Made by a program: the position numbers and the translations under genes. The notes under the pieces are model-generated. The model worked only from the letters and a program-made list of their open reading frames with translations, was not told the origin of the DNA and did no database searches. Of a stretch of DNA of 64,000 bases, positions 1 to 64,000 are shown one piece after another. Source of the DNA: Leptolyngbya sp. SIOISBB (GTDB lineage Bacteria > Cyanobacteriota > Cyanobacteriia > Phormidesmidales > Phormidesmidaceae); NCBI GenBank assembly GCA_010671905.1, contig JAAHII010000001.1:3844001-3908000 (forward strand), in the 5' to 3' direction. Every line of letters begins with the position of its first letter. The stretch's first letter is position 1.

Positions 1-224
1 GCTGCCAGATCCCCTAGCGTCTTTAGAAGCTGTTGCCTAAGGTCGATGGATGGTGGCAGGGTGTGATCTTGTGCCACTGTTGCTTTCGAGAACCCCGATG
101 AGCACGCTGCTAAATGCTCACCTGAACTTTGACAAACGTCTAATTCATTGATGGTTTCTCGGTCTTTTGAGCTACTAGCATCTGCCTGGTAAACGCATGC
201 CGGCGAGACCTTTTATCAGAGAGC
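1..224. other. left edge, no gene seen
   Basis: No convincing coding region, RNA gene or hairpin terminator is visible before murG. The stretch presumably holds the murG promoter and leader. Confidence 0.4.
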
Positions 225-1323
225 GTGATCGTGTCAGAGACTCCCAAAAAACTTCTGTTTGCCGCGAGTGGGACCGGGGGACATTTATTTCCGGCGATCG
301 CGACTGCGGAGCACTTGCTGGAATACACCATTGAGTGGCTGGGCGTACCTGATCGTTTAGAGACCGAGCTAGTGCCTGAGCAATATCCTCTACATACTGT
401 GCGACTCGGCGGATTTCAAGGGCGGCTCGGCTTAGGGTCGCTGCGGTTACTCAGTCAGGTGGTCAAAGCAACGTTGCAAGTGCGTCAGTTACTTAAGCAA
501 GAACAGTTTGATGGCGTCTTTACGACCGGCGGCTATATTGCCGCTCCGGCGATTCTGGCGGCGCGATCGCTGGGCTTACCAGCCGTGCTCCATGAGTCCA
601 ACGCGCTGCCGGGCAAGGTGACTCGCTGGCTCAGTCCTTGGTGTTCTTTGGTGGCGTTGGGGTTTGAGGCCGCCACTAGCCATTTGCCAAAAGCGAACAG
701 TGTTGTCGTCGGGACTCCCGTGCGATCGCAGTTCCTTAAAGGACAGGCGTTATCTGCTGATCTGGCGTTGCCCTCAGAGGATCCCGTTGTCCTCGTGGTT
801 GGGGGGGAGTCAAGGGGCCGTCGCGGTGAACCAATTAGTGCGCTCTGCTGCCCCTGCTTGGTTTGAGGCCGGAGCTTGGGTCATCCATCAAACGGGTGCC
901 AACGATGCTGCTGCCGATAATTTGCAGCATGATCACTATATCCATCGACCCTTTTTTGACTCCATGGCGGCTCTGTTCCAGCGGGCTGATGTCGTCATTA
1001 GCCGAGCCGGAGCGGGCACCCTGACCGAGTTGGCGTTTACCCACACCCCTTCGCTCTTAATTCCTTATCCTTTTGCTGCAGAAGATCATCAGGCTTATAA
1101 CGCGGCGGCGTTTGCAGCCGCAAACGCCGCCCTCGTCTGTCGCCAAACTGATTTAACGCCAGCATCGTTGCAAGAAATGGTGTTAAAGCTGATTCATAAT
1201 CCCGAACGGCGGCAGCAGATGGCCGAGGCTGCTGCCAGTTTGGCGATTCCTGACAGCGCCGAGCAGCTAGCCAGCTTGATTCGTCAAAGCCTGATGCAGT
1301 CTGAGCAGAGTATAAAGAATTAA
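225..1323 (+). CDS. murG: MurG, lipid II-forming GlcNAc transferase (frameshifted as given)
   Basis: MurG transfers GlcNAc from UDP-GlcNAc to undecaprenyl-PP-MurNAc-pentapeptide on the cytoplasmic face of the membrane, the last intracellular step of peptidoglycan precursor synthesis. The N-terminal part shows the glycine-rich GTGGHLFPA loop, [10 protein letters not shown] and HESNALPGK. The C-terminal part shows [11 protein letters not shown] and EDHQAYNA, the usual UDP-GlcNAc-binding region. The two halves lie in different + frames (225-866 and 664-1323). They join at a run of seven G (801-807), where VLVVGG continues as SQGAVAVNQ if one G is removed; the repaired protein is 365 aa, normal for MurG. 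The start is GTG at 225, with an alternative GTG at 231. MurG is normally essential, so a sequencing over-call is more likely than a dead gene, but the raw sequence alone cannot decide. Confidence 0.9.
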
Positions 1324-1612
1324 ATCCCAGTTGCTGTCTTGAGGCCGTGTCAAGTCACCTTTCAAAAGTGTTAGTTGACCGCCTCCGAAAGGCCTGAATG
1401 GTCTGGGGTTGAAACCTTCAGAGAAAGCTATCCAAACTCTTCAGCATTTCAACGATGGCTCCCACTAGGAGATTGACAGGATGGTGTAAACTAAATGAGG
1501 TTTCGGTGGCTGAGTATTCGCTAGTTTTGGGATTTCGTTCTCTGGCTTTTGGTTCGATACCTTATCCCCGTATTCCGTCTTTCTGTTTTCTATTTTGCTT
1601 GTGAGGTAAGCC

Positions 1613-1927
1613 ATGACCGTTTATGTAGGGAACCTTTCCTACAACGCCACCGAAGAAGATCTCAATGAAGTTTTCAAAGAGTACGGTAGCGTCAAGAGGA
1701 TTCAAGTGCCCACTGATCGGGAAACTGGTCGTATGCGGGGATTTGCATTTGTAGAAATGTCTGATGATGCCGAAGAAGATAAGGCTATCGAAGACCTCGA
1801 TGGTGCTGAATGGATGGGCCGCACCCTGAAGGTGAACAAGGCTCGCCCTCGGACTGAACGTAAACCCTCCGGCGGCGGTGGCCGGGGTAGTTGGGGCGGT
1901 GGTGGTGGCGGTGGTCGCGATTATTAG
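1613..1927 (+). CDS. rbp: glycine-rich RRM RNA-binding protein (Rbp family)
   Basis: Small cyanobacterial RNA-binding protein of 104 aa with one RRM domain (residues 1-80) and a short glycine-rich tail. RNP2 is YVGNLS near the N-terminus and RNP1 is RGFAFVEM near residue 43. The tail is mostly Gly with a few Arg and Trp. A purine-rich ribosome site (GAGGTAAG) precedes the ATG. The family binds mRNA as a chaperone, and many members are cold-induced. The next gene is rpsU, as in Anabaena, where the linked rbpA1-rpsU pair is reported to be cold regulated. Transfer of that regulation here is inference. The 290 bp upstream hold no gene and probably include a long leader. Confidence 0.92.
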   Translation: MTVYVGNLSYNATEEDLNEVFKEYGSVKRIQVPTDRETGRMRGFAFVEMSDDAEEDKAIEDLDGAEWMGRTLKVNKARPRTERKPSGGGGRGSWGGGGGGGRDY

Positions 1928-1971
1928 ACTCGCGGCGGTCTGCTAACACTCATCGAATTCCCAAATCTAGA

Positions 1972-2018
1972 GAGGACAAAGGGGACTTTGCCCCCTATGT
2001 CCTCGTTCTTTTTCTTTA
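1972..2018 (+). terminator. hairpin with T-tract between rbp and rpsU
   Basis: Arms GAGGACA (from 1972) and TGTCCTC (ending 2004) enclose an inner GGGG/CCCC stem and are followed by a T-rich tract (GTTCTTTTTCTTT). It looks like an intrinsic terminator or partial attenuator that could set the rbp:rpsU transcript ratio. Confidence 0.75.
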
Positions 2019-2046
2019 AAATAGTTAATTTTTAGGAGGAAACTGC

Positions 2047-2238
2047 ATGGCCCAAGTGGTACTCGGAGAACATGAACATCTAGAATCTGCACTACGGCGA
2101 TTTAAGCGCAAGGTTTCAAGCGCTGGCATTTTTGCTGACATGAAGAAAAAGCGGCATTTTGAGACGCCCGCTGAGAAGCGTAAGCGTAAAGAAGTGGCAA
2201 GACGTCGTCAGAGAAGACGTTTCCGTCGCCAAAGCTAG
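2047..2238 (+). CDS. rpsU: 30S ribosomal protein bS21
   Basis: A very basic 63-aa protein matching bS21, a late-assembling small-subunit protein that helps 16S rRNA pair with mRNA. The tail is dominated by Arg and Lys ([20 protein letters not shown]), and the FKRKV segment near residue 19 is typical. A strong AGGAGGA site lies six bases before the ATG. It sits 120 bp after rbp, separated by the hairpin at 1972-2018, in the classic cyanobacterial rbp-rpsU order. Downstream is a large hairpin and then an IS that separates it from convergent pyrF. Confidence 0.95.
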
Positions 2239-2263
2239 TCATGGCGAACATCAAGACATTTAG

Positions 2264-2319
2264 TGCAGAAGTTCCGATGCATCTGGGCAAGTCTAAGGAC
2301 TTGTTGTTGGGCTTCTGCA
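2264..2319. terminator. two-tier hairpin after rpsU
   Basis: Outer arms TGCAGAAG (2264-2271) and CTTCTGCA (2312-2319) enclose an inner CAAGTC/GACTTG stem with a four-base loop (2288-2303). No strong T-tract follows. Before the IS arrived this lay between convergent rpsU and pyrF, so it may be a bidirectional terminator. Confidence 0.5.
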
Positions 2320-2381
2320 TTTGTGTTGTTGAGTATGCTTACTGGACAGTCATAAGTTTGTGTTGTGTTTGTCGACCAAAG

Positions 2382-3769
2382 CTAAAGCTGCAATGACGGC
2401 CGAGCTACTGCTTTTGGGGCCGCGTTTTTATCTGCGAGTAATTTAGTCAAAAGTAGAGACTGTCTGCTTTCAGCTAAATTACTGGCGAGTTGATGTTGGA
2501 GAGAGAGTCGAACAATTTGCTCGCTGGGATAGCCGTGGCTGGGTAATGTCCGGAACCATCTGGGAAAGTGTGTCCAAACGCTCTGAGGCATTTCGAGGGC
2601 CAGGACTTGGAGCACGCCGAAGGCCATCGCGTTGAGGTGGAGGAAGCGTTCAAAGGCTTCAACCTTCCGGGTGACTTGGTGTCGAAACGATTCATCGTGG
2701 TCACCCAAGGATAAGTTTTGGGGCCAGAGACCGGTTGAGTCCATGGCTTTGAGCCAGAAGCGATAGCCAAATCCTCCCAACAGATGCACCAACGTTCGGA
2801 AGCTCAGGTCGATTTTGAAGCGCCAGCCATAGGCTTCAATGACCTCGGTGGCTGGCAGGGTGACATCACTAGCGAGCAAGATGATGGGCTTCCCCCCCTG
2901 GCAGTTGAGTCAACACAAACAAGACCGGCTCATCAGGACTATCCCAATAGAGCTCAAAGCACTGGTAGCAGACCCTGACGTATCGACCATAAAGCCAGAG
3001 CGAGGCGTGTGCGCAATCTTCCAGAGGCAAAAACAACTCTCGCAATCTCACCTCAGAGCCCCATTGGCGCGGTCGTCCCGGTCCGCGACGACCGGGTAGA
3101 GGAGAAAAGGGCGCATGAGCCACTGTCGAAATGCGTACCCGTGTGATTAAGTGCAAGCCATGCTGCCGAAAGGGTTTTAAGACCTTGCCAGAGGCATAGT
3201 AGGCATCCAAAATTACCGTACTGCCGCGTTCCATGAACGCGATACACAAGGCTGCCATCTTCTCTACGAGACTGAGTTGAGCCTCCCCCCTCAGGCGGTT
3301 CAAGGCCATCGTGAAGCTTGAGCACTATCGGGGTGGCAAACAGAGCGGGGCCGCTCCCTAACAGCAGACCTAACGCACTGAAGTAGTGCCCCCGAATCCA
3401 TTCCGGCTTACTGACATCGGCCGATTCCTGATGCAGCTTTTTCACCCCAGGCATCTGGCGACCTTCTTTGCTCACTTTGAACCCATCGCCCACATAGACC
3501 CGCTGCCCTTGTAATCGGCAACACTGGGGGTGTTCTTGCAACCACCGTCCCCAGTGGCGGCACAGCTCATCAACCCTGAAGGCCCGGCTATGGAACCAAT
3601 GCAGCGCCTGAGCATAGACGCTTTCGCTGAGACCTAACGCGTTCACGTAACGGGTGATAGTGGCAGGCTGAGGATTCAATAGAATTCCCCACATCAAGCG
3701 CACAAACCAGTCGAAAGTCGCTTCACGTCCGAAGACCTGACTTTTCCTACTAAGTCCTAGAATAACCAA
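2382..3769 (-). pseudogene. IS4-like DDE transposase, two frameshifts
   Basis: Three consecutive minus-strand pieces (3769-3053, 3309-2869, 2879-2382) make one transposase when joined. The catalytic triad candidates are the Asp in VGDGFKV (first piece), the Asp in ILDAYYASGKV (second) and the Glu in EVIEAYGWRFKIDLSF (third), in the order expected of an RNase H-fold transposase. Both breaks are +1 events in homopolymers: six C at 3285-3290 and seven C at 2892-2898. Removing one base from each restores EPPEGEAQLSLVEKM and PGGKPIILLASDV. The gene fills most of the IS. It may be inactive, or intact with base-calling errors. Confidence 0.8.
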
Positions 3770-3997
3770 ATATCAAGGGTTCTGGGAATGAAGATAATTC
3801 TCAATAAGAGGTGTCTATTGAGAATTGCCAACGAGTCTTTAGGTTTCCAGGGTGGTCAAATCCTGCCGGATTTTTCTCCCAAAAAGATAATGGGAAAAGT
3901 CAGCCGAAGACGGGGCGCAACTGCTGCAGGATTTGCTCCCAACGCTGGCATAACTCCATAATGAATTTGGCTGATTGTGGTTATTTCAGCCAGTCTC

Positions 3998-4025
3998 GAA
4001 CATTCCTGCCTGGAATGTTCTTTTT
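3998..4025 (+). terminator. intrinsic terminator inside the IS right end
   Basis: Perfect 9-bp arms GAACATTCC (3998-4006) and GGAATGTTC (4012-4020) with a five-base loop, followed directly by TTTTTCT. It would stop plus-strand transcription crossing the IS toward pyrF. Confidence 0.7.
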
Positions 4026-4074
4026 CTAGGGGCATACCTGATTCGCAAAAAGAACTTCGCACTGTCCAGTATGC

Positions 4075-4812
4075 TTATGCTGACGCTAATTCATCACAGA
4101 TACGCTGAAAAGCAATATCCGGTTCGTTGGCTTGAGTAATGGGCCGACCAATCACCAAGTAATTGGCTCCGGCTGCGATCGCGTCACTGGGTGTCATGAT
4201 TCGGCGTTGATCACCAGCTTGGGCCCACTCAGGCCGTACCCCAGGACAGATCAACAACCAGTCTTCACCACAGCAGCGACGCAATAATTCGGCTTCGTGA
4301 GGAGAGCAGACACTCCCTGCCAGCCCTGCCTGTTGTGACAACAGCGCCATTTGCAAGGCGTAATCCGACAGCTCTAGCGGAACTTTGAGGTCAAAGGCCA
4401 GAGATCGCGCATCAATGCTGGTTAAAACTGTCACCGCGATCAGATTGGGAACGGTCATTTGCGCAGCGGCAGCTCCTTCCACCGCTGCTTGTAAAGCCGT
4501 CAACCCCGCTGTCGCATGCACCGTTACCAAATCGACGCCATAGCGCCCCGCCGCGCGGCAAGCCCCCGCCATCGTATTGGGAATGTCGTGAAACTTCAGA
4601 TCGAGAAAAATCCGTTTCCCCTGAGCTTTTAAGTACGTCAGAATTTCAGGGCCACTGCTGACGAAGAGCTCTAACCCCACCTTCCAAAAGGTCACTTCAG
4701 GGATGCCATCAATTAAGCGTCGTGCCGACTCTGTGTCAGGTACGTCTAAGGGCACAATAATGCGCTCAGCTGGGGAATCAAAACGATGGGCCATCAATAT
4801 CAGGGTACTCAC
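4075..4812 (-). CDS. pyrF: orotidine-5'-phosphate decarboxylase
   Basis: PyrF decarboxylates OMP to UMP, the last step of de novo pyrimidine synthesis, in the cytosol. The protein is 245 aa. The active-site signature [10 protein letters not shown] with its catalytic Lys/Asp network is intact, as are the phosphate-binding end VIGRPIT and the ICPGVRP loop. The start is GTG at 4812, but the in-frame ATG at 4794 (MAHRFDSP) fits family length equally well. It lies 34 bp after tyrS on the same strand, so the two are probably co-transcribed. The stop codon falls inside the 8-bp target duplication of the adjacent IS, which therefore inserted at the very end of this gene and probably replaced its native 3' untranslated region. 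Confidence 0.95.
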
Positions 4813-4846
4813 TTGCTAGCGGGATGGAGATGACAACGGATGCCAT

Positions 4847-6061
4847 CTATTTCATCAGGCGCACAAATTTTTTCTTGCCGACTTGCAGCACTTTGCCAGC
4901 TAAATCATCGGGAGTTGCAAACATGAGGTTGGGGTCGGCAATGCGATCGCCCTCCAACTTCACGGCACCGCCTTGAATCTGCCGCCGCGCTTCACTGCTG
5001 CTGGCACACAAGGGCGTGGCGCCTAATAAATAAAACGCCTTTGCCGGGAAATTGACTGCCGTCAGGGAAAACTCCGGCACGCTTTCCGCTGCCCCTCCAC
5101 CCTGCACCAAGTTCACCGCGTCAGTTTGGGCCTGTTGGGCAGCCGTGGCCCCATGAAATTGCTGAGTGACTTCGAGGGCGAGGAGTTTTTGGCGATCGCG
5201 AGGATTGTCTGGCAGATCCGTTAACGGTAGCCGGGTCAACAGTTCAAAATATTGCTCAATCAGGGTGTCTGGTGTTTTTTCGAGTTTGGAATACATGGTC
5301 AGTGGGTCTTCTTGTAAGCCAACGTAATTGCCCAAAGATTTAGACATTTTTTGAGTTCCGTCGGTGCCCAGCAGCAGCGGTAGCAACATGCCAAACTGGG
5401 GCGACATACCAAAATGTCGCTGCAGGTCTCGCCCCACGGCAATGTTGAACTTTTGATCGGTGCCGCCTAATTCAATATCCGCCTGGATCGCAACCGAGTC
5501 ATAGCCTTGCATCAGCGGGTAGAAAAATTCGTGCAGAAAAACGGGTGTCCCCTTTGCATACCGTTCGGCAAATCCTTCTTTCGCCAGCATCTGGCCGACG
5601 GTCATCGTGGCAAAGAGTTCCAAAATCTTGCTGAGATCGAGGTCTGACAGCCATTCTGAGTTGTACCGAATTTCCAGGCGGCCGGGGGTATCAAAGTCCA
5701 GAATCGGGCGCACCTGATCGAGATAGGTTTCGGCGTTAGCTTTCACATCGGCTTCAGTCAATTGCTTGCGGACTTCTGACTTACCGGTGGGATCCCCAAT
5801 GCGAGCGGTAAAGTCGCCAATGATCAATACCGCTGTGTGGCCCGCATCTTGAAAGGCCCGCAGCTTGCGGACGGGGATGCTGTGCCCGACGTGGATCTCA
5901 GCCCCTGTCGGGTCAATGCCGAGTTTGACGCGCAGCGGTCGATCGCTCTGTTCCAGGCGCACTCGCAAATTTTCTTGTGGATCGTCGACCTCAGGCTGAT
6001 CAGGGAAAACCTCTGTCACACCCCGATAGATCCATTGCAAATTGTCCGAAAGTTGCCCCAT
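4847..6061 (-). CDS. tyrS: tyrosyl-tRNA synthetase
   Basis: Class I synthetase that charges tRNA-Tyr. The ATG at 6061 gives 404 aa, the usual bacterial length. An upstream TTG at 6118 would add 19 residues not expected in the family. The Rossmann HIGH box appears as HVGHS, and the KMSKS loop is intact ([12 protein letters not shown]). An S4 RNA-binding domain ends the protein ([17 protein letters not shown], then KKKFVRL). It is the first gene of a tyrS-pyrF pair and is divergent from the penicillin-binding protein gene across a 236-bp gap that must hold both promoters. Confidence 0.95.
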
Positions 6062-6297
6062 AGCTAGCAAAGCGTCCCTAATTCCCAAGTGCCAGTGATC
6101 GATGATGACCGATGACAATTACAGCACGACAATCGACTTACCGGTTCTCTTAAGGAACTCAACATACGGTGGCAGGGTCTAAGTTCGTGCTTTATCCTGA
6201 TGCCAGTCGGCTTTTTCCTGACTGTTTTGAGCCAGACTTCTATAATTACAAAACTCTGGTCTATTTAATAGCCTTACCGTGAACCGCGTGGTCTATC

Positions 6298-8223
6298 GTG
6301 TCGACTAACACCTATCCCAAACAAACTGCTGCGCCCCGCTCGAATCATCTGACGGGCGGTGTGATTAAGTTTGTGCAAGATGTTGGCCAGATTAGTGTGG
6401 CAACTTTACTGGGCACCACGATGCTGGTGAGTTCCATTGCGGCGGGCGGGTTAGTCGGGCTGGCCATTAGCTTCCGGAATTTGCCCGACGTCCGCGTACT
6501 GCGGAACTATCTGCCCAGTGAAACCAGTTATGTTTACGACATTAACGGGACGCTGCTCTCTAGCCTGCACGATGAGGCTAACCGTGAAGTCGTTGATCTC
6601 AACGAGGTTTCGCCCCATCTGAAGCGGGCTGTATTAGCGATCGAAGACAGCTACTTTTACTCGCATCACGGCATCAATCCCAGCAGTGTGGGTCGAGCTT
6701 TGCTTGCTAACGTGCAGGCTGGTACTACTGTCGAAGGCGGCTCCACCATCACCATGCAGTTGGTGAAAAACCTGTTTTTGACCCCAGAACAGGCCATCAG
6801 TCGTAAGGTCGCAGAAGCAGTTTTGTCCATGCGGCTGGAGCAAATCTTTGCCAAAGACCAGATTCTGGAAATGTATTTGAATCAGGTCTATTGGGGACAC
6901 AATACCTATGGGGTGGAAACTGCATCTCAAAGCTATTTCAACAAACCAGCCAAAGATCTCACCTTAGCCGAAGCGGCCATGATGGCAGGCTTGATTCAAG
7001 CCCCTGAAGGATTTAGCCCGTTTGTGGATTATCCCCTGGCAAAAGAACGTCAGGCCACGGTACTGGCGCGGATGCGACAACTCGGGTGGATCACACCTGA
7101 GGAAGAAGCCAACGCGAAAGCGCAGCCCTTGCTGGTTGGCGAAATTACCTCGTTTCGCACCAGTGCCGCGCCCTACGTCACTGAAGCCGTCGTTCAGGAG
7201 CTGAAAGAGATTTTTGGCAATGACGCTGTGTTGAAGGGGGGGATGCGCGTGCAGACGACCGTCGCCCTAGACATGCAGCGCATGGCTGAAGAAACCGTCC
7301 AGCGTAATCACGCAGCGATGCGCGCCCGAGGCATTCGAGCTGATCAGATGGCCTTAGTCGCGATCGATCCCCGCACGCATTTTGTCAAAGCCATGGTCGG
7401 CGGTGTCGATTACGAGGAAAGTCAGTTCAATCGGGCGGTACAAGCTCAACGTCAGCCAGGCTCCTCGTTCAAACCCTTTGTTTATTACGCGGCGTTTGCT
7501 TCGGGACGGTACACCCCAGACAGCATTATTCAAGATACGCCTGCTAGTTATCCCGATGGCTATCAGTACTACAGCCCGCGTAACTATGACGGCAGCTTTA
7601 TGGGCAGTATCCCGATTCGTAAAGCCTTAGAGCTGTCTCGTAACGTTCCGGCGGTGAAGCTTGGTCAGTCTGTCGGGGTCGATCGCATCATCGAAATTTC
7701 TCGCCTCTTGGGAATCGAAAGTCCGATGGAGCCGGTCATTTCCTTACCGTTGGGAGCGGTTGACCTGACACCCATGGAAATGGCGGGAGCGTATGCTACC
7801 TTTGCCAGCAATGGTTGGTACTCCGACCCCACCTTTATCGTGCAAGTCACCGATAGTAACGGTAACGTCTTGCTAGACAACACACCGAAGCCTCAACTCA
7901 TCCTGGATCCGTGGGCGACGGCAGCACTCACGGACGTTTTGCAAGGTGTTATTGCGCGGGGGACGGGCACGGCAGCTCAAATTGGCCGTCCCGCTGCCGG
8001 GAAAACGGGGACTACTGACTCTCAGCGTGACGTTTGGTTTGTGGGGTATGTGCCTCAGCTCTCGACCGCCATCTGGGTTGGCAATGATGATTACACCCCG
8101 ATGGGTTCCGGTGCTACTGGGGGCACCTATGTCGCGCCGGTGTGGCGTGATTTCATGCAGCGGGCCTTAGTCGATGTCCCTGTAGAGGGTTTCCGCAGTC
8201 CCTCGGAATTTGCCAAGCCTTAG
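6298..8223 (+). CDS. class A penicillin-binding protein (PBP1A type)
   Basis: Bifunctional murein synthase of 641 aa: a short cytoplasmic tail, one membrane helix (about residues 35-60), a GT51 glycosyltransferase domain (EDSYFYSHHGINP and EGGSTITMQLVKN) and a C-terminal transpeptidase. The acylation motif SSFK puts the catalytic Ser at residue 389 and Lys at 392. SRN is at 447-449 and KTG begins at Lys569, so all three penicilloyl motifs are present. The start is a GTG. It builds septal or lateral peptidoglycan at the outer face of the plasma membrane. The gene is monocistronic in appearance, divergent from tyrS and convergent with mazG. Cyanobacteria usually have several paralogues, so a numbered symbol is not assigned. 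Confidence 0.93.
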   Translation: MSTNTYPKQTAAPRSNHLTGGVIKFVQDVGQISVATLLGTTMLVSSIAAGGLVGLAISFRNLPDVRVLRNYLPSETSYVYDINGTLLSSLHDEANREVVDLNEVSPHLKRAVLAIEDSYFYSHHGINPSSVGRALLANVQAGTTVEGGSTITMQLVKNLFLTPEQAISRKVAEAVLSMRLEQIFAKDQILEMYLNQVYWGHNTYGVETASQSYFNKPAKDLTLAEAAMMAGLIQAPEGFSPFVDYPLAKERQATVLARMRQLGWITPEEEANAKAQPLLVGEITSFRTSAAPYVTEAVVQELKEIFGNDAVLKGGMRVQTTVALDMQRMAEETVQRNHAAMRARGIRADQMALVAIDPRTHFVKAMVGGVDYEESQFNRAVQAQRQPGSSFKPFVYYAAFASGRYTPDSIIQDTPASYPDGYQYYSPRNYDGSFMGSIPIRKALELSRNVPAVKLGQSVGVDRIIEISRLLGIESPMEPVISLPLGAVDLTPMEMAGAYATFASNGWYSDPTFIVQVTDSNGNVLLDNTPKPQLILDPWATAALTDVLQGVIARGTGTAAQIGRPAAGKTGTTDSQRDVWFVGYVPQLSTAIWVGNDDYTPMGSGATGGTYVAPVWRDFMQRALVDVPVEGFRSPSEFAKP

Positions 8224-8396
8224 GTGGGTGTAAGGGAGGCGGGGTAGATGGGTCGCAGGGTGAATGGAGTCGGTGAGGTCGGTGAGTAGGATGCTGTCAG
8301 CGCAGCAACGCATCGTCTTAATATCTAGAAAGCTATTCTAGAACCTCTAATTCCGTAGGGCTTGACCTTTCCGCCCTCCGAATTCCGAATTCTCTC

Positions 8397-9225
8397 CTAC
8401 GGTTTCTCTGTCTCAAGAGCAGCCTTAGCGTTTTGCCATAATGCGTCTAGTTCCTCCAGAGAGTACTCGGTGAGGGGAGCATCGGCAGCATGTTCGACCT
8501 GCTCAAAGCGCTGGATAAAACGACGATTAGTACTTTGGAGGGCTTCTGAGGCATCTAACCTGTGCCAACGAGCAATGTTCACCAGGGTAAAGAGGATGTC
8601 ACCGAGTTCTGCTAGTTGATTTTCCCGTGGCTCATGGGCGATCGCCTGCTGAAACTCATGCAGCTCTTCGTGAAACTTTTCCCATACGCCATCAACCGAA
8701 TCCCACTCAAAACCGGCCTTAGCAGCTTTTACCGAAATTTTGGTGGCGGCCATCAGCGGTGGCAGGGTACGGCTATATTTTCGGAGTTTGGGCGACAGTC
8801 GATGAGGGTCCGCGGTTTCTCCTTTTTCCGCTGCCTTGATTTGATCCCAATTGCGATGAATTTCATCTAAGTCATTAGTCTGGATATCCCCAAAGACGTG
8901 GGGGGTGACGGCGGATGAGCTTATCGGTAATGCCATCGGCCACGGTTTGTAAATCAAAGGTTTTCTCATCTTGGGCTACTTGAGATTGCAGTACGACCTG
9001 TAATAACAAATCTCCCAATTCTTCGGCCATATGCCCGGTATCTTCGCTGTGAATCGCCTCCACTACTTCGTAGGCTTCTTCAATAACATAAGGCACCAGA
9101 GTTTTATGGGTTTGTTCTAAATCCCAGGGGCAGCCGCTTTCAGGATGACGCAGGTCAGCGACCACGTCGACTAAGCGTCCGAGGGCATTGAGGATTGCGG
9201 TGCGATGCTGCGAGGAAGTCGCCAT
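8397..9225 (-). CDS. mazG: MazG nucleoside triphosphate pyrophosphohydrolase (frameshifted as given)
   Basis: MazG hydrolyses NTPs and dNTPs to monophosphates plus PPi, a house-cleaning and stringent-response function. Two tandem MazG folds are visible. The first (piece 9225-8875) has CPWDLEQTHKTL, EEAYEVVEAI and EELGDLLLQVV. The second (piece 8969-8397) has FHEELHEFQQAI and AELGDILFTLVNIARW. The frames part at six G (8900-8905); removing one restores RRHPHVFGDIQT and a normal 275-aa protein. In other bacteria mazG can follow mazEF, but no toxin-antitoxin pair is seen here. The reading break matches the homopolymer pattern seen elsewhere in the window and is probably a sequence error. Confidence 0.88.
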
Positions 9226-9314
9226 AGCCTTTGTGGATAAATTGATTTTTCCACTATGCCAGGAAATTCAAGATGTGAGGGGGGCGAGGTGTGAGGACGT
9301 GCGAGAACTCAGCA

Positions 9315-9785
9315 CTATAGAAACTGCCAGTGTTGAAAGGTGGCGGCTTGTCCCAGATGAGTACCCTGGTCATCAATGACGTTCCAGATAGTGGCCTGCT
9401 GGATATAAAATCGCTGACCTTGGCTCGAAATCCGAATTCCCTGATAATTGTCTACAAATCCTTGGGTATTAAGTTGCGCCAGCATTTGGGCACGCTCTTC
9501 TTGATGAATGGGTTCGGCACTGAGGCGTGAAGGCAGTTGAGTGAAGGTAGCCCAATCCATCGCCCACAGGTTGAGAGCGCAGCGGTTAGCGTAGTTAAAG
9601 ATTGGATCTTCTTGGGTACCGTGGGAGACAATCGCAAAGGGGGCCTCAAACAGCGCTTGAGCGATCGCGGCGTTGTCTGCCATCGTCACTAACGCTTCGT
9701 GTCGCCAGTGCTGATAGCTCTGGGTTAAGTAACGGCTCCAGGTTTTAACGGCTGGTTGCTGATAAGGGACGTTGTGCATGCTCAC
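9315..9785 (-). CDS. MEKHLA domain protein
   Basis: A 156-aa soluble protein that is almost entirely one MEKHLA domain, a PAS-related fold also found at the C-terminus of plant HD-ZIP III proteins. Typical segments are FEAPFAIVSHG, FNYANRCALNLWAMDW and the QGFVDNYQGIRIS core. In cyanobacteria the family occurs as stand-alone proteins of unknown function, possibly sensing a small ligand or redox state. It ends 89 bp from mazG and starts 8 bp after the DUF2227 gene on the same strand, so it is probably the second cistron of that unit. Confidence 0.8.
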   Translation of the reverse strand: MSMHNVPYQQPAVKTWSRYLTQSYQHWRHEALVTMADNAAIAQALFEAPFAIVSHGTQEDPIFNYANRCALNLWAMDWATFTQLPSRLSAEPIHQEERAQMLAQLNTQGFVDNYQGIRISSQGQRFYIQQATIWNVIDDQGTHLGQAATFQHWQFL

Positions 9786-9792
9786 TATGGCT

Positions 9793-10368
9793 TCACTTGC
9801 GGGGCTGCTGGCGGGACGAATACGGCTTTTTCGCTGTTTTTCGCTGCTCCCGTTTCCAACCGGAGACTAGCCAGTCTGCAGTGTAATGGCTCATGGCACC
9901 CAGTTCGATCCCAATCGCGATCGCGACCCACACTCGCCAATAATCAGTAAAGACTTGCCCAATTGTTTGCCCGAGGTCGTTCCAAGTGACTGTCGTGTGG
10001 CCAACAGTATTGCTAATTTCTAGCACTAGCAAGATCCCTAACACCACCCAGACAAACAGATACAAGCATCGCACCACTGTACCTGCCAAAAAGCCATGGG
10101 ACAGCCAGGAGCGATGGCGTAAACTGCGGCGATAGGGTCGCCAGATCCACCTCAGCCATCCCCATCGCTGGCTTTGTACTGAGCGAATATCCAGATCAGG
10201 GCCGAACATGGTACTCGCAAAGAGAAAACCGCCGACCACTAACGCGGTGTAGCCCCAATGGCTAGTCGCTATCATGGCGGCTAAGGTGACCCAAGGAGTC
10301 ACCCATATGGTAATGCGATCGTGGGTCTTGCCTGCGGGCATGGTAAATCGGGCAACACTGCGAGACAA
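9793..10368 (-). CDS. DUF2227 putative metal-binding membrane protein
   Basis: A 191-aa protein with an N-terminal motif THDRIT, about three to four hydrophobic segments, and the conserved block FGPDLDI followed by HRSWLSHGF. These His and Asp residues are the putative metal ligands of the DUF2227 family. Its biochemical role is unknown. The better start may be MPAGKTHDRIT (ATG at 10341), since the first nine residues are not family-like. It is transcribed divergently from tRNA-Val and is probably co-transcribed with the MEKHLA gene 8 bp downstream. Confidence 0.75.
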   Translation of the reverse strand: MSRSVARFTMPAGKTHDRITIWVTPWVTLAAMIATSHWGYTALVVGGFLFASTMFGPDLDIRSVQSQRWGWLRWIWRPYRRSLRHRSWLSHGFLAGTVVRCLYLFVWVVLGILLVLEISNTVGHTTVTWNDLGQTIGQVFTDYWRVWVAIAIGIELGAMSHYTADWLVSGWKREQRKTAKKPYSSRQQPRK

Positions 10369-10432
10369 AATGAGAGGCAGAGCGGGAAAAGATGGCCCCC
10401 GTTCTCTGTTATAGTTATAAACCGTGCAGCGG

Positions 10433-10509
<77 letters not shown>

Positions 10510-10728
10510 GGAAACACAAGCCCTGAGCCCTTTTGAACTGGTCAGCCCTGGTCATACCAGAATTGACTGAATGGCACTGAACTAGAATAAACGGAGTGAT
10601 TTTTAGATCACTTTTAGATCAGCTCAGATCTTGCAGCAATCTTGATGAGTCAGTTGAGGAATGGGTTTGGGAGTAATTGCAATCCCGTAGCGAGCAGCAA
10701 TTTCGGCCTGGTCTCGAATCGATCGGAG

Positions 10729-11803
10729 TCATTTGAGGCCGACAACCGAAGGTAACAAGAGCTCCAATGCCGAGCGAGTAATGGCCTTGCATCGGAGCAT
10801 CGGAGGCGAAGCCCAGCGGTAAACCCAATGGGCTAAGAGATAGGAGAGCAACGATAGGAGCAGCCATCGGAAGCCTCCCAGTTGAGTCGATTGGCTAAAG
10901 CACTGTAAGGCAAACCGATGTTTAGCCGTTTTGAAGCATCCTGCAATCGCCCAGCGCTGACGACCTAAACGCACGAGGTAGACGCCTGAATAGGGATAGG
11001 TGGAAGCGACAAAGCGCAGTTCTCGTTTTCCATCAGCGCGTTTGAGCCAAAACCAGGAGAGGGTAACCGGGAATTCGAAGTCCTTGAGATGGACTTGTCA
11101 GCCCCGCTTTGAGCCACGAACCAAGTCTTTGAGCTTGCCGACCATCGGTTAAGGTGCGATTGCACCGCAGCCCGACCACAGCTCGCCAAGAGCGCTGGCG
11201 CACCGCCTGTAGAAACGCAATGGTGCCAAATTCGGTATCGCCTTGGACGATGACCGTTCGATGTCGGGGGAGAGATTTTGGGACGGTATTCAACCACTGA
11301 CCAGCGAGCTTAGCAGGGCTGGGGTGTCCTTTGCCTCACCAGCCCTGCTAAGCTCCAAGGGACTCGCCAATCCCCCAGTTCCAGATAGAGCACCACCAGG
11401 TGCAGCCCTCGTTTACCATTGAGCATCCGAACCCAGGGGGCGGTCACTTCTGGGTTATCGGTGGGGGAGCTCAACTGCTTGAATTGGCCCGTCTTGGGTA
11501 AGGTCGTCAGGTCGATTAATAGCCGCATTGGAACCCGAGGATGGGGGTATGGGCTAACAACTGCTTTAAGACGGCTTGGCGGGTCCTCCGAATCACACGT
11601 CGCGTGGGCCAGTTGTCGTGATTGAGAAAGCGGCTCAACGAACTCGCCGATTTCACGGAGGTATGTTCGGGCAGAGCATGACCATGCTGGTCTAGAAATA
11701 GACCCAAAATGGCTTTGAGACTCGCTGTTTGATAGACGCTAGGCATCAGGCAAAGTAGGCCATACACGACCCCTTGGGCGTGCTGAAGAATGGTTTCCAT
11801 CAC
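10729..11803 (-). pseudogene. decayed IS4-type transposase
   Basis: Fragments in several minus frames line up as one transposase: MMETILQHAQGVVYGLL with SSLSRFLNHDNWPTRR (11803-11516), MRLLIDLTTLPKTGQF with KRGLHLVVLYLELGDWRVPW (11528-11310), NTVPKSLPRHRTVIVQGDTEFG (11293-11033), and RWAIAGCFKTAKHRFALQ with LLSLLSYLLAHW (10974-10729). The order and wording match a widespread cyanobacterial IS4-like family in which DLTTLPKTG and GDTEFG carry catalytic Asp residues. There are at least three frame changes and an internal stop, and the segment around 11307-11354 has been rewritten as an inverted repeat. This copy is not functional. Confidence 0.78.
11307..11354. repeat. perfect 16-bp inverted repeat inside the transposase relic
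   Basis: AGCTTAGCAGGGCTGG (11307-11322) and its exact complement (11339-11354) are separated by 16 bases. The right arm reads sensibly as transposase (HPSPAKLAGQWL, minus strand), whereas the left arm replaces family-typical sequence and brings a stop. A template-switch (quasi-palindrome) mutation is a plausible origin. Confidence 0.7.
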
Positions 11804-12132
11804 CGTTCTCTCGTTTTTGACTACGCCCTTTCTTTCATCGTCATTTGTGCAACCTTTGACGGGAATGGTGCAAGATCTCAGTTAAAGAATTAAAGACGCT
11901 AAAACCGTAAGCGGCTGCAGAATTTGCTCAGCTATTTTGGGGCGATGTGCTTCAGGGTGATGATTGAAACTGGCGATCGCTGCTATGTCAAAGTTGGGCT
12001 GGCTGATGGTTTCTCAAAATAACGTGTGCGTGGTCATTGCTTGAGTCAAGTAGTTGAGGGATTAGAAAAGGGGCAGCACTCATCTTAGGTACGGCATAGT
12101 ATGTTTGCATTTATCCAGACCACTAAATTCCC

Positions 12133-12477
12133 ATGATTCATATCATCCGCAGCCGTGCGAAACCTGAACAAATGGTTCAAATGCTGGAGGCTCTGGGGAT
12201 CTACATTAAACTGGCGGTAGATATCGAGCGCCTAATTCTCGCTGGAGGCGGAGAACTTCATGCGGATTGCGAGCTAGTTTTGTTGGATGATGGCAGCGAG
12301 CAGGCGAATGTTTGGGGCGCTGACTGGTATCCACTCAGGCAGACAGTAGGATACGAATCGCTCATCAACATTCGCCCGAGTGCAAATAATCGGTCGATGG
12401 AAATTCAAGACCCTGCTCTACGGGAAGACATTAGCCAAATCGTACAGTCTCTTTTGGGTGATGTTGAATGGCAATAA
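12133..12477 (+). CDS. DUF5674 family protein
   Basis: A 114-aa protein recognised as the cyanobacterial DUF5674 family by YIKLAVDIER, LAGGGELHADCE, ADWYP and SLINIRPSANNRSMEIQD. The function is unknown. The many acidic and conserved Asn/Arg residues suggest a small globular domain, with no signal peptide or membrane segment. Its stop overlaps the start of the next gene (12468), implying translational coupling. A coupled pair of small genes inside an island is the usual form of toxin-antitoxin or regulatory modules, but there is no direct evidence of toxicity. It looks intact, unlike most island genes. Confidence 0.8.
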   Translation: MIHIIRSRAKPEQMVQMLEALGIYIKLAVDIERLILAGGGELHADCELVLLDDGSEQANVWGADWYPLRQTVGYESLINIRPSANNRSMEIQDPALREDISQIVQSLLGDVEWQ

Positions 12478-12818
12478 ACTGGGACATTCTCAAAACACAG
12501 TATCGTCAGGCGAATCGGGCGACTCAGCTAGACAGTTTGGCCTTAAATTTGACGCGGATTCAGCTTTTGGCAAGGAGTGGCACAGATGAGCCAGTGGCGC
12601 AGCATCTGGTCAGAGAAAGTCAGTTTTTTATTGAATGGGCTGTCCCAAGCATTGATTTGGAAACGGACGTCACCTTCGCAACTGAGTTGGTAGACCTGCA
12701 ACGATTGCTGAGCCGATGGAAGTTGAGTTGGTCAGAGCTGTGGGCAAGTGAGAGTAAGCGACAGGAGATTGCGATGCTTGCTCAGCAGTGGTGCGATCGC
12801 CTTCGGCGGGTCGCGTGA
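12468..12818 (+). CDS. hypothetical protein coupled to DUF5674
   Basis: A 116-aa protein not assigned to a named family. It is predicted mostly helical, with a tail of Leu, Arg and Trp residues (LAQQWCDRLRRVA), and has no signal or membrane segment. Its ATG lies 10 bp before the end of the DUF5674 gene in another frame, so translation is likely coupled. The N-terminus MAINWDILK with the following Arg/Asn stretch resembles small cyanobacterial proteins often found beside DUF5674, so the two probably form a functional pair. A toxin-antitoxin role is a guess. Confidence 0.65.
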   Translation: MAINWDILKTQYRQANRATQLDSLALNLTRIQLLARSGTDEPVAQHLVRESQFFIEWAVPSIDLETDVTFATELVDLQRLLSRWKLSWSELWASESKRQEIAMLAQQWCDRLRRVA

Positions 12819-12880
12819 CCATCGCCTTCATGGGCAGTGTGCACTGCTAGCAAGCTAAGGTTTCTCTTCGAGCAATCGCT

Positions 12881-13206
12881 TCAGCACTGGAAGATCGCCA
12901 TCAAGGACTTGAGTCGCTTAACTCGGTGCTGTTCCAGCCAGTCTTCGTAGCGAATCAGCTTCTGGTGCTCGGCTTCGGTGAGGGTTCCCCATTCGCCGCG
13001 ATCTCGCAATTCATTCAGTCGCACTTGCTCTGTTTCTGGCAGACTTACTGGATAATCTCCAGTAAGTCTGCCTCTTTGGCATTTGCGGCACTTTGAGAGG
13101 TTGACTCTGTTAAAATCTCTAGCAGCTGAACCACTCCCGCCAGCTTGTTTTGGGGCAGTTGCTCAATGAGGGAGATAGCGCGTTGCCGGATATCGACAGG
13201 GTGCAT
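12881..13206 (-). pseudogene. small cyanobacterial conserved gene, frameshifted
   Basis: From the ATG at 13206 the reading is MHPVDIRQRAISLIEQLP, then KLAGVVQLLEILTE and EADLLEIIQ, ending at a TAA (13045-13047). One base out of frame it resumes as SLPETEQVRLNELRDRGEWG and LTEAEHQKLIRYEDWLEQ, ending at 12881. Together these match a common cyanobacterial family of about 110 aa, often antitoxin-like in position. The break is a missing base exactly inside the 15-bp perfect inverted repeat 13038-13072, so the hairpin and the lesion probably arose together. No partner gene remains beside it. Confidence 0.6.
13038..13072. repeat. perfect 15-bp inverted repeat with 5-base loop
   Basis: GGCAGACTTACTGGA (13038-13052) and its exact complement (13058-13072). 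The arm at 13058-13072 encodes the intact EADLLE segment of the minus-strand gene; the other arm carries its stop and frame loss. It could fold as a strong hairpin in RNA or single-stranded DNA. Confidence 0.75.
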
Positions 13207-13305
13207 TGCAAACGACTAATAGGAATTAATCCAATTTAACCAGTGCCAAAAAATTGGGCAGGAAACCAGCCAAATCTCATGTAAATAGCAAGAACTTGTA
13301 ACCCT

Positions 13306-15849
13306 TCAAGCCTCCACTGGCTCTTCATTCTCTTTTTCAGCCAACTTCGCCAAGTTCTCTCGACAACTCACCGTCCAGGGATGCTCTGTCCCCAGCTTGG
13401 GTTCGAGGATGGCGAGGGCTTGCTGGAAGAGCGATCGGGCTTCTTCAGTGCGACCTTGAAATGCATGAAACATTCCCAAATTCTGAGTAGCAAGACCAAC
13501 GTTGGGATGATTTTCTCCCAACGACTCCTTCCAAATATGTAAAGCTTCACTCATGTAAGGCTCTGCTTCGTCAAAACGCTCCTGGCCGCGATAAGTGGCA
13601 GCCAGATTATTGAGGGTTAAGGCTACATCAGGATGTTCGTTACCCAATAATTGTTTTCGAATCACCAGCGCTTTCTGGAGAAGTGTTTCGGCCTCACCGT
13701 AACGCTCTTGGCTTACGTAGAGCGTAGCTAAATTATTAAAGCTTTGGGCTACGTTAGGATGATTATTGCCAAAGATCTGTGTGAACGCTGATAGAACTTG
13801 CTGGAGAAGCGCTTCGGCCTCTTGGTAATTACCTTGATTTTTGTAGAGTACTGCTAAATTGCTGAGGCAGATAGCCACATCAGGGTGAGGACTGTCGCCT
13901 AACAACCGCTTCCACATTGCTAGAGCTTCCTGATAGTAAGCCTCTGCTTCTTCATACCGACCTTGTGCCGCGAACAATGCTGCTAAACCGGCAACACTAT
14001 CTGCTACATGAGGATGCTCACCGCCTAAAAGCCGTCTTCGCATTGCTAGAACCTCTTGGTAGAGAAACTCTGTTTCTTCGTAGCGTCCTTGAGTCCAGTA
14101 AAGTGTTCCTAGGTTAAAGAGGCTAAGAGCCACATCGTAATGCTCAGTGCCCAATAACCTTTTTCGCATTTTTATAGCTTGTTGGAGGAGAGGTTCAGCT
14201 TCATCATAATGTCCCCGAAAATACTCTAGCGTCCCAAGAGCATCGAGACTAGAGGCGATGTCTGTATGCTCATTCTCTGGGAGGTTTCGACGCAGTTTTA
14301 GCGATTGTTTTAAGAGAAGCCTTGCTTGAATATATTGCCCTCTTGCTGATAAGTAAGTGCCCATAATGTACAGCACATCAGCAACGGCAGTAGAAGCGAT
14401 ATCGCTGCGCTGGGAATGCTGAGCCAGTTCCTGCACATGGTTGACTAAGGGGATCAGAATAGGCCAGTCATTATATTCAATATCTTCGTCTTTTTCGGGT
14501 ACGACCTGCTTTGTAGCTTTGAACAATGGTTCCACCCAGCTTTGGCAACCCTCACTGCTAAGTTCGAGGCGAATTACCTCCTGCACCAAGCGATGAAGGC
14601 TCAAGCTCTGGCTCTCTGACTCCACTCGAATTAGCGAATAGTTAACCAGTGGGTTCAGCAAGTCATAAATCTCTAGTGGGTCATCAGAGGCATCGGCTAG
14701 GGCTGTGGCCAGCGGCTCTCCTAATTCCGCTGCTCCCTGGGTGAACAGGTTAAAGGGAATTGCGTCGGGATGGAGGAAGGCGCAGTAGTTCAGCAGGGTA
14801 GTGGCGGCGGGGGCAGTTTTCTGGACTTCCTTCAGGTTTAAAGCCCAGGTGGTGGCAATGGTGTCGGGGTAGTGGCCCAGCTTGGGTTGGGCTTTTTCCA
14901 GCCGTTTCAGCCGCTGTTTGCGATAGCTCTTAAGATAGTCGGCAAAAGACACTTGATTGGTAACAATGTAAGCGGCTGCCTGTTCCAAGGCGAGGGGCAG
15001 GTAGCCCAGTTCTTCGGCAAGTTCGGTAGCGGCAGTAAGTGCGGGATTGCCTTCAGTCGTTTTCTGAACACGTCCAGTACGCTGCAGCAGAAACCGGATG
15101 GCTTCCTCCGACGACAGGGTTTCCATAACCACGAACCGCACAATGCCCAGATCTTGAAAATCCTGGGTTCTGGACGTGACTAAGATATGGCCCTTGATTT
15201 CCCGCGGCAAAAAGGGCTGAACCAATTCAGGGCGATCAGCGTTGTCGAAAATCAGCAGCCAGTCCTCTTCTCGGCTCAGCCATAGCCGCACATACTGCAC
15301 GGTTTCATCCTGGTTTTCGGCATCCTTAAGCGGCAGGTTCAAAAGCTGGGCAATAGCCACATAGCCGTTGGTTAGCTCCAGTTCTGAATCGGCGCGAATC
15401 CAAAACACATAGCGGTAGTCATCACGATAGCGGTAGGCGTATTCCACCGCTGTTTGGGTTTTTCCAATGCCGCCCAGGCCGCTAATCGCCTGAGTTTGAG
15501 AAATGGCAGCGGTTTGGCTATCCCGCAGTTGTTGATACAGCATCTCGATGATGTCATCCCGCCCAGTGAAGTAAGGATTGCGAGCATAGGGCACCATCCA
15601 GGGTGGTTCGCTTTGAGCGTCTCCAGATGTTGGGGCCTCCATAGAGGATGGGTTGCTAGTTGCTGTTGCCCCCTGTGGCTTTTTTGCTTGTAATGACTCC
15701 ACGGTACGGCGGATACCCTTGACAACATCTAGAAAAGCGTCATCTTGGTCATCCCATTTCGTAATCGGTTTGGCATCCTTCGGCACCACCTGAAGCTTGC
15801 TGAAGGGAGTATCCCTACCAGTCACAGGGCTTGACGATGATGGGAACAA
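13306..15849 (-). CDS. NB-ARC/TPR part of a TIR-NB-ARC-TPR STAND protein
   Basis: STAND-type ATPase with a repeat sensor. The reading is 847 aa, but its first residues are out of frame with the TIR piece (15815-16144) that belongs at its N-terminus; joined length is about 945 aa. An NB-ARC domain has P-loop GLGGIGKT (residues 124-131), Walker B LLIFDNAD, the ILVTSR sensor strand and a GLPL-like LGYLPLALEQAA. A linker is followed by eight kinesin-light-chain-type TPRs of about 42 aa (NLATLYxxQGRYEEAE, LGxxHPxVA) to the C-terminus. Such proteins usually oligomerise on ligand binding and activate the N-terminal effector; in bacteria the TIR-STAND class is linked to phage-induced NAD depletion. 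That role here is inference. It is the largest intact gene of the tRNA-Val island. Confidence 0.88.
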   Translation of the reverse strand: MFPSSSSPVTGRDTPFSKLQVVPKDAKPITKWDDQDDAFLDVVKGIRRTVESLQAKKPQGATATSNPSSMEAPTSGDAQSEPPWMVPYARNPYFTGRDDIIEMLYQQLRDSQTAAISQTQAISGLGGIGKTQTAVEYAYRYRDDYRYVFWIRADSELELTNGYVAIAQLLNLPLKDAENQDETVQYVRLWLSREEDWLLIFDNADRPELVQPFLPREIKGHILVTSRTQDFQDLGIVRFVVMETLSSEEAIRFLLQRTGRVQKTTEGNPALTAATELAEELGYLPLALEQAAAYIVTNQVSFADYLKSYRKQRLKRLEKAQPKLGHYPDTIATTWALNLKEVQKTAPAATTLLNYCAFLHPDAIPFNLFTQGAAELGEPLATALADASDDPLEIYDLLNPLVNYSLIRVESESQSLSLHRLVQEVIRLELSSEGCQSWVEPLFKATKQVVPEKDEDIEYNDWPILIPLVNHVQELAQHSQRSDIASTAVADVLYIMGTYLSARGQYIQARLLLKQSLKLRRNLPENEHTDIASSLDALGTLEYFRGHYDEAEPLLQQAIKMRKRLLGTEHYDVALSLFNLGTLYWTQGRYEETEFLYQEVLAMRRRLLGGEHPHVADSVAGLAALFAAQGRYEEAEAYYQEALAMWKRLLGDSPHPDVAICLSNLAVLYKNQGNYQEAEALLQQVLSAFTQIFGNNHPNVAQSFNNLATLYVSQERYGEAETLLQKALVIRKQLLGNEHPDVALTLNNLAATYRGQERFDEAEPYMSEALHIWKESLGENHPNVGLATQNLGMFHAFQGRTEEARSLFQQALAILEPKLGTEHPWTVSCRENLAKLAEKENEEPVEA

Positions 15850-16144
15850 CCCGTGCGTTTCCTTCGTTATGTCGTTCTACAGCCCGCTGCATTTCCAGGT
15901 CAAAGCAATAGTCCGATGCCAGGAAACGCGGGGTAATCATTAGCAAAATAATTTCCGCAGATTCGAGCTGCTGTTTGATTTCGGCATCCCACTCGGCTCC
16001 GGCTTCAATATCCCGATCCTGCCAGGCACGAATTTTGCCTTGGCGCTTGAGATTCGCCAGATGCATAACCAGATCGTCTTTGTAGTCTTCGTCTCGATGG
16101 GAGTAGGAGATGAAGACACCTAGGGGGGCAGGCACGTTAGACAT
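15815..16144 (-). CDS. TIR domain, N-terminal piece of the STAND protein
   Basis: A 109-aa TIR domain: VFISYSHRDEDYKDDLVMHL, then LKRQGKIRAWQDRDIEAG, IILLMITPRFLASDYCFDLEM and VVPIIVKPCDW. The reading stops at TAG (15815-15817) directly after CDW. In the next frame the protein continues RDTPFSKLQVVPKDAKPITKW, exactly the tail that follows CDW in the second TIR protein of this window (CDWRNTPFNKLGWLP). So this is the N-terminus of the downstream gene, broken by one extra base. The candidate catalytic Glu is the one in DLEM. The extra base is not in a homopolymer, unlike the other breaks. The downstream piece has no good start codon of its own, so two independent genes are less likely. Confidence 0.85.
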   Translation of the reverse strand: MSNVPAPLGVFISYSHRDEDYKDDLVMHLANLKRQGKIRAWQDRDIEAGAEWDAEIKQQLESAEIILLMITPRFLASDYCFDLEMQRAVERHNEGNARVVPIIVKPCDW

Positions 16145-16299
16145 ATGGGGCTAAGTATCGTCACGTGCCCCTATTTTGACCGATATTTTCCAAGGCGTAA
16201 ATTCAACCGCTCGGTCAAAACGGGTTATAAACCCTACACTTTGAGAGAAGCAATTTCACAGGTAGTAGAGATTGTGCCGCGAGATCGCAGTCAAGGAAC

Positions 16300-16554
16300 G
16301 TGGCTCCGGATATCGCCACTGCCCAGTGGCGGCAGGTAGAAGCCGCCGGACTGAACCAGATTCGCTTTGCCTGGGCCGGTGCTCTACAACCGCAGCAGGC
16401 CCACTACTATCGCTTACAGGGACCGTTGGTTCTGGTGGAGTGCGGTAACACTCAAAACAATGCGAACCACATCCACACCGTCTGGCGTGATTTAACCAAT
16501 GACTTCGGGGGCGATATCTTTAGTGCCCACCATAACCAGATTGTCCATCGTTGA
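16300..16554 (+). pseudogene. C-terminal remnant of a DUF3500 protein
   Basis: About 84 residues match the end of DUF3500 proteins: RQVEAAGLNQIRFAWAGAL, HYYRLQGPLVLVECGNTQNN and ANHIHTVWRDLTNDFGGD. Full-length members are several times longer, and nothing recognisable precedes residue 1, so the 5' part was lost, probably at the junction with the TIR gene side. The terminus is intact and lies 12 bp before the amidohydrolase start, suggesting the two were once an operon acquired together. Confidence 0.6.
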
Positions 16555-16566
16555 TAAACAGGTAAC

Positions 16567-17352
16567 GTGACGCCAATTTTTTCGCTGAAGCCACCCACTG
16601 AACCAACCTTGCCAATTCTGGCGAATCTTCCCCATAGCGGCCTTTTTGTCCCGGATGAGATTCGAGGGCAACTCACCGAAGCTCACCAAACCTTCCTGCC
16701 TCATCAAGACTGGCACCTGGATCAGCTCTACGACTTTCTGCCAGCGTTGGGCATCACGATGCTGCAAGCAACCCATAGTCGCTACGTGGTGGATCTCAAT
16801 CGAGCCCCGAAGCCGCCTTACTTTGGCAATTTCTGGAGCGCTGTGGTGGCAGACAAGACCGCCTTCAATGTACCGCTGTATGCTACTCAGCCCACTCCAG
16901 AGGCAGTTGAGCAACGGCTGGAGGATTACTATCGGCCCTATCATGCCGAGTTGGAGTCCCAGCTCAACCAACTGATTGAGCGATTTGACAGGGTCTATCT
17001 GCTTGACCTGCACAGTTTCTATGGCCCCATTACCGACGATATCTGTTTGGGTAATGCCAATGGCAAAAGCTGCTCGGATTTCTTCATCGACACGGTGGAC
17101 AATGCTTTTGCCCACGAAGGCTTTGGGGTGGTACGCAACAAAGTCTTCAACGGCGGCTACATCACCCAGCATTACGGCAGTCTGCCCAACGTTGAGGCAC
17201 TTCAAATTGAGGTGCGCTACCCCGTTTATTTGGATGAGCAACAGTTGGCAGAGTCCAGGGTTCCTGATTGGCGAGTGCCTCAGCTCGATCAGGCCAAGCC
17301 GCGATTCAAGACGGTCTTCGAACAGATTTCTGAAATCTTTTCGAAAAGCTGA
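16567..17352 (+). CDS. N-formylglutamate amidohydrolase family protein
   Basis: A 261-aa enzyme of the FGase family, zinc hydrolases that cleave N-formylglutamate or related N-acyl amino acids. Motifs: NLPHSGLFVP near residue 20, HQDWHLDQLYDFL, ATHSRYVVDLNR, YLLDLHSFYG (metal site), GNANGKS and the C-terminal EVRYPVYLDE. It starts with GTG 12 bp after the DUF3500 remnant. The histidine-degradation genes usually seen with hutG are absent, so the substrate is unknown. It appears intact although most surrounding island genes are broken. A long antisense open frame (16492-17241, minus) is a shadow of this gene. Confidence 0.85.
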   Translation: MTPIFSLKPPTEPTLPILANLPHSGLFVPDEIRGQLTEAHQTFLPHQDWHLDQLYDFLPALGITMLQATHSRYVVDLNRAPKPPYFGNFWSAVVADKTAFNVPLYATQPTPEAVEQRLEDYYRPYHAELESQLNQLIERFDRVYLLDLHSFYGPITDDICLGNANGKSCSDFFIDTVDNAFAHEGFGVVRNKVFNGGYITQHYGSLPNVEALQIEVRYPVYLDEQQLAESRVPDWRVPQLDQAKPRFKTVFEQISEIFSKS

Positions 17353-17377
17353 TTAGGCTTGATACTTTTGTCGATGG

Positions 17378-18121
17378 CTAAATTTTGTGCCCTAGAAATT
17401 CATTGCTTACTGCATTATTCATGATCAGCTCTACTGCATCAAGATCTTCTTTATGAATGCTACTTTGCCTTGATTTTAGCCAGAAGTAAAACTTCGAATA
17501 AATCTCATGGTATACGTAAAATAGTTCAAACAGGTTTATTCCACTGTTTAAGTTGCTTCTTATAAATGACTTTGCTTTTGAATTCCACCATTTCTTGGCA
17601 CTCCAGAGATCCTGGACATCCATCTTGAAATCTACACAAATTCTTTCGTTGCCATCGAGATACATTATGGCTTCTATTCGAGGCAACCTATAATGACGTA
17701 ATCTTTGCATGAAGGAACGGATATCTTTGGTTGAAACCATTTCCTCTTCTTTGAGGGTGTATTCTTCCAAAAAAGGTTGATTTTCATAAAGCTTTTTTAC
17801 AACTTTGTCTATGTGATCTGATAGTGACTCTGAAGATGCAACTGCATTATGCAAAAGCCTTACTAGGTTGTTCAAAATCGCATGTAGCTTATCTCTATTA
17901 TCGTGATTGTATAGCCAATAATAATCTTCTGGAGAACTTAAAAAAGTTAATGCTTAAAATACCTCATGAAAATTGCTGTCGAAAATAAAATAGCTATTTT
18001 CTAAGGCTCTCATATAGAGAAAAATTTCATATTCCTGCGACTCTTCTAATCTCTTAAATCTTTTGCCGAATTCAGTCAATTCAGAATTGCCTAACTCAAG
18101 CGATTTATCAAAAGATTTCAT
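17378..18121 (-). pseudogene. AT-rich hypothetical gene with in-frame stop
   Basis: Not recognised. From ATG 18121 the frame reads MKSFDKSLELGNSELTEFGK for 55 codons, meets TAA (17954-17956), and continues in the same frame as LSSPEDYYWLYNHDNR into a 165-aa open stretch (TTG at 17875 to the stop at 17378) rich in Lys, Asn, Tyr and Phe. Without the stop it would be 247 aa. The AT content is visibly higher than in the neighbours, suggesting a foreign donor. Alternatives are two separate small genes or a recent nonsense mutation. No transmembrane segment or known motif is visible. Confidence 0.5.
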
Positions 18122-18214
18122 GTAAATCTCTCCTGCAATTACATTCGTTCTTTTGTGTCTGCCAAAGGCTGGAAGTTAATTTACACTAGCTGATCTATTA
18201 ATCCTTTAGTAGTC

Positions 18215-18867
18215 CTATGGCACAAACTCCTGAATTTCTCGCTCGCGCACGCAGAGCAGATGCAGGGTAGCGCTCTGGACTCGACCCATGGATTTCGTGC
18301 CATTCTTGAGGGGCCAGACAACGTGGCGACTGCCCGTGTAGCCCACGAGTTTATCGAGGCAGTCCCGCGCCCGTCCGGCAGCGACGAGGTCTTTGTTTAG
18401 CTTGCTGGGATGAGTGATGGCCCTCTGGGCCGGTCTTTGACCATCGCGGCCCTCACTGCTTGGGGCGTAATCTCGCTGTAGACCACCCGCTGCGGATGCG
18501 GATTTTTGAGGCGCAGGGCTTCTTGCAGATACCAGCCGATGGTCTCCCCTTCGCGATCCGGGTCAGTGGCGATGTAGACGCGATCGACCTCTTTGACTGC
18601 TTGCCGCAGTTCGACGAGGACTGTCTTGGAGCGAGCATCACGAGGCTGGTAGCGACAGGCGATGGTCCCGCTGGACCGATCTCCGACCATCGCGGTTTCG
18701 CCTAAATCAAATCCCAAGGAATCCAAGCCGTCGTTGGCCAGCTCTCGCACATGCCCCATGCTGGCTTTGACGATCCAGCCCGGCCCGAGAATTTGCCCCA
18801 GCTTCTTTAACTTTCCCGGACTTTCAATCAGTAGCAGGTTTGGCATTGTGACCTCGGCTTGCCCCAA
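18215..18867 (-). pseudogene. type IA DNA topoisomerase, N-terminal fragment
   Basis: The Toprim domain is clear: LLIESPGKLKKLGQILG at the start, then KASMGHVRELAND and IATDPDREGETIGWYLQEAL with the DxDxE-type acidic cluster. The frame is lost at 18420-18430 (GGCCCTCTGGGCC) and resumes as THPSKLNKDLVAAGRARDCLDKLVGYTGS, then TKSMGRVQSATLHLLCVRERE, ending at TAG (18215-18217) where relatives continue. Everything C-terminal, including the active-site Tyr domain, is missing. The wording resembles plasmid-encoded rather than housekeeping TopA. It is a dead relic of the island's ancestor. Confidence 0.75.
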
Positions 18868-18952
18868 CCTAGTAGTACACTTGAACTTAGGATGCGGTTC
18901 AATTTCTTCTAAAGCGCAATCCTATTCGTTCAAGTCAATGCCTGTGAGGTGT

Positions 18953-19461
18953 TCAGTACCGCAAGGATTCAGCGATGGCCCTCTGGGCCGTTCTAGTCCC
19001 TCTGGAGCGGCTGAGCCAACGACCAATCGCAAGCGTGCCCTGATCCCACGCTGAACGGATGGTGGTGTTGATCATCGAGAAGGTTTTACCCGAGCCGGGA
19101 GCGCCACAGACGGCAATGCTCCGCTGGGCATCGGGTAGCCAGAGACTGCGATCGCTACTGATCTGACTTTGGCGTTCCGAATGGCGCTACCAACATACAA
19201 GGTGACAGCGTTGTGGTGATGTTCCTGAAGTTGCTGCATCGTCTTTTTGTGGACGGTGCGTTTTTCACCACTTCCAGCTAGGTAGCCTTGGGTCAATTGG
19301 CCTTTCTTCTGGTTTTTGCCAACAAAGGACATCACCATCATGACGGCGATCGCCAGTGTCAGGGCAGGAGCCAGCAGCGATGAACTGCTTAGGGATATCG
19401 ATATTCTTTTCCAGCTAGGAAGATTCTCCGGGCTCAGCCTCAAGAAGGTAAGACAAATCAT
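18953..19461 (-). pseudogene. TraD/VirD4-like coupling ATPase fragment
   Basis: The N-terminal segment has hydrophobic stretches (LAPALTLAIAVMMVMSFVG) and then QQLQEHHHNAVTLYVGSAIRN. After a frame change near 19160 the reading is DRSLWLPDAQRSIAVCGAPG, SGKTFSMINTTIRSAWDQG, with Walker A GAPGSGKT. This order (membrane anchor, then P-loop preceded by LPDAQRS) matches cyanobacterial plasmid type IV coupling or TraD-like proteins. The rest of the ATPase is gone and the frame ends at TGA (18953-18955). Lying beside the topA relic, it suggests that the island came from a conjugative plasmid or ICE. Confidence 0.65.
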
Positions 19462-19640
19462 TTGCGAGCATTAGAAATTCTGACCAGAGATTATCAACCT
19501 ATTCGCCAGGCTGAACAAACAGGTGTTTGTGCTGCTCGTCCGCAGTGATTCCTCGATCATTTTTTATAGATCAAAATTAGATCAAGTCTTTTTAAGGATG
19601 CAAGAATGGTTGTATAGAAGGGCTTCTAAAACTTGAGATA

Positions 19641-19690
19641 CTGCCTTACAAGCAGGATGTCACTGGTTCGAGCCCAGTATCGCCCATACA
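19641..19690 (+). repeat. attR-like copy of the tRNA-Val 3' half
   Basis: An exact 50-bp copy of 10460-10509. Upstream sequence does not complete a tRNA, so this is the displaced 3' fragment and marks the right end of the island. Confidence 0.9.
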
Positions 19691-19941
19691 TTACAGCCAT
19701 CGGCGAAAAGTATGAACTCAATATGAGCTAGGTTGATGCTGGGTTCCTCTAGCCCGCCGAATCAATAAAAGGAAGGTGTGGCATCGGTAGTCATAGCAGA
19801 CTTGCAATGCCTTGAGTGGTTTTTGTCGTAGGCACAGCTCTGTATAACTAGTTTTCCAGGTATCTCGGTTCGGAAAATAATGGTCTAAAATCCCATCAAA
19901 GTCCTGCTAGTCTTAGTTTCAACCAGTCTTGGTGACATGCC

Positions 19942-22900
19942 ATGCAAATCCTCCACGGCACCTGGATTCCAGACTCTGGACAAGACTTTATTCGCTCAGG
20001 GATGTTTTGCCTGTGGGTTGAAACCACCGAAAAGAAGCGTTTTCGTAAACCGAACCAGCGTCATCCTCGACAGTTAATGGGGGAAGATCTGGCGACGCTG
20101 CTGGCTAATGAACTGGGCATTAAGCCGCCCAACTACCGCAAGCTGGAAGAGCTTATTCAGCCCAAGTTTTTCTTGTTGCCCACTGGCGCAGGGCAGCCCT
20201 TACCCTCTCTTGAACTCTCACTTTATTTAGAAGACGACCTTCCTGAAGACTTTGACTTGGAATATTGGCAGGTAGACTGTTATCCCACCCTGGCATCTAC
20301 CAAAACCAGTAGCTACGGTAAATCGACCGTTAACAACGTCGTGCCTCTGCTGAACGACCTGCATTTCATGGCGATGCATAATCTCACCGAGATTCAGCTA
20401 GGGGGGGATCTGTTGTTCTGGTTTCACTTCACCCAAACTCTGAAGCGGATTATTTTCAAAGACCAGTACATTCCATCTCTCAAATATCGAGAGCTAGACT
20501 CTGCTAAAGCTGCTCGAACCAAACGCCAACCCAAGACCGGAGGCAACGCCAAGTTTGAGATTTATCCTGGCTGGGAGTTCATCGGTGAAGAGTATGAAAC
20601 TGCCCTGCAGCAGTCTGTGGATTATATGCCGATGAGCTGTGCGGCGGGTTTTCCAGAAACGTCGAAAACGCCGGAGTTTTACGATCGCCGTTCCCTCCTC
20701 CGCCATTTTGCCGACTGTTTGCTGATGGACATCATCACCCACACTTACACCACGCAGGGTTACGAGAAAACCATTGCTAACTCGGTAGTGTATGCCTGTC
20801 TGAAGCAGGCCAAGGGTGGCACCTACTGGACTACCGAGGATCGACTGGAGCAGTTCCAACAATGGCAGGCTTGGCGAGACAGAATTGTCCGCACCCAAAC
20901 CGACCAGCCCTTTTACCTCTACTTTCACCTGCAAGATCCGGTGAAGCCCGAAGCCCCCTGGCAACTCCAGTTTCAAGTAGCCCCCAAACAGGATCCTTCC
21001 CTCAAAGTATCGCTGGACGACTACTGGCGCATGCGGCCCCAACAGCAAGAGCAGGTAAAAACGCAGATGGGGGGCAAGTTTGAACAGAACCTGCTGCTGA
21101 ACCTGGGCTATGCGGCCCGCATCTATCCCGACCTGTGGGAAGGGCTGGAAACGGATCAGCCCATCGGTATCACCCTGGATTTGGACGCCGCCTTCAACTT
21201 TTTGAAGGAAGCGGCCTGGGTGCTAGAAAATGCCGGGTACAAGGTGATCGTTCCCGCTTGGTGGACGCCCAAGGGGCGGCAGCGGGCCAAAGTGCGGCTC
21301 AAGGCAAACGGTAAATCTCTAGGAGGCAATGACAAGGCCAAGAGTTACTTTTCGTTTGAAACCTTGGTGCAGTACCAGTATGAGCTGGCCATCGGCGACG
21401 AACCGGTGACTGAGCAGGAGTGGAACCAGCTGGTGAATGCCAAAACGCCCCTAGTTAAGTTTCGGGGCCAGTGGCTGGAGCTGGATCAGGACAAAATGCA
21501 GCAAATGCTGGAGTTCTGGAAGACTCAGCAGGCCGACAATCCCGAAATGGGCCTGATGGACTTCATCAAGCTGACGGCGGTGGGAGATGGCGACGAGCTG
21601 GAGGTGGAGTGCGATCGCCAGGATGCTCTGGCCGACATGCTAGAGAAGCTTAACGATAAGGGCCAGCTACAGCCGGTAAACGACCCCGAAACTTTCCAAG
21701 GCCGCCTGCGAGAATACCAGAAGCGAGGGGTTTCTTGGCTGCAATATTTAGAGCAGTTGGGCCTGAATGGCTGCCTAGCTGATGATATGGGTCTGGGCAA
21801 AACCGTCCAAGTAATCGCTCGCCTGGTGCAGGAGCGCGAGCTAGCCGAGGTCGAGCAGCAGCGAATTCCGCCGACTCTATTGATCGCTCCCACATCTGTG
21901 ATCGGTAACTGGTTCCACGAAATCCACAAATTTTCGCCCCACATTCGAGCGACAGTGCATCATGGGAGCGATCGCACCAAAGAGTCCAAATCCTTCAAGC
22001 AGCTCTGCCGAGAGCATGAGATTGTGATCACCTCCTTTGCCCTGGCTCGCAAGGATGCCAAACTGTTCAACGCAATCGAGTGGCATCGCATCGTGCTGGA
22101 CGAGGCTCAGAACATCAAAAATCCCAAGGCGGCGCTCACTAAAGCCATTCTCAAGTTTTCCTCGCCCCATCGGCTGGCCCTCACCGGCACCCCGATCGAA
22201 AACCGCCTGATGGATTTGTGGTCGATCTTCAACTTTTTGAATCCGGGCTATCTCGGCACTCAGGCCCAGTTTCGTCGAGGCTTTGAGCTACCCATTCAAA
22301 AGGACAACAGTCCTCGCCAGTCCGCCACGCTCAAAAAGCTGGTGGAACCCTTCATTCTGCGGCGAGTCAAGACGGATCAAGCCATCATCAAAGACCTGCC
22401 CGACAAGGTGGAACAAAAGCTGTTTTGCAACCTCACCAAAGAGCAGGCTTCCCTCTACGAAGCGGTGATTACCGATGTAGAAAAGCAACTACAGGGCAGC
22501 GAAGGGATTCAGCGCAAGGGGCTAATTCTCGCCACCCTGATGAAGCTGAAGCAGGTCTGCAACCACCCGATGCAGTTTTTGCAGGATGGCAGCGACTTTA
22601 CAGCGAACCGATCGCATAAGCTTTCCCGCCTTACCGAAATGGTGGAGGAAGCTATGGCCGAAGGGGAAAGCCTGCTGATTTTCACCCAGTTCACCGAGCT
22701 GGGATCAGCCTTGGAAAAGTACCTACGCCACACCTGCCACTTCAACACCTACTATTTGCACGGCGGCACCTCCTGGAAAAAGCGGGAAGCCATGATCACT
22801 CAGTTTCAAGACCCGGAGACGATACCGTCAGCCTTTGTCCTATCTCTAAAAGCGGGGGGCGTCGGCATCACTCTTACCAAAGCCAACCATGTGTTCCACT

Positions 22901-23154
22901 TCGATCGCTGGTGGAATCCGTCAGTGGAAGACCAGGCCACCGATCGCGCCTTCCGCATCGGCCAGAAAAAGAACGTCTTTGTTCACAAATTTGTCGCGAT
23001 CGGCACTTTAGAAGAACGGATTGATCAGATGATTGAGGATAAGAAAAAACTGGCTGGGGCGATCGTCGGCTCAGACGAATCCTGGCTGACCGAGTTAGAT
23101 AATGATGCGTTTCGTCAACTCATCTCCCTCAATAAGAGTGCCATCATGGAATAA
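19942..23154 (+). CDS. SNF2-family helicase (Rad54/HepA type) with SNF2-associated N-terminus
   Basis: A 1070-aa DEAD/DEAH-like SF2 translocase. The first 600 residues are the cyanobacterial SNF2-associated region (DUF3670-like around WELDQDKMQQML). The SNF2 ATPase lobe follows: LREYQKRGVSWLQYL, Walker A DDMGLGKT (614-621), DEAQ box near 720 and LTGTPIENRL. The helicase C lobe has LLIFTQFTELGSALEKYL, LHGGTSWKKRE, LKAGGVGITLT and RIGQ near 1006. All ATPase motifs are intact. Family members remodel protein-DNA complexes or RNA polymerase. Uma2 and SWIM-domain genes follow within 40 bp and by 4-bp overlap, so the three form one unit; SNF2-SWIM pairing is a recurring association. Location just outside the island suggests native or older accessory DNA. 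Confidence 0.92.
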   Translation: MQILHGTWIPDSGQDFIRSGMFCLWVETTEKKRFRKPNQRHPRQLMGEDLATLLANELGIKPPNYRKLEELIQPKFFLLPTGAGQPLPSLELSLYLEDDLPEDFDLEYWQVDCYPTLASTKTSSYGKSTVNNVVPLLNDLHFMAMHNLTEIQLGGDLLFWFHFTQTLKRIIFKDQYIPSLKYRELDSAKAARTKRQPKTGGNAKFEIYPGWEFIGEEYETALQQSVDYMPMSCAAGFPETSKTPEFYDRRSLLRHFADCLLMDIITHTYTTQGYEKTIANSVVYACLKQAKGGTYWTTEDRLEQFQQWQAWRDRIVRTQTDQPFYLYFHLQDPVKPEAPWQLQFQVAPKQDPSLKVSLDDYWRMRPQQQEQVKTQMGGKFEQNLLLNLGYAARIYPDLWEGLETDQPIGITLDLDAAFNFLKEAAWVLENAGYKVIVPAWWTPKGRQRAKVRLKANGKSLGGNDKAKSYFSFETLVQYQYELAIGDEPVTEQEWNQLVNAKTPLVKFRGQWLELDQDKMQQMLEFWKTQQADNPEMGLMDFIKLTAVGDGDELEVECDRQDALADMLEKLNDKGQLQPVNDPETFQGRLREYQKRGVSWLQYLEQLGLNGCLADDMGLGKTVQVIARLVQERELAEVEQQRIPPTLLIAPTSVIGNWFHEIHKFSPHIRATVHHGSDRTKESKSFKQLCREHEIVITSFALARKDAKLFNAIEWHRIVLDEAQNIKNPKAALTKAILKFSSPHRLALTGTPIENRLMDLWSIFNFLNPGYLGTQAQFRRGFELPIQKDNSPRQSATLKKLVEPFILRRVKTDQAIIKDLPDKVEQKLFCNLTKEQASLYEAVITDVEKQLQGSEGIQRKGLILATLMKLKQVCNHPMQFLQDGSDFTANRSHKLSRLTEMVEEAMAEGESLLIFTQFTELGSALEKYLRHTCHFNTYYLHGGTSWKKREAMITQFQDPETIPSAFVLSLKAGGVGITLTKANHVFHFDRWWNPSVEDQATDRAFRIGQKKNVFVHKFVAIGTLEERIDQMIEDKKKLAGAIVGSDESWLTELDNDAFRQLISLNKSAIME

Positions 23155-23191
23155 GCTGGCCTCTCTGGTGCGCCCTTCCTAGCCTTTCGCG

Positions 23192-23812
23192 ATGAATCCC
23201 CGACTGCTGGAAAAACTGAACGCCCATCCTGAACTCCTGTCTGACCCAGCCGATCAGCAATACCCTGTGACAGGGATGAGCTGGCCAGCTGACGAAGCGC
23301 TACTCGCTGACCTAGGAGACGATTGCCCTGGACTGCGGGTGCACTACTTAGAGGGAACGCTGGAAATTACCCTGCCCGGTCGTCAACATGAAGTGATCAA
23401 AGACCACATCGCCGGTTTACTTAGAGCCTCCTTTGAAGAAACCCGCACCCGCTGCTATGGTCTGGGTTCCACGACGTTGAGAGCTGCAGCCAAGCGCCGA
23501 GGCGCTGAACCTGATGTTTCCTTTGGCATTGGCATTGATAAAGAATTTCCAGATATCGCCATTAAGGTCGTGCAGACTAGCGGCGGCGTGAACAAACGGT
23601 TAATTTACCAAGGCTTGAGCGTGGTCGAAGTCGGGTTCTGGCAAAACGATCAAGTCGAGGTCTACCGTTGGCAGGGAGAGAGATATGAGCGGCGAGAGCA
23701 CAGCGAGATTTTTCCTGCTTTAGAGTTATCCCTCCTGGCAACTGATGTGAGGTATCCCGAACCATTCGATGCGGTCATTGAATTTCGTCAGGCGTTGAGG
23801 AGTGCACAATGA
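23192..23812 (+). CDS. Uma2 family putative endonuclease (DUF820)
   Basis: A 206-aa protein of the Uma2 group, a restriction-endonuclease-like PD-(D/E)XK fold greatly expanded in cyanobacteria. Visible are the LEGTLEITLPGRQHE entry, AEPDVSFGIG with the core Asp, and DIAIKVVQTSGG, where the usual E-x-[VI] is replaced by IKV. It then reads KRLIYQGLSVVEVGFW and QVEVYRW. The altered motif leaves nuclease activity in doubt. It sits between the SNF2 helicase and the SWIM gene and overlaps the latter by 4 bp, so it is co-transcribed. Uma2 genes are often solitary, so presence inside the SNF2-SWIM pair is notable. Confidence 0.85.
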   Translation: MNPRLLEKLNAHPELLSDPADQQYPVTGMSWPADEALLADLGDDCPGLRVHYLEGTLEITLPGRQHEVIKDHIAGLLRASFEETRTRCYGLGSTTLRAAAKRRGAEPDVSFGIGIDKEFPDIAIKVVQTSGGVNKRLIYQGLSVVEVGFWQNDQVEVYRWQGERYERREHSEIFPALELSLLATDVRYPEPFDAVIEFRQALRSAQ

Positions 23813-24642
23813 GTCAGTTCAGCCGTACCTGGTGGGGACAAAAATTCATCGCAGCGATGGAGGAGTTGACCGACTCTGGTCGCCTCAGTCGGGGGCGGTC
23901 CTACGCCAGGGGTAACAAGGTCAAAAGCTTCAGCATCAAAGATGGCATTGTATCCGCTCAGGTACGCGGGTCGGTGAATCCCTACTTTGGGGTGTACGAA
24001 GAACCCCTCTACATCACCACTCTGGAGTTTCAGCCGATCAGTGCAGCCAAGTGGTCTGCCGCGATCGCTCTGCTCGCCTCCAAAGCCAGCCTGATTTCCC
24101 GACTGCTGCTGAACGAAATTCCCGACAATATCGAAGATACTTTCCAGCAGCTCAATCTCACTCTGCTACCCAGCCGCCGCAAAGACTTCCAATCCACCTG
24201 CTCTTGCCCCGACTGGAGTAACCCCTGTAAACATATTGCTGGGGTTTACTATCTAGTGGCCGCAGAATTAGATCAGAATCCTTTCCTGCTTTTTGAGTTG
24301 CGAGGGCTATCTAAAGACAACCTGATGCAAGAGCTCGCGAAGTCACCTTTAGGGCAAGCCCTATCGGCAGAACTCCAGCTCCAACAGCAAGCCCCTAAGT
24401 CTGTGGAGTCGTACTACGCTCCCCTAAAAACCATCAGCCCGGAAACCTGTGAGAGCCTGCGGCAATTTTGGCATGGTGCTAAACGTTTACCACCAATGAT
24501 GGAGCCATTACCTCAAATTCCGGTTGCGGGAATTCCGGTCAAAAAGCAGGGAGACTTGCCGGCCTTTTGGCATCGCGACAATTCTTTTATTGAAGCGATG
24601 GCAACTCTCTACCAACAGGTTAAAGCCAAAGGGCAGCTTTAG
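23809..24642 (+). CDS. SWIM zinc-finger protein
   Basis: A 277-aa protein with a SWIM finger of the CxC(n)CxH type, visible as STCSCPDWSNPCKHIAGVYY at about residues 128-147. The N-terminus FSRTWWGQKFIAAMEELTDS and RLSRGRSYARGNKV is characteristic of SWIM proteins encoded beside SNF2 helicases. The domain is thought to bind DNA or protein, so the gene probably supplies a targeting subunit for the helicase two genes upstream. ATGA-type overlap with the Uma2 gene implies translational coupling. It is intact, with no unusual composition. Confidence 0.88.
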   Translation: MSQFSRTWWGQKFIAAMEELTDSGRLSRGRSYARGNKVKSFSIKDGIVSAQVRGSVNPYFGVYEEPLYITTLEFQPISAAKWSAAIALLASKASLISRLLLNEIPDNIEDTFQQLNLTLLPSRRKDFQSTCSCPDWSNPCKHIAGVYYLVAAELDQNPFLLFELRGLSKDNLMQELAKSPLGQALSAELQLQQQAPKSVESYYAPLKTISPETCESLRQFWHGAKRLPPMMEPLPQIPVAGIPVKKQGDLPAFWHRDNSFIEAMATLYQQVKAKGQL

Positions 24643-24752
24643 GGTGGCTGGTGGCTTTGCCATAGAAAGGCTGGAATGGTTTTCTTCTGGGTGGGTTGAG
24701 TGTGAGCTGGCTGAGGACTGAGAGCAGGCGCTGCTCGTGCTCGGTGAGGGCA

Positions 24753-26534
24753 TCAAGAGCGATCGCCCTTCCGCTCTTGAATCACGGCTTTAATGCCCCG
24801 CTCGACGTTGAGCCACGCGGCGTCGCGATCGCCCCAGGTCGTGACGGGCTCACTATTTTGGGGCAGCCAGCCCAGTTTGTTGAAGGGGGTATTGCGCCAA
24901 TCGCAGGGCCGCAGAATGATGGGGATGACTACCGCTTCGCCACTTTCGTGTCGCGCCATTGCTTGGGGCATCTCGATTTCGTAACAGTACTGGGAGGCGA
25001 TGAAGTCGGCGCTGATGAGAAACAGAATGATATCGGCGCGGTTGAGGTTGGCGTCGATGTCGGTTGCCCATTTGTCACCAGGGAGAATACAGCGATCGCT
25101 CCAGGTCTGGATCAGCCCCTGCCGCTGCAGGATTTTCAGGTGAGTTTCCAGCTCTTCGCGCAGGGCATTGTCTTGGTGGGAGTAGCTGATGAACAGATGC
25201 AGCGTGTCGATGCGACGTCTGAGGTCGGTGTCGGGGCGGCGACTGCCTTCCAAATCGACGCCGTTGAGCAAATCGCGGATGTTGAGGTGAACGATCTGAC
25301 CGTTGATTACCTGGGGTAGTTCTTGTAAGCCGTTTTGCTCCATCACGATCATATCTGGGTAGGGCAGCATCACGTCGGGATGGGCGGGCACGGGCACCAG
25401 TTCTTGTGGGGTGAACTTAAAGCTGTTGTGGATGCGCTCGAAGTCGGAGCGGATGATGGCGAGCAGGCGGCGACGGCTGTTGACCGGCCCATCGACGCTG
25501 ATGGTGACGCATTTGTCGGCGCGATCGGCTTTCACCAGGGCGCGGTTGCCCTCAAAGTGGAGGATGACGCCCGTGCGCCAACGTAGTTGGTGCTCGCTGA
25601 GGACGTGGGTGCGGACGATGAAGCGGGGCAGCAAGCCCTCCGGCAAGACGGGATACTCATAGCAAAAGTTGAGACACTCCACTAGGTCAAATTCGGCGGC
25701 GGCAGCAGGCTGCTGCTTGTCGAGCAGGTCGGGAATCAGGAAGCGGCTGTCATCGTCAGCGAAGCGGAAACATAGCTCAAACTTGCGCATCAGCTCTAGC
25801 AAAAAGCCGTGGCGCTCGCGGGGATACTGCTGGATGTCGAGGGTGCGATCGAGGCAGTCGGCTGCCATTTCACCTTGAGTCTCGGCCAGTTCGGAAGCGT
25901 TGAGCAGGGTATAGATGCCGTTGGTGACCCAGTGGGGATTGAGCACGTGGGTGTCGCGCAGGCGAGGGTCGTCTTTGTAGTTGAGGGCGATGCCGAGGCT
26001 GTGCAGACAGTTGGCGAGGGAGTCTTGCGCGCTTGTGTCGGCTTCGCCGTCTTGCTGGCAGAGGTCGCGATACGTCTCGTAGGAGATGTAGTTTTTCTCC
26101 ATGCCCGCCAGCTTGTTTTTGATGGTGAGCCAACTGGCGGGAAAGGGCGTGCGCAGGAATTCTAGGCGATCGGTTTCCTGCTTGATGGTGGCCTGAAGCT
26201 CGTCGAGGCCAATCTCGGCAGCGCAGTCGGTGGGGATGAAGGCGCGAATGTTGGGAAATTTTTGCTGCAGGGCCCCGCGATTGACGTCGAAGGGGTGCTC
26301 GGTGATCTTGTTGAGCGCGACGATCACGGGGGAATTGCCACCAAAGCTTTCGATCAGCTCTAGCCAGTATTCAGCGTCTTCGTCTTCGTGGCCCTGGCGA
26401 CCGTTGAGCACCAGCACATAGAGGCTGCGCTCAGTGAGGAAAAAACTGATGGGTGGAGTGCATAATCTCCTGCCCGCCAAAGTCCCAGACGTGGAGGGGT
26501 GATGTCTTCGTCTTCGTTGAGGGTAAAGGGCCAC
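24753..26534 (-). CDS. Roc-COR-TIR C-terminal part of a ROCO protein
   Basis: Continuation of the HTH-LRR-Roc gene (26360-28156); joined length is about 1133 aa. From FFLTERSLYVLVLNGRQGHED onward come the Roc G4-like ALNKITEHP and a long COR region (LHSLGIALNYKDDPRLRDTHV, VLNPHWVTNGIY, FCYEYPVLPEG). The C-terminal TIR domain (about 150 aa) reads LHLFISYSHQDNALREELE, LIQTWSDRCILPGDKW, ILFLISADFIASQYCYEIEM and VVIPIILRPCDW. It ends with the tail NTPFNKLGWLPQNSEPVTTW shared with the island TIR protein. The break is six A (26440-26445), restored by removing one. The short +2 piece 26431-26628 bridges the halves. Roc-COR proteins are GTP-regulated dimers; with TIR they are candidate NAD-cleaving effectors. 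Confidence 0.85.
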   Translation of the reverse strand: MALYPQRRRRHHPSTSGTLAGRRLCTPPISFFLTERSLYVLVLNGRQGHEDEDAEYWLELIESFGGNSPVIVALNKITEHPFDVNRGALQQKFPNIRAFIPTDCAAEIGLDELQATIKQETDRLEFLRTPFPASWLTIKNKLAGMEKNYISYETYRDLCQQDGEADTSAQDSLANCLHSLGIALNYKDDPRLRDTHVLNPHWVTNGIYTLLNASELAETQGEMAADCLDRTLDIQQYPRERHGFLLELMRKFELCFRFADDDSRFLIPDLLDKQQPAAAAEFDLVECLNFCYEYPVLPEGLLPRFIVRTHVLSEHQLRWRTGVILHFEGNRALVKADRADKCVTISVDGPVNSRRRLLAIIRSDFERIHNSFKFTPQELVPVPAHPDVMLPYPDMIVMEQNGLQELPQVINGQIVHLNIRDLLNGVDLEGSRRPDTDLRRRIDTLHLFISYSHQDNALREELETHLKILQRQGLIQTWSDRCILPGDKWATDIDANLNRADIILFLISADFIASQYCYEIEMPQAMARHESGEAVVIPIILRPCDWRNTPFNKLGWLPQNSEPVTTWGDRDAAWLNVERGIKAVIQERKGDRS

Positions 26535-28156
26535 TGGGTAATCTGGATGCCCTCGGTCTTTGGGGAATTCGGCTTAAATTTCTTGTGAATAAGGCGATTG
26601 ACCAGGGAGGTCTTGCCCACCGCCCCAAACCCCACCAAAATCAGCTTGGCTTCATTCAGGGGGGTGGCTTGTTCCAGCAGCTCAAAGTAGTAGTTCAGAA
26701 TGTCGCGGGGCTTTGCAGGCTTTGCGTTATCGATGCTGGCCTGCTTCCAGTTTGGGCCTAAAACCTCATCCGAGAGTCCGAGCTGAGGATTGTCGTGTAG
26801 GTAAAGCTCTGCCAGCTGGGCGAGTTGTCCAAGTTCTTTGGGCACCGCGGTCAGTTGATTTTGGTAGAGGGCAAGCGCCGTCAAGTTGGTGAGTTGACCG
26901 AGTTCTTTGGGCACCGTGGTTAGTTGATTTTGGGAGAGGGAAAGCCGTATTAAATTGGTGAGTTGACCGAGTTCTTTGGGCACCGTGGTCAGTTGATTTT
27001 GGCGGAGGTAGAGCCGCGTCAAGTTGGTGAGTTGACTGAGTTCTTTGGGCACCGCCGTCAGTTGATTGTGGTGTAGGGAAAGCCGCGTCAAGTTGGTGAG
27101 TTGACCGAGTTCTTTGGGCACCGTCGTCAGCTGATTGTGGTCGATTTCAAGTACCACCAGATTGGCAAGTTGACCGAGTTCTTTGGGCACCGTCGTCAGT
27201 TGATTGTGGGAGAGGTCAAGCCCCGTTAGATTAGCGAGTTGTCCCAATTCTTTGGGCACCGTCGTCAGTTGATTATTGTCGATTTCAAGCGCCGTCAGGT
27301 TGGTGAGTTGACCGAGTTCTTTGGGCACTGCCGTCAGTTGATTGTGGTGGAGAGAAAGCCGCGTCAAGTTGGTGAGTTGACCGAGTTCTTTGGGCACCGC
27401 CGTCAGTTGATTGTGGTGGAGGGAAAGTCGAGCCAGTTGCTCCAGTTTCCCCAGTTCTTTGGGCACCTTCGTCAGTTGATTGTGGGAGAGGTCAAGCCCC
27501 GTTAGATGAGCGAGTTGACCAAGTTCTTTCGGCACCGCGGTCAGTTGATTATGGAAGAGGGTAAGCACCGTCAGATTGGCAAGTTGACCGAGTTCTTTCG
27601 GCACCGCGATCAGTTGATTGCCGGAGAGGACAAGCCCCGTCAGATTGGCAAGTTGACCGAGTTCTTTCGGCACCACGGTCAGTTGATTGCCGGAGAGGTC
27701 AAGCCCCGTTAGATGAGCGAGTTGACTGAGTTCTTTAAGCACCGCGGTCAATTGATTGCCGGAGAGGACAAGCTCAGTCAGATTGGCGAGTTGGCTGATA
27801 CTTGGGGGAATCGCTTTGAGGTTCAGGCCGGAGAGGTCTAACTCGGTGGCCTGGTGAACGATCGCCTTCTGAATCCGTCTTTCTGCTTCGGCATAGCCTG
27901 CAGCCGCTTCTGGGTCAGGGGCCTGCGCTATCGCCTCTAGCTCTAAGTCCAATGTCGACGCGATCGCTTCCACGCTGGCAACCAACACCCCTTCGCCCCG
28001 AAACAATCGACTGACCGTTTTGGCACTTACCCCTGCGCACTCGGCGATCGCGGCATAGCTCAAGTTTTGTTCAGCCTTGGCAGCCTGAAGCCACTGGACT
28101 CCTTCCGGGCTGGCAAACACAGGTTGGCGAGTTGACGACATGGCAAGGGTGGACAA
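26360..28156 (-). CDS. HTH-LRR-Roc N-terminal part of a ROCO-TIR protein
   Basis: N-terminal half of a ROCO protein. Residues 20-75 form an XRE-like helix-turn-helix (LSYAAIAECAGVSAKTVSRL, then FRGEGVLVASVEAIASTLDL). A linker with ELDLSGLNLKAIPPSISQL leads into 14 near-identical 23-aa leucine-rich repeats (NQLTAVPKELGQLTNLTRLSL pattern) to about residue 450. The Roc GTPase starts at about 507 with P-loop GFGAVGKTS. The frame breaks at four C (26496-26499). The correct continuation is LHVWDFGGQEIMHSTHQF (G3 motif), then a second break at 26440-26445 leads into the C-terminal reading. An HTH placed before LRR-Roc-COR-TIR is an unusual order and suggests DNA binding or autoregulation. The gene is divergent from the GST gene. 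Confidence 0.85.
   Translation of the reverse strand: MSTLAMSSTRQPVFASPEGVQWLQAAKAEQNLSYAAIAECAGVSAKTVSRLFRGEGVLVASVEAIASTLDLELEAIAQAPDPEAAAGYAEAERRIQKAIVHQATELDLSGLNLKAIPPSISQLANLTELVLSGNQLTAVLKELSQLAHLTGLDLSGNQLTVVPKELGQLANLTGLVLSGNQLIAVPKELGQLANLTVLTLFHNQLTAVPKELGQLAHLTGLDLSHNQLTKVPKELGKLEQLARLSLHHNQLTAVPKELGQLTNLTRLSLHHNQLTAVPKELGQLTNLTALEIDNNQLTTVPKELGQLANLTGLDLSHNQLTTVPKELGQLANLVVLEIDHNQLTTVPKELGQLTNLTRLSLHHNQLTAVPKELSQLTNLTRLYLRQNQLTTVPKELGQLTNLIRLSLSQNQLTTVPKELGQLTNLTALALYQNQLTAVPKELGQLAQLAELYLHDNPQLGLSDEVLGPNWKQASIDNAKPAKPRDILNYYFELLEQATPLNEAKLILVGFGAVGKTSLVNRLIHKKFKPNSPKTEGIQITQWPFTLNEDEDITPPRLGLWRAGDYALHPSVFSSLSAASMCWCSTVARATKTKTLNTG
26806..27832 (-). repeat. 14 tandem 69-bp LRR-coding repeats
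   Basis: Each unit encodes about 23 aa, and the DNA itself is strongly conserved, for example GTTCTTTGGGCACCG and GTCAGTTGATT recur almost every 69 bp. Variation concentrates in the exposed LRR positions. Such arrays can expand, contract or recombine, and are also hard to assemble. Confidence 0.8.
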
Positions 28157-28336
28157 TTTTTCTCTAAGGGTAGCGACGAAATTGGGATTAGGGCTAGGCT
28201 GTCGCCATTAACCAGAGAGGGCAGCGGTCTGACTTCGTTTCCAGGGCTTCTTATCCCTGACTAAGCTAAGGCGACAGATTCCGATCTAAGTTGGGGTGTC
28301 TGTCCCAGACGCGCAAACTCTTCAATTCCTTGTACC

Positions 28337-28970
28337 ATGGCAAATTTTGTTCTGTATGGCCCGACTTTGAGCACCTACGTCCGTACCGTGCGGATGATCT
28401 TCACCGAAGCGAATGCCCCCTACGAGCTCCAGCCCATCGATATTTTTCAAGGTGAGCAAAGTGCGCCTGACTATCTGGCCAAGCATCCCTTTGGCAAAGT
28501 GCCGGTGCTCGCGGTCGATGGCGACTATTTGTATGAAACCTGCGCGATCGCTCAATATCTCGACGCGGCGGTTAACAATGGTGGCTTCACGCCAGATGAC
28601 CTCATGACCCAAGCCCACATGCGGCAAAATCATGGCGATCGTGGATAGCTATTTGTATAGCCCTGCCATTACGACCATCACCATTCAGCGATTGATTGTA
28701 CCCGGCCAAGGCGGCCAAACCGATGAAGCTGCTGTAGCGGCAGCGGTGCCCAAGGTGCAAACCGCGTTGAAAGCCATTGCAGCGATCGCGGCCTGCTCGC
28801 CTTACCTACTCGGCGCTGAGATGACCCTGGCTGACCTGTACCTGTTGCCCGTGATGTTTTATCTCTCTAATACGCCTGACTGGGAGGCTGTCATCAGTGA
28901 GACGCCCCAGCTCAAAGCCTGGTGGGCAACCGCGAGTCAGTTACCCAGCTTTCAGCAGGTATTGAAATAG
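28337..28970 (+). CDS. glutathione S-transferase family protein (frameshifted as given)
   Basis: Repaired length is 210 aa. The N-terminal thioredoxin-like domain has FVLYGPTLSTYVRTVRM, then HPFGKVPVL with the conserved cis-Pro and a GSH-binding DGDYLYETCAIAQYL. The C-terminal all-helical domain has SYLYSPAITTI and EMTLADLYLLPVMFYL with the N-capping Asp. The frames 28337-28648 and 28632-28970 join at four A (28626-28629): removing one gives HMRQIMAIVDSYLY. GSTs conjugate glutathione or act as reductases in the cytosol; the substrate is unknown. The gene stands alone between the ROCO gene and a methyltransferase. Confidence 0.85.
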
Positions 28971-29069
28971 CGTCAACGAGCCAGACCGCGATCGCTCCCT
29001 GCACGACCCGTTTTTTCACTCAGCGGTTAAATTGAGGGGGCGATGATGTCTATGCGCAGTGGAAAACCG

Positions 29070-29945
29070 ATGACAACTCAGAGCAAAAGCCTCTTTGACC
29101 AGTTTCTCGCACCGCTCTTTGGGCAGTTGATGGATAAAGAGGAACTGCTGCGGGTGCGCAACAGCATTGATTGGGACGCGGAAACGGGGGCGATCGCGAA
29201 TCCCCACGTGACCTATCCCGACTATTACCAAACCAGCCGGTTTCACGGCATCGACAACGGCTATCTCAATATTGATGCCGCCATTACCTACGACCCCATC
29301 ACCCAATACGTGCTGCCACCGGGTGAGACCTGGGTGCGGGAGAGTTTAGTCAATGCTATTCAGGGCTCACCACGCCGCATTCTTGACGTGGGATGCGGTA
29401 CAGGCACGACCACGCTCATGCTCAAGCGCCGGTTTCCTCAGACGGAGGTGGTGGGACTCGACCTGTCGCCCCACATGCTGGTGATGGCCCAGCGCAAGGC
29501 TCGCGATGCCAGATTAGACGTGACGTTTTGCCACGGTGACGCCATGGCGACTGGATTGGATGAGGACTCCTTTGATGTGGTGTGTGCCACGCTGCTGTTT
29601 CATGAAACCCCACCCAGCGTAGCTAAAGCCATTTTGCGTGAAAGTTTTCGGGTGATGCGTCCGGGCGGACAAATACTGTTGCTGGATGGCAATCAGCAAA
29701 CCCTGCGCACGGTGGACTGGCTCAACACCATTTTTGAGGAGCCCTTCATTCGCGAGTATGGCCAGGGCAATGTGGATGCCTGGTTGGGCCATGCCGGGTT
29801 CGAAACGGTGCGCACCGAGGCGATATTTTGGCTCAATCAGTTGAGTACAGCCCAGAAGCCTTTGCCCGTCTCCGCTGCTGTGACGACTAGCCACGGGCAA
29901 AGCTCAACTAGCGATGACCTGCCGATGACTGCCGCCCCAGCTTGA
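29070..29945 (+). CDS. class I SAM-dependent methyltransferase
   Basis: From the ATG at 29070 (an upstream ATG at 29043 is also in frame) the protein is 291 aa. The Rossmann SAM motif is ILDVGCGTGTTTLML, followed by VVGLDLSPHMLVMAQ, then GDAMATGLDEDSFDVV and RVMRPGGQILLLDG, the standard motif I-II-III set. The wording is closest to ubiquinone/menaquinone-type small-molecule methyltransferases, but the substrate is not identifiable. A low-complexity Ser/Thr/Ala tail ends the protein. The NACHT relic begins right at its stop codon, so a native 3' flank may have been replaced. Confidence 0.82.
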   Translation: MTTQSKSLFDQFLAPLFGQLMDKEELLRVRNSIDWDAETGAIANPHVTYPDYYQTSRFHGIDNGYLNIDAAITYDPITQYVLPPGETWVRESLVNAIQGSPRRILDVGCGTGTTTLMLKRRFPQTEVVGLDLSPHMLVMAQRKARDARLDVTFCHGDAMATGLDEDSFDVVCATLLFHETPPSVAKAILRESFRVMRPGGQILLLDGNQQTLRTVDWLNTIFEEPFIREYGQGNVDAWLGHAGFETVRTEAIFWLNQLSTAQKPLPVSAAVTTSHGQSSTSDDLPMTAAPA

Positions 29946-30591
29946 GAGCTGTCCGTTATATACAAGACGATCATTTTGATCGCGCTTTGACTCAGACTAG
30001 CCTGCCAGAGCTCGTAACCGGAGCCCACATCAGGTCATTGTTTGTGGACAGGGCAGCGCTGCTGCGAGAACCGATTGTGGGACCGATCGACTTTGCCCAC
30101 CGCACCTTTCAAGAGTATCTATAGCAGAACGCTGAATTCGGAATTCGGAATCAAAATGCCTGTCAGATAAAGGTCACAGCAACTTAGGGTGACCTGACCA
30201 AACTGCGGCTTGCTATGGCAGCCAAAGCAGTATTAGAAGAAGACAGTCTGGAAGAACTGCTGCAAAAAGCCACAGACGACCAGTGGCGAGATGCCGTTAT
30301 CGTGGCGGCAGGAGAGGCCAGACCGGCGGCAAGAAGCCGTCTCTTGCGGGACCGAGGTAATGGGAATGTCGCCAGTAATGCTCGGGCCACAGTGATGTCT
30401 TGGCTCGGTAGCAGCGAACTTGAGTCTGAGGCGAAGGAAAAAATATCTCCATGTCACTGGCGCTTGCCTGCTTAGAGACGGCGACATCGGTGGAGTCAGA
30501 CGTTCGGAATTACGTCTTGACCTGTGCGAAAGCATCAATGCCACCGCAGGGTGATTATGAAGTGGCAATGGTCGTAAGGGCTGGCAACTAA
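29942..30591 (+). pseudogene. NACHT NTPase relic, C-terminal part
   Basis: The piece at 29942-30124 reads LPELVTGAHIRSLFVDRAAL, then LREPIVGPIDFAHRTFQEYL, the signature end of the NACHT helical region. A 96-bp MITE-like insertion follows. The reading then resumes as AAKAVLEEDSLEELLQKATD, DQWRDAVIVAAGEARPAARS, breaks, and continues near 30450 with LALACLETAT, MPPQGDYEVAMVVRAGN and a stop at 30591. NACHT proteins are STAND NTPases, many acting in antiphage defence. The P-loop half is absent, so this is dead. It shows that an additional STAND-type gene once stood next to the ROCO-TIR block. Confidence 0.7.
30120..30216 (+). repeat. MITE-like repeat, copy 1, inside the NACHT relic
   Basis: About 97 bp, with ends TATAGCA (left) and, inverted at the right, ATAGCAAG. 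The right 70 bp (AAAATGCCTGTCAGATAA to AAACTGCGGCTTGCTAT) recur near 40133-40198. Deleting 30121-30216 makes GAGTATCT join GGCAGCC and restores the NACHT reading EYLAAKAV, which identifies the insert precisely. Confidence 0.65.
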
Positions 30592-30748
30592 GTGGTTCCG
30601 CTATTCACTTACGATGCTAGTGCTTTGTCAGCCTTAAAATTGAGGGTTGTGTAGGTTGGGTTAGCGATAGCGTAACCCGACGGTACCAAAGGTTTGCTTG
30701 GGTTTCACTGCGTTCTAGGCATTAGTCGGTGTAGGAACGAGCACGGCC

Positions 30749-30964
30749 ATGAACGCATTGATGGACTACGTAAAGAACACATATGTAAATGACCCCAGAT
30801 TTAACATCGCTTATGCCTGTGGGCGAGGAGGGGATGTTTTCGATCATGAGGGTGATTTGAGGAATATTCTATCTCGTCTAAACAACTTGTCTTTAGACCA
30901 AACTTCAGATGAGCGATGTCGCACCCTTACAGCATCTAAAGCAACTAGCTATCTACACCGATAG
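30749..30964 (+). CDS. short hypothetical ORF
   Basis: A 71-aa open frame starting ATG (MNALMDYVKNTYVNDPRF). It is not recognised and has no clear ribosome site. Just upstream is a GGGTTAGCGATAGCGTAACCC-type hairpin of the kind scattered through cyanobacterial intergenic DNA. It may be non-coding. Confidence 0.22.
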   Translation: MNALMDYVKNTYVNDPRFNIAYACGRGGDVFDHEGDLRNILSRLNNLSLDQTSDERCRTLTASKATSYLHR

Positions 30965-31297
30965 TGCGGCAACAGCTCAAAGGTGGAGAGCCGAGGGGCT
31001 AGATGTAAGGCTACATTTTAAGTAAAAAATCAGCAGTGGCCCATTGCATGCCACACCAACAAACCAAGAAATACCCTTGCACTCTCACCGGACATCGTGT
31101 AGCTTTGATGGCACGGGGAATGATTCTAGGTGGGGAAGAGAGAAGTTGCCGCTTCTCAAATCCCCTAATCATCCCGCTTAGTCCGAGTAAGTCGGGATGA
31201 CTGGAATCTATTGTATTCCCGCTGTCTTGTCCTTACATCTCAATCAGGGATCTGGATAGTTCCTCGTTTTCCTCAATGTGAAAACGGAGACACCCGT
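30965..31297. other. gene-free stretch with one hairpin
   Basis: No supported gene. An imperfect hairpin lies at 31169-31200 (TCATCCCG / CGGGATGA). It precedes the small gene at 31298. Confidence 0.4.
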
Positions 31298-31531
31298 ATG
31301 TTTCAAGCATCCACCGGGGCAGTGCAGTCTGCACCTCAATTCAATCTGCCTTCTTTTAATCAAGAGGCCGTGCGCCATATTTTGCTCGGTGACTATGGGG
31401 CTATTGTCGACAGCATCAATCGGATGGCCGTACTCGGCTACTGCGAAAGACTGGCTTGGAGTAAACCTATCCCCACCGGACGCCATGGAGAGTACATCAG
31501 CGTCATGACCCGCAAGCGCATTATTCCGTAG
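31298..31531 (+). CDS. small conserved cyanobacterial protein
   Basis: A 77-aa protein from the ATG at 31298. The core VRHILLGDYGAIVDSINRMA, then VLGYCERLAWSKPIPTG and EYISVMTRKRI, matches a small protein family common and multicopy in cyanobacteria (LGYxExxxWSxPxPTG). The function is unknown. No signal peptide or membrane segment is seen. It is probably monocistronic, followed by a heptamer repeat tract. Confidence 0.65.
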   Translation: MFQASTGAVQSAPQFNLPSFNQEAVRHILLGDYGAIVDSINRMAVLGYCERLAWSKPIPTGRHGEYISVMTRKRIIP

Positions 31532-31618
31532 CCAGCGAGATATCGAGGAACCCGATTTTTGCCTGGAGTTCCGTCAATATAGCCCTGTGCATTTTGGTCA
31601 AGTCCATCTCGTTTGCTT

Positions 31619-31668
31619 GAGGGGAATAGGGAACAGGGAACAGGGAACAGGGAATAGGGAACAGGGGG
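31619..31668. repeat. heptamer tandem repeat (GGGAACA / GGGAATA)
   Basis: About seven units of GGGAA(C/T)A in a row. Short tandemly repeated heptamers like this are frequent in cyanobacterial intergenic DNA and vary in copy number. Confidence 0.85.
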
Positions 31669-31820
31669 TGCTTGATTCGACTGCATGTCGCTAGAGGTCA
31701 ACTTAAGGCTGAGCAACCGGTCTTCTAGACTGATAGTCGGTTGTCTCTACTCTCATTCCCTATCCCGCTAGCGAGCGATTTGCGCCACACTAAAGCAAGA
31801 CAGTGAGCGGAGCGATCGCG

Positions 31821-32621
31821 ATGGCATGGCGTGAAGTATCGGGCAATTGGCTGTATGTGCCGCAGCGCCCCCGAGCCATCATTCACTTTTTGGGTGGGGC
31901 GTTTGTGGCCGCAGCGCCGAATGTCACTTATAAGCTGCTGCTAGAAGCATTGGGGCAGCGAGGCTATCTCATCGTTGCCACCCCGTTTATCAATACCTTT
32001 GATCATAAAGCGATCGCCCAAGAAGTACTCGTCACCTTCGACCAAGCGCTGCACTACCTAGAAAATCGCGTCACCCTCAAACGCTTGCCGATCTATGGAT
32101 TGGGGCACAGCATGGGCTGTAAAGTGCATCTGCTGATCAATAGCCTGTATGAGGTTGAGCGAGCGGGCAATGTTTTCATGGCGTTCAACAATTACTCCGC
32201 GCGGCGATCGATTCCCTTTTTAGACCAGGTGATGGCCTTTACGCCTGCCAAAGAAATGATGAACACGATGGAGTTCACACCTTCACCCGAGGAAACCCTT
32301 GATCTGATTGACCACTACTATCCCGTGGAACGCAATCTGCTGGTCAAGTTCCGCAAAGACGATATCGACCAGACACGCCCCCTACACGAAGTGCTTTATC
32401 ACCACTTTGCCGAGCTAACGCGTGTGCAAATCTTGCCGGGCACCCACACGACTCCCATGGCGCAAGATATTCCCTGGCAGCCGGGGCGACAGTTCAGCGC
32501 TTTGGATGCGATTGGGCAATTTGTGAAACAGGAATTCACCCGCGACCTACGCCAGCTTGAGGAAGTCATTTTGATGTGGCTCGATCCAGTCGGGGCGATG
32601 CGATCGCAACGCAGGCGCTAA
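31821..32621 (+). CDS. DUF1350 family protein (alpha/beta-hydrolase-like)
   Basis: 266 aa from the ATG at 31821 (a GTG at 31803 is also in frame). Signature: IIHFLGGAFVAAAPNVTYKL near the start, then GLGHSMGCKVHLLINSLY, where GHSMG resembles a nucleophile elbow, and a late LPGTHTTPMAQD. DUF1350 proteins are conserved in cyanobacteria and plastids, and no activity is established. There is no signal peptide, so it is cytosolic or thylakoid-associated. Possible roles are lipid or acyl hydrolysis, by fold only. Confidence 0.88.
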   Translation: MAWREVSGNWLYVPQRPRAIIHFLGGAFVAAAPNVTYKLLLEALGQRGYLIVATPFINTFDHKAIAQEVLVTFDQALHYLENRVTLKRLPIYGLGHSMGCKVHLLINSLYEVERAGNVFMAFNNYSARRSIPFLDQVMAFTPAKEMMNTMEFTPSPEETLDLIDHYYPVERNLLVKFRKDDIDQTRPLHEVLYHHFAELTRVQILPGTHTTPMAQDIPWQPGRQFSALDAIGQFVKQEFTRDLRQLEEVILMWLDPVGAMRSQRRR

Positions 32622-32903
32622 TTCTCTTGCCATCAACACAGAATACGATCGGGTACGCGAGGTGATTTTCAAAGCAGTCTCGTGATGTTTTGTCGTCTCT
32701 AGACTCAGTACAGCAAGGTTAATTAGATCACGCTGACGTGTGATAAAGAGCACGCAAGTTTTTCACGATTACCGGGCAAGCTACGTGTAGTTCTTATTAG
32801 TACGTATTTTTTATTGCTCATACTACGCACTCAATACGCACTCAAGTTGTTCGCTGGTATCTACACCGCTGATTCCCCTTAGTCCTCTGCTCTAGAAATC
32901 CTC

Positions 32904-33692
32904 ATGACGCTATCCCTTCCGATTACTAATAAACAGGTCGCGATCCCAGGCATCATTGGTGGACTAGGGCCGCTGGCCCACATTCAGTTTGAGCAAATCT
33001 TGCTAGATCGCAGTTGCCAGCGCGGGGCAACCTGTGACCAAGCCCACCCCGAGTGGATTTTGATGAACGCGACTCAGACACCTGATCGCACGAAAAGCAT
33101 CAAAGGCATGGCCCCGGACTGCACACCTCATCTGGTGAAATATGGCCAGCGTCTCCAACGCGCCGGGGCAGATTTCTTAATTGTTACCTGCAATACGGCC
33201 CACGCATTTTACCCGCAAGTGCAGGCCCAGCTTGGCATTCCCTGGATTCCCCTCATGCAGGGCACGACTCAGGCCATTCGTGAGCAGTTTCCTTCCGCTC
33301 GCAATGTGGGCATATTAGCGACGGACGGCACCCTGCAAACTCAGCTCTATCACCAGAGCTTATGCCGGGCTGGACTCACACCAATCTGTCCCTCGATGGG
33401 GTCTCCTATGCAGAGACGTGTGATGCAGTCGATCTACCACCCGCAGTGGGGCATTAAAACGACCGGGGCACAGGTGACGGATCAGGCGTTAGCGGCTCTA
33501 GCTCACGCCACTCAATGGCTCAAAGAGCAAGGGGCTGACATTGTGATTGCTGGCTGTACCGAACTCTCAGTCGGGTTAGCCCAAATTGAGCCCCTCCCCT
33601 TGCCGTGGATTGATCCCTTAACGGCGATCGCGGATATTACCCTTGACCTGTCCTATGGCGATCGCGCTGTCCATTCTCTGCTAGCTGCTTAA
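32904..33692 (+). CDS. aspartate/glutamate racemase family protein
   Basis: A 262-aa PLP-independent racemase. The two catalytic cysteines lie in ADFLIVTCNTAHAFYP and VIAGCTELSVGL, and the N-terminal IPGIIGGLGPLAHIQFEQI is typical of aspartate racemases. It interconverts L- and D-amino acids (Asp or Glu) for peptidoglycan or signalling; the exact substrate is not decided. A solute-binding protein gene follows after 14 bp and a dicarboxylate/amino acid symporter after that, which supports an acidic amino acid substrate and an operon of uptake plus racemisation. Confidence 0.88.
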   Translation: MTLSLPITNKQVAIPGIIGGLGPLAHIQFEQILLDRSCQRGATCDQAHPEWILMNATQTPDRTKSIKGMAPDCTPHLVKYGQRLQRAGADFLIVTCNTAHAFYPQVQAQLGIPWIPLMQGTTQAIREQFPSARNVGILATDGTLQTQLYHQSLCRAGLTPICPSMGSPMQRRVMQSIYHPQWGIKTTGAQVTDQALAALAHATQWLKEQGADIVIAGCTELSVGLAQIEPLPLPWIDPLTAIADITLDLSYGDRAVHSLLAA

Positions 33693-33706
33693 CGAGGAAC
33701 TAAATC

Positions 33707-34690
33707 GTGTCTAGCCGCTTCTTCGCGCTCCAACCATTCACCCCCTTGGCGATTGCCCTCAGACGATGGGTGATTGTTGGCACTTGCTGTCTGTTGCTAT
33801 TTGCCGGATTCAGTGCGGTGGATACTTCTGCAGCGATCGCTGCCAACAGCCCGACATTATTGGCACAAGTGAATCGCACAAGCAGCCCGCAGAAATCAAA
33901 TGCGGCTGCAGATACCCAAGAAGAAGCGACAGTGGCGCTCATGCCACCCGATATTCAGCGCATTTTAGATCGCGGCAGGCTCATTGTCGCTGTGCTGGGC
34001 AATGACAATGCCCCCTTCTTTGTAGAAACCGAGAATGGTCAAGCTGACGGCCTTGATATTCAACTGGCACAGGCACTTGCCGATCAGCTGGGTGTTGATT
34101 TAGAACTCAACCGCTCTCCCGATACGTTTAACGGCGTCGTCGAAACCGTTTACTATCGCGGGGCGGATATGGCCATTTCGAAAATCAGCCGCACCATGAA
34201 GCGAGCTGTGCGCGTGCGATTTTCCCATCCTTATCTGCAAATGCGTCAAGGGTTGTTAATCAACCGTTTGCTGTTAGCTCAACAAACGAACAGCGACAAC
34301 GTAATTGAAACCATTCGGGGACTGACCGGGGATGTCGGCGTCATTGAAGGGTCTTCCTATGTTGGTTTTTTGAAGCAAAAATTTCCTCAAGCCACCATTG
34401 TGGAACTGGCGTCTTGGGAAGACATCGTGACTGCCGTCAGTGCTGGAGACCTCTTAGCGGGATATCGCGATGAATTGGAAATCAAAAAGGTGGTCAAAAC
34501 GAAGCCCGACGCCGCTCTGCAGCTCCAAACGGCGGTCTTGACGGATACTCAAGACGCTCTGGCCATGGTGTTGCCCTGGGAAAGCACCCACCTGCTAGCT
34601 TTTACGAACCAGTACCTCGACAATCTGGCGACTGAATATACTGTTGACGGCATTTTGGAAGAATTTGCCGATTATCTCTCGGCTTCTTGA
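33707..34690 (+). CDS. periplasmic family 3 solute-binding protein
   Basis: A 327-aa protein starting with GTG. Signal peptide: RRWVIVGTCCLLLFAGFSAV, cleavage near the Ala-rich segment. The mature part is a type II periplasmic binding domain of the polar amino acid class: RGRLIVAVLGNDNAPFFVE-like start (ILDRGRLIVAVLGND), ADGLDIQLAQALADQLGV, then GVIEGSSYVGFLKQKFP and LLAGYRDELEI. It would bind an amino acid outside the membrane. No ABC permease or ATPase is adjacent; instead a DAACS symporter follows 100 bp later. It may therefore deliver ligand to another transporter or act as a sensor. Confidence 0.87.
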   Translation: MSSRFFALQPFTPLAIALRRWVIVGTCCLLLFAGFSAVDTSAAIAANSPTLLAQVNRTSSPQKSNAAADTQEEATVALMPPDIQRILDRGRLIVAVLGNDNAPFFVETENGQADGLDIQLAQALADQLGVDLELNRSPDTFNGVVETVYYRGADMAISKISRTMKRAVRVRFSHPYLQMRQGLLINRLLLAQQTNSDNVIETIRGLTGDVGVIEGSSYVGFLKQKFPQATIVELASWEDIVTAVSAGDLLAGYRDELEIKKVVKTKPDAALQLQTAVLTDTQDALAMVLPWESTHLLAFTNQYLDNLATEYTVDGILEEFADYLSAS

Positions 34691-34790
34691 GCCACGGTTG
34701 AGCTTGCGGGAGTGCCCACCAAGCATCCTGTCAATCTGCACTACTGTCTTTGATCGTATTCCCCAAACCATCGTTGGACATCGCATTGCC

Positions 34791-36125
34791 ATGACGACCT
34801 TCCTCAAAAAAAGAAACGTCCCGACCATGTCGCTGGAATGGCTACGGAGTCCGTGGAGCATTTTTGTGAGCGTTGTTTTGGGCGTTTATATTGGTACCTC
34901 CCTCCCTCCTGTCGCGGAGGCGATCGCCCCAATTGGCACCCTATATCTGGGATTGCTCAAGATGTGTGTCTTGCCGATTTTGTTATCGGCGATTTCTAAC
35001 AGTATTGGTCGGCTCATGCAGAGCCACGATGCTAAACAATACGTGCAGCGCATCCTGATTGTGTTTCCCACCGCCATGTTGGGCATGAGTACCTTGGCAG
35101 TCGTCATCGCCATCCTCACAGGGCCGGGGCGTAATCTTTCTACTGCCACTTTAGAAAGCTTGGGTGGCTTGGTTAATCAGTCCAGCATTGATCTAGAGAT
35201 GTCGCTGACCGGGCCGATTCCGGTCGAAGAGTCGGGCACTAACATCGCATCCTTTTTAATCAACATGGTGCCAGAAAACATTTTCCTGGCTTTGAGCGAA
35301 GGTCAAACTCTCAAGGTGCTGATTTTTGCCATTGTGTTCGGCATTTCTTTAGGGTTGATTAAAGGCAGTAACACCGAGCCGCTCTTCAATATCTTAGACA
35401 GTATCTACGGCGCCTTTAACCAGGTGATTGCTTGGCTGACGTATTTGCTCCCCTTTGGCCTGTGTAGTTTGCTGGCAGTTCAGCTTTCCAAAATCGGCTT
35501 GGATGTTCTGCTGTCCATGGTGAGCTTTGTCGTAGTGACCTTAGGGATTTTTGCCGCCGTCTATGTGATGAGTACCATCATCATCAGTTGGCGGGCCCAG
35601 CGATCGCTCTTGGCTGTCCTCAAGGCCCAAAAGGACCCGACCATTCTGGCCTTGGCCACCACCAGCAGCCTGGCTTGTTTACCCGCTGCGATCGCCAGCC
35701 TGCACGAAGATTTGAATTTCGATCGCCAAACCACGGACTTAGTGACGCCACTGTCCATTACCCTTTGCCGCTTCGGCTCTATTATTTACTTCGCAGCCGC
35801 CACGGTATTTGTCATGCAGCTCTATCAAAAACCCCTAGACCTGGGCACCCTCATCATCGTGATTATCGGGTCGGTGTTTGCGGGCATGGCTACATCTGGG
35901 GTCACCGGCATCTTAACCTTGACCATGCTGGGACTGGTGCTCGATCCGCTAAAGCTCCCTTTGGATGCGGTTTTGGTTCTCTTTGTTGCGATCGACCCGA
36001 TTATCAACCCTTTTAGAACTCTCAGCATCGTGCAAACAGGCATGGCGACAACCGCAATGATTGCTGACTTGCACACCGAGCCACAGACCGCCGCCGCACC
36101 CAGTAACCACGTGATGGGTTCTTAA
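34791..36125 (+). CDS. dicarboxylate/amino acid:cation symporter (DAACS, SLC1 family)
   Basis: 444 aa from the ATG at 34791 (upstream in-frame starts at 34644 are unlikely). It has eight or more membrane segments and the two re-entrant loop regions of GltPh-type carriers: the serine-rich ATTSSLACLPAA and, in the last third, the GVTGILTLTMLG and IDPIINPFRT segments. It uses Na+ or H+ to import glutamate, aspartate or C4-dicarboxylates across the plasma membrane. It is in line with the racemase and binding-protein genes, consistent with acidic amino acid uptake. The usual NMDGT motif of TM8 is replaced by a variant, so substrate range is uncertain. Confidence 0.87.
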   Translation: MTTFLKKRNVPTMSLEWLRSPWSIFVSVVLGVYIGTSLPPVAEAIAPIGTLYLGLLKMCVLPILLSAISNSIGRLMQSHDAKQYVQRILIVFPTAMLGMSTLAVVIAILTGPGRNLSTATLESLGGLVNQSSIDLEMSLTGPIPVEESGTNIASFLINMVPENIFLALSEGQTLKVLIFAIVFGISLGLIKGSNTEPLFNILDSIYGAFNQVIAWLTYLLPFGLCSLLAVQLSKIGLDVLLSMVSFVVVTLGIFAAVYVMSTIIISWRAQRSLLAVLKAQKDPTILALATTSSLACLPAAIASLHEDLNFDRQTTDLVTPLSITLCRFGSIIYFAAATVFVMQLYQKPLDLGTLIIVIIGSVFAGMATSGVTGILTLTMLGLVLDPLKLPLDAVLVLFVAIDPIINPFRTLSIVQTGMATTAMIADLHTEPQTAAAPSNHVMGS

Positions 36126-36353
36126 ATCGTTGGCGCAGCCGATATCGTTAACGGCCCACTGTATAGATTTAGGTGCGATCGCAAGCACCAGTGCCCGGTC
36201 TCAACAGTTAGCAGACTGCATCATTGCGAAAAATGACACGGCTATTAGAGTGAAGATGCCGCCCGTACTTCATCTTTCGCAAACTAGACACCCCCCTATG
36301 ATAGGAATGTGAGCTAGGCTTACCGCTAGTGCTATCCATTCACCAATACCCTC

Positions 36354-36773
36354 ATGATCGAAAGCGGTAAAACTGTCAAAGTTCACTACACGGGCAAATT
36401 AGATGATGGGTCAGTCTTCGACTCTTCAGAAGGACGGGAGCCGCTAGAGTTTCAGGTTGGTAGCGGACAAGTCATTCCCGGCTTTGATGCCGCAATTCAG
36501 ACCATGGATGTGGGTGCTTCTCGGACCATCACAATTCCCAGTAACGAGGCCTATGGGGCAGTCCGTGAAGAAATGATTGCCTTAGTGCCCCATGAGCAGT
36601 TTCCCGAAGGACTCAATCCCGAAGTTGGTCAGACGCTACAACTCCAGTCACCTGAAGGAGCCTTACCTGTCAGAGTAACGGAAATCAAAGATGATGGTGT
36701 CGTCATTGATGGCAATCATCCCCTCGCGGGTCAAGACTTAACGTTCGACCTGACCTTGGTCGAAGCCGCTTGA
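36354..36773 (+). CDS. slyD: FKBP-type peptidyl-prolyl isomerase, SlyD-like
   Basis: A 139-aa cytosolic prolyl isomerase and chaperone. The FKBP core has VKVHYTGKLDDGSVFDSSEG at the start and then PLEFQVGSGQVIPGFDAAI, with the insert-in-flap (IF) domain visible as AYGAVREEMIALVPHEQFP. The metal-binding His-rich C-tail of E. coli SlyD is absent. It assists protein folding by cis-trans proline isomerisation. The leader upstream holds no gene. It stands alone between the symporter and an intergenic inverted-repeat element. Confidence 0.88.
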   Translation: MIESGKTVKVHYTGKLDDGSVFDSSEGREPLEFQVGSGQVIPGFDAAIQTMDVGASRTITIPSNEAYGAVREEMIALVPHEQFPEGLNPEVGQTLQLQSPEGALPVRVTEIKDDGVVIDGNHPLAGQDLTFDLTLVEAA

Positions 36774-36815
36774 GTCACATTCCGATTCGTAGAGGAGCCT
36801 TGCAGGTTGAGAATC

Positions 36816-36878
36816 AGGACTTATGCAGTTGCATCCAGTTTTCGCAGAGTGGGAATTGGGGGGGTATGCATAAGTCCT
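36816..36878. repeat. 63-bp element with perfect 12-bp inverted repeat ends
   Basis: AGGACTTATGCA (36816-36827) and TGCATAAGTCCT (36867-36878). The inner 39 bp contain seven or more G in a row. Short elements with such ends resemble MITEs derived from IS5-type elements. Confidence 0.55.
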
Positions 36879-36904
36879 CAAACATTGTCAGTCGTGAGTC
36901 AGAT

Positions 36905-37078
36905 TTACGACGCTGGTATCCACTGACAGATCAATTTGCCATCGTCAGCTACTAACCAATGTGCAACCAAAGTTTTACGGGCTTTTTGGTAATCATGATG
37001 GTCTGAGCCAAAACCGCCGGAAGCGAATGCGGTTTCGACTAAACGATGAGGCTTAATGTGAGTGAGGGTCCGTTTCAT
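36905..37078 (-). CDS. small hypothetical ORF
   Basis: A 57-aa open frame from ATG 37078 (MKRTLTHIKPHRLVETAFAS, then DHHDYQKARKTLVAHWLVAD and LICQWI). It is basic and has no signal. It starts well and has coherent codon use, but I recognise no family. It lies 26 bp beyond the 63-bp inverted-repeat element, so it might belong to a mobile sequence. Confidence 0.35.
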   Translation of the reverse strand: MKRTLTHIKPHRLVETAFASGGFGSDHHDYQKARKTLVAHWLVADDGKLICQWIPAS

Positions 37079-37296
37079 GGGGGCAAAATTCCATTCTGTG
37101 GTTCGTTGTTGATAGCAACAGCCTCGAATAGAGAGTTCTCGTTTGAGAAAATGTGTTCTTCATCACACTCTTGTTTTATGCTTTGTTAGTCAGACATAAA
37201 ATTCGTTTTTCAAAAAATAAAAGCAGGGTAATCCTAGCTTTGTTATTCACCTGAAATAGCGTCAAAAGTTGGCTGGCTGATAGCTAAAAATCGGAA

Positions 37297-37614
37297 ATGA
37301 AAATCCTATCGACGGTTGGCAATCTCTTACTGCTTTTTCCGGTGACTGCTCCAGCTTTTTGGGGATTAGTGTTGTGGAATACGTTTGTCCACCAGGAGTT
37401 ACTCATTCGTCGATTAAGCATGAATGATTATGAGCTGACAGTTTACGGCTCAATTGTTTTCTGGCTATTTTTCCTAGAAACAGCACTCTCAATTCCAGGC
37501 ATTGTTTCGGGTGTCGTGGAGCCAGAACAACGCAGAAAAATTCTACTTTTGGGTACAGCATCGATTCACGCACTACCTTTCTCGGTTTTGCTAACTCTCT
37601 TGGCTTGGCATTGA
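37297..37614 (+). CDS. small membrane protein
   Basis: A 105-aa protein with three probable membrane helices: LLLLFPVTAPAFWGLVLW at the N-terminus, IVFWLFFLETALSIPGIV in the middle and ASIHALPFSVLLTLLAW at the end. No family recognised. It begins MKILSTVGN and precedes the RarA fusion gene by 106 bp on the same strand, but no functional link is evident. The AT-rich upstream region probably holds its promoter. Confidence 0.6.
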   Translation: MKILSTVGNLLLLFPVTAPAFWGLVLWNTFVHQELLIRRLSMNDYELTVYGSIVFWLFFLETALSIPGIVSGVVEPEQRRKILLLGTASIHALPFSVLLTLLAWH

Positions 37615-37720
37615 GTTGCCAAATGACTTCGAGCAGTCATAGATCGGTTGAATCCCTGACATTGTGAGATTTTTGTGGCCAGCCCTCTTACCGTGTCAGA
37701 CATCCGTTTAGGATGGCGAT

Positions 37721-39943
37721 ATGGATTTATTTGACCACCATCGGGAAGCGCAAATCGACGCTGAGGCTCCTCTTGCGGCGCGATTACGGCCACGAACCTT
37801 GGACGAGTTCGTCGGTCAAGATGCAGTGGTGGGGCCAGGCCGATTGCTGCGGCGGGCAATACAGGCAGATCAGCTCTCGTCGCTGATTTTCTTTGGCCCA
37901 CCGGGCACGGGGAAGACCACCCTGGCACGGATTATTGCGAATACCACCAGCGCTCAATTCATCGCGCTCAATGCAGTGCTGGCAGGGGTGAAAGATATTC
38001 GGGAGGCGATCGCTCAGGCTCAAGATCTGCGCGGTCAGTTTGGCCGCCGCACCATTCTATTTGTGGATGAAGTACATCGCTTCAATAAGGCGCAACAGGA
38101 CGCGCTGCTGCCCTGGGTGGAAAGCGGCACCGTGATTCTGATTGGGGCGACGACCGAAAATCCATTTTTTGAAGTGAACAAAGCCTTGGTGAGCCGATCG
38201 CGGGTCTTTCAGCTCAAGTCGTTGGAGCGGGACGACCTGTATCGGGTTGTAGACCAGGCTTTAGCTGATCCGGTGCGGGGGTATGGCGAGCGGCATGTCC
38301 GCCTCGATGAAGCCGCACTAGATCACTTAGTGAACGTCTCAAATGGAGATGCACGGGCCCTGCTGAATGCACTAGAACTCGCGGTCGAAACCACAGAGCC
38401 TGATCAAGAGGGCATGATTCACATCTCATTGGCCGTGGCCGAAGAATCAATTCAGCAGCGGGCAGTGCTGTACGACAAAGAGGGGGATGCTCACTTTGAC
38501 ACGATTAGCGCTTTTATTAAAAGTTTGCGGGGGTCTGATCCCGATGCCGCGCTGTACTGGCTGGCGCGGATGATTTATGCCGGGGAAGATCCTCGCTATA
38601 TTTTTCGGCGGCTCGTGATTTTAGCCAGTGAAGACATCGGACTTGCTGATCCCCAAGCCGTCTCGGTGGCGATGAGCTGTGCAGAGTCCTTCGATCGCAT
38701 CGGCATGCCTGAGGGTCGCTATCCTTTAGCGCAAGCGACACTGTACCTAGCGACAGCCCCGAAGTCGAATAGCGCCATGGCGTTTTTTGATGCACTGTCA
38801 GCGGTGGAAACAGAACAGCAGCGTGATGTGCCCAATCCTCTGCGGGATCCCAACCGAGATAAAGAAGGGTTTGGTCACGGTAAGGGCTATCTCTATCCCC
38901 ATTCCTACCGCGAACATTGGGTGGCCCAGCAGTACTTACCGTCGGGGTTACAGGGCCAAGTATTTTATCAACCGTCTGACCAAGGCTATGAGCGTTCAAT
39001 TCAGCAACAGGTGGTGCGACGTCGGGAGGCCCAACTGGCAGCCATGGTAGAAGGCACCAGTACGCCAACCTCAGAAGCACTGACCGATAGTCCCGATGAT
39101 CCGGCGCGCGATCGCTGGCTGCAGCGCACCGTGAGTCAAACGGGAGAACGGTTAGGCCAGATCCGCGATCGCCTCTTTGCCAGTGTGGACATCCAACGCC
39201 ACCACACTATCTTTGACTTGAACGCCCGCAGCGGTTTGCTCACCTGGGAGGCCGTTCGCCAAGTCCCAGAAGGGGGCGTCTACAGCCGGGTGGAAACCGT
39301 TCAGGATTTCAACGCTTTGGCAGAACAGGCAGCAATGTTGCCGGAATTATCCCGTCCAGTGATTTTTCAGGCGTCGTTGTCTGAAATCGCCTCTGAACTG
39401 AAAAAGGTTGCCCATGGTGTCAAGTTCGATCGCATTGTTGGGCGCAATTTGTTCGGGACGATCTCGCCGACAGCAGATCTCATCCAGGCGATCGTGGCGG
39501 AGCTCAATACGACAGGACGATTGGCCCTGGTAGAAATGGTGCCCCGTGATAGTCAACGGCTCTGGCAACTGATCCCCGCAGAGAAATTGCCCAAAACACT
39601 CCAAAATCATTGGCGCCAAGCAGAGGAAAGCCTCTACGCGGATACCACTGATCCCCGTTTTGCGTGGACCGGTGAAACCCTCACCCAGCTATTGGAAGCC
39701 GCAGGGCTAACGGTCACTTGGTCACAAGAAGTGGTGCAGAGTGACCTGTTTGTGAGCCAAAAGTTGTGCGATCGCTGGTTTGATACCACCAATCCCCACA
39801 GCTACCGATCTCGCTTAGCCACAGCAATATCCGCTCAAGATTTAGCAACGATTGAAAAACTGTTACGGCGGCAGGTCCAAAATCAAACCGTCACTTGGCA
39901 GTCTACTTGCCTATGGCTGACAGGAGTTGTCAAAACGACCTAA
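37721..39943 (+). CDS. RarA/MgsA AAA+ ATPase fused to a methyltransferase-like domain
   Basis: A 740-aa fusion. Residues 1-430 form RarA (MgsA/WRNIP1): [20 protein letters not shown], Walker [16 protein letters not shown], Walker [14 protein letters not shown], the sensor ATTENPFF and a replication-clamp-loader-like lid. RarA acts at stalled replication forks. After a linker, residues about 480-740 resemble a methyltransferase fold ([20 protein letters not shown], then [11 protein letters not shown] and [15 protein letters not shown]), but the glycine-rich SAM loop is poor, so it may be non-catalytic. Fusions of this kind occur in cyanobacteria; the role of the C-terminal domain is unknown. 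Confidence 0.88.
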
Positions 39944-40090
39944 ATAACGATGTTTTGAGACCAATCATTCACTTGTTTATCAGCCGATCGTGATTCAGAA
40001 AAAAGACTTATCTGGATAGGCCAAGGTTCATCAAATCAAAGGCTCTCTAATTTAGCAAGATTACCTTTTAATATTTGACAGAAAAAATTG

Positions 40091-40199
40091 CTATGGCAAC
40101 ATAATGCGGAATGCGGAGGTCGGAATGCGGAATTAAAATGCTTGTCAGATAACGGTTTCACCAATCTAGAGTGACCTCATCAAACTGCGGCTTGCTATA
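40091..40199 (+). repeat. MITE-like repeat, copy 2
   Basis: Shares the segment AAAATGC-TGTCAGATAA and, ending at 40198, AAACTGCGGCTTGCTAT with 30120-30216. The left part differs (several GCGGAATGCGG-like units). The ends again form a TATGGCA / TATAGCAAG-like inverted repeat. The rest of 39944-40316 is gene-free. Confidence 0.6.
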
Positions 40200-40316
40200 T
40201 TGATGAACTCAAAATTCCTACATACATGATTTTCTAATACATACCGTTCTTCGAGAAGCTGAATGTTATCTGCCGGATATTTGATAGAAAACTGATCTTT
40301 TATTCTGTTAAAAATC

Positions 40317-41551
40317 ATGCCGATCGCGTTTTTAGGCGACAGTCTGTTGGATACGGGGAACTTAGATGCCCTTCTAGATTTCATTATTTCATTAGTCTTG
40401 ATCCCTTTCCGACACCTTTATATAGCGAGGGCAAAGCTTCTAATGGGCTGGTGCTCGGTGAAGCGATCGCGGCTCAACTCGGCATGATCCCGGCGTCCAT
40501 CGAACTGGGATTCCGGTTATTGCCAACTTTTGATATCGACCCGCTTGAGCAGAATGTGAATTACGCCGTTGCGGGCGCGGCAACGGGCACAGTTGGTGCT
40601 GCTGGCAACAATTTACAGATCTTGCCAGTCGGGTTACAAACCCAAGTTGAGATATTTTCGCTGGACTTGATCACAGCTGGAGCTTTGCTAGTAGCAGCAG
40701 ATGAGCGGCCAGACATCATTCTCAGTGCCGGCAGCAATGATGTCTTTGAAGCACTGGTCGATCAGCCAGCTTTTGCCAATATTCTTCTTAGTCCCGAGAC
40801 CGATGACGACAGTGCCCTCATGCAGAAGTTCGTTTCACAAATCGTCGGCAACATCGAGCAGGCGATCGCGCGTTTAGAAGGTCTCGTTGATGACGTGGTG
40901 ATTCTCGGCATTCCCAAGCTGGATGCTACGCCCTTTGCAATTCAGATGGATGCCCTAGTCGATGATTTACTCATAGGCGATTTTGCTGGCAAAACCCAGA
41001 CTTTTTTGACTGCTACAGCCACCGAAGTTAACGCTCAGCTGAGCAAAATATACGATGGTGACAGCTCACCGAGTACGCCCTTGCCGCTGAATATCGATCC
41101 CCTTTTGGGCGCAGACGTGACCTCAGGAACAGCAACTCTTGGGCATATATTCGCCGCTCTATCGGATGATCTACTCGCGGGTGGTGTGACAGAACAAGCA
41201 GTGGCGTTCCTTAAAGGTAGGTTGACAGATCGCCCAGAGGTTCTCTGGCCGCTGCCACCAGCACCCGACCCAGTGGCAAACGTCATGGTCATTGATGGGA
41301 TCAGTATTTTTGAGACAGGCGTTGATCGCTGGCAAACATCGCTACCAACGTCTCTGTCGCCGATTATCGACCTGTCGTATCAAGCTTACGTGACGCCGCT
41401 CGGCAGCAGTAATCCTGATGGACTGCCCGCTGGATTAGTTGTTGAGCAATTTGCATTCATTGACGGAGTTCACAGCACAGAAGCCTTCAACCTGGAACTC
41501 GCGCCGCTAATAGCAGCCCAAATTGTGGCAGAGTTCCCTGACTTTGGCTGA
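40317..41551 (+). CDS. SGNH/GDSL-family hydrolase (frameshifted as given)
   Basis: The catalytic-serine motif GDSLLDTGNL is read from ATG 40317 (MPIAFLGDSLLDTGN), but the long open frame begins only at about 40400. There SLDPFPTPLYSEGKASNGLV, then LGEAIAAQLG continue the same protein one base out of phase. A missing T in the run near 40379-40381 explains the break. Further on are AGSNDVFEAL (block III Asn), ILGIPKLDATP and the C-terminal FIDGVHSTEAFN with the catalytic Asp-His pair. The joined protein is about 410 aa. It is a secreted-type esterase or lipase by family, but no signal peptide precedes GDSL, so the true start may lie further upstream. Confidence 0.75.
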
Positions 41552-41656
41552 AGATCAACCAGGTTTTACAGCGCAGGCTGGATCAACCGTTTTTTGTCGC
41601 TCAAAGAGAGCGAACCGTGCCATGCTAATAGCTGCTATAGAGTTACAACTTTTGCT

Positions 41657-43456
41657 ATGTCCCTGAAGTTTTGGCTAAATAAACCCCTGGCATTTGCCAA
41701 GGTTTGGCAAGAACGGGGATTACGTAGCGCCGTTTACGATTCCCTGAAATATGTACTGTGGACTGGCAAACGCCTCCAAGCCAAGCAACGGTACATCAAC
41801 TGGCTAACCGCTCAGCAACTTTCACCAGAAGATGTCTTAAACGTCCGCGCTGACGTCGCGACCTGGGATCAAGCGCCCACATTTTCGGTTTTAGTGCCGG
41901 TTTACAACATCAAGCCCACTCTGTTGACCCAAGCGATCGAGTCCGTGCGATCGCAGGCCTATCCTCATTGGCAGCTGATCCTGGCTGACGATTGTTCTCC
42001 CTCTCCCGAGACTCGTGCCGTTTTGGCCCAGTACGCGAAGCTCGATGAGCGCATCCACGTGATTCTCTTGCCGCAGAATGGCGGCATCTCAGCCGCCACC
42101 AATGCAGCGTTAGAGCAAGCAAACGGCGATTATATTGCCCTCTTAGATCATGACGATGAGATGACAATTGGGGCGCTCTACGAAAATGCTCAGGTCATCC
42201 GCCAACAGCCCGACATCGACATTCTCTACAGCGATGAAGACAAAATCACCCAGAAAGGTCAGTATGTCGCCCCGTTCTTCAAACCCGATTGGTCACCCGA
42301 CTATTTTCATGGATGCATGTATACCTGTCATCTGGGGGTCTATCGCACCTCTCTGGTCAGGGAAATCGGCGGTTTTCGACCCGCCTATGATGGTGCTCAA
42401 GATTGGGATTTAATGCTAAGGCTGTCGGAGAAAACCCAACGCATTCACCATATTCCCAAAATCCTCTATCACTGGCGCATCACTGAAACGTCTGTCACCT
42501 CTGGGGCCGAAGCCAAGCCCTGGGCTTATGAAGCCGCGCAACGGGCTTTGACGGATATGACCTTGCGGAGTCCCTATCCTGGCTATGTCGAAGAAACGTC
42601 AGAAATCGGTTTTTACCGCGTGCGGCGCCAGTTGGTAGAGCAACCCTTAGTCAGCATCATCATTCCCAGTGCGGGAACGCCGATGGCAGACGGTTCGCGA
42701 TCGCACCTGGAAAACTGCCTCGAAAGCGTGGTCAAAAAGTCCACCTATCCCCATATTGAACTTGTCGTTGTGGATGGCTACGACATTCCCCCTGGCACTC
42801 TGGACAAGGTTAAAGACTTTGGCGTCGAACTCATCCGGTGCGATGAACCGTTCAATTTCTCACGTCGCATTAATGCCGGAGTGGCTCATAGCCAGGGTGA
42901 CATCGTGCTATTGCTCAACGATGACATCGAAGTCATTACCCCTGACTGGATTGAGTCCATGCTAGAACTGGCCCAGCAATCCGAGATCGGGGCCGTGGGA
43001 GCTAAACTCCTCTTTCCCAATGATCTTGTCCAGCATGCTGGCGTTATCATTATCGATGGCCGTCCGGGTCATGCTTTTTACGAGCTCCAGAGTGATCACC
43101 CCGGCTACTATTGCGCAACGATGATCAATCGCAACTATCTCTGTGTGACCGGGGCCTGTTTAATGTTGCGGCGATCGGCCTTCGATGAAGTCAACGGTTT
43201 GGATGACATTTTTCCCCTCAGCTATAACGATGTCGATTTTTGCCTGAAGTTGCACCAAGCAGGCTATCGCAACGTTTATACGCCGTTTGCCCAGTTGATT
43301 CACCATGGGTCAGCCTCCCGCGATGCCGCAGTCATGCCTGAGGAGTTGGTAACTTTTCAAGATCGCTGGCAGACCTATTTAGAAGGGCTGGGGGGCGATC
43401 CTTACTACAATCCCAACCTCAACCAGGAGCATGCCAGCTTCTCGTTTGAAGGCTGA
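41657..43456 (+). CDS. tandem GT2 glycosyltransferase
   Basis: 599 aa from the ATG at 41657 (a TTG 63 bp upstream is unlikely). There are two GT-A domains. The first has FSVLVPVYNIKPTLLTQAIE, then LILADDCSPSPETRA, ALLDHDDEMTIGAL and YSDEDK. The second has VSIIIPSAGTPMADGSRSHL, LLLNDDIEVITPDWIE, then LCVTGACLMLRRSAFDEVNG and NDVDFCLKLHQAGYRN. The DDE/DxD-type metal sites are visible in both. Such proteins build O-antigen, capsule or exopolysaccharide. The last 250 residues closely resemble the second GT domain of the 1223-aa enzyme at 54737-58408, so the two may act in the same pathway. Confidence 0.88.
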   Translation: MSLKFWLNKPLAFAKVWQERGLRSAVYDSLKYVLWTGKRLQAKQRYINWLTAQQLSPEDVLNVRADVATWDQAPTFSVLVPVYNIKPTLLTQAIESVRSQAYPHWQLILADDCSPSPETRAVLAQYAKLDERIHVILLPQNGGISAATNAALEQANGDYIALLDHDDEMTIGALYENAQVIRQQPDIDILYSDEDKITQKGQYVAPFFKPDWSPDYFHGCMYTCHLGVYRTSLVREIGGFRPAYDGAQDWDLMLRLSEKTQRIHHIPKILYHWRITETSVTSGAEAKPWAYEAAQRALTDMTLRSPYPGYVEETSEIGFYRVRRQLVEQPLVSIIIPSAGTPMADGSRSHLENCLESVVKKSTYPHIELVVVDGYDIPPGTLDKVKDFGVELIRCDEPFNFSRRINAGVAHSQGDIVLLLNDDIEVITPDWIESMLELAQQSEIGAVGAKLLFPNDLVQHAGVIIIDGRPGHAFYELQSDHPGYYCATMINRNYLCVTGACLMLRRSAFDEVNGLDDIFPLSYNDVDFCLKLHQAGYRNVYTPFAQLIHHGSASRDAAVMPEELVTFQDRWQTYLEGLGGDPYYNPNLNQEHASFSFEG

Positions 43457-44958
<1,502 letters not shown>

Positions 44959-45021
44959 TCACTCGCACTTTGACCACCAGAGTTCGATGTCGAGAGATCA
45001 ACGTCTAGCTCATAGATTGAG

Positions 45022-45062
45022 GACCGTCTCAGTGACTGTAAGCAAGCTGGGACGGTTTTTTA
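45022..45062 (+). terminator. gap1 intrinsic terminator
   Basis: Arms ACCGTC (45023-45028) and GACGGT (45051-45056) with a T-tract to 45061. It separates gap1 from convergent msrA. Confidence 0.85.
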
Positions 45063-45185
45063 TTGAATATGGTGGAGGCGATCGCCTTAAGGCATACCGC
45101 CAGCAAAGCCCTAAAAACAACAAGCGCCCTGAATAAATCAGCAGCGCCTGTTTTGGAATGTTCCTGATCCAATTGCGTTTAAGCG

Positions 45186-45840
45186 TTATACGCTCAGGCC
45201 AGTCGGACATGCCACTCCGGTACCGCCAAGACCACAATAACCGCCCGGATTCTTAGCCAAGTATTGTTGGTGGTAATCCTCTGCGTAGTAAAACTCCGGA
45301 GCATCCAAGATTTCGGTGGTGATTTTGCCGTAACCCTCTTGCTTCAAGCGCTGCTGATAGACATCACGAGAAGCTTCCGCGAGTTGGCGCTGCTCATCTG
45401 AATAAGTATAGATACCGGAGCGATATTGGGTGCCGGTGTCGTTGCCCCTGACGCATGCCTTGAGTCGGGTTATGGTTTTCCCAAAAGACTTGGAGGATGC
45501 CCTCATAACTAATGACACTGGGATCATAGACCACCAGCACAACTTCGTTATGACCGGTCATACCAGAGCAAACCTCGCGATACGTCGGGTTAGGCGTATG
45601 GCCCGCCGCATACCCCACAGCCGTCGTGTAAACTCCTTCAGTCTGCCAAAATTTGCGCTCAGCCCCCCAAAAGCAACCCATGCCAAAGACAGCTGTTGCC
45701 ATGCCGTCTGGAAAAGGTGCCTTGAGCCGATTGCCGTTGACGTAGTGTTTGTCAGGTACAGGCATCGGTTCGCTGCGGCCTGGCAGCGCTTCATCAGGAC
45801 TAGGAAGTTCAAGCTTTTTGCCAAAGCCAAATAACACCAT
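45186..45840 (-). CDS. msrA: peptide methionine sulfoxide reductase MsrA (frameshifted as given)
   Basis: MsrA reduces the S-epimer of methionine sulfoxide, repairing oxidised proteins. The catalytic motif [10 protein letters not shown] is in the N-terminal piece (45840-45394), followed by [20 protein letters not shown] and [14 protein letters not shown]. The C-terminal piece (45542-45186) has [18 protein letters not shown], then [20 protein letters not shown]. They join at four C (45445-45448); removing one gives [12 protein letters not shown] and a 217-aa protein. The +1 homopolymer lesion is probably a sequencing error. It is convergent with gap1 across a terminator and stands alone. Confidence 0.9.
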
Positions 45841-46109
45841 AGGTCTATCTCAAAAACGGTTTACTCGTTCTTTTTCACTATAAGACAAGCAATTTGTCAC
45901 CACCCTAAGAAATGGCTGAGAAACGGTTGTGAAAACCGTAACCGTGAGAGACACGGCTGGCCAATCATCCAGGCCCCTGAATGGTTTGAAACACAGAGAC
46001 CAAGGCAGTGTAGGCTCAACCTGAAAATTCAGGCACCCATTGCCTCACTCGAAATATCCCACAGGGCCGGAATATGCGATCAAGAGCTAAGACTGTTGCC
46101 GCGATCTCG

Positions 46110-47825
46110 TTAACCCACACTACCTTCCGTGAGTTCTGACAGAGGCGCTGAGACCGGGGGCGGCGACTGATGGTCTTGGACGATCTCGGCACCAATCTGC
46201 AATGCCTGCAGACGATTCTCTAGCCAGTGATCATTGGGAACCCAAGCACCAATCCCCAGCTTTTCAAGACGGCGCTGAACTTTGCCCGTCGCACCGACAA
46301 TCATCACCTCGCGCTTGTCTTCCACCGCTTCTTGCACCGCATTTTCTAAGGCCAAAGAGGAGGTCACACCCAGGACTGGCACTTCACTCAGGTCAATAAT
46401 CAACACGTCATAAGTCCCGATCGCATCATGCTCTCGCGAGATCGCCTTAGCCACCCCAAAAATCATCGGCCCACTGAGGTGAAACAGCAGAATACGACCG
46501 TCAGCCTGATCGATGATGGCTTTTTCCTCTTGGTCAAGCACAATTTGGTCATCAGCATCAGTAATGGTCTTCACCGACTCGGACTGCAGTTCTTCTAGAC
46601 GCGCAATGGTGAGAATGTTAGCGATGAAGACACCCACGGCAACCGCCACCATCAAATCCACAAATACTGTCAGCGCCACCACACTGTAGACAATCCCTGC
46701 TGCCTTCCAGGAAATTTTGTGTACCCGCTTCAAAAAGCCCCAATCGATGATGTCGATCCCCACCTTGAGGACGATACCGGCGAGCACCGCTAGGGGAATG
46801 CCTGAGGTCAGCGGTGCGGCCCACAGCACCACGACTAACAAAATGATCGCGCGGCTGAGACCCGATAGCGCGGTTCGTCCCCCAGCTTGAATGTTGACGA
46901 CAGTCGCCGTAGTGGCACCTGATCCTGCAATCCCGCCACAGAGCCCTGTGATCAGGTTAGCGATACCCTGACCAATCAACTCCTTATTGGATTTGTGTTC
47001 GTGACGGGTCAGACTATCGGACACTAAGCAGGTCAGCAAGCAGTCAATGGAGCCGACCATGCCCAACACCATGGCATTCACAAACATGAGTCGCAGATTG
47101 CCAGGGGTAAACGTGGGGAACTGGAGATCAGGCAGTCCAGGGGTGATTTCGCCAATCGTAGCGATCGTGCGGATATCAATGTTTTGCAAAAAGAGCAGCG
47201 AGACCAACGTACCAACCACTAACGCCACGAGTTGCGGTGGCACCAACTTTTTCAGGGCCGTGGGATAAAGGAAGAGAATCGCAAGGGTCAAAACGCCTAG
47301 GCCAGTTTCCCAAGGACTCAGATTCGTGATCAGGCTGGGCAAGCTTTTAATCACCCCAAACACCCCACCTGTAGGGGTTTCTTGTCCCAAGAAAGGAGCA
47401 ATCTGCATAAAAATGAGGATTACCCCGATGCCCGTCATAAAGCCCGAGATGACGTTGTAGGGCAGCATCGTGATGTAACGCCCTAGCTTGAGCAAGCCAA
47501 AACCAATTTGAAAGAGACCCGCCAACATCACAACCGTAAAGGCCATCGCCAATCCATTTTCAGGATCGCTAGCCGTTGTTTGGGCAATCACCGCAGTGAT
47601 AATCACCGTCATCGGGCCAGTCGGTTCTGAAATCAGGCTCGGCGTGCCGCCAAATAGGGCCGCGAAAAAGCCCACTAGAATAGCCCCCCATAAACCAGCG
47701 GCCGCTCCCGCTCCGGAAGCAATGCCAAAAGCTAGAGCCATGGGTAAAGCGACAACGGCAGCGGTCAGACCGCCGAGAATATCACCTCTCAAATTGTGGA
47801 AGTTAATGCGGTTGGTAATGGTCAT
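46110..47825 (-). CDS. bicA: BicA-type SulP sodium/bicarbonate transporter
   Basis: 571 aa from the ATG at 47825 (MTITNRINFHNLRGDILGGL). It has about 12 to 14 membrane helices typical of SulP/SLC26 carriers: MALAFGIASGAGAAAGLWGA, then FFAALFGGTPSLISEPTGPM, VLGMVGSIDCLLTCLVSDSL with THR/EHxSNKELIGQG, and GSGATTATVVNIQAGGRTAL. A C-terminal STAS domain follows (RILLFHLSGPMIFGVAKAIS, LIIDLSEVPVLGVTSSLALE). The wording follows the cyanobacterial BicA group closely, which takes up bicarbonate with Na+ at medium affinity and high flux for the CO2-concentrating mechanism. Sulfate transport by other SulP groups is the alternative. Confidence 0.9.
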   Translation of the reverse strand: MTITNRINFHNLRGDILGGLTAAVVALPMALAFGIASGAGAAAGLWGAILVGFFAALFGGTPSLISEPTGPMTVIITAVIAQTTASDPENGLAMAFTVVMLAGLFQIGFGLLKLGRYITMLPYNVISGFMTGIGVILIFMQIAPFLGQETPTGGVFGVIKSLPSLITNLSPWETGLGVLTLAILFLYPTALKKLVPPQLVALVVGTLVSLLFLQNIDIRTIATIGEITPGLPDLQFPTFTPGNLRLMFVNAMVLGMVGSIDCLLTCLVSDSLTRHEHKSNKELIGQGIANLITGLCGGIAGSGATTATVVNIQAGGRTALSGLSRAIILLVVVLWAAPLTSGIPLAVLAGIVLKVGIDIIDWGFLKRVHKISWKAAGIVYSVVALTVFVDLMVAVAVGVFIANILTIARLEELQSESVKTITDADDQIVLDQEEKAIIDQADGRILLFHLSGPMIFGVAKAISREHDAIGTYDVLIIDLSEVPVLGVTSSLALENAVQEAVEDKREVMIVGATGKVQRRLEKLGIGAWVPNDHWLENRLQALQIGAEIVQDHQSPPPVSAPLSELTEGSVG

Positions 47826-48397
47826 TATGGTTGCTAGCAAGAAACGTAGTAGCCAAGATTGGCATAGTAGAGTCGCGTACTTTAGGAGAAAACAGCATCG
47901 ACCCTGGACTGCTGTAGAGCAGTTGTAAGGTTATACTGCCCAGGTTCAATGCTGATCCGGCTGTGACTATAAGCGCCCGTGAGCAGTCAAGATCCAGTTT
48001 AGGTTGTGACAGAATAAGAAATCGCCTGACTCAGCAAGTTCGAAATCGTACAACCATCACTCAAAAGCTCGCTCTCTGGCTGAGCCGTATATTGGCCACT
48101 TTGAAGACGGGCTGGCACTGCCCCATCATCCTCTTTTTTGCCCGCAGTTACAACGTTTCACGCCAAACCTTTCGAGCCCAATGCAGCCAACAGGAATTGC
48201 CGGCTGTTGTGACCGCTATCTCCACCATTCACGCCAACGCCAATAAGACTCCTGACGATGAAGCGTTGCGGCTGCCGTCCCCAAATCCTTGCCACGCCGT
48301 AGGGCTGGCCCTTCCCGAAGGGGATTTCAGCCTCAGCATGCCGTCGGATTTTTCCCTTCCCGAAGCGACATTACCTCTGAACGCTTTCATGCGCCGG
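47826..48397. other. gap between bicA and the helicase relic, no gene seen
   Basis: A plus-strand open frame from 47963 runs into the antisense of the helicase and is treated as a shadow. CTTCCCGAAG-like segments recur (about 48310 and 48357), but no supported feature is present. The bicA promoter should lie near 47830-47900. Confidence 0.4.
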
Positions 48398-51243
48398 TCA
48401 TGTTTGAATGAGTGCCAGCAGTTCGTCGGTGGAAATTTTACTGCTGACATTGGTACCCGCCAGCAGGCTATCAGCCAAATCACGTTTGGTTTTGTGCAGG
48501 GCGACAATTTTGTCTTCGATGGTGCCTTGGGCCACGAGGCGATAAATGGTGACGGGGCGCTGTTGGCCGATGCGGTGGGCACGATCGCTGGCCTGATCCT
48601 CCACAGCTGGGTTCCACCAGGGGTCCATATGGATGACGAAATCGGCAGCGGTGAGGTTGAGCCCAGTGCCACCGGCCTTGAGACTGATGAGAAAAACGTC
48701 GCCCTCGCCGTTTTGAAACGCATCTACTCGCTGTTTGCGCCGCTTTGCAGGAGTACGGCCATCTAAGTATTGATAGGCAATCTTCTGGCGATCCAAGTAC
48801 TCCCGCAGAATGGTGAGGTGATCAACAAACTGGCTAAACACGAGGGCTTTGTGCCCATTGTCCAGCAGCTCGGCCAGCACTTCGCCAAACTGGTCCAGCT
48901 TGGCGCTGGGCAGACCCAGTTCGGGCCGCACCAAACCTCCTTGGCCTGTTGCTTTTCCGCCTTGAGGTCGCGCTCGGTTTGCAGCCGCTGACCGTCGACT
49001 TTTGCAATGACGGTTTTGCCACCCTCACCAGGCCGATAATACGAACCCCCTTCGGGAAAAGGATGGGTTAACAACGAGACTTTAAGTCCGTCACCAGCGG
49101 GGAGTAAATGCACGCGAGGCGTAGCATCTGCTGGGACGGCTGCTGCCGCGACCCCACCCCCAATATCAGATTGAATAGTGATGAGCGAAGAGATCGCGGT
49201 GATCGCCTTGAGCACCTGATCTTGGGCATGGGCCGGAACTTCTAGCCGATTGCTGGGGGCCAGCAGTTGAGCAATGCGACGGTGGTCATCGCTGACCGCA
49301 ATCACCTTGAGCCGCGTCGGGGTTTCTTTGAAGGCCAGGGTGTAATTGTGAGTGTGGATTTCTGGTGACAATGAGAGGCGCAGGCGATCGCCCCAAATTT
49401 GTTTCACCACCAGTTCCGGCTCTCCCGCGACGATGTTAATGCGTACATCCGGCATATCGGCCCAAAACACCAGGGGATGCCCGACCAGTGCCAGGAGTGC
49501 CCCTTCCCCAAAGCTGTAGGACGGCGACCCATAGTAGTAGTACTGGGGATGCTCAACTTCCAGATTGGCGACGATTTGGCGATCATGATCGGTCAGATAG
49601 GTGGGCATGTCGCGCGGTGAAGTGAACCGCTTGAGGGAAATTTGTTTGCCTTTCGTCCAGCCGCCTTTGGTGCTGAGCTTTTGCTCTACGGGAGTGAGGT
49701 GCCAATAGTCCATGGAGCTGAACTGCAGTCGCCACGCAAGACGCAACACGGGCTTAGCGGCAGGACTTTGAGGCGCGATCGCTTTGGTGAGTTGACCCAA
49801 CGCGTTTAGCGATAACTCCCACGGCTCTTGAATCTGCACAATATCCAGTAGGGGGCGACTGCCACACTCTTCTCGCAGAGCATCGGCGAGTTCTGCATAG
49901 ATGTCGTATTCCTCCACCCCTTCCCCTAGGTGGAACAGCAAGGCGGCAAATTCCATCGCCAACCAGCCATAGTCCAGCCTCGCGGCCTCTCGATAGAGTC
50001 GGGTGAGATAGTCGGGCAGCCAACTCCGAAAGTTGCCCGTGTTGAGCCAGAAGATGCCATAGGCTTGCAGTAGAGAAGGGATCCCTGGACTTCTCAGAAA
50101 ATAATCCTCACCTTGGCGCAACCGTTCTGGTACTTTGCTGACTAACCCTCCCTGGACTTGGATCACCCTTTCGAGCAGGGGCATACTGCTCCGCAACCAG
50201 TGACTCTGAGATGACTTCAGATTTTGACAACAGGCCATCGCCTGCTGATAATCCTCCGGTTGGCCACGCTCTAACAGCGCGAGAAAAAATAGTGCCGTGG
50301 CGGGAGAGTCAAACCAACTCGCCTGAGCCGCTTTTGACTTACCGGCCTGTTTGAGGCTGGCGCGAAAGTGGGCGATCGCCTCATCGGTTTGCCCAGTTAG
50401 AAACGCGATCGCCCCTTGCCATGCCAGGTATTTGCCAGGCTGTTCACCGACAGGCGTTGCTGACAACACGCCACTCGCTTCTCGCAGGTGGCCCCGCAGC
50501 CAGAGCTGTTCGACATAGGTCAGGGTCGTCTCTGGATCGAGTTTGCCGTCTTGATAAAGTTCCTCCACTGTTTCAAAGGCGTTATCCGCCGCCGCCCCCG
50601 TTCGTCCGGCTTCCGCTAGGGTCAGGCGCAGACCATATTGGCGAAACTCTAGCGACAGGGTCTCAAACCAAGCCGCGTCAAAAGGGTTATTGATGATCTG
50701 TTCGATCACCGTCGGAACCGATTGGGTAAGTTTCCAGTAAGCCTGATCCGCGTCTTCTCGCAGTTCATCAATGGCGACCTGATCCTCGCGGTAAACCGCG
50801 ATGCGGAGTTCTCGCAGCCACGCTGTCTCTTGCACAAAAGTTCGTGGACCGTGGCTGTTATAGCGTCGTTTCAATGGGAATTGCCGATGAATGGCGTCCA
50901 CAATCAGCTCAAAAGTACCCAGGGCGATCGCATCACGCACCACAATATCCACGAGCAGTTCGGGGCAGTTAGGACCCAACCCTTGGGCCTGAGTCAATGT
51001 CCCTTGCTGAATCGCTTTAGTCACCTGCGCACTGAACTGGGAAGCAGTCAACGGTTTAATGCGCTGACTACCGGCCCAAGGCGGAATGGCCATGCTCCAA
51101 CATTTCCCCGCATTGACGCGACTTACGGGCTCATAAAAGATCGCAAATACCTGCACGATCGTGCGCTGCACTTCGGTCAGACGCCGATATGCCGCTTGCA
51201 AATTTTGTTGGTGGACAGAAGGGTCAGCAGTCATCCGTTTCAT
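48398..51243 (-). pseudogene. SNF2-family helicase lacking its ATPase lobe
   Basis: The N-terminal piece (51243 to about 48950) has the cyanobacterial SNF2-associated region, opening MKRMTADPSVHQQNLQAAYR and ending ERDLKAEKQQAKEV, the residue stretch that normally precedes the SNF2 ATPase lobe. The next recognisable sequence is RPELGLPSAKLDQFGEVLAE, then ALVFSQFVDHLTILREYL, SLKAGGTGLNLTAADFV and RIGQ of the helicase C lobe (48934-48398), in another frame. The DDMGLGKT and DEAH lobe of roughly 400 aa is missing. The gene has therefore lost an internal block and a frame near 48945, by deletion or by mis-assembly, and cannot hydrolyse ATP as given. Confidence 0.8.
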
Positions 51244-51433
51244 GATGCATCCGTCAGCGATCGGAGGTGTCCAGTTGTGCTCTCAACGTCAGCTAGAATT
51301 GCGGTTATCTTAAACCGCTTTGAGCTGCCTGTGTTGCGCTAACCGCAGTTGAGGAAATCAAATTCAAAGTGGCATTGGCATGAACGGTAAGGCTTCTGGA
51401 CGTTCAGCTCAGGACACGGCCATCCACCAAGCA

Positions 51434-52048
51434 TTAATCTAACTTTTCACCGCTGAGCAAAAAGATGGGATCGATCGCCTTAAAAACCTGCTGATGCCCC
51501 CGTGTTTCCAGCCGGTTGATCGCTGGTTGCACAATTTCGACATTGCGGATGCAGAGTTTGGCGAAGGTTTCAGAAATGCCGTAGAGGGTTTCTAAAGTCC
51601 CTGTGGTCACCACCAGACGCCCGCCGCTGGGTAAATGGTGCCATGCCGCTTCGACAACTTCTCGCATCGACTTGCCACCCTCAATAATGACGCAGTCAGG
51701 ATGCGGTGGCAGTGCGGGTAAACAATCAGGGGCAAATCCCTCTACGACCTCAACATTGGTGAGTTGAAAGCGATCGCAGTTCAGCCGAATCAGATTGGCG
51801 ACCTCGGGATCCCGTTCCACGGCAACCACTTGACCTTGAGGACACAGCAATGCCGCTTCGATCACCAAGGTGCCGGTTCCAGCCCCTAAGTCCCAGAGCC
51901 GCGCATCAGGTTTTAGACGCAACGCTCCGACAATCAACAGTCGCACTTCCCGCTTGCTGATGGGAATGCCAGGTAGCTGCTCAAACAGATGGTCAGGAAT
52001 ACCAGGGGTGCAATAGGGCCAAAGAGGAGCCATGGTGCGATCGCTCAA
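51434..52048 (-). CDS. cbiT: cobalt-precorrin decarboxylating C15-methyltransferase CbiT
   Basis: A 204-aa methyltransferase with SAM motif LWDLGAGTGTLVIEAALLCP, then VVAVERDPEVANLIRLNC and the entry PGIPDHLFEQLPGIPISKRE shared by the CbiT/CobL C-terminal domain. It methylates C15 and decarboxylates the C12 acetate of cobalt-precorrin in the anaerobic corrin route. Only CbiT, without CbiE, is seen here, as in other cyanobacteria that scatter cobalamin genes. It is located 63 bp from the channel gene on the same strand, probably by chance. No cobalamin riboswitch was recognised upstream. Confidence 0.9.
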   Translation of the reverse strand: MSDRTMAPLWPYCTPGIPDHLFEQLPGIPISKREVRLLIVGALRLKPDARLWDLGAGTGTLVIEAALLCPQGQVVAVERDPEVANLIRLNCDRFQLTNVEVVEGFAPDCLPALPPHPDCVIIEGGKSMREVVEAAWHHLPSGGRLVVTTGTLETLYGISETFAKLCIRNVEIVQPAINRLETRGHQQVFKAIDPIFLLSGEKLD

Positions 52049-52111
52049 CAGAGTAAAAGGCCAACTTCTATCTTGGGTGCAGACTAGACGCTATTAGCCT
52101 ATCAAGTCAGA

Positions 52112-54211
52112 CTAATGTCTTCTGGCACGGTCTTCTAGGGGCAAAATTTTAGCGCTCACTCGCAAGCGCTTCAATCTTCGCACCAAGCGCATCGCCTGAT
52201 GCAAGTACAGCTTATGAGGCAACACCGCCGGTAAGTTATCCATCAATGCCCGCGCTTCATCCAGAGGACAGCCCGTCATGCGAGTAATTTCTGTGCCGCC
52301 CTCAAAAATGGCGTCGGTGGCAGTGGCCTGCAGCACCTCTATCTGCCACTGCTTAGTAGCCAGATCGCCCTGCTCAACTCGACGCAGTCCACGAATCGTC
52401 GAGAGGACAACGAGGCGATCGCCAGCGTGTAGTTGAATATCGTCAGAGGGCATGGCCCGTCCACGCTGGCCCGACTGCTGATGCCAGATGGGCACCACCC
52501 CATAGCCATAAGCAACCTCTGATAGCAACAGACCGTGTAGCGTATCCTCAGCCTCGATGACATACTGCGTGACCAACACGGTCTGATGATACAGCCGAAA
52601 GAGACCCACCACATTTTCACCAAAGGCCGCACCGGCAAACGCTTCTGCCGACAGTGCAGAGGCACACAGCACCTGCGCGTAGGGAAATAGCCGCGCTACC
52701 TTATCGGTAAACAGCTGATCATAGGTACGAATGATGAGGCGACTTTGCGGATTGGCCCGGTAGGCCATCAGCCCCAATTCCAGATTCTGCAACTCGTCGT
52801 CACTGACCGCCACGACACTTTTAGCGGTGGGCAAATTTGCCTTATCCAGGGCTTCTCGAATCCGGCCAGTGATCAGAGGCATCTGGGGCAGAACTTCAGG
52901 CTCAAGGGTTTGACTGGTAATGCCGACGACAGGCTGCCGCAAATCTTGCAACATCTCGACCACTTGCCGCCCCACTCGCCCTAGCCAGATGACGACAATA
53001 TGATCCTTATCGGGAACTGCAGGCCGCTTAGCCAGAAACTCAAACCGCAGACTGAGCAATTTTTCCGTCAGGAGGGCGTACAACACCCCGATGAAGGCCG
53101 TGCCTGCCAAGGTCAAACCTAAGCTAAACAACCGCAACCACCAGGGCATTGGATGCGGCAGCGTCACTCCGCCAAACACATCGCCATATCCTCCCAGCAG
53201 CAACACAACGGTGGCGTAAAAGGCATCGGCTAAGGTAGGGGCAGTGCCGGTGAGCACTAATAAAATGCTGCCCAAGCCGCACAGCGTGACCACGGTTAGC
53301 CCACAGAGCAGAGCCACTCGGCGAATCTGATTGTGGCCACTCTCTCGCCAATAGGTCGCGATCGCGGCGCGGGGTCGCCAGTCACGCCAGTGGGTGAATC
53401 CTTCCCAGAGGTTTTGCCAAGAGCCTTTTGAGGATGATGCGAGAGGATAATTCATTTTGGGTGATAGTCCGAGTCCATCAAGACTATTGGCTTCTACTGC
53501 AACCACCACATCGCCTGCCCGTATGACCTCATCCGGCAGCCAAGTATAAAACTGAGCCGATGCACTGTAAGGGTGATCGGCCCGCATCGTCCAAGCTTCT
53601 GGATCGAGATCAACATCTTGAGCCTTGATGAACCGCAATATCCGGCGATCGCGATTGGTCACCTCATGGACTTTACGGCTATTACACCAAGCATCTTGGG
53701 GAGTTATTTGGCGCTTCACCACTCGAAAAGACTGGTTTTCTACTTTGAAGAATCCAATCATTTCTTTCCCTAAAGCTTCTAGAGCAAAGGCTGGTGCCGC
53801 TAATTGCGTCGGCTCAAAAGCAATAAAATCGGACAGCTGCTGTTCTAATAAGTCGTTGAGGTTTTGTTTTTCTGATCTGACCACCAAACGAATGTGGGGA
53901 TTCAAGACGCGAGCACTGAGCGCCGCCTCTAAATTGACGCGCTCATTAGTCGTTACCAAGAGCGCCGCTCGGCAATGATGGACTCCAGCCCGCTCTAAAA
54001 CATCCATTTGGCGGCAGTCGCCGATGACTAGGCTGTCTATTGAATCAGGTAAATCCTCAATTTCCCAGCGATCGCTGGGGTGCAGCTCGATCGCATTGAC
54101 TCGCACCCCAAATGTTTTGAGATTCGCCACACAATGCTGGCCTAAACTACCCAGGCCACAGACCAGGATTTGGTCTCGGTTGGAGAGGACAATAGGTAAG
54201 GCTGAGGTCAT
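52112..54211 (-). CDS. ion-channel protein with two TrkA-N (RCK) modules
   Basis: 699 aa from the ATG at 54211 (MTSALPIVLSNRDQILVCGL; upstream residues are not family-like). An N-terminal TrkA-N Rossmann domain (GLGSLGQHCVANLKTFGV, GDCRQMDVLERAGVH) is followed by a two-helix ion-channel region (VALLCGLTVVTLCGLGSILL, then DAFYATVVLLLGGYGDVFGG, resembling a selectivity filter with GGYGD). A second TrkA-N domain (DHIVVIWLGRVGRQVVEMLQ) and a TrkA-C-like part follow. Such proteins are NAD- or ligand-gated potassium channels in the plasma membrane. The filter GGYGD differs from the canonical TVGYG, so ion selectivity is uncertain. Divergent from nrtS across 110 bp. Confidence 0.85.
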   Translation of the reverse strand: MTSALPIVLSNRDQILVCGLGSLGQHCVANLKTFGVRVNAIELHPSDRWEIEDLPDSIDSLVIGDCRQMDVLERAGVHHCRAALLVTTNERVNLEAALSARVLNPHIRLVVRSEKQNLNDLLEQQLSDFIAFEPTQLAAPAFALEALGKEMIGFFKVENQSFRVVKRQITPQDAWCNSRKVHEVTNRDRRILRFIKAQDVDLDPEAWTMRADHPYSASAQFYTWLPDEVIRAGDVVVAVEANSLDGLGLSPKMNYPLASSSKGSWQNLWEGFTHWRDWRPRAAIATYWRESGHNQIRRVALLCGLTVVTLCGLGSILLVLTGTAPTLADAFYATVVLLLGGYGDVFGGVTLPHPMPWWLRLFSLGLTLAGTAFIGVLYALLTEKLLSLRFEFLAKRPAVPDKDHIVVIWLGRVGRQVVEMLQDLRQPVVGITSQTLEPEVLPQMPLITGRIREALDKANLPTAKSVVAVSDDELQNLELGLMAYRANPQSRLIIRTYDQLFTDKVARLFPYAQVLCASALSAEAFAGAAFGENVVGLFRLYHQTVLVTQYVIEAEDTLHGLLLSEVAYGYGVVPIWHQQSGQRGRAMPSDDIQLHAGDRLVVLSTIRGLRRVEQGDLATKQWQIEVLQATATDAIFEGGTEITRMTGCPLDEARALMDNLPAVLPHKLYLHQAMRLVRRLKRLRVSAKILPLEDRARRH

Positions 54212-54321
54212 GCCACAGATCATCTTGGTGGGTAGCCACCCTTCCCAGCAGGTCACTCAACAGGCCATGATTGAATTGTAAACAAGACTTTTACAATCAC
54301 GTCTTTTCAGTACATATCGAT

Positions 54322-54564
54322 ATGAAAACGCAGTTTGTCCGAGGTTATTTTGCCGCCCTCACCGATCCAGCCATGACAGGTATGGCCCTACGAGTGGCGA
54401 TCGTCGTAGGCACTGTTTTATTCACCATCAACCATGGCGCGGCATTGGCCCAAGGCAAAATGACTCGTATCCGCTGGTTCTCAGCAGTACTCACGTATTG
54501 CGTGCCCTACGGGGTCAATATCCACGGCCAATACATGATGAAAGGCCGCCGCGTCGCTGAATAA
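54322..54564 (+). CDS. nrtS: NrtS-type nitrate/nitrite transporter subunit
   Basis: An 80-aa protein from ATG 54322 (an upstream in-frame start adds 17 residues). It has two membrane helices: MTGMALRVAIVVGTVLFTIN with the NHGAAL turn, and FSAVLTYCVPYGVNIHGQYM. The pattern TALKVA...VGT...INHG...R.S..LTY.VPY matches NrtS proteins, small subunits that form nitrate/nitrite transporters in Synechococcus PCC 7002 and relatives. There the functional unit can contain two NrtS proteins; only one gene is present here, so it may form a homo-oligomer. Divergent from the channel gene. Confidence 0.75.
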   Translation: MKTQFVRGYFAALTDPAMTGMALRVAIVVGTVLFTINHGAALAQGKMTRIRWFSAVLTYCVPYGVNIHGQYMMKGRRVAE

Positions 54565-54621
54565 ATGAAGTAGGGGCTTGCGATTTAATAACCTCCCTAC
54601 CAGCAAGAACATTGACTGTAA

Positions 54622-54641
54622 GGGCGCAAGGCCTTGCGCCC
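54622..54641. repeat. perfect 20-bp palindrome (GGGCGCAAGG core)
   Basis: GGGCGCAAGG followed by its exact complement. It lies in the convergent gap of nrtS and the 1223-aa glycosyltransferase. This sequence type is scattered in cyanobacterial intergenic regions and could act as a bidirectional terminator. Confidence 0.7.
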
Positions 54642-54671
54642 CTCCAAGGGGTACGCTATTTCCCCGCAGAT

Positions 54672-54701
54672 TCCTTAGCTGGGCGATCGCCCAGCTAAGG
54701 A
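54672..54701. repeat. perfect 30-bp palindrome centred on HIP1
   Basis: TCCTTAGCTGGGCGA followed by its exact complement; the centre is GGCGATCGCC, an extended HIP1 site. It lies 35 bp before the end of the glycosyltransferase gene and may form a strong hairpin at the convergent transcript ends. Confidence 0.75.
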
Positions 54702-54736
54702 GCACCACCACCGCTCTGAATGCTGCTACTTGACGT

Positions 54737-57700
54737 CTACCTCTGTGCCTGGATAGCGCGCAGACGCTGGAGAATCTGTTGACCGATCGCTTGCGGCGAG
54801 AGTTGTGCCGCAATGGTGCGCTGGGCCTGCGCTCCGAGCTGACGAGCATAAGCCGGATCGTCTGCCAATCGCCGCATCCATTGCGCCGCTTCCTCAAGAT
54901 TGGGTTCAGCCCAGTACTGACCCGCTTTATAGGGACCATAATCTTGCTCAAGCTGCCGCAATTCATAGCCAATGCAGGCAGCATTGCTGGAATTCGTGAA
55001 ATCAATATTGCCTGACCACTGAGTCGCGATGACCGGACGTCCGAGTGCCATGGCCTCCGCAATAACCAGCCCAAATCCTTCCGCGCGATGCAGTGACACA
55101 TAACAATCACAACTGTGAATTAACGAATCCACTTCGTATCGACTCATCGTCGAATCTAGAATGTAAATCCCTGGTGCATCGCCCATCACCTCACGCAGAT
55201 AGCTGATCTCCTCAGCATCAGCATTATTGACTTTGATGACTAAGCCGACATCTTGTCGATTGGGAGCAAATGCTTGACGAAAAGCCGCGATCGCACCACG
55301 AGGATTCTTACGCTCTTGATGACTATAAGCGTCATACATAATCAAGAACAAAAACTGAGCATCAGGCAAGTCAAAAAAAGCCCGCTTCAAATAGGGAATA
55401 TCAGATTTAGTGACTGCATGGGGAATGCAAACAACGGGCAGATCAGTACATTCTGAAACCGTTGCTCGCACAAATTCAGAGGGCACCCAGACTTCATCCA
55501 AAAACTTAAAGGCATCTAACCAGTCGTTGGGCAACTTCGGTAATTCCCAAGCCCAATAGCCAATTTGATATCGCTCCTTGCAATAATCTTGAGGCAAATC
55601 ATTAATGACTGAGGGTAATAAATCACCATTAAAGTGCAGAATATTCAGCTCATACTGAGGTCGCTCAATGAGCTTGTGTAGCCAACTAGTATCGCCCATT
55701 TGAGAGGTGTTGAATCTGACATAGTCAATGATCCCAAAAGGAATTTTGACTGCATCAATGGCGCTGGCCAAACCGCGAACTGCCTCACCTAGTCCCATTT
55801 CTGCACGCACAAAGCCGATTAAATTAATGCCCGTTTGAGTGGCCAATGACGTCGTAGGTAGTTCAGAGGGTGACTCTGCTAGAGAAACGGGAGGGATTTC
55901 TCGGAGCGAACAATCCGTATGATCCTGAGTCAAATTAGGATTGTAGTAAGGATCGCCAGCCTTTAAAAAATCACCCCATTTCTGCCAAATTTTGGCGTCA
56001 TCCAGCGTGATTGATGACTGCTGGCGCGAAACGCTCGCTGATTGCTGGCGCGAGACACTTTCGTGGTGAGTCAGCTGGGCAAATGGAGTCCAAATATTAC
56101 GATATCCCGCAGCGTGAACTCTCAGTGCCCAATCAATATCGTTACCGATAATGGCAAATTCTTCATCAAATCCCTGCATCTGTTCAAACACGCTGCGGCG
56201 CATCATCAAACAGGCACCCGTATTGCTAGACACTTCACGCACCACTTGGTGCAAGTTTTGGTAAATCTGAAAGTGGGGATCCACAAACTGGAAATGATGC
56301 ATCACCCCGGCCCCCTGATTGATCAGGAACACACCGCCGTGTTGAATGCGACCATCGGGGTAGAACAACAGAGCGCCAACTGTTCCCACCTCAGGACGGC
56401 TCGCTTGCGCCACCAGTTCACCTAACCACTCAGGTTCAATAATTTCGATGTCGTCATTGAGAAATAGCAGTAACTCGCCTTGGGCTGCCGCCGCCCCAAG
56501 ATTATTCAGCCGCGACCAGTTGAAAGGGGCATCATATTCAATCACGCGGACAGCTTGCTGATTCAGATAGGCAATGCCCTCGGGATGGTTCCCTCGACTG
56601 TTGTCGATAAAAACCAGTTCATAGGAAGAATAAGCCGTTTTGGCGCGGCACGATTCCACTAGGGGCTGGACAAGCTCTAGCCGCCCCGTGGTCGGAATGA
56701 TGATCGAAACGAGGGGCAGTGACTCAGGCAACGGCCAATGAATGTGTCGAATTGTACCGTCGGCGATCGCCTCTACCCGAGCCGCAATTTGCCGACGCTG
56801 TAAGGCTGTTTCCACCGCTACCTGCTCCCGATGGATGAGCGCGGCATCGAGCATTTTAGCATAGGGTTGTGACCACAGCGCTTCTTGCACATGATGCACT
56901 GACCCAATGGTTTCTGTAAGCCGCAGCCACAGGTCATAGCGCCAGCCACCCATGATATCCAGTTCTGAGAGAACCACTAAAGCGTTGAGCACCACTGGTG
57001 TCTTACGCACCAAATAAAGCCCGCCCACATAATTGCGAGACAGGGCATAATCCGGCGACCAGTCAGGTTTGAAATTAGCCTCACAGCGGAGGTTCCCCGG
57101 TTTCAATTGATCGTTGTCGGTGTAACTCAACTCAGGTAAGTCTGGAGTCAGCGCGGTAGCCCACCGCACTAAGGCGTGGGGAGCTAAAATTTCTCCCGCT
57201 TGGATAAATCCGATGTAGTGGACCGGGTGAATCGCTTCGGGGTCAGGGTGAATCTCGGTTTGCAGCGTGATGTGCGATCGCCCCTCGGTAGGGAGCACGT
57301 CACTGATGATTGCTGCCAGGGCAGGCCATTGCTCTGCAGGCGCGACCACGTAACCATGCCATGCCGGATAGTTCTGCTCAACCATTGACTGTAAGGTGGC
57401 TGCGATCGCGGCCTCAGTCCCACTGCTGATCCACCATTCAAAATCGGGGAGATCCGTTGTTTGGCCCCGTAAGCGAGTCAACATCACCTCGGCTTGAGCC
57501 GTCGATGGCAACATCGCCAAGAAATATCGGTGGTATTGCAGATTCTTGGCATCTAAGTGCAAGGGAAACTCAGCCACTGCGCAGCGACCCGCTTGATCAT
57601 AGAAAGCCAACATCAACAGTCGCTCACCGACCCGCGCATCGTCTAAGGTGATCGAGGTCAAAAAACCACTGGTCGCGGCATCAGCAATTGCCGGAAAATC

Positions 57701-58408
57701 ATCGGCCACATCCGGCCTTGGCAGGTCAGGAGACAACGTCTGCACTAAAACGCCGTCTAGATACACACAGACTTTCTCAATCCCTGCTTGGGCACAGGCC
57801 CACCCCACCACCAGAATTGTGTTCGAGGTGCCATAGTGAGGCACCACGAGTTGCTCGATGCCCCAATAGATGTCTTTAGGCTGCTTTTCCAGTGATGCAC
57901 TCAACGGCTGGCGAAATGGCTGCACTTGCACTGTGCGTTCTGCCACCGCACAACGGCCCTGCCGATCGCGAAAAGCTAACGTCAGCACCAGAGATTCACT
58001 AACGCCCTCAATATTTTCTAAGTGGGTGGAAAAACCACTGGTAGCGGCTGTCGTCAGGTGCGGGAGCGCCGCCGCTACATCCGGTCGCGCTAAGCTCGGC
58101 TGAATTTCTTGCTGCAGCACCCCATCGAGGTAGAGAGCGATCGCCTCAATTCCTGCCTCCGCACAGGCCCATCCTTCCACCAAAAGACTGGTATGAATCT
58201 CACGCGCATCGGTTGGATGATCAACGCCAAAGTAAATGCCCTGGGGTCGTTTTTCCAGCGTGGCACTGACGGGATGCCGAAATTGCCGTTGCGGTGTCTG
58301 TGAATTGGTGCCCCCTTTGGACAACCATTGCTGGAGCCAGGATCGCACTCTACTTTGCTTAATGCGCCACCAGATGTTCACAGATCTCAAACGAGCCCAG
58401 GAGTTCAC
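54737..58408 (-). CDS. 1223-aa multidomain glycosyltransferase (two GT2, one GT4)
   Basis: A very large cytosolic glycosyltransferase. After a basic N-terminus come two copies of a 125-aa beta-rich module (residues about 40-165 and 170-290; TLLVEGWACAEAGIEAIALY and ILVVGWACAQAGIEKVCVYL). A weak GT2-like section follows. A clear GT2 domain with VSIIIPTTGRLELVQPLVES, LLFLNDDIEIIEPEWLGEL and ALLFYPDGRIQHGGVFLIN begins near residue 575. A C-terminal GT4 domain (about 880-1220) has GINLIGFVRAEMGLGEAVRG, then DCYVSLHRAEGFGLVIAEAM and IATQWSGNIDFT. A SVSRQQSA duplication (residues about 800) links them. It is likely part of surface polysaccharide assembly, related to the enzyme at 41657-43456. Confidence 0.88.
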   Translation of the reverse strand: MNSWARLRSVNIWWRIKQSRVRSWLQQWLSKGGTNSQTPQRQFRHPVSATLEKRPQGIYFGVDHPTDAREIHTSLLVEGWACAEAGIEAIALYLDGVLQQEIQPSLARPDVAAALPHLTTAATSGFSTHLENIEGVSESLVLTLAFRDRQGRCAVAERTVQVQPFRQPLSASLEKQPKDIYWGIEQLVVPHYGTSNTILVVGWACAQAGIEKVCVYLDGVLVQTLSPDLPRPDVADDFPAIADAATSGFLTSITLDDARVGERLLMLAFYDQAGRCAVAEFPLHLDAKNLQYHRYFLAMLPSTAQAEVMLTRLRGQTTDLPDFEWWISSGTEAAIAATLQSMVEQNYPAWHGYVVAPAEQWPALAAIISDVLPTEGRSHITLQTEIHPDPEAIHPVHYIGFIQAGEILAPHALVRWATALTPDLPELSYTDNDQLKPGNLRCEANFKPDWSPDYALSRNYVGGLYLVRKTPVVLNALVVLSELDIMGGWRYDLWLRLTETIGSVHHVQEALWSQPYAKMLDAALIHREQVAVETALQRRQIAARVEAIADGTIRHIHWPLPESLPLVSIIIPTTGRLELVQPLVESCRAKTAYSSYELVFIDNSRGNHPEGIAYLNQQAVRVIEYDAPFNWSRLNNLGAAAAQGELLLFLNDDIEIIEPEWLGELVAQASRPEVGTVGALLFYPDGRIQHGGVFLINQGAGVMHHFQFVDPHFQIYQNLHQVVREVSSNTGACLMMRRSVFEQMQGFDEEFAIIGNDIDWALRVHAAGYRNIWTPFAQLTHHESVSRQQSASVSRQQSSITLDDAKIWQKWGDFLKAGDPYYNPNLTQDHTDCSLREIPPVSLAESPSELPTTSLATQTGINLIGFVRAEMGLGEAVRGLASAIDAVKIPFGIIDYVRFNTSQMGDTSWLHKLIERPQYELNILHFNGDLLPSVINDLPQDYCKERYQIGYWAWELPKLPNDWLDAFKFLDEVWVPSEFVRATVSECTDLPVVCIPHAVTKSDIPYLKRAFFDLPDAQFLFLIMYDAYSHQERKNPRGAIAAFRQAFAPNRQDVGLVIKVNNADAEEISYLREVMGDAPGIYILDSTMSRYEVDSLIHSCDCYVSLHRAEGFGLVIAEAMALGRPVIATQWSGNIDFTNSSNAACIGYELRQLEQDYGPYKAGQYWAEPNLEEAAQWMRRLADDPAYARQLGAQAQRTIAAQLSPQAIGQQILQRLRAIQAQR

Positions 58409-58564
58409 TCAGCCTTCTCCAGTTTTTGAACGGCCATCATCAAAGGTCAACATTGCTCACGAGGGGATATCACCCTCGCTAGTCAGCGGTCAGCCGACTT
58501 CTCGCGAGCGCCGCTTCATCACTCCATCCTAATGGTCAATCATTGTGACCCTGAGATGGCAACA

Positions 58565-58951
58565 CTATGGATTCGTCTCGGCCGGTGTTTGGGAACCGAC
58601 ATCCACCAACGTCCACTCAATCGAGGAAGCGTCTGCAGGCGGATTTTCCACCGGCGTCTTTTGCACGATCAGTTCATATTCGTAGCCCGGTTCATAGTTA
58701 AAACCGTTGATGCTGCTATAGAACAGCTCATATTCATCAGCTAGTGAGTAGCGGACTTGTAGGCATTGTTGAGGTGCTACGCCGACGCACTCAACCTTTT
58801 CTGGCCCCACATACAAGGTCACAATTTCAGCATCAGGAGATGTCTCCGCCGATTCTTCGGGTGCCGTGCAGGCGGCGATCGCCACTGTCCCCAACCCTAG
58901 CAGTGCTGACAACATCACTGTTGAAAGGCGGTTCTGATCAAGAAGTGGCAT
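58565..58951 (-). CDS. DUF4377 lipoprotein
   Basis: 128 aa from the ATG at 58951. The signal peptide has a hydrophobic core LSALLGLGTVAIAAC, with lipobox IAAC and the acylated Cys followed by an acidic Ser/Glu-rich linker. The mature domain is DUF4377: VTLYVGPEKVECVGVAPQQC, LFYSSINGFNYEPGYEYELI and a final SSIEWTLVDV. The function is unknown; related domains in HslJ/META-type heat-shock lipoproteins sit in the periplasm. The ribosome site GAGGAG lies 7-12 bases before the start, within a stretch complementary to the Yfr1 sRNA core. Divergent from the DUF2256 gene. Confidence 0.8.
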   Translation of the reverse strand: MPLLDQNRLSTVMLSALLGLGTVAIAACTAPEESAETSPDAEIVTLYVGPEKVECVGVAPQQCLQVRYSLADEYELFYSSINGFNYEPGYEYELIVQKTPVENPPADASSIEWTLVDVGSQTPAETNP

Positions 58952-58956
58952 CGGGA

Positions 58957-58967
58957 ACTCCTCACAC
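58957..58967 (-). promoter_or_regulatory. possible Yfr1 sRNA target site at the lipoprotein RBS
   Basis: The plus strand reads ACTCCTCACAC, the exact 11-nt ultraconserved core of the cyanobacterial Yfr1 sRNA. On the mRNA of the DUF4377 lipoprotein the complement GTGTGAGGAGT overlaps the ribosome-binding site, 6-16 nt before the ATG. Yfr1 binding would block translation. Plus-strand flanks show no second hairpin or terminator, so this is not Yfr1 itself. Confidence 0.45.
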
Positions 58968-59127
58968 AAGTCAACAGGTTCATCAATCCTGGCAGGTTTC
59001 AAAACGTTCAGCTCATCACAGCTACCTAACTTAAAAGTTCGTTGCTGCTGCTGGAACAGGCCGATTAGACAGCATCACCACCGCCTGAATTTAGCATCAT
59101 CATAGGGTTATAGGGTTGGGGACAGCG

Positions 59128-59283
59128 ATGGGACGTCAACGGTCAAAAGCAGATTTACCCACCAAGATTTGTCCGGTCTGTCAGCGACCTTTTACCTGGC
59201 GCAAAAAGTGGGCAGACTGCTGGGATGACGTGAAATACTGCTCCGAACGCTGTCGGCGGCGGCGATCACAAGCTGCAGAGTAA
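59128..59283 (+). CDS. DUF2256 small zinc-ribbon-like protein
   Basis: A 51-aa protein starting ATG 59128. The DUF2256 pattern is complete: LPTKICPVCQRPFTWRKKW, then DCWDDVKYCSERCRRRR. The four cysteines in CPVC and CSERC likely bind zinc. The family is widely found but functionally uncharacterised, often near photolyase or cryptochrome genes; none is adjacent here. The gap of 176 bp to the lipoprotein start holds divergent promoters. Confidence 0.8.
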   Translation: MGRQRSKADLPTKICPVCQRPFTWRKKWADCWDDVKYCSERCRRRRSQAAE

Positions 59284-59344
59284 GTCCGCTCTTGTCAGCA
59301 GCCGGACAGAAGTTGCGATGTCCTGGTAGAGCAAGTGCTGCCGG

Positions 59345-60997
59345 TCAATCTGTAAACGCTTGACTGCGGTTGGCTAATGCTGCCGCCGCTAGCAGTTTTG
59401 ACAGCAGCACAGCCTGACCTTCAGGCGTTTGGCTATAGCTAAATCCATAGGGCACGGTCGGTGCCAGTTCTGTTAATAACGACTCCAGCACATAAGGACT
59501 GCCATACACCACTAGTCCCACCAGGCAATTGTGGGCATTGAGGTGAGCGAAACACTGGGTAGCGAAGTCACTCAATCCAGCCCGACCCCGAAACGGATTA
59601 CCGCGACTAAAAATCTGCAGTAGGGTCGGCTGAGAGGTCTCCAGTTTTGGCATCGATAAGGGACACGATCGCCCATCCACGAGACGCGTTTGATAACCCC
59701 GAGCCGCCGGCAACGCGATCGCTGCCGCTTGAGGACTGAGCCAATCTGTACTCAACACATCATCGACAATCACGAGTGATCGCCCCAAGCCATCAGGACT
59801 CGCGGGGATTTGTCCTTGGACCGTAGTTGCAGCCGTCAAAACCTGATGTAGCGTCTCTCTCGCTTCCCGAGTTGCGAGCAGTTCTAGTTGCACCGGCGGC
59901 GGCGGAATATGCTCCCAGGCATGGCAGGTTTCTGGGGACGTCGTCAGACTGCTGCTGACTTTTTGCTTGGCCCGCCACACTCGCTCTAGGGAGGCCAGGA
60001 TCTGCTCTGGCGACAGTCGTCGCGTGCGCACAGCTTCCGCTAATGCCTGAATCGTGCCCTCTGGATCAGCGGGCATCAACAGCACGTCGGCTCCCGCTTC
60101 GATCGCTAACACCGCTGCCTCATAAGGACCATAACGGTTCGCGATCGCCCCCATAATCAAGGCATCTGTCACCACTAGCCCTTGAAACCCGAGGTCTCGT
60201 CGGAGTAACCCGGTCAGAATGGCGGGAGACAGCGTCGCCGGCAGTTGGGCATCGTAAGCCGGAACTTGCAGATGAGCCGTCATCACGGCATCCACTTGTT
60301 GGGCGATCGCAGCGCGAAAGGGCGCTAATTCAATCTGGTCAAGACGGGCCAAATCATGGGGAATCTCGGGCAACTGCACGTGAGAATCAACCGACGTGTC
60401 GCCATGACCGGGAAAGTGTTTCGCCGTTGTCAGGACTGGAAACGCCTGAGCACCCTCAATAAAAGCACGACTCAACTGACTGACCTGATCAGGCATCGAG
60501 CCAAAGGCCCGGACGTTAATCACAGGATTGTCAGCATTATTATTCACGTCGACCACCGGCGCCAGGAGCCAATTCAGGCCAATGGCGATTGCCTCCTGAG
60601 CCGTAATCTCCCCCATCTGCCGAGCATAGTCGCAGGCAAGAGCCAGATCACGCTCAGCGATCGCTGACAGGGCCATGGGTGGCGGCAAGTGGGTCGCTCC
60701 AACAAAGCGTTGTCCCACCCCTTCTTCAATATCGGCAGCGAGTAACAGGGGAATCTCAGACCAGGATTGCAGCTGTTGCGATCGCACCCCCACTTCGACG
60801 GCACTGCCCCCCAACAAGATGACACCACCAACCCCTAAAGATTCCACACAACGCTGGAGAGAGGCTTGATCAAGCTCCCATTGGGGATAGCGACGCTGAT
60901 GGTCAAATAAATATCCGGACGCCCGAACGACAATCAATTGAGCAATCTGGGCTTCTAAAGATAGTGCCTCAGGATCCGGTAGGCCGAGTGTTGTCAC
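59345..60997 (-). CDS. glycoside hydrolase family 3 (NagZ-like beta-N-acetylhexosaminidase)
   Basis: A 550-aa enzyme. The GH3 N-terminal domain has [35 protein letters not shown], then the NagZ-type catalytic His/Asp loop [16 protein letters not shown], and [12 protein letters not shown] with the catalytic nucleophile Asp. The C-terminal part, after about residue 345, lacks a clear second GH3 fold but has [16 protein letters not shown]. NagZ cleaves GlcNAc from muropeptides during cell-wall recycling; no signal peptide is visible, so it should be cytosolic. Its ATG overlaps the rbfA stop (ATGA), so it is translationally coupled to it. Confidence 0.87.
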
Positions 60998-61443
60998 TCC
61001 ACTTCCTCAGTGGCAGTCGGCACGTCAAAATCGCTGTTCACGTCTGCCTCGTCCACGTCATTCACCGCCTCATCCGAGGACTGGTCACCGCGCTCAGCAC
61101 TGAGCTGATTAATGAGGGATAGGACTCTCGTACCCCGTTCCACACCACGATCTTCTCGGAACAGGATTTCTGGTGTGCGCCGTAGCCGGACGCGCTGACC
61201 AATTTCGCGGCGAACAAATTTCGTCGCCGCCTCTAACCCTGCCATCGTTTCAGCCCGGGCTTCTTCCGTGCCGTAGATGCTGACAAAGACTTTGGCATGT
61301 TGCAAATCGCCCGAGACATCAACGTCAGTGACACTGACCATGCCTGCACCTACGCGATCGTCCTTAATTTCTGACATCAGCATTTGGCTGACTTCCCGCT
61401 TGATTAGGGAAGCCACCCGAGCTACTCGGCGATCATTGGCCAT
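60994..61443 (-). CDS. rbfA: ribosome-binding factor A
   Basis: A 149-aa protein. RbfA is a KH-fold factor that assists maturation of the 5' end of 16S rRNA and cold adaptation. Features: [20 protein letters not shown] at the start, then [20 protein letters not shown] and the [20 protein letters not shown] end. An acidic tail (about residues 125-149) is longer than in E. coli. It is downstream of the DUF751 gene and overlaps the GH3 gene by 4 bp, so the three are probably an operon, a common cyanobacterial order. Confidence 0.93.
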
Positions 61444-61541
61444 GACAATCCTCTCAAATGCTAAACGACTGGCTACCCATCAGTAGCCAGCCCGTGAATA
61501 CAGTTTGCAGTGCCAATCAGATGCTGAAAGGCCGGCAACGT

Positions 61542-61745
61542 CTAGGCCGCTGATAGCCCCAGCATGGCCTTGAGGGTAAACGTGAGAAAAATAAAGATGG
61601 AGATGACAATACCCACTAAGGCGACTGCGGTGGTTGGACGCTTAAGCAACGGCATTAGCGGCTCAATCGCGTTGAAAAAGATCCCCAACGAAAAAGAAAT
61701 CAAATATCTGGGGTATCGTGAAACATTTTGAAAAAACTCTTGCAT
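61542..61745 (-). CDS. DUF751 (Ycf33-like) small membrane protein
   Basis: A 67-aa protein with two membrane helices: PRYLISFSLGIFFNAIEPL and AVALVGIVISIFIFLTFTL. The NVSRYPRYLISF opening and the AMLGLS ending are characteristic of DUF751/Ycf33, conserved in cyanobacteria and some plastid genomes. Location is probably the thylakoid membrane; the function is unknown. It lies 98 bp upstream of rbfA on the same strand and starts the DUF751-rbfA-GH3 unit. Confidence 0.85.
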   Translation of the reverse strand: MQEFFQNVSRYPRYLISFSLGIFFNAIEPLMPLLKRPTTAVALVGIVISIFIFLTFTLKAMLGLSAA

Positions 61746-61969
61746 AATTCAACCCAGCGCAACTGTGTATTCCTAAAGTGGCGCGATCGTTGGTGCGATA
61801 TAACTTCGGTTTTATCCTATCGCAGTTCAGGAGTGAATCATTTGATTCGGCAGCAGATGACCTACAGCATTAATAAACAGTACACTTGTATAGAGAAAGA
61901 CCCAGCTGCTTTTGCCCAGCTGGCGATCGCTTTCTCGCTCAGTGTGGCGATCGCCCCCTGTACAGTTTC

Positions 61970-62821
61970 ATGACAGTAGCGCTTCCAACCCAGTGTCATC
62001 CTCGCCCCTTTCTCAAATGGGCCGGGGGAAAAGGACGGCTATTAGAGCAGTATCGTCACTATTTTCCCACGCAGTTTCGCTACTACCATGAGCCCTTTCT
62101 AGGGGGCGGGGCGATTTTCTTCTACCTCCAGCACTGCTGCGATCAATCAGTATTGGCGGATTTGAATGAAGAACTGGTGAATGTTTATCGCTGTGTGCAA
62201 GAAGATGTCGAGGGATTGATTGTCCTGCTGAGTCGTCACCAGACCCGCCACTGCCATGATTACTATTACGAAATGCGGGCCCAAAATCGGTTGCGATCTC
62301 GGATCCAACGGGCTGCTCGACTGATTTATCTCAATAAAACCTGCTTTAACGGTCTGTATCGAGAAAACTCCAAAGGCCATTTCAATGTCCCCATGGGACG
62401 CTACAAAAAACCCAACGTCTGTGATGCTGCCACCCTACGGCAGGCATCCATAGCCCTGCAACAAACACAGATTTTCTGTGCCGGGTTCACAGCAGTCCTT
62501 GATCAGGCCCACACGGCCCAAGACTTTGTCTATTTTGACCCGCCGTACCATCCCATTAGTGCCACCAGTAGTTTTACGGGCTATAACCGCTATGGGTTTC
62601 GGGCAGAGGATCAAGAACGGCTCCAGCAAACATTTGCCCACTTGGCTCAGCGCGGGGTCAAGGTCATGCTGTCAAACTCGGACTGTGAGTTTGTCCGAGA
62701 TCTCTATGCGGACTTTTACATTGCAGAAATTCAGGCATCGCGGGCCATAAACTCCAATGCCAGGCGGCGGGGCAAAGTTTCGGAATTGGTGATTACCTCG
62801 TATCCCGTGACACCGGCCTAA
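61970..62821 (+). CDS. dam: Dam-type DNA adenine N6-methyltransferase
   Basis: 283 aa from ATG 61970 (an earlier in-frame start at 61886 is less likely). It is a D12-class enzyme: the SAM loop RPFLKWAGGKGRLLEQY, then HEPFLGGGAIFF, LIYLNKTCFNGLYRENSKGH and the catalytic YFDPPYHP. It methylates adenine, probably in GATC by family, at the N6 position. No restriction endonuclease lies beside it, so it is a solitary methylase that would protect or mark chromosomal GATC (abundant in HIP1 sites, which contain GATC). The gene is convergent with the ComFB gene. Confidence 0.9.
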   Translation: MTVALPTQCHPRPFLKWAGGKGRLLEQYRHYFPTQFRYYHEPFLGGGAIFFYLQHCCDQSVLADLNEELVNVYRCVQEDVEGLIVLLSRHQTRHCHDYYYEMRAQNRLRSRIQRAARLIYLNKTCFNGLYRENSKGHFNVPMGRYKKPNVCDAATLRQASIALQQTQIFCAGFTAVLDQAHTAQDFVYFDPPYHPISATSSFTGYNRYGFRAEDQERLQQTFAHLAQRGVKVMLSNSDCEFVRDLYADFYIAEIQASRAINSNARRRGKVSELVITSYPVTPA

Positions 62822-62936
62822 AACTAGCAACCTGGCCAACGACCAACGTTGAAATAGCCATGATGAGGACAGGTTACGGGCATCAGAGACGGTATATATG
62901 ATTTTCCTAGCCCAGACTTTTTCCTAGCCCAGATCT

Positions 62937-63590
62937 TTATAAATGGTCAGAGGGCAGCGGCTCAGAAGTTTGAGTCGCTGAATAACGCTGATGCCAAGGT
63001 GATACATGGCCGCTACCTTTCCACGCTGGAGTAGACTGCTCACACAAAGTTGTGAAGGCCGTTGCATCTTGTTTCAGCGCCTGCAGCTGCTCTAGCGCCG
63101 TCACCCAATCGAGCTCCGGCAACTGAAACACACTGCTCAAAGCTTGTAACACCACCTCTGAGTCATTGAGGCGCTCTAATTTCAGCGGTTCTCGATGCTC
63201 TAAGGGGTCGGGTCGGGTAATTAACAGAGCATCCTTCACCACCTGTCTGATCGTGTCCTTCAGTTCCCGTTGGGCAAATTTGAGGTGATGCTGCCACCCT
63301 CTTTGACTCGAAGCGTACAACGTGGGTAGTCGATTCAAGGCATAGGGCATAATTTCGGCCCAGCGCCGCGATCGCCGAAACCACCTCGGCATGTCTTTCA
63401 GTTGTCGCCAGGTTTCTTGAGCTACCAAGCCTTCCATCACGTTGACATAAGCCGTATTGTCCTGCGTAAAAAAAGCTGGCGCCATGAGCATCACCCGGTA
63501 GTAAACACCTGAACAGACCGTGACCTGTGTCAGGCTCACCATCTGATAATTGAAGATGCTCTTGAGATGATCGCGACTAACCTTTAACAA
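62937..63590 (-). CDS. ComFB family protein (possible c-di-GMP receptor)
   Basis: A 217-aa reading; the true start may be the internal ATG at 63485 (MAPAFFTQDNTAYVNVMEGL). The ComFB domain is visible as YVNVMEGLVAQETWRQL, then YALNRLPTLYASSQRGWQH and ELKDTIRQVVKDALL. ComFB-type proteins of cyanobacteria have been reported as c-di-GMP receptors controlling cell size, motility or natural competence. The C-terminal 80 residues are not family-specific. No competence or pilus gene is adjacent. Convergent with dam. Confidence 0.75.
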   Translation of the reverse strand: MLKVSRDHLKSIFNYQMVSLTQVTVCSGVYYRVMLMAPAFFTQDNTAYVNVMEGLVAQETWRQLKDMPRWFRRSRRWAEIMPYALNRLPTLYASSQRGWQHHLKFAQRELKDTIRQVVKDALLITRPDPLEHREPLKLERLNDSEVVLQALSSVFQLPELDWVTALEQLQALKQDATAFTTLCEQSTPAWKGSGHVSPWHQRYSATQTSEPLPSDHL

Positions 63591-63719
63591 CCGCTATTCA
63601 TCCAAGATTTACCGTTGCTAGTCGTAGATTAAAGTTTCCATTTAGTGCTAGGTCATGCTTTTCAGCACACATTCCAGGGTGGCTCAGGTCAGTCACCAAT
63701 CAGGGACTGAGCCGCCTCG

Positions 63720-64000
63720 TCAATGCCGCTTGGCAGAACGTCGCTGCCACACAATGGCCCCCACTCCCAGGCTAGCTACCGAGAACACCGCGATGCCTTC
63801 TCGAATGTGGGCTAACCGATGGAATTCGGTATCGCCAGCGTCGCTAATGTTTTGATAATCAATGCCAAGATCACTGATGGGGACAATGCGGATATCCGCG
63901 TGGCCTTCTTTTTTAAATTCGATGCGCCAGTCACCCACGAGTTCGGCGTCAGGTTGAAAGGTGTAGTGCCCTGCCTCGTCAGTCGCCCCTTCAGCCCAAG
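63720..64000 (-). CDS. partial secreted protein with C-terminal membrane helix (runs off right edge)
   Basis: The C-terminal 93 residues of a longer gene whose start lies beyond 64000. From 63998 the frame reads LGAEGATDEAGHYTFQPDAE, then LVGDWRIEFKKEGHADIRIV, and ends in one helix (IAVFSVASLGVGAIVW) followed by RRSAKRH. The TDEAGxYTF pattern resembles carboxypeptidase-regulatory-like or CopC-type beta-sandwich domains anchored by a single C-terminal helix. Such proteins in cyanobacteria often accompany metal uptake genes, but no neighbour is visible here. Confidence 0.55.
   Translation of the reverse strand, partial: WAEGATDEAGHYTFQPDAELVGDWRIEFKKEGHADIRIVPISDLGIDYQNISDAGDTEFHRLAHIREGIAVFSVASLGVGAIVWQRRSAKRH

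Follow-up and report, generated by a model that had tools for sequence, protein, structure and literature searches.

An exact complement of the Yfr1 core over the Shine-Dalgarno sequence of a cyanobacterial DUF4377 gene: a plausible, unconserved Yfr1 target amid a class-wide excess of such sites

The stretch of DNA analysed here (hereafter the window, 64,000 nucleotides from the genome of Leptolyngbya sp. SIOISBB) raises the question of whether the small RNA Yfr1 represses a lipoprotein gene whose ribosome-binding site is an exact match to the Yfr1 core, or whether that match has arisen by chance. Reading the sequence directly, we find GTGTGAGGAGT on the minus strand at 58967-58957, followed by TCCCG and then by ATG at 58951-58949, such that 5 nt separate the site from the start codon (58951). 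GTGTGAGGAGT is complementary to the Yfr1 core ACUCCUCACAC at 11/11 nt and lies over the Shine-Dalgarno sequence of a DUF4377 gene, thereby overlapping the ribosome-binding site of this PF14302 gene. The exact complement claimed in the first-pass annotation is thus real, and the interval given for it there, 58951-58967, stretches from the start codon as far as the site's 5' end. The features of the locus are as follows:

58957..58967, minus strand: 11-nt exact Yfr1-core complement GTGTGAGGAGT, which includes the Shine-Dalgarno sequence GAGGAG (read from the sequence; core from PMC2190773 and from the genome's own yfr1)
58949..58951, minus strand: ATG start codon of the DUF4377 gene (start chosen by eye from the lipoprotein signal)
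58565..58951, minus strand: DUF4377 lipoprotein gene, 128 aa (PF14302, E 2.8e-29, 101.3 bits)
58952..59127, minus strand: intergenic region of 176 nt, expected to hold the promoter and 5' leader of the DUF4377 gene
59128..59283, plus strand: divergent DUF2256 gene, a synteny marker for orthology (PF10013, E 2.5e-23)
59345..60997, minus strand: glycoside hydrolase family 3 gene, a synteny marker (PF00933, E 1.5e-92)

The identification of the product as a DUF4377 lipoprotein also holds, given a PF14302 score far above the Pfam cut-off of 25 and a lipobox-like IAAC at residues 25-28, within an N-terminal lipoprotein signal judged by eye. The 5' edge of the site also offers an in-frame TTG, yet the ATG at 58951 is the preferred start, because initiation at TTG would lengthen the signal peptide by 6 residues, 2 of them acidic, and would place the site within the coding region. 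A simple consensus scan detects neither a sigma-70-like promoter nor a terminator in 58952..59127, and in a scan of the same kind across 58400-59400 no promoter consensus is recognised upstream for the DUF4377 transcript that would contain the site.

The gene that the proposal presupposes is present. In the assembly that contains the window (8.34 Mb, two contigs), yfr1 is found as a single RF01116 match at G000:C1:1743790-1743854, which at 48.6 bits exceeds the gathering score of 38, and its core ACUCCUCACAC is intact and predicted to be unpaired between two hairpins. Upstream of it lies an IMP-dehydrogenase-like ORF, which we take to be guaB. The usual place of yfr1 is reported to be between guaB and trxA (PMC6778093), and its position here is consistent with this, as judged from the guaB-like side alone. 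The core is described as perfectly conserved in the Yfr1 of all cyanobacterial lineages (PMC2190773), and we recover yfr1 with the exact core in 6/6 genus members compared, and the core in all 30 yfr1 loci examined from further relatives (57 of whose genomes gave a match). Across the phylum, 135 of 292 genomes have a Yfr1 match, all of them in Cyanobacteriia, leaving 4 genomes of the class without one. The genome also appears to encode a Yfr2-like RNA: a minus-strand locus at G000:C1:1064521-1064589 (L290) resembles Cyano-1 RNA, presumably Yfr2, with a score of 37.5 bits that falls short of the cut-off (41), and carries GTGTGAGGAG, a 10-nt anti-Yfr1 stretch.

Taking these observations together with those below, we lean slightly towards repression of the DUF4377 lipoprotein by Yfr1, a plausible interaction that is not conserved. 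The 5' leader of the DUF4377 mRNA would offer Yfr1 a perfect 11-nt site across its Shine-Dalgarno sequence; Yfr1, its core predicted to be unpaired, would pair with this leader and block loading of the 30S subunit; the block would hold the lipoprotein at a low level; and the Yfr2-like RNA could titrate Yfr1, so that the lipoprotein would be released. We infer that Yfr1 and the DUF4377 mRNA may be produced together, that repression may follow and that it may have a physiological role, in which case a lineage-specific lipoprotein would join the Yfr1 envelope regulon. The pairing mode put forward in the first-pass annotation has precedent, since complementarity to the Shine-Dalgarno sequence is the mode tested in Nostoc on mRNAs for the cell wall and outer membrane (PMC6974561). 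According to the same source, 10/11 Yfr1 targets were repressed in reporter tests, mostly via translation-start sites. Blocking of the Shine-Dalgarno sequence has, however, been doubted as a rule for cyanobacterial sRNAs (PMC6778093).

The most serious rival to repression by Yfr1 is chance, to which we give about one third of the weight: a strong Shine-Dalgarno sequence, GAGGAGT, may simply happen to follow GTGT, with Yfr1 being irrelevant to the DUF4377 gene. The lack of conservation in relatives, which the first-pass annotation had itself named as counting against its proposal, favours this explanation. DUF4377 is rare, being found in 10/292 phylum genomes and in 6/95 close relatives (this genome is included in both counts), and only 2/5 other genomes of the genus possess it (G295 and G293). 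In both, the DUF2256 and glycoside hydrolase family 3 genes occupy the same places, making their DUF4377 genes positional orthologues, with identities of 69% (G295) and 62% (G293). Among the 95 genomes searched, the exact site is kept in 0/6 homologous genes from 5 other genomes, the syntenic ones included. The aligned leaders of the G295 and G293 orthologues lack the site and give no clear trace of it, and their best Yfr1 duplexes at the ATG (-10.4 and -10.1 kcal/mol, respectively) are no better than the background of the window; the signal peptide of G293 contains a GTG at which the duplex reaches -16.5 kcal/mol. Two paralogues in G339 have only AGGAGT and GAGGAGT left of the site, the homologues in G300 and G296 have nothing past AGGAG, and nine more distant homologues have no more than 6 contiguous nt in common with the site before any in-frame start examined. 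A search with the single protein for related loci returned 15 loci, none of them labelled cyanobacterial and which were therefore unusable as a test of site conservation; one is named 'uncultured bacterium' and the other 14 bear organism names that we take to belong to the phylum Bacteroidota. As far as these data go, the DUF4377 site appears private to this genome within the genomes compared, and these genomes suggest that it was gained in this lineage rather than being ancestral. A newly gained site may nevertheless still function.

The genomic count of the 11-mer is also what chance would give, as GTGTGAGGAGT occurs 4 times in 8.34 Mb against a calculated expectation of about 4 (the reversed word occurs twice), and the count alone was consequently rejected as a measure of significance. 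The four occurrences are yfr1 itself, L005, the DUF4377 gene and glmM. At L005 an ATG lies 1 nt downstream, which leaves no Shine-Dalgarno spacing, and so 2 of the 3 occurrences outside yfr1 (DUF4377 and glmM) stand 3-9 nt before the ATG of an ORF of at least 100 aa. It is this position, rather than the count, that argues against chance. We compared the pattern GTGTGAGGAGT-N(3-9)-ATG with two control patterns in which GAGGAGT is kept and GTGT is permuted, and found 0 and 0 such places for the controls in this genome. A reversed-pattern control (approximately 10 matches over 292 genomes, by eye) was set aside as too easy, because reversal destroys the Shine-Dalgarno sequence. Over the phylum, the pattern is present in 73/292 genomes and the two controls in 40 and 43. 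Within Cyanobacteriia the corresponding figures are 69/139 genomes, or 68 without G291, whose matches fall on yfr1, versus 34/139 and 34/139 (Fisher p 2e-5 for 69 versus 34, each genome being counted as independent despite relatedness, which is handled only via homology clustering). In the 153 genomes outside the class, none of which has a detected Yfr1, the pattern occurs in 4 and the controls in 6 and 9. The splits by class and phylum come from manual counting, and the total of 139 matches the Yfr1 tally (135 with and 4 without). Exact sites and detected yfr1 are not always found together, as G095 has two exact sites and no Yfr1 match found.

The excess is more pronounced among sites that head ORFs of at least 100 aa, of which there are 63 in the class versus 13 and 4 for the controls. 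These ORFs form 27 homology clusters (9 and 3 for the controls), and the DUF4377 site is one of 16 that fall in single-member clusters (6 and 2 for the controls). By this control yardstick, 2 to 6 of the 16 unconserved exact sites are expected by chance, a point in favour of the chance explanation, and the share of such sites that are genuine comes to roughly 60-90%. If so, a single exact Shine-Dalgarno match could serve as a class-wide predictor of Yfr1 targets, with a measured range of false positives. The counts exclude the matches L108-L111 of G291 and G257, which lie on RF01116; dropping these rows, including two sites on yfr1 itself, reduced ORF-heading sites from 65 to 63, clusters from 28 to 27 and class sites from 97 to 93. 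Minus-strand matches of these two genomes were not scored apart, the longer ORF per stretch being taken, and the second-control sites of G156 and G283, both outside Cyanobacteriia, were left out. A second, weaker RF01116 match is present on the opposite strand at the same place as L108-L111. A crude signal-peptide rule gave no separation between targets (41/65) and the first control (8/13), the only control to which it was applied.

A further possibility is that pairing does occur and has little effect on the lipoprotein, either due to limits set by mRNA structure or low expression, or because the mRNA is a minor competitor for Yfr1. We regard this as very unlikely. Opening the DUF4377 mRNA site is predicted to cost 6.3-6.9 kcal/mol, and its predicted mean unpaired probability is 0.28-0.30, which would favour such an outcome; at the glmM site the opening cost is lower (4.7 kcal/mol, with slightly different windows). 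Opening the Yfr1 core, on the other hand, is predicted to cost a mere 0.01 kcal/mol, and the duplex at the DUF4377 site reaches -19.9 kcal/mol (-18.5 kcal/mol for the core duplex alone), the best among 51 window ORFs picked mechanically (mean -10.8, s.d. 3.1). The net energy obtained by subtraction, about -12 kcal/mol, remains favourable, and reporters for mraY and murC are described as falling by more than 90% with Yfr1 (PMC6974561). The second-best duplex in the window, at -18.8 kcal/mol, belongs to the plus-strand ORF at 23809-24642, where TGAGGAGT (8 nt) precedes the ATG.

Slightly less probable still is that the plus-strand sequence ACTCCTCACAC belongs to a Yfr10-like sRNA that shares the Yfr1 motif and is antisense to the lipoprotein leader: the exact motif is indeed on the plus strand, and Yfr10 is reported to have only this motif in common with Yfr1 and to be otherwise poorly conserved (PMC6778093), but a simple consensus scan of both strands of 58400-59400 reveals nothing that resembles a promoter or terminator, no fold that was tried sets the whole motif in a hairpin loop (part of it lies in a small loop in some), and Rfam gives only two chance-level matches (E 4.6 and 5.5). 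A Yfr2/Cyano-1 RNA at the site is likewise unsupported, as Rfam lists no RF01701 match between 58700 and 59300 at E values up to 10.

The class-wide excess, together with the conserved site before glmM, is a more useful outcome than the DUF4377 site itself. Pfam searches, run on 1-3 members of 26/28 clusters and on the DUF4377 protein (the yfr1 cluster being left out), place 10/27 target clusters in cell-wall, capsule or outer-membrane families, as judged by us from Pfam names, versus 0/12 control clusters. Envelope families with several members comprise OprB porins with SLH (12), SpoIID (5), GlmM (5), PGA_cap (3) and peptidase M23 (2), and those with a single member comprise LytR-CpsA-Psr, alanine racemase, MurC, a TonB plug with AMIN, and an inverse-autotransporter beta domain. 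The remaining families are the squalene/phytoene synthase family (4), beta-lactamase-like (2) and STAS (2), along with single clusters of LmeA-like, TPR, radical SAM, subtilase, RTX/cadherin, caspase/STAND and FecR (just under the cut-off) proteins. Six target clusters have no Pfam family, including the lipoprotein-like L032 and a cluster of six exported proteins represented by L079, and one control cluster consists of a DUF3153 protein whose N-terminus looks lipobox-like. With NCBIfam, L122 is confirmed as MurC and both L003 and L100 as GlmM; L085, truncated at 367 aa, narrowly misses the cut-off. One exact word therefore recovers part of the Yfr1 regulon that was predicted, and in part verified, for Nostoc, namely murC, alanine racemase, conR and porins (PMC6974561). 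With our confidence evenly divided, we suggest that exact Yfr1-core complements over the Shine-Dalgarno sequence may constitute a recruitable tag of an envelope regulon, made up of recurrent targets (OprB porins, SpoIID, GlmM, PGA_cap and others) and lineage-specific captures of exported proteins (e.g. DUF4377), with glmM as a conserved target new to the literature searched.

In this genome, the Yfr1 site that appears conserved is that of glmM, unlike that of the DUF4377 gene. An exact complement lies over the glmM Shine-Dalgarno sequence at L003:1501-1521, equivalent to G000:C1:2480812-2480832 on the plus strand, and the exact site is present in 6/6 genus members compared and in G316. At least 9 contiguous nt of it are found in 17/28 readable relatives, a survey that took the best in-frame start and is thereby biased upward (59 genomes searched, 55 with a match, 30 loci examined, 2 of them unreadable). 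GlmM feeds UDP-GlcNAc into peptidoglycan and lipopolysaccharide. These results single out glmM, which acts in the route to UDP-GlcNAc, as a conserved candidate Yfr1 target open to direct testing. No mention of glmM or phosphoglucosamine mutase as a Yfr1 target was found in the article texts searched, and where Yfr1 and glmM do occur together the latter relates to a synthetic sRNA in Bacillus; a relative, pgm (phosphoglucomutase), is a reported Yfr1 target in Prochlorococcus MED4 (PMC6778093).

Comparison with known systems helps to place the DUF4377 gene. The reported Nostoc PCC 7120 targets murC, mraY, porins and conR (PMC6974561) involve the same core, the same pairing at the ribosome-binding site and envelope-related products, and were derived from prediction using conservation among ten heterocystous strains, whereas the DUF4377 gene is a candidate target in this genome only, known from its sequence. 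Similarly, in Prochlorococcus MED4 envelope-protein mRNAs are paired through the conserved core (PMC6778093, PMC6974561), yet the porin mRNAs concerned were reporter-tested, in contrast to the unconserved lipoprotein recognised here in genomic DNA. In the article text of PMC10936207 searched, lipoproteins feature only as a signal-peptide class.

The first-pass annotation further proposed envelope-stress control of the lipoprotein, which exceeds the evidence because published work describes Yfr1 as an abundant, almost constitutive RNA, its levels hardly changing with stress, and Yfr2 has been proposed as its titrator (PMC6974561); the yfr1 promoter is reported to be bound by FurC in Anabaena (PMC10936207). 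Envelope homeostasis would be a fitter term, provided that Yfr1 does pair with this mRNA effectively in vivo.

The literature on DUF4377 includes Acinetobacter proteins (PMC11724541, PMC9361855), the META-DUF4377 (HslJ-like/CipA) proteins, with which the window protein has the DUF4377 domain in common, although it consists of DUF4377 alone, without META. No link to Acinetobacter is implied, because Yfr1 is described as cyanobacterial (PMC2190773). In other cyanobacteria we observe DUF4377 fused to META (HslJ-like), following META in L007:568-1752 and preceding it in L019:1135-1932.

Two additional groups of exact sites were observed. Six genomes of family f7 (L079, L080, L082, L087, L090 and L097) carry an exact site before a gene whose product is 163-164 aa long and export-like at its N-terminus; the representative of this product, L079, gives no match in Pfam. 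In genus g33 of family f20, eight genomes (L114-L121), each 1.6-1.7 Mb in size, have an exact Yfr1 complement before ORFs of 2-18 aa.
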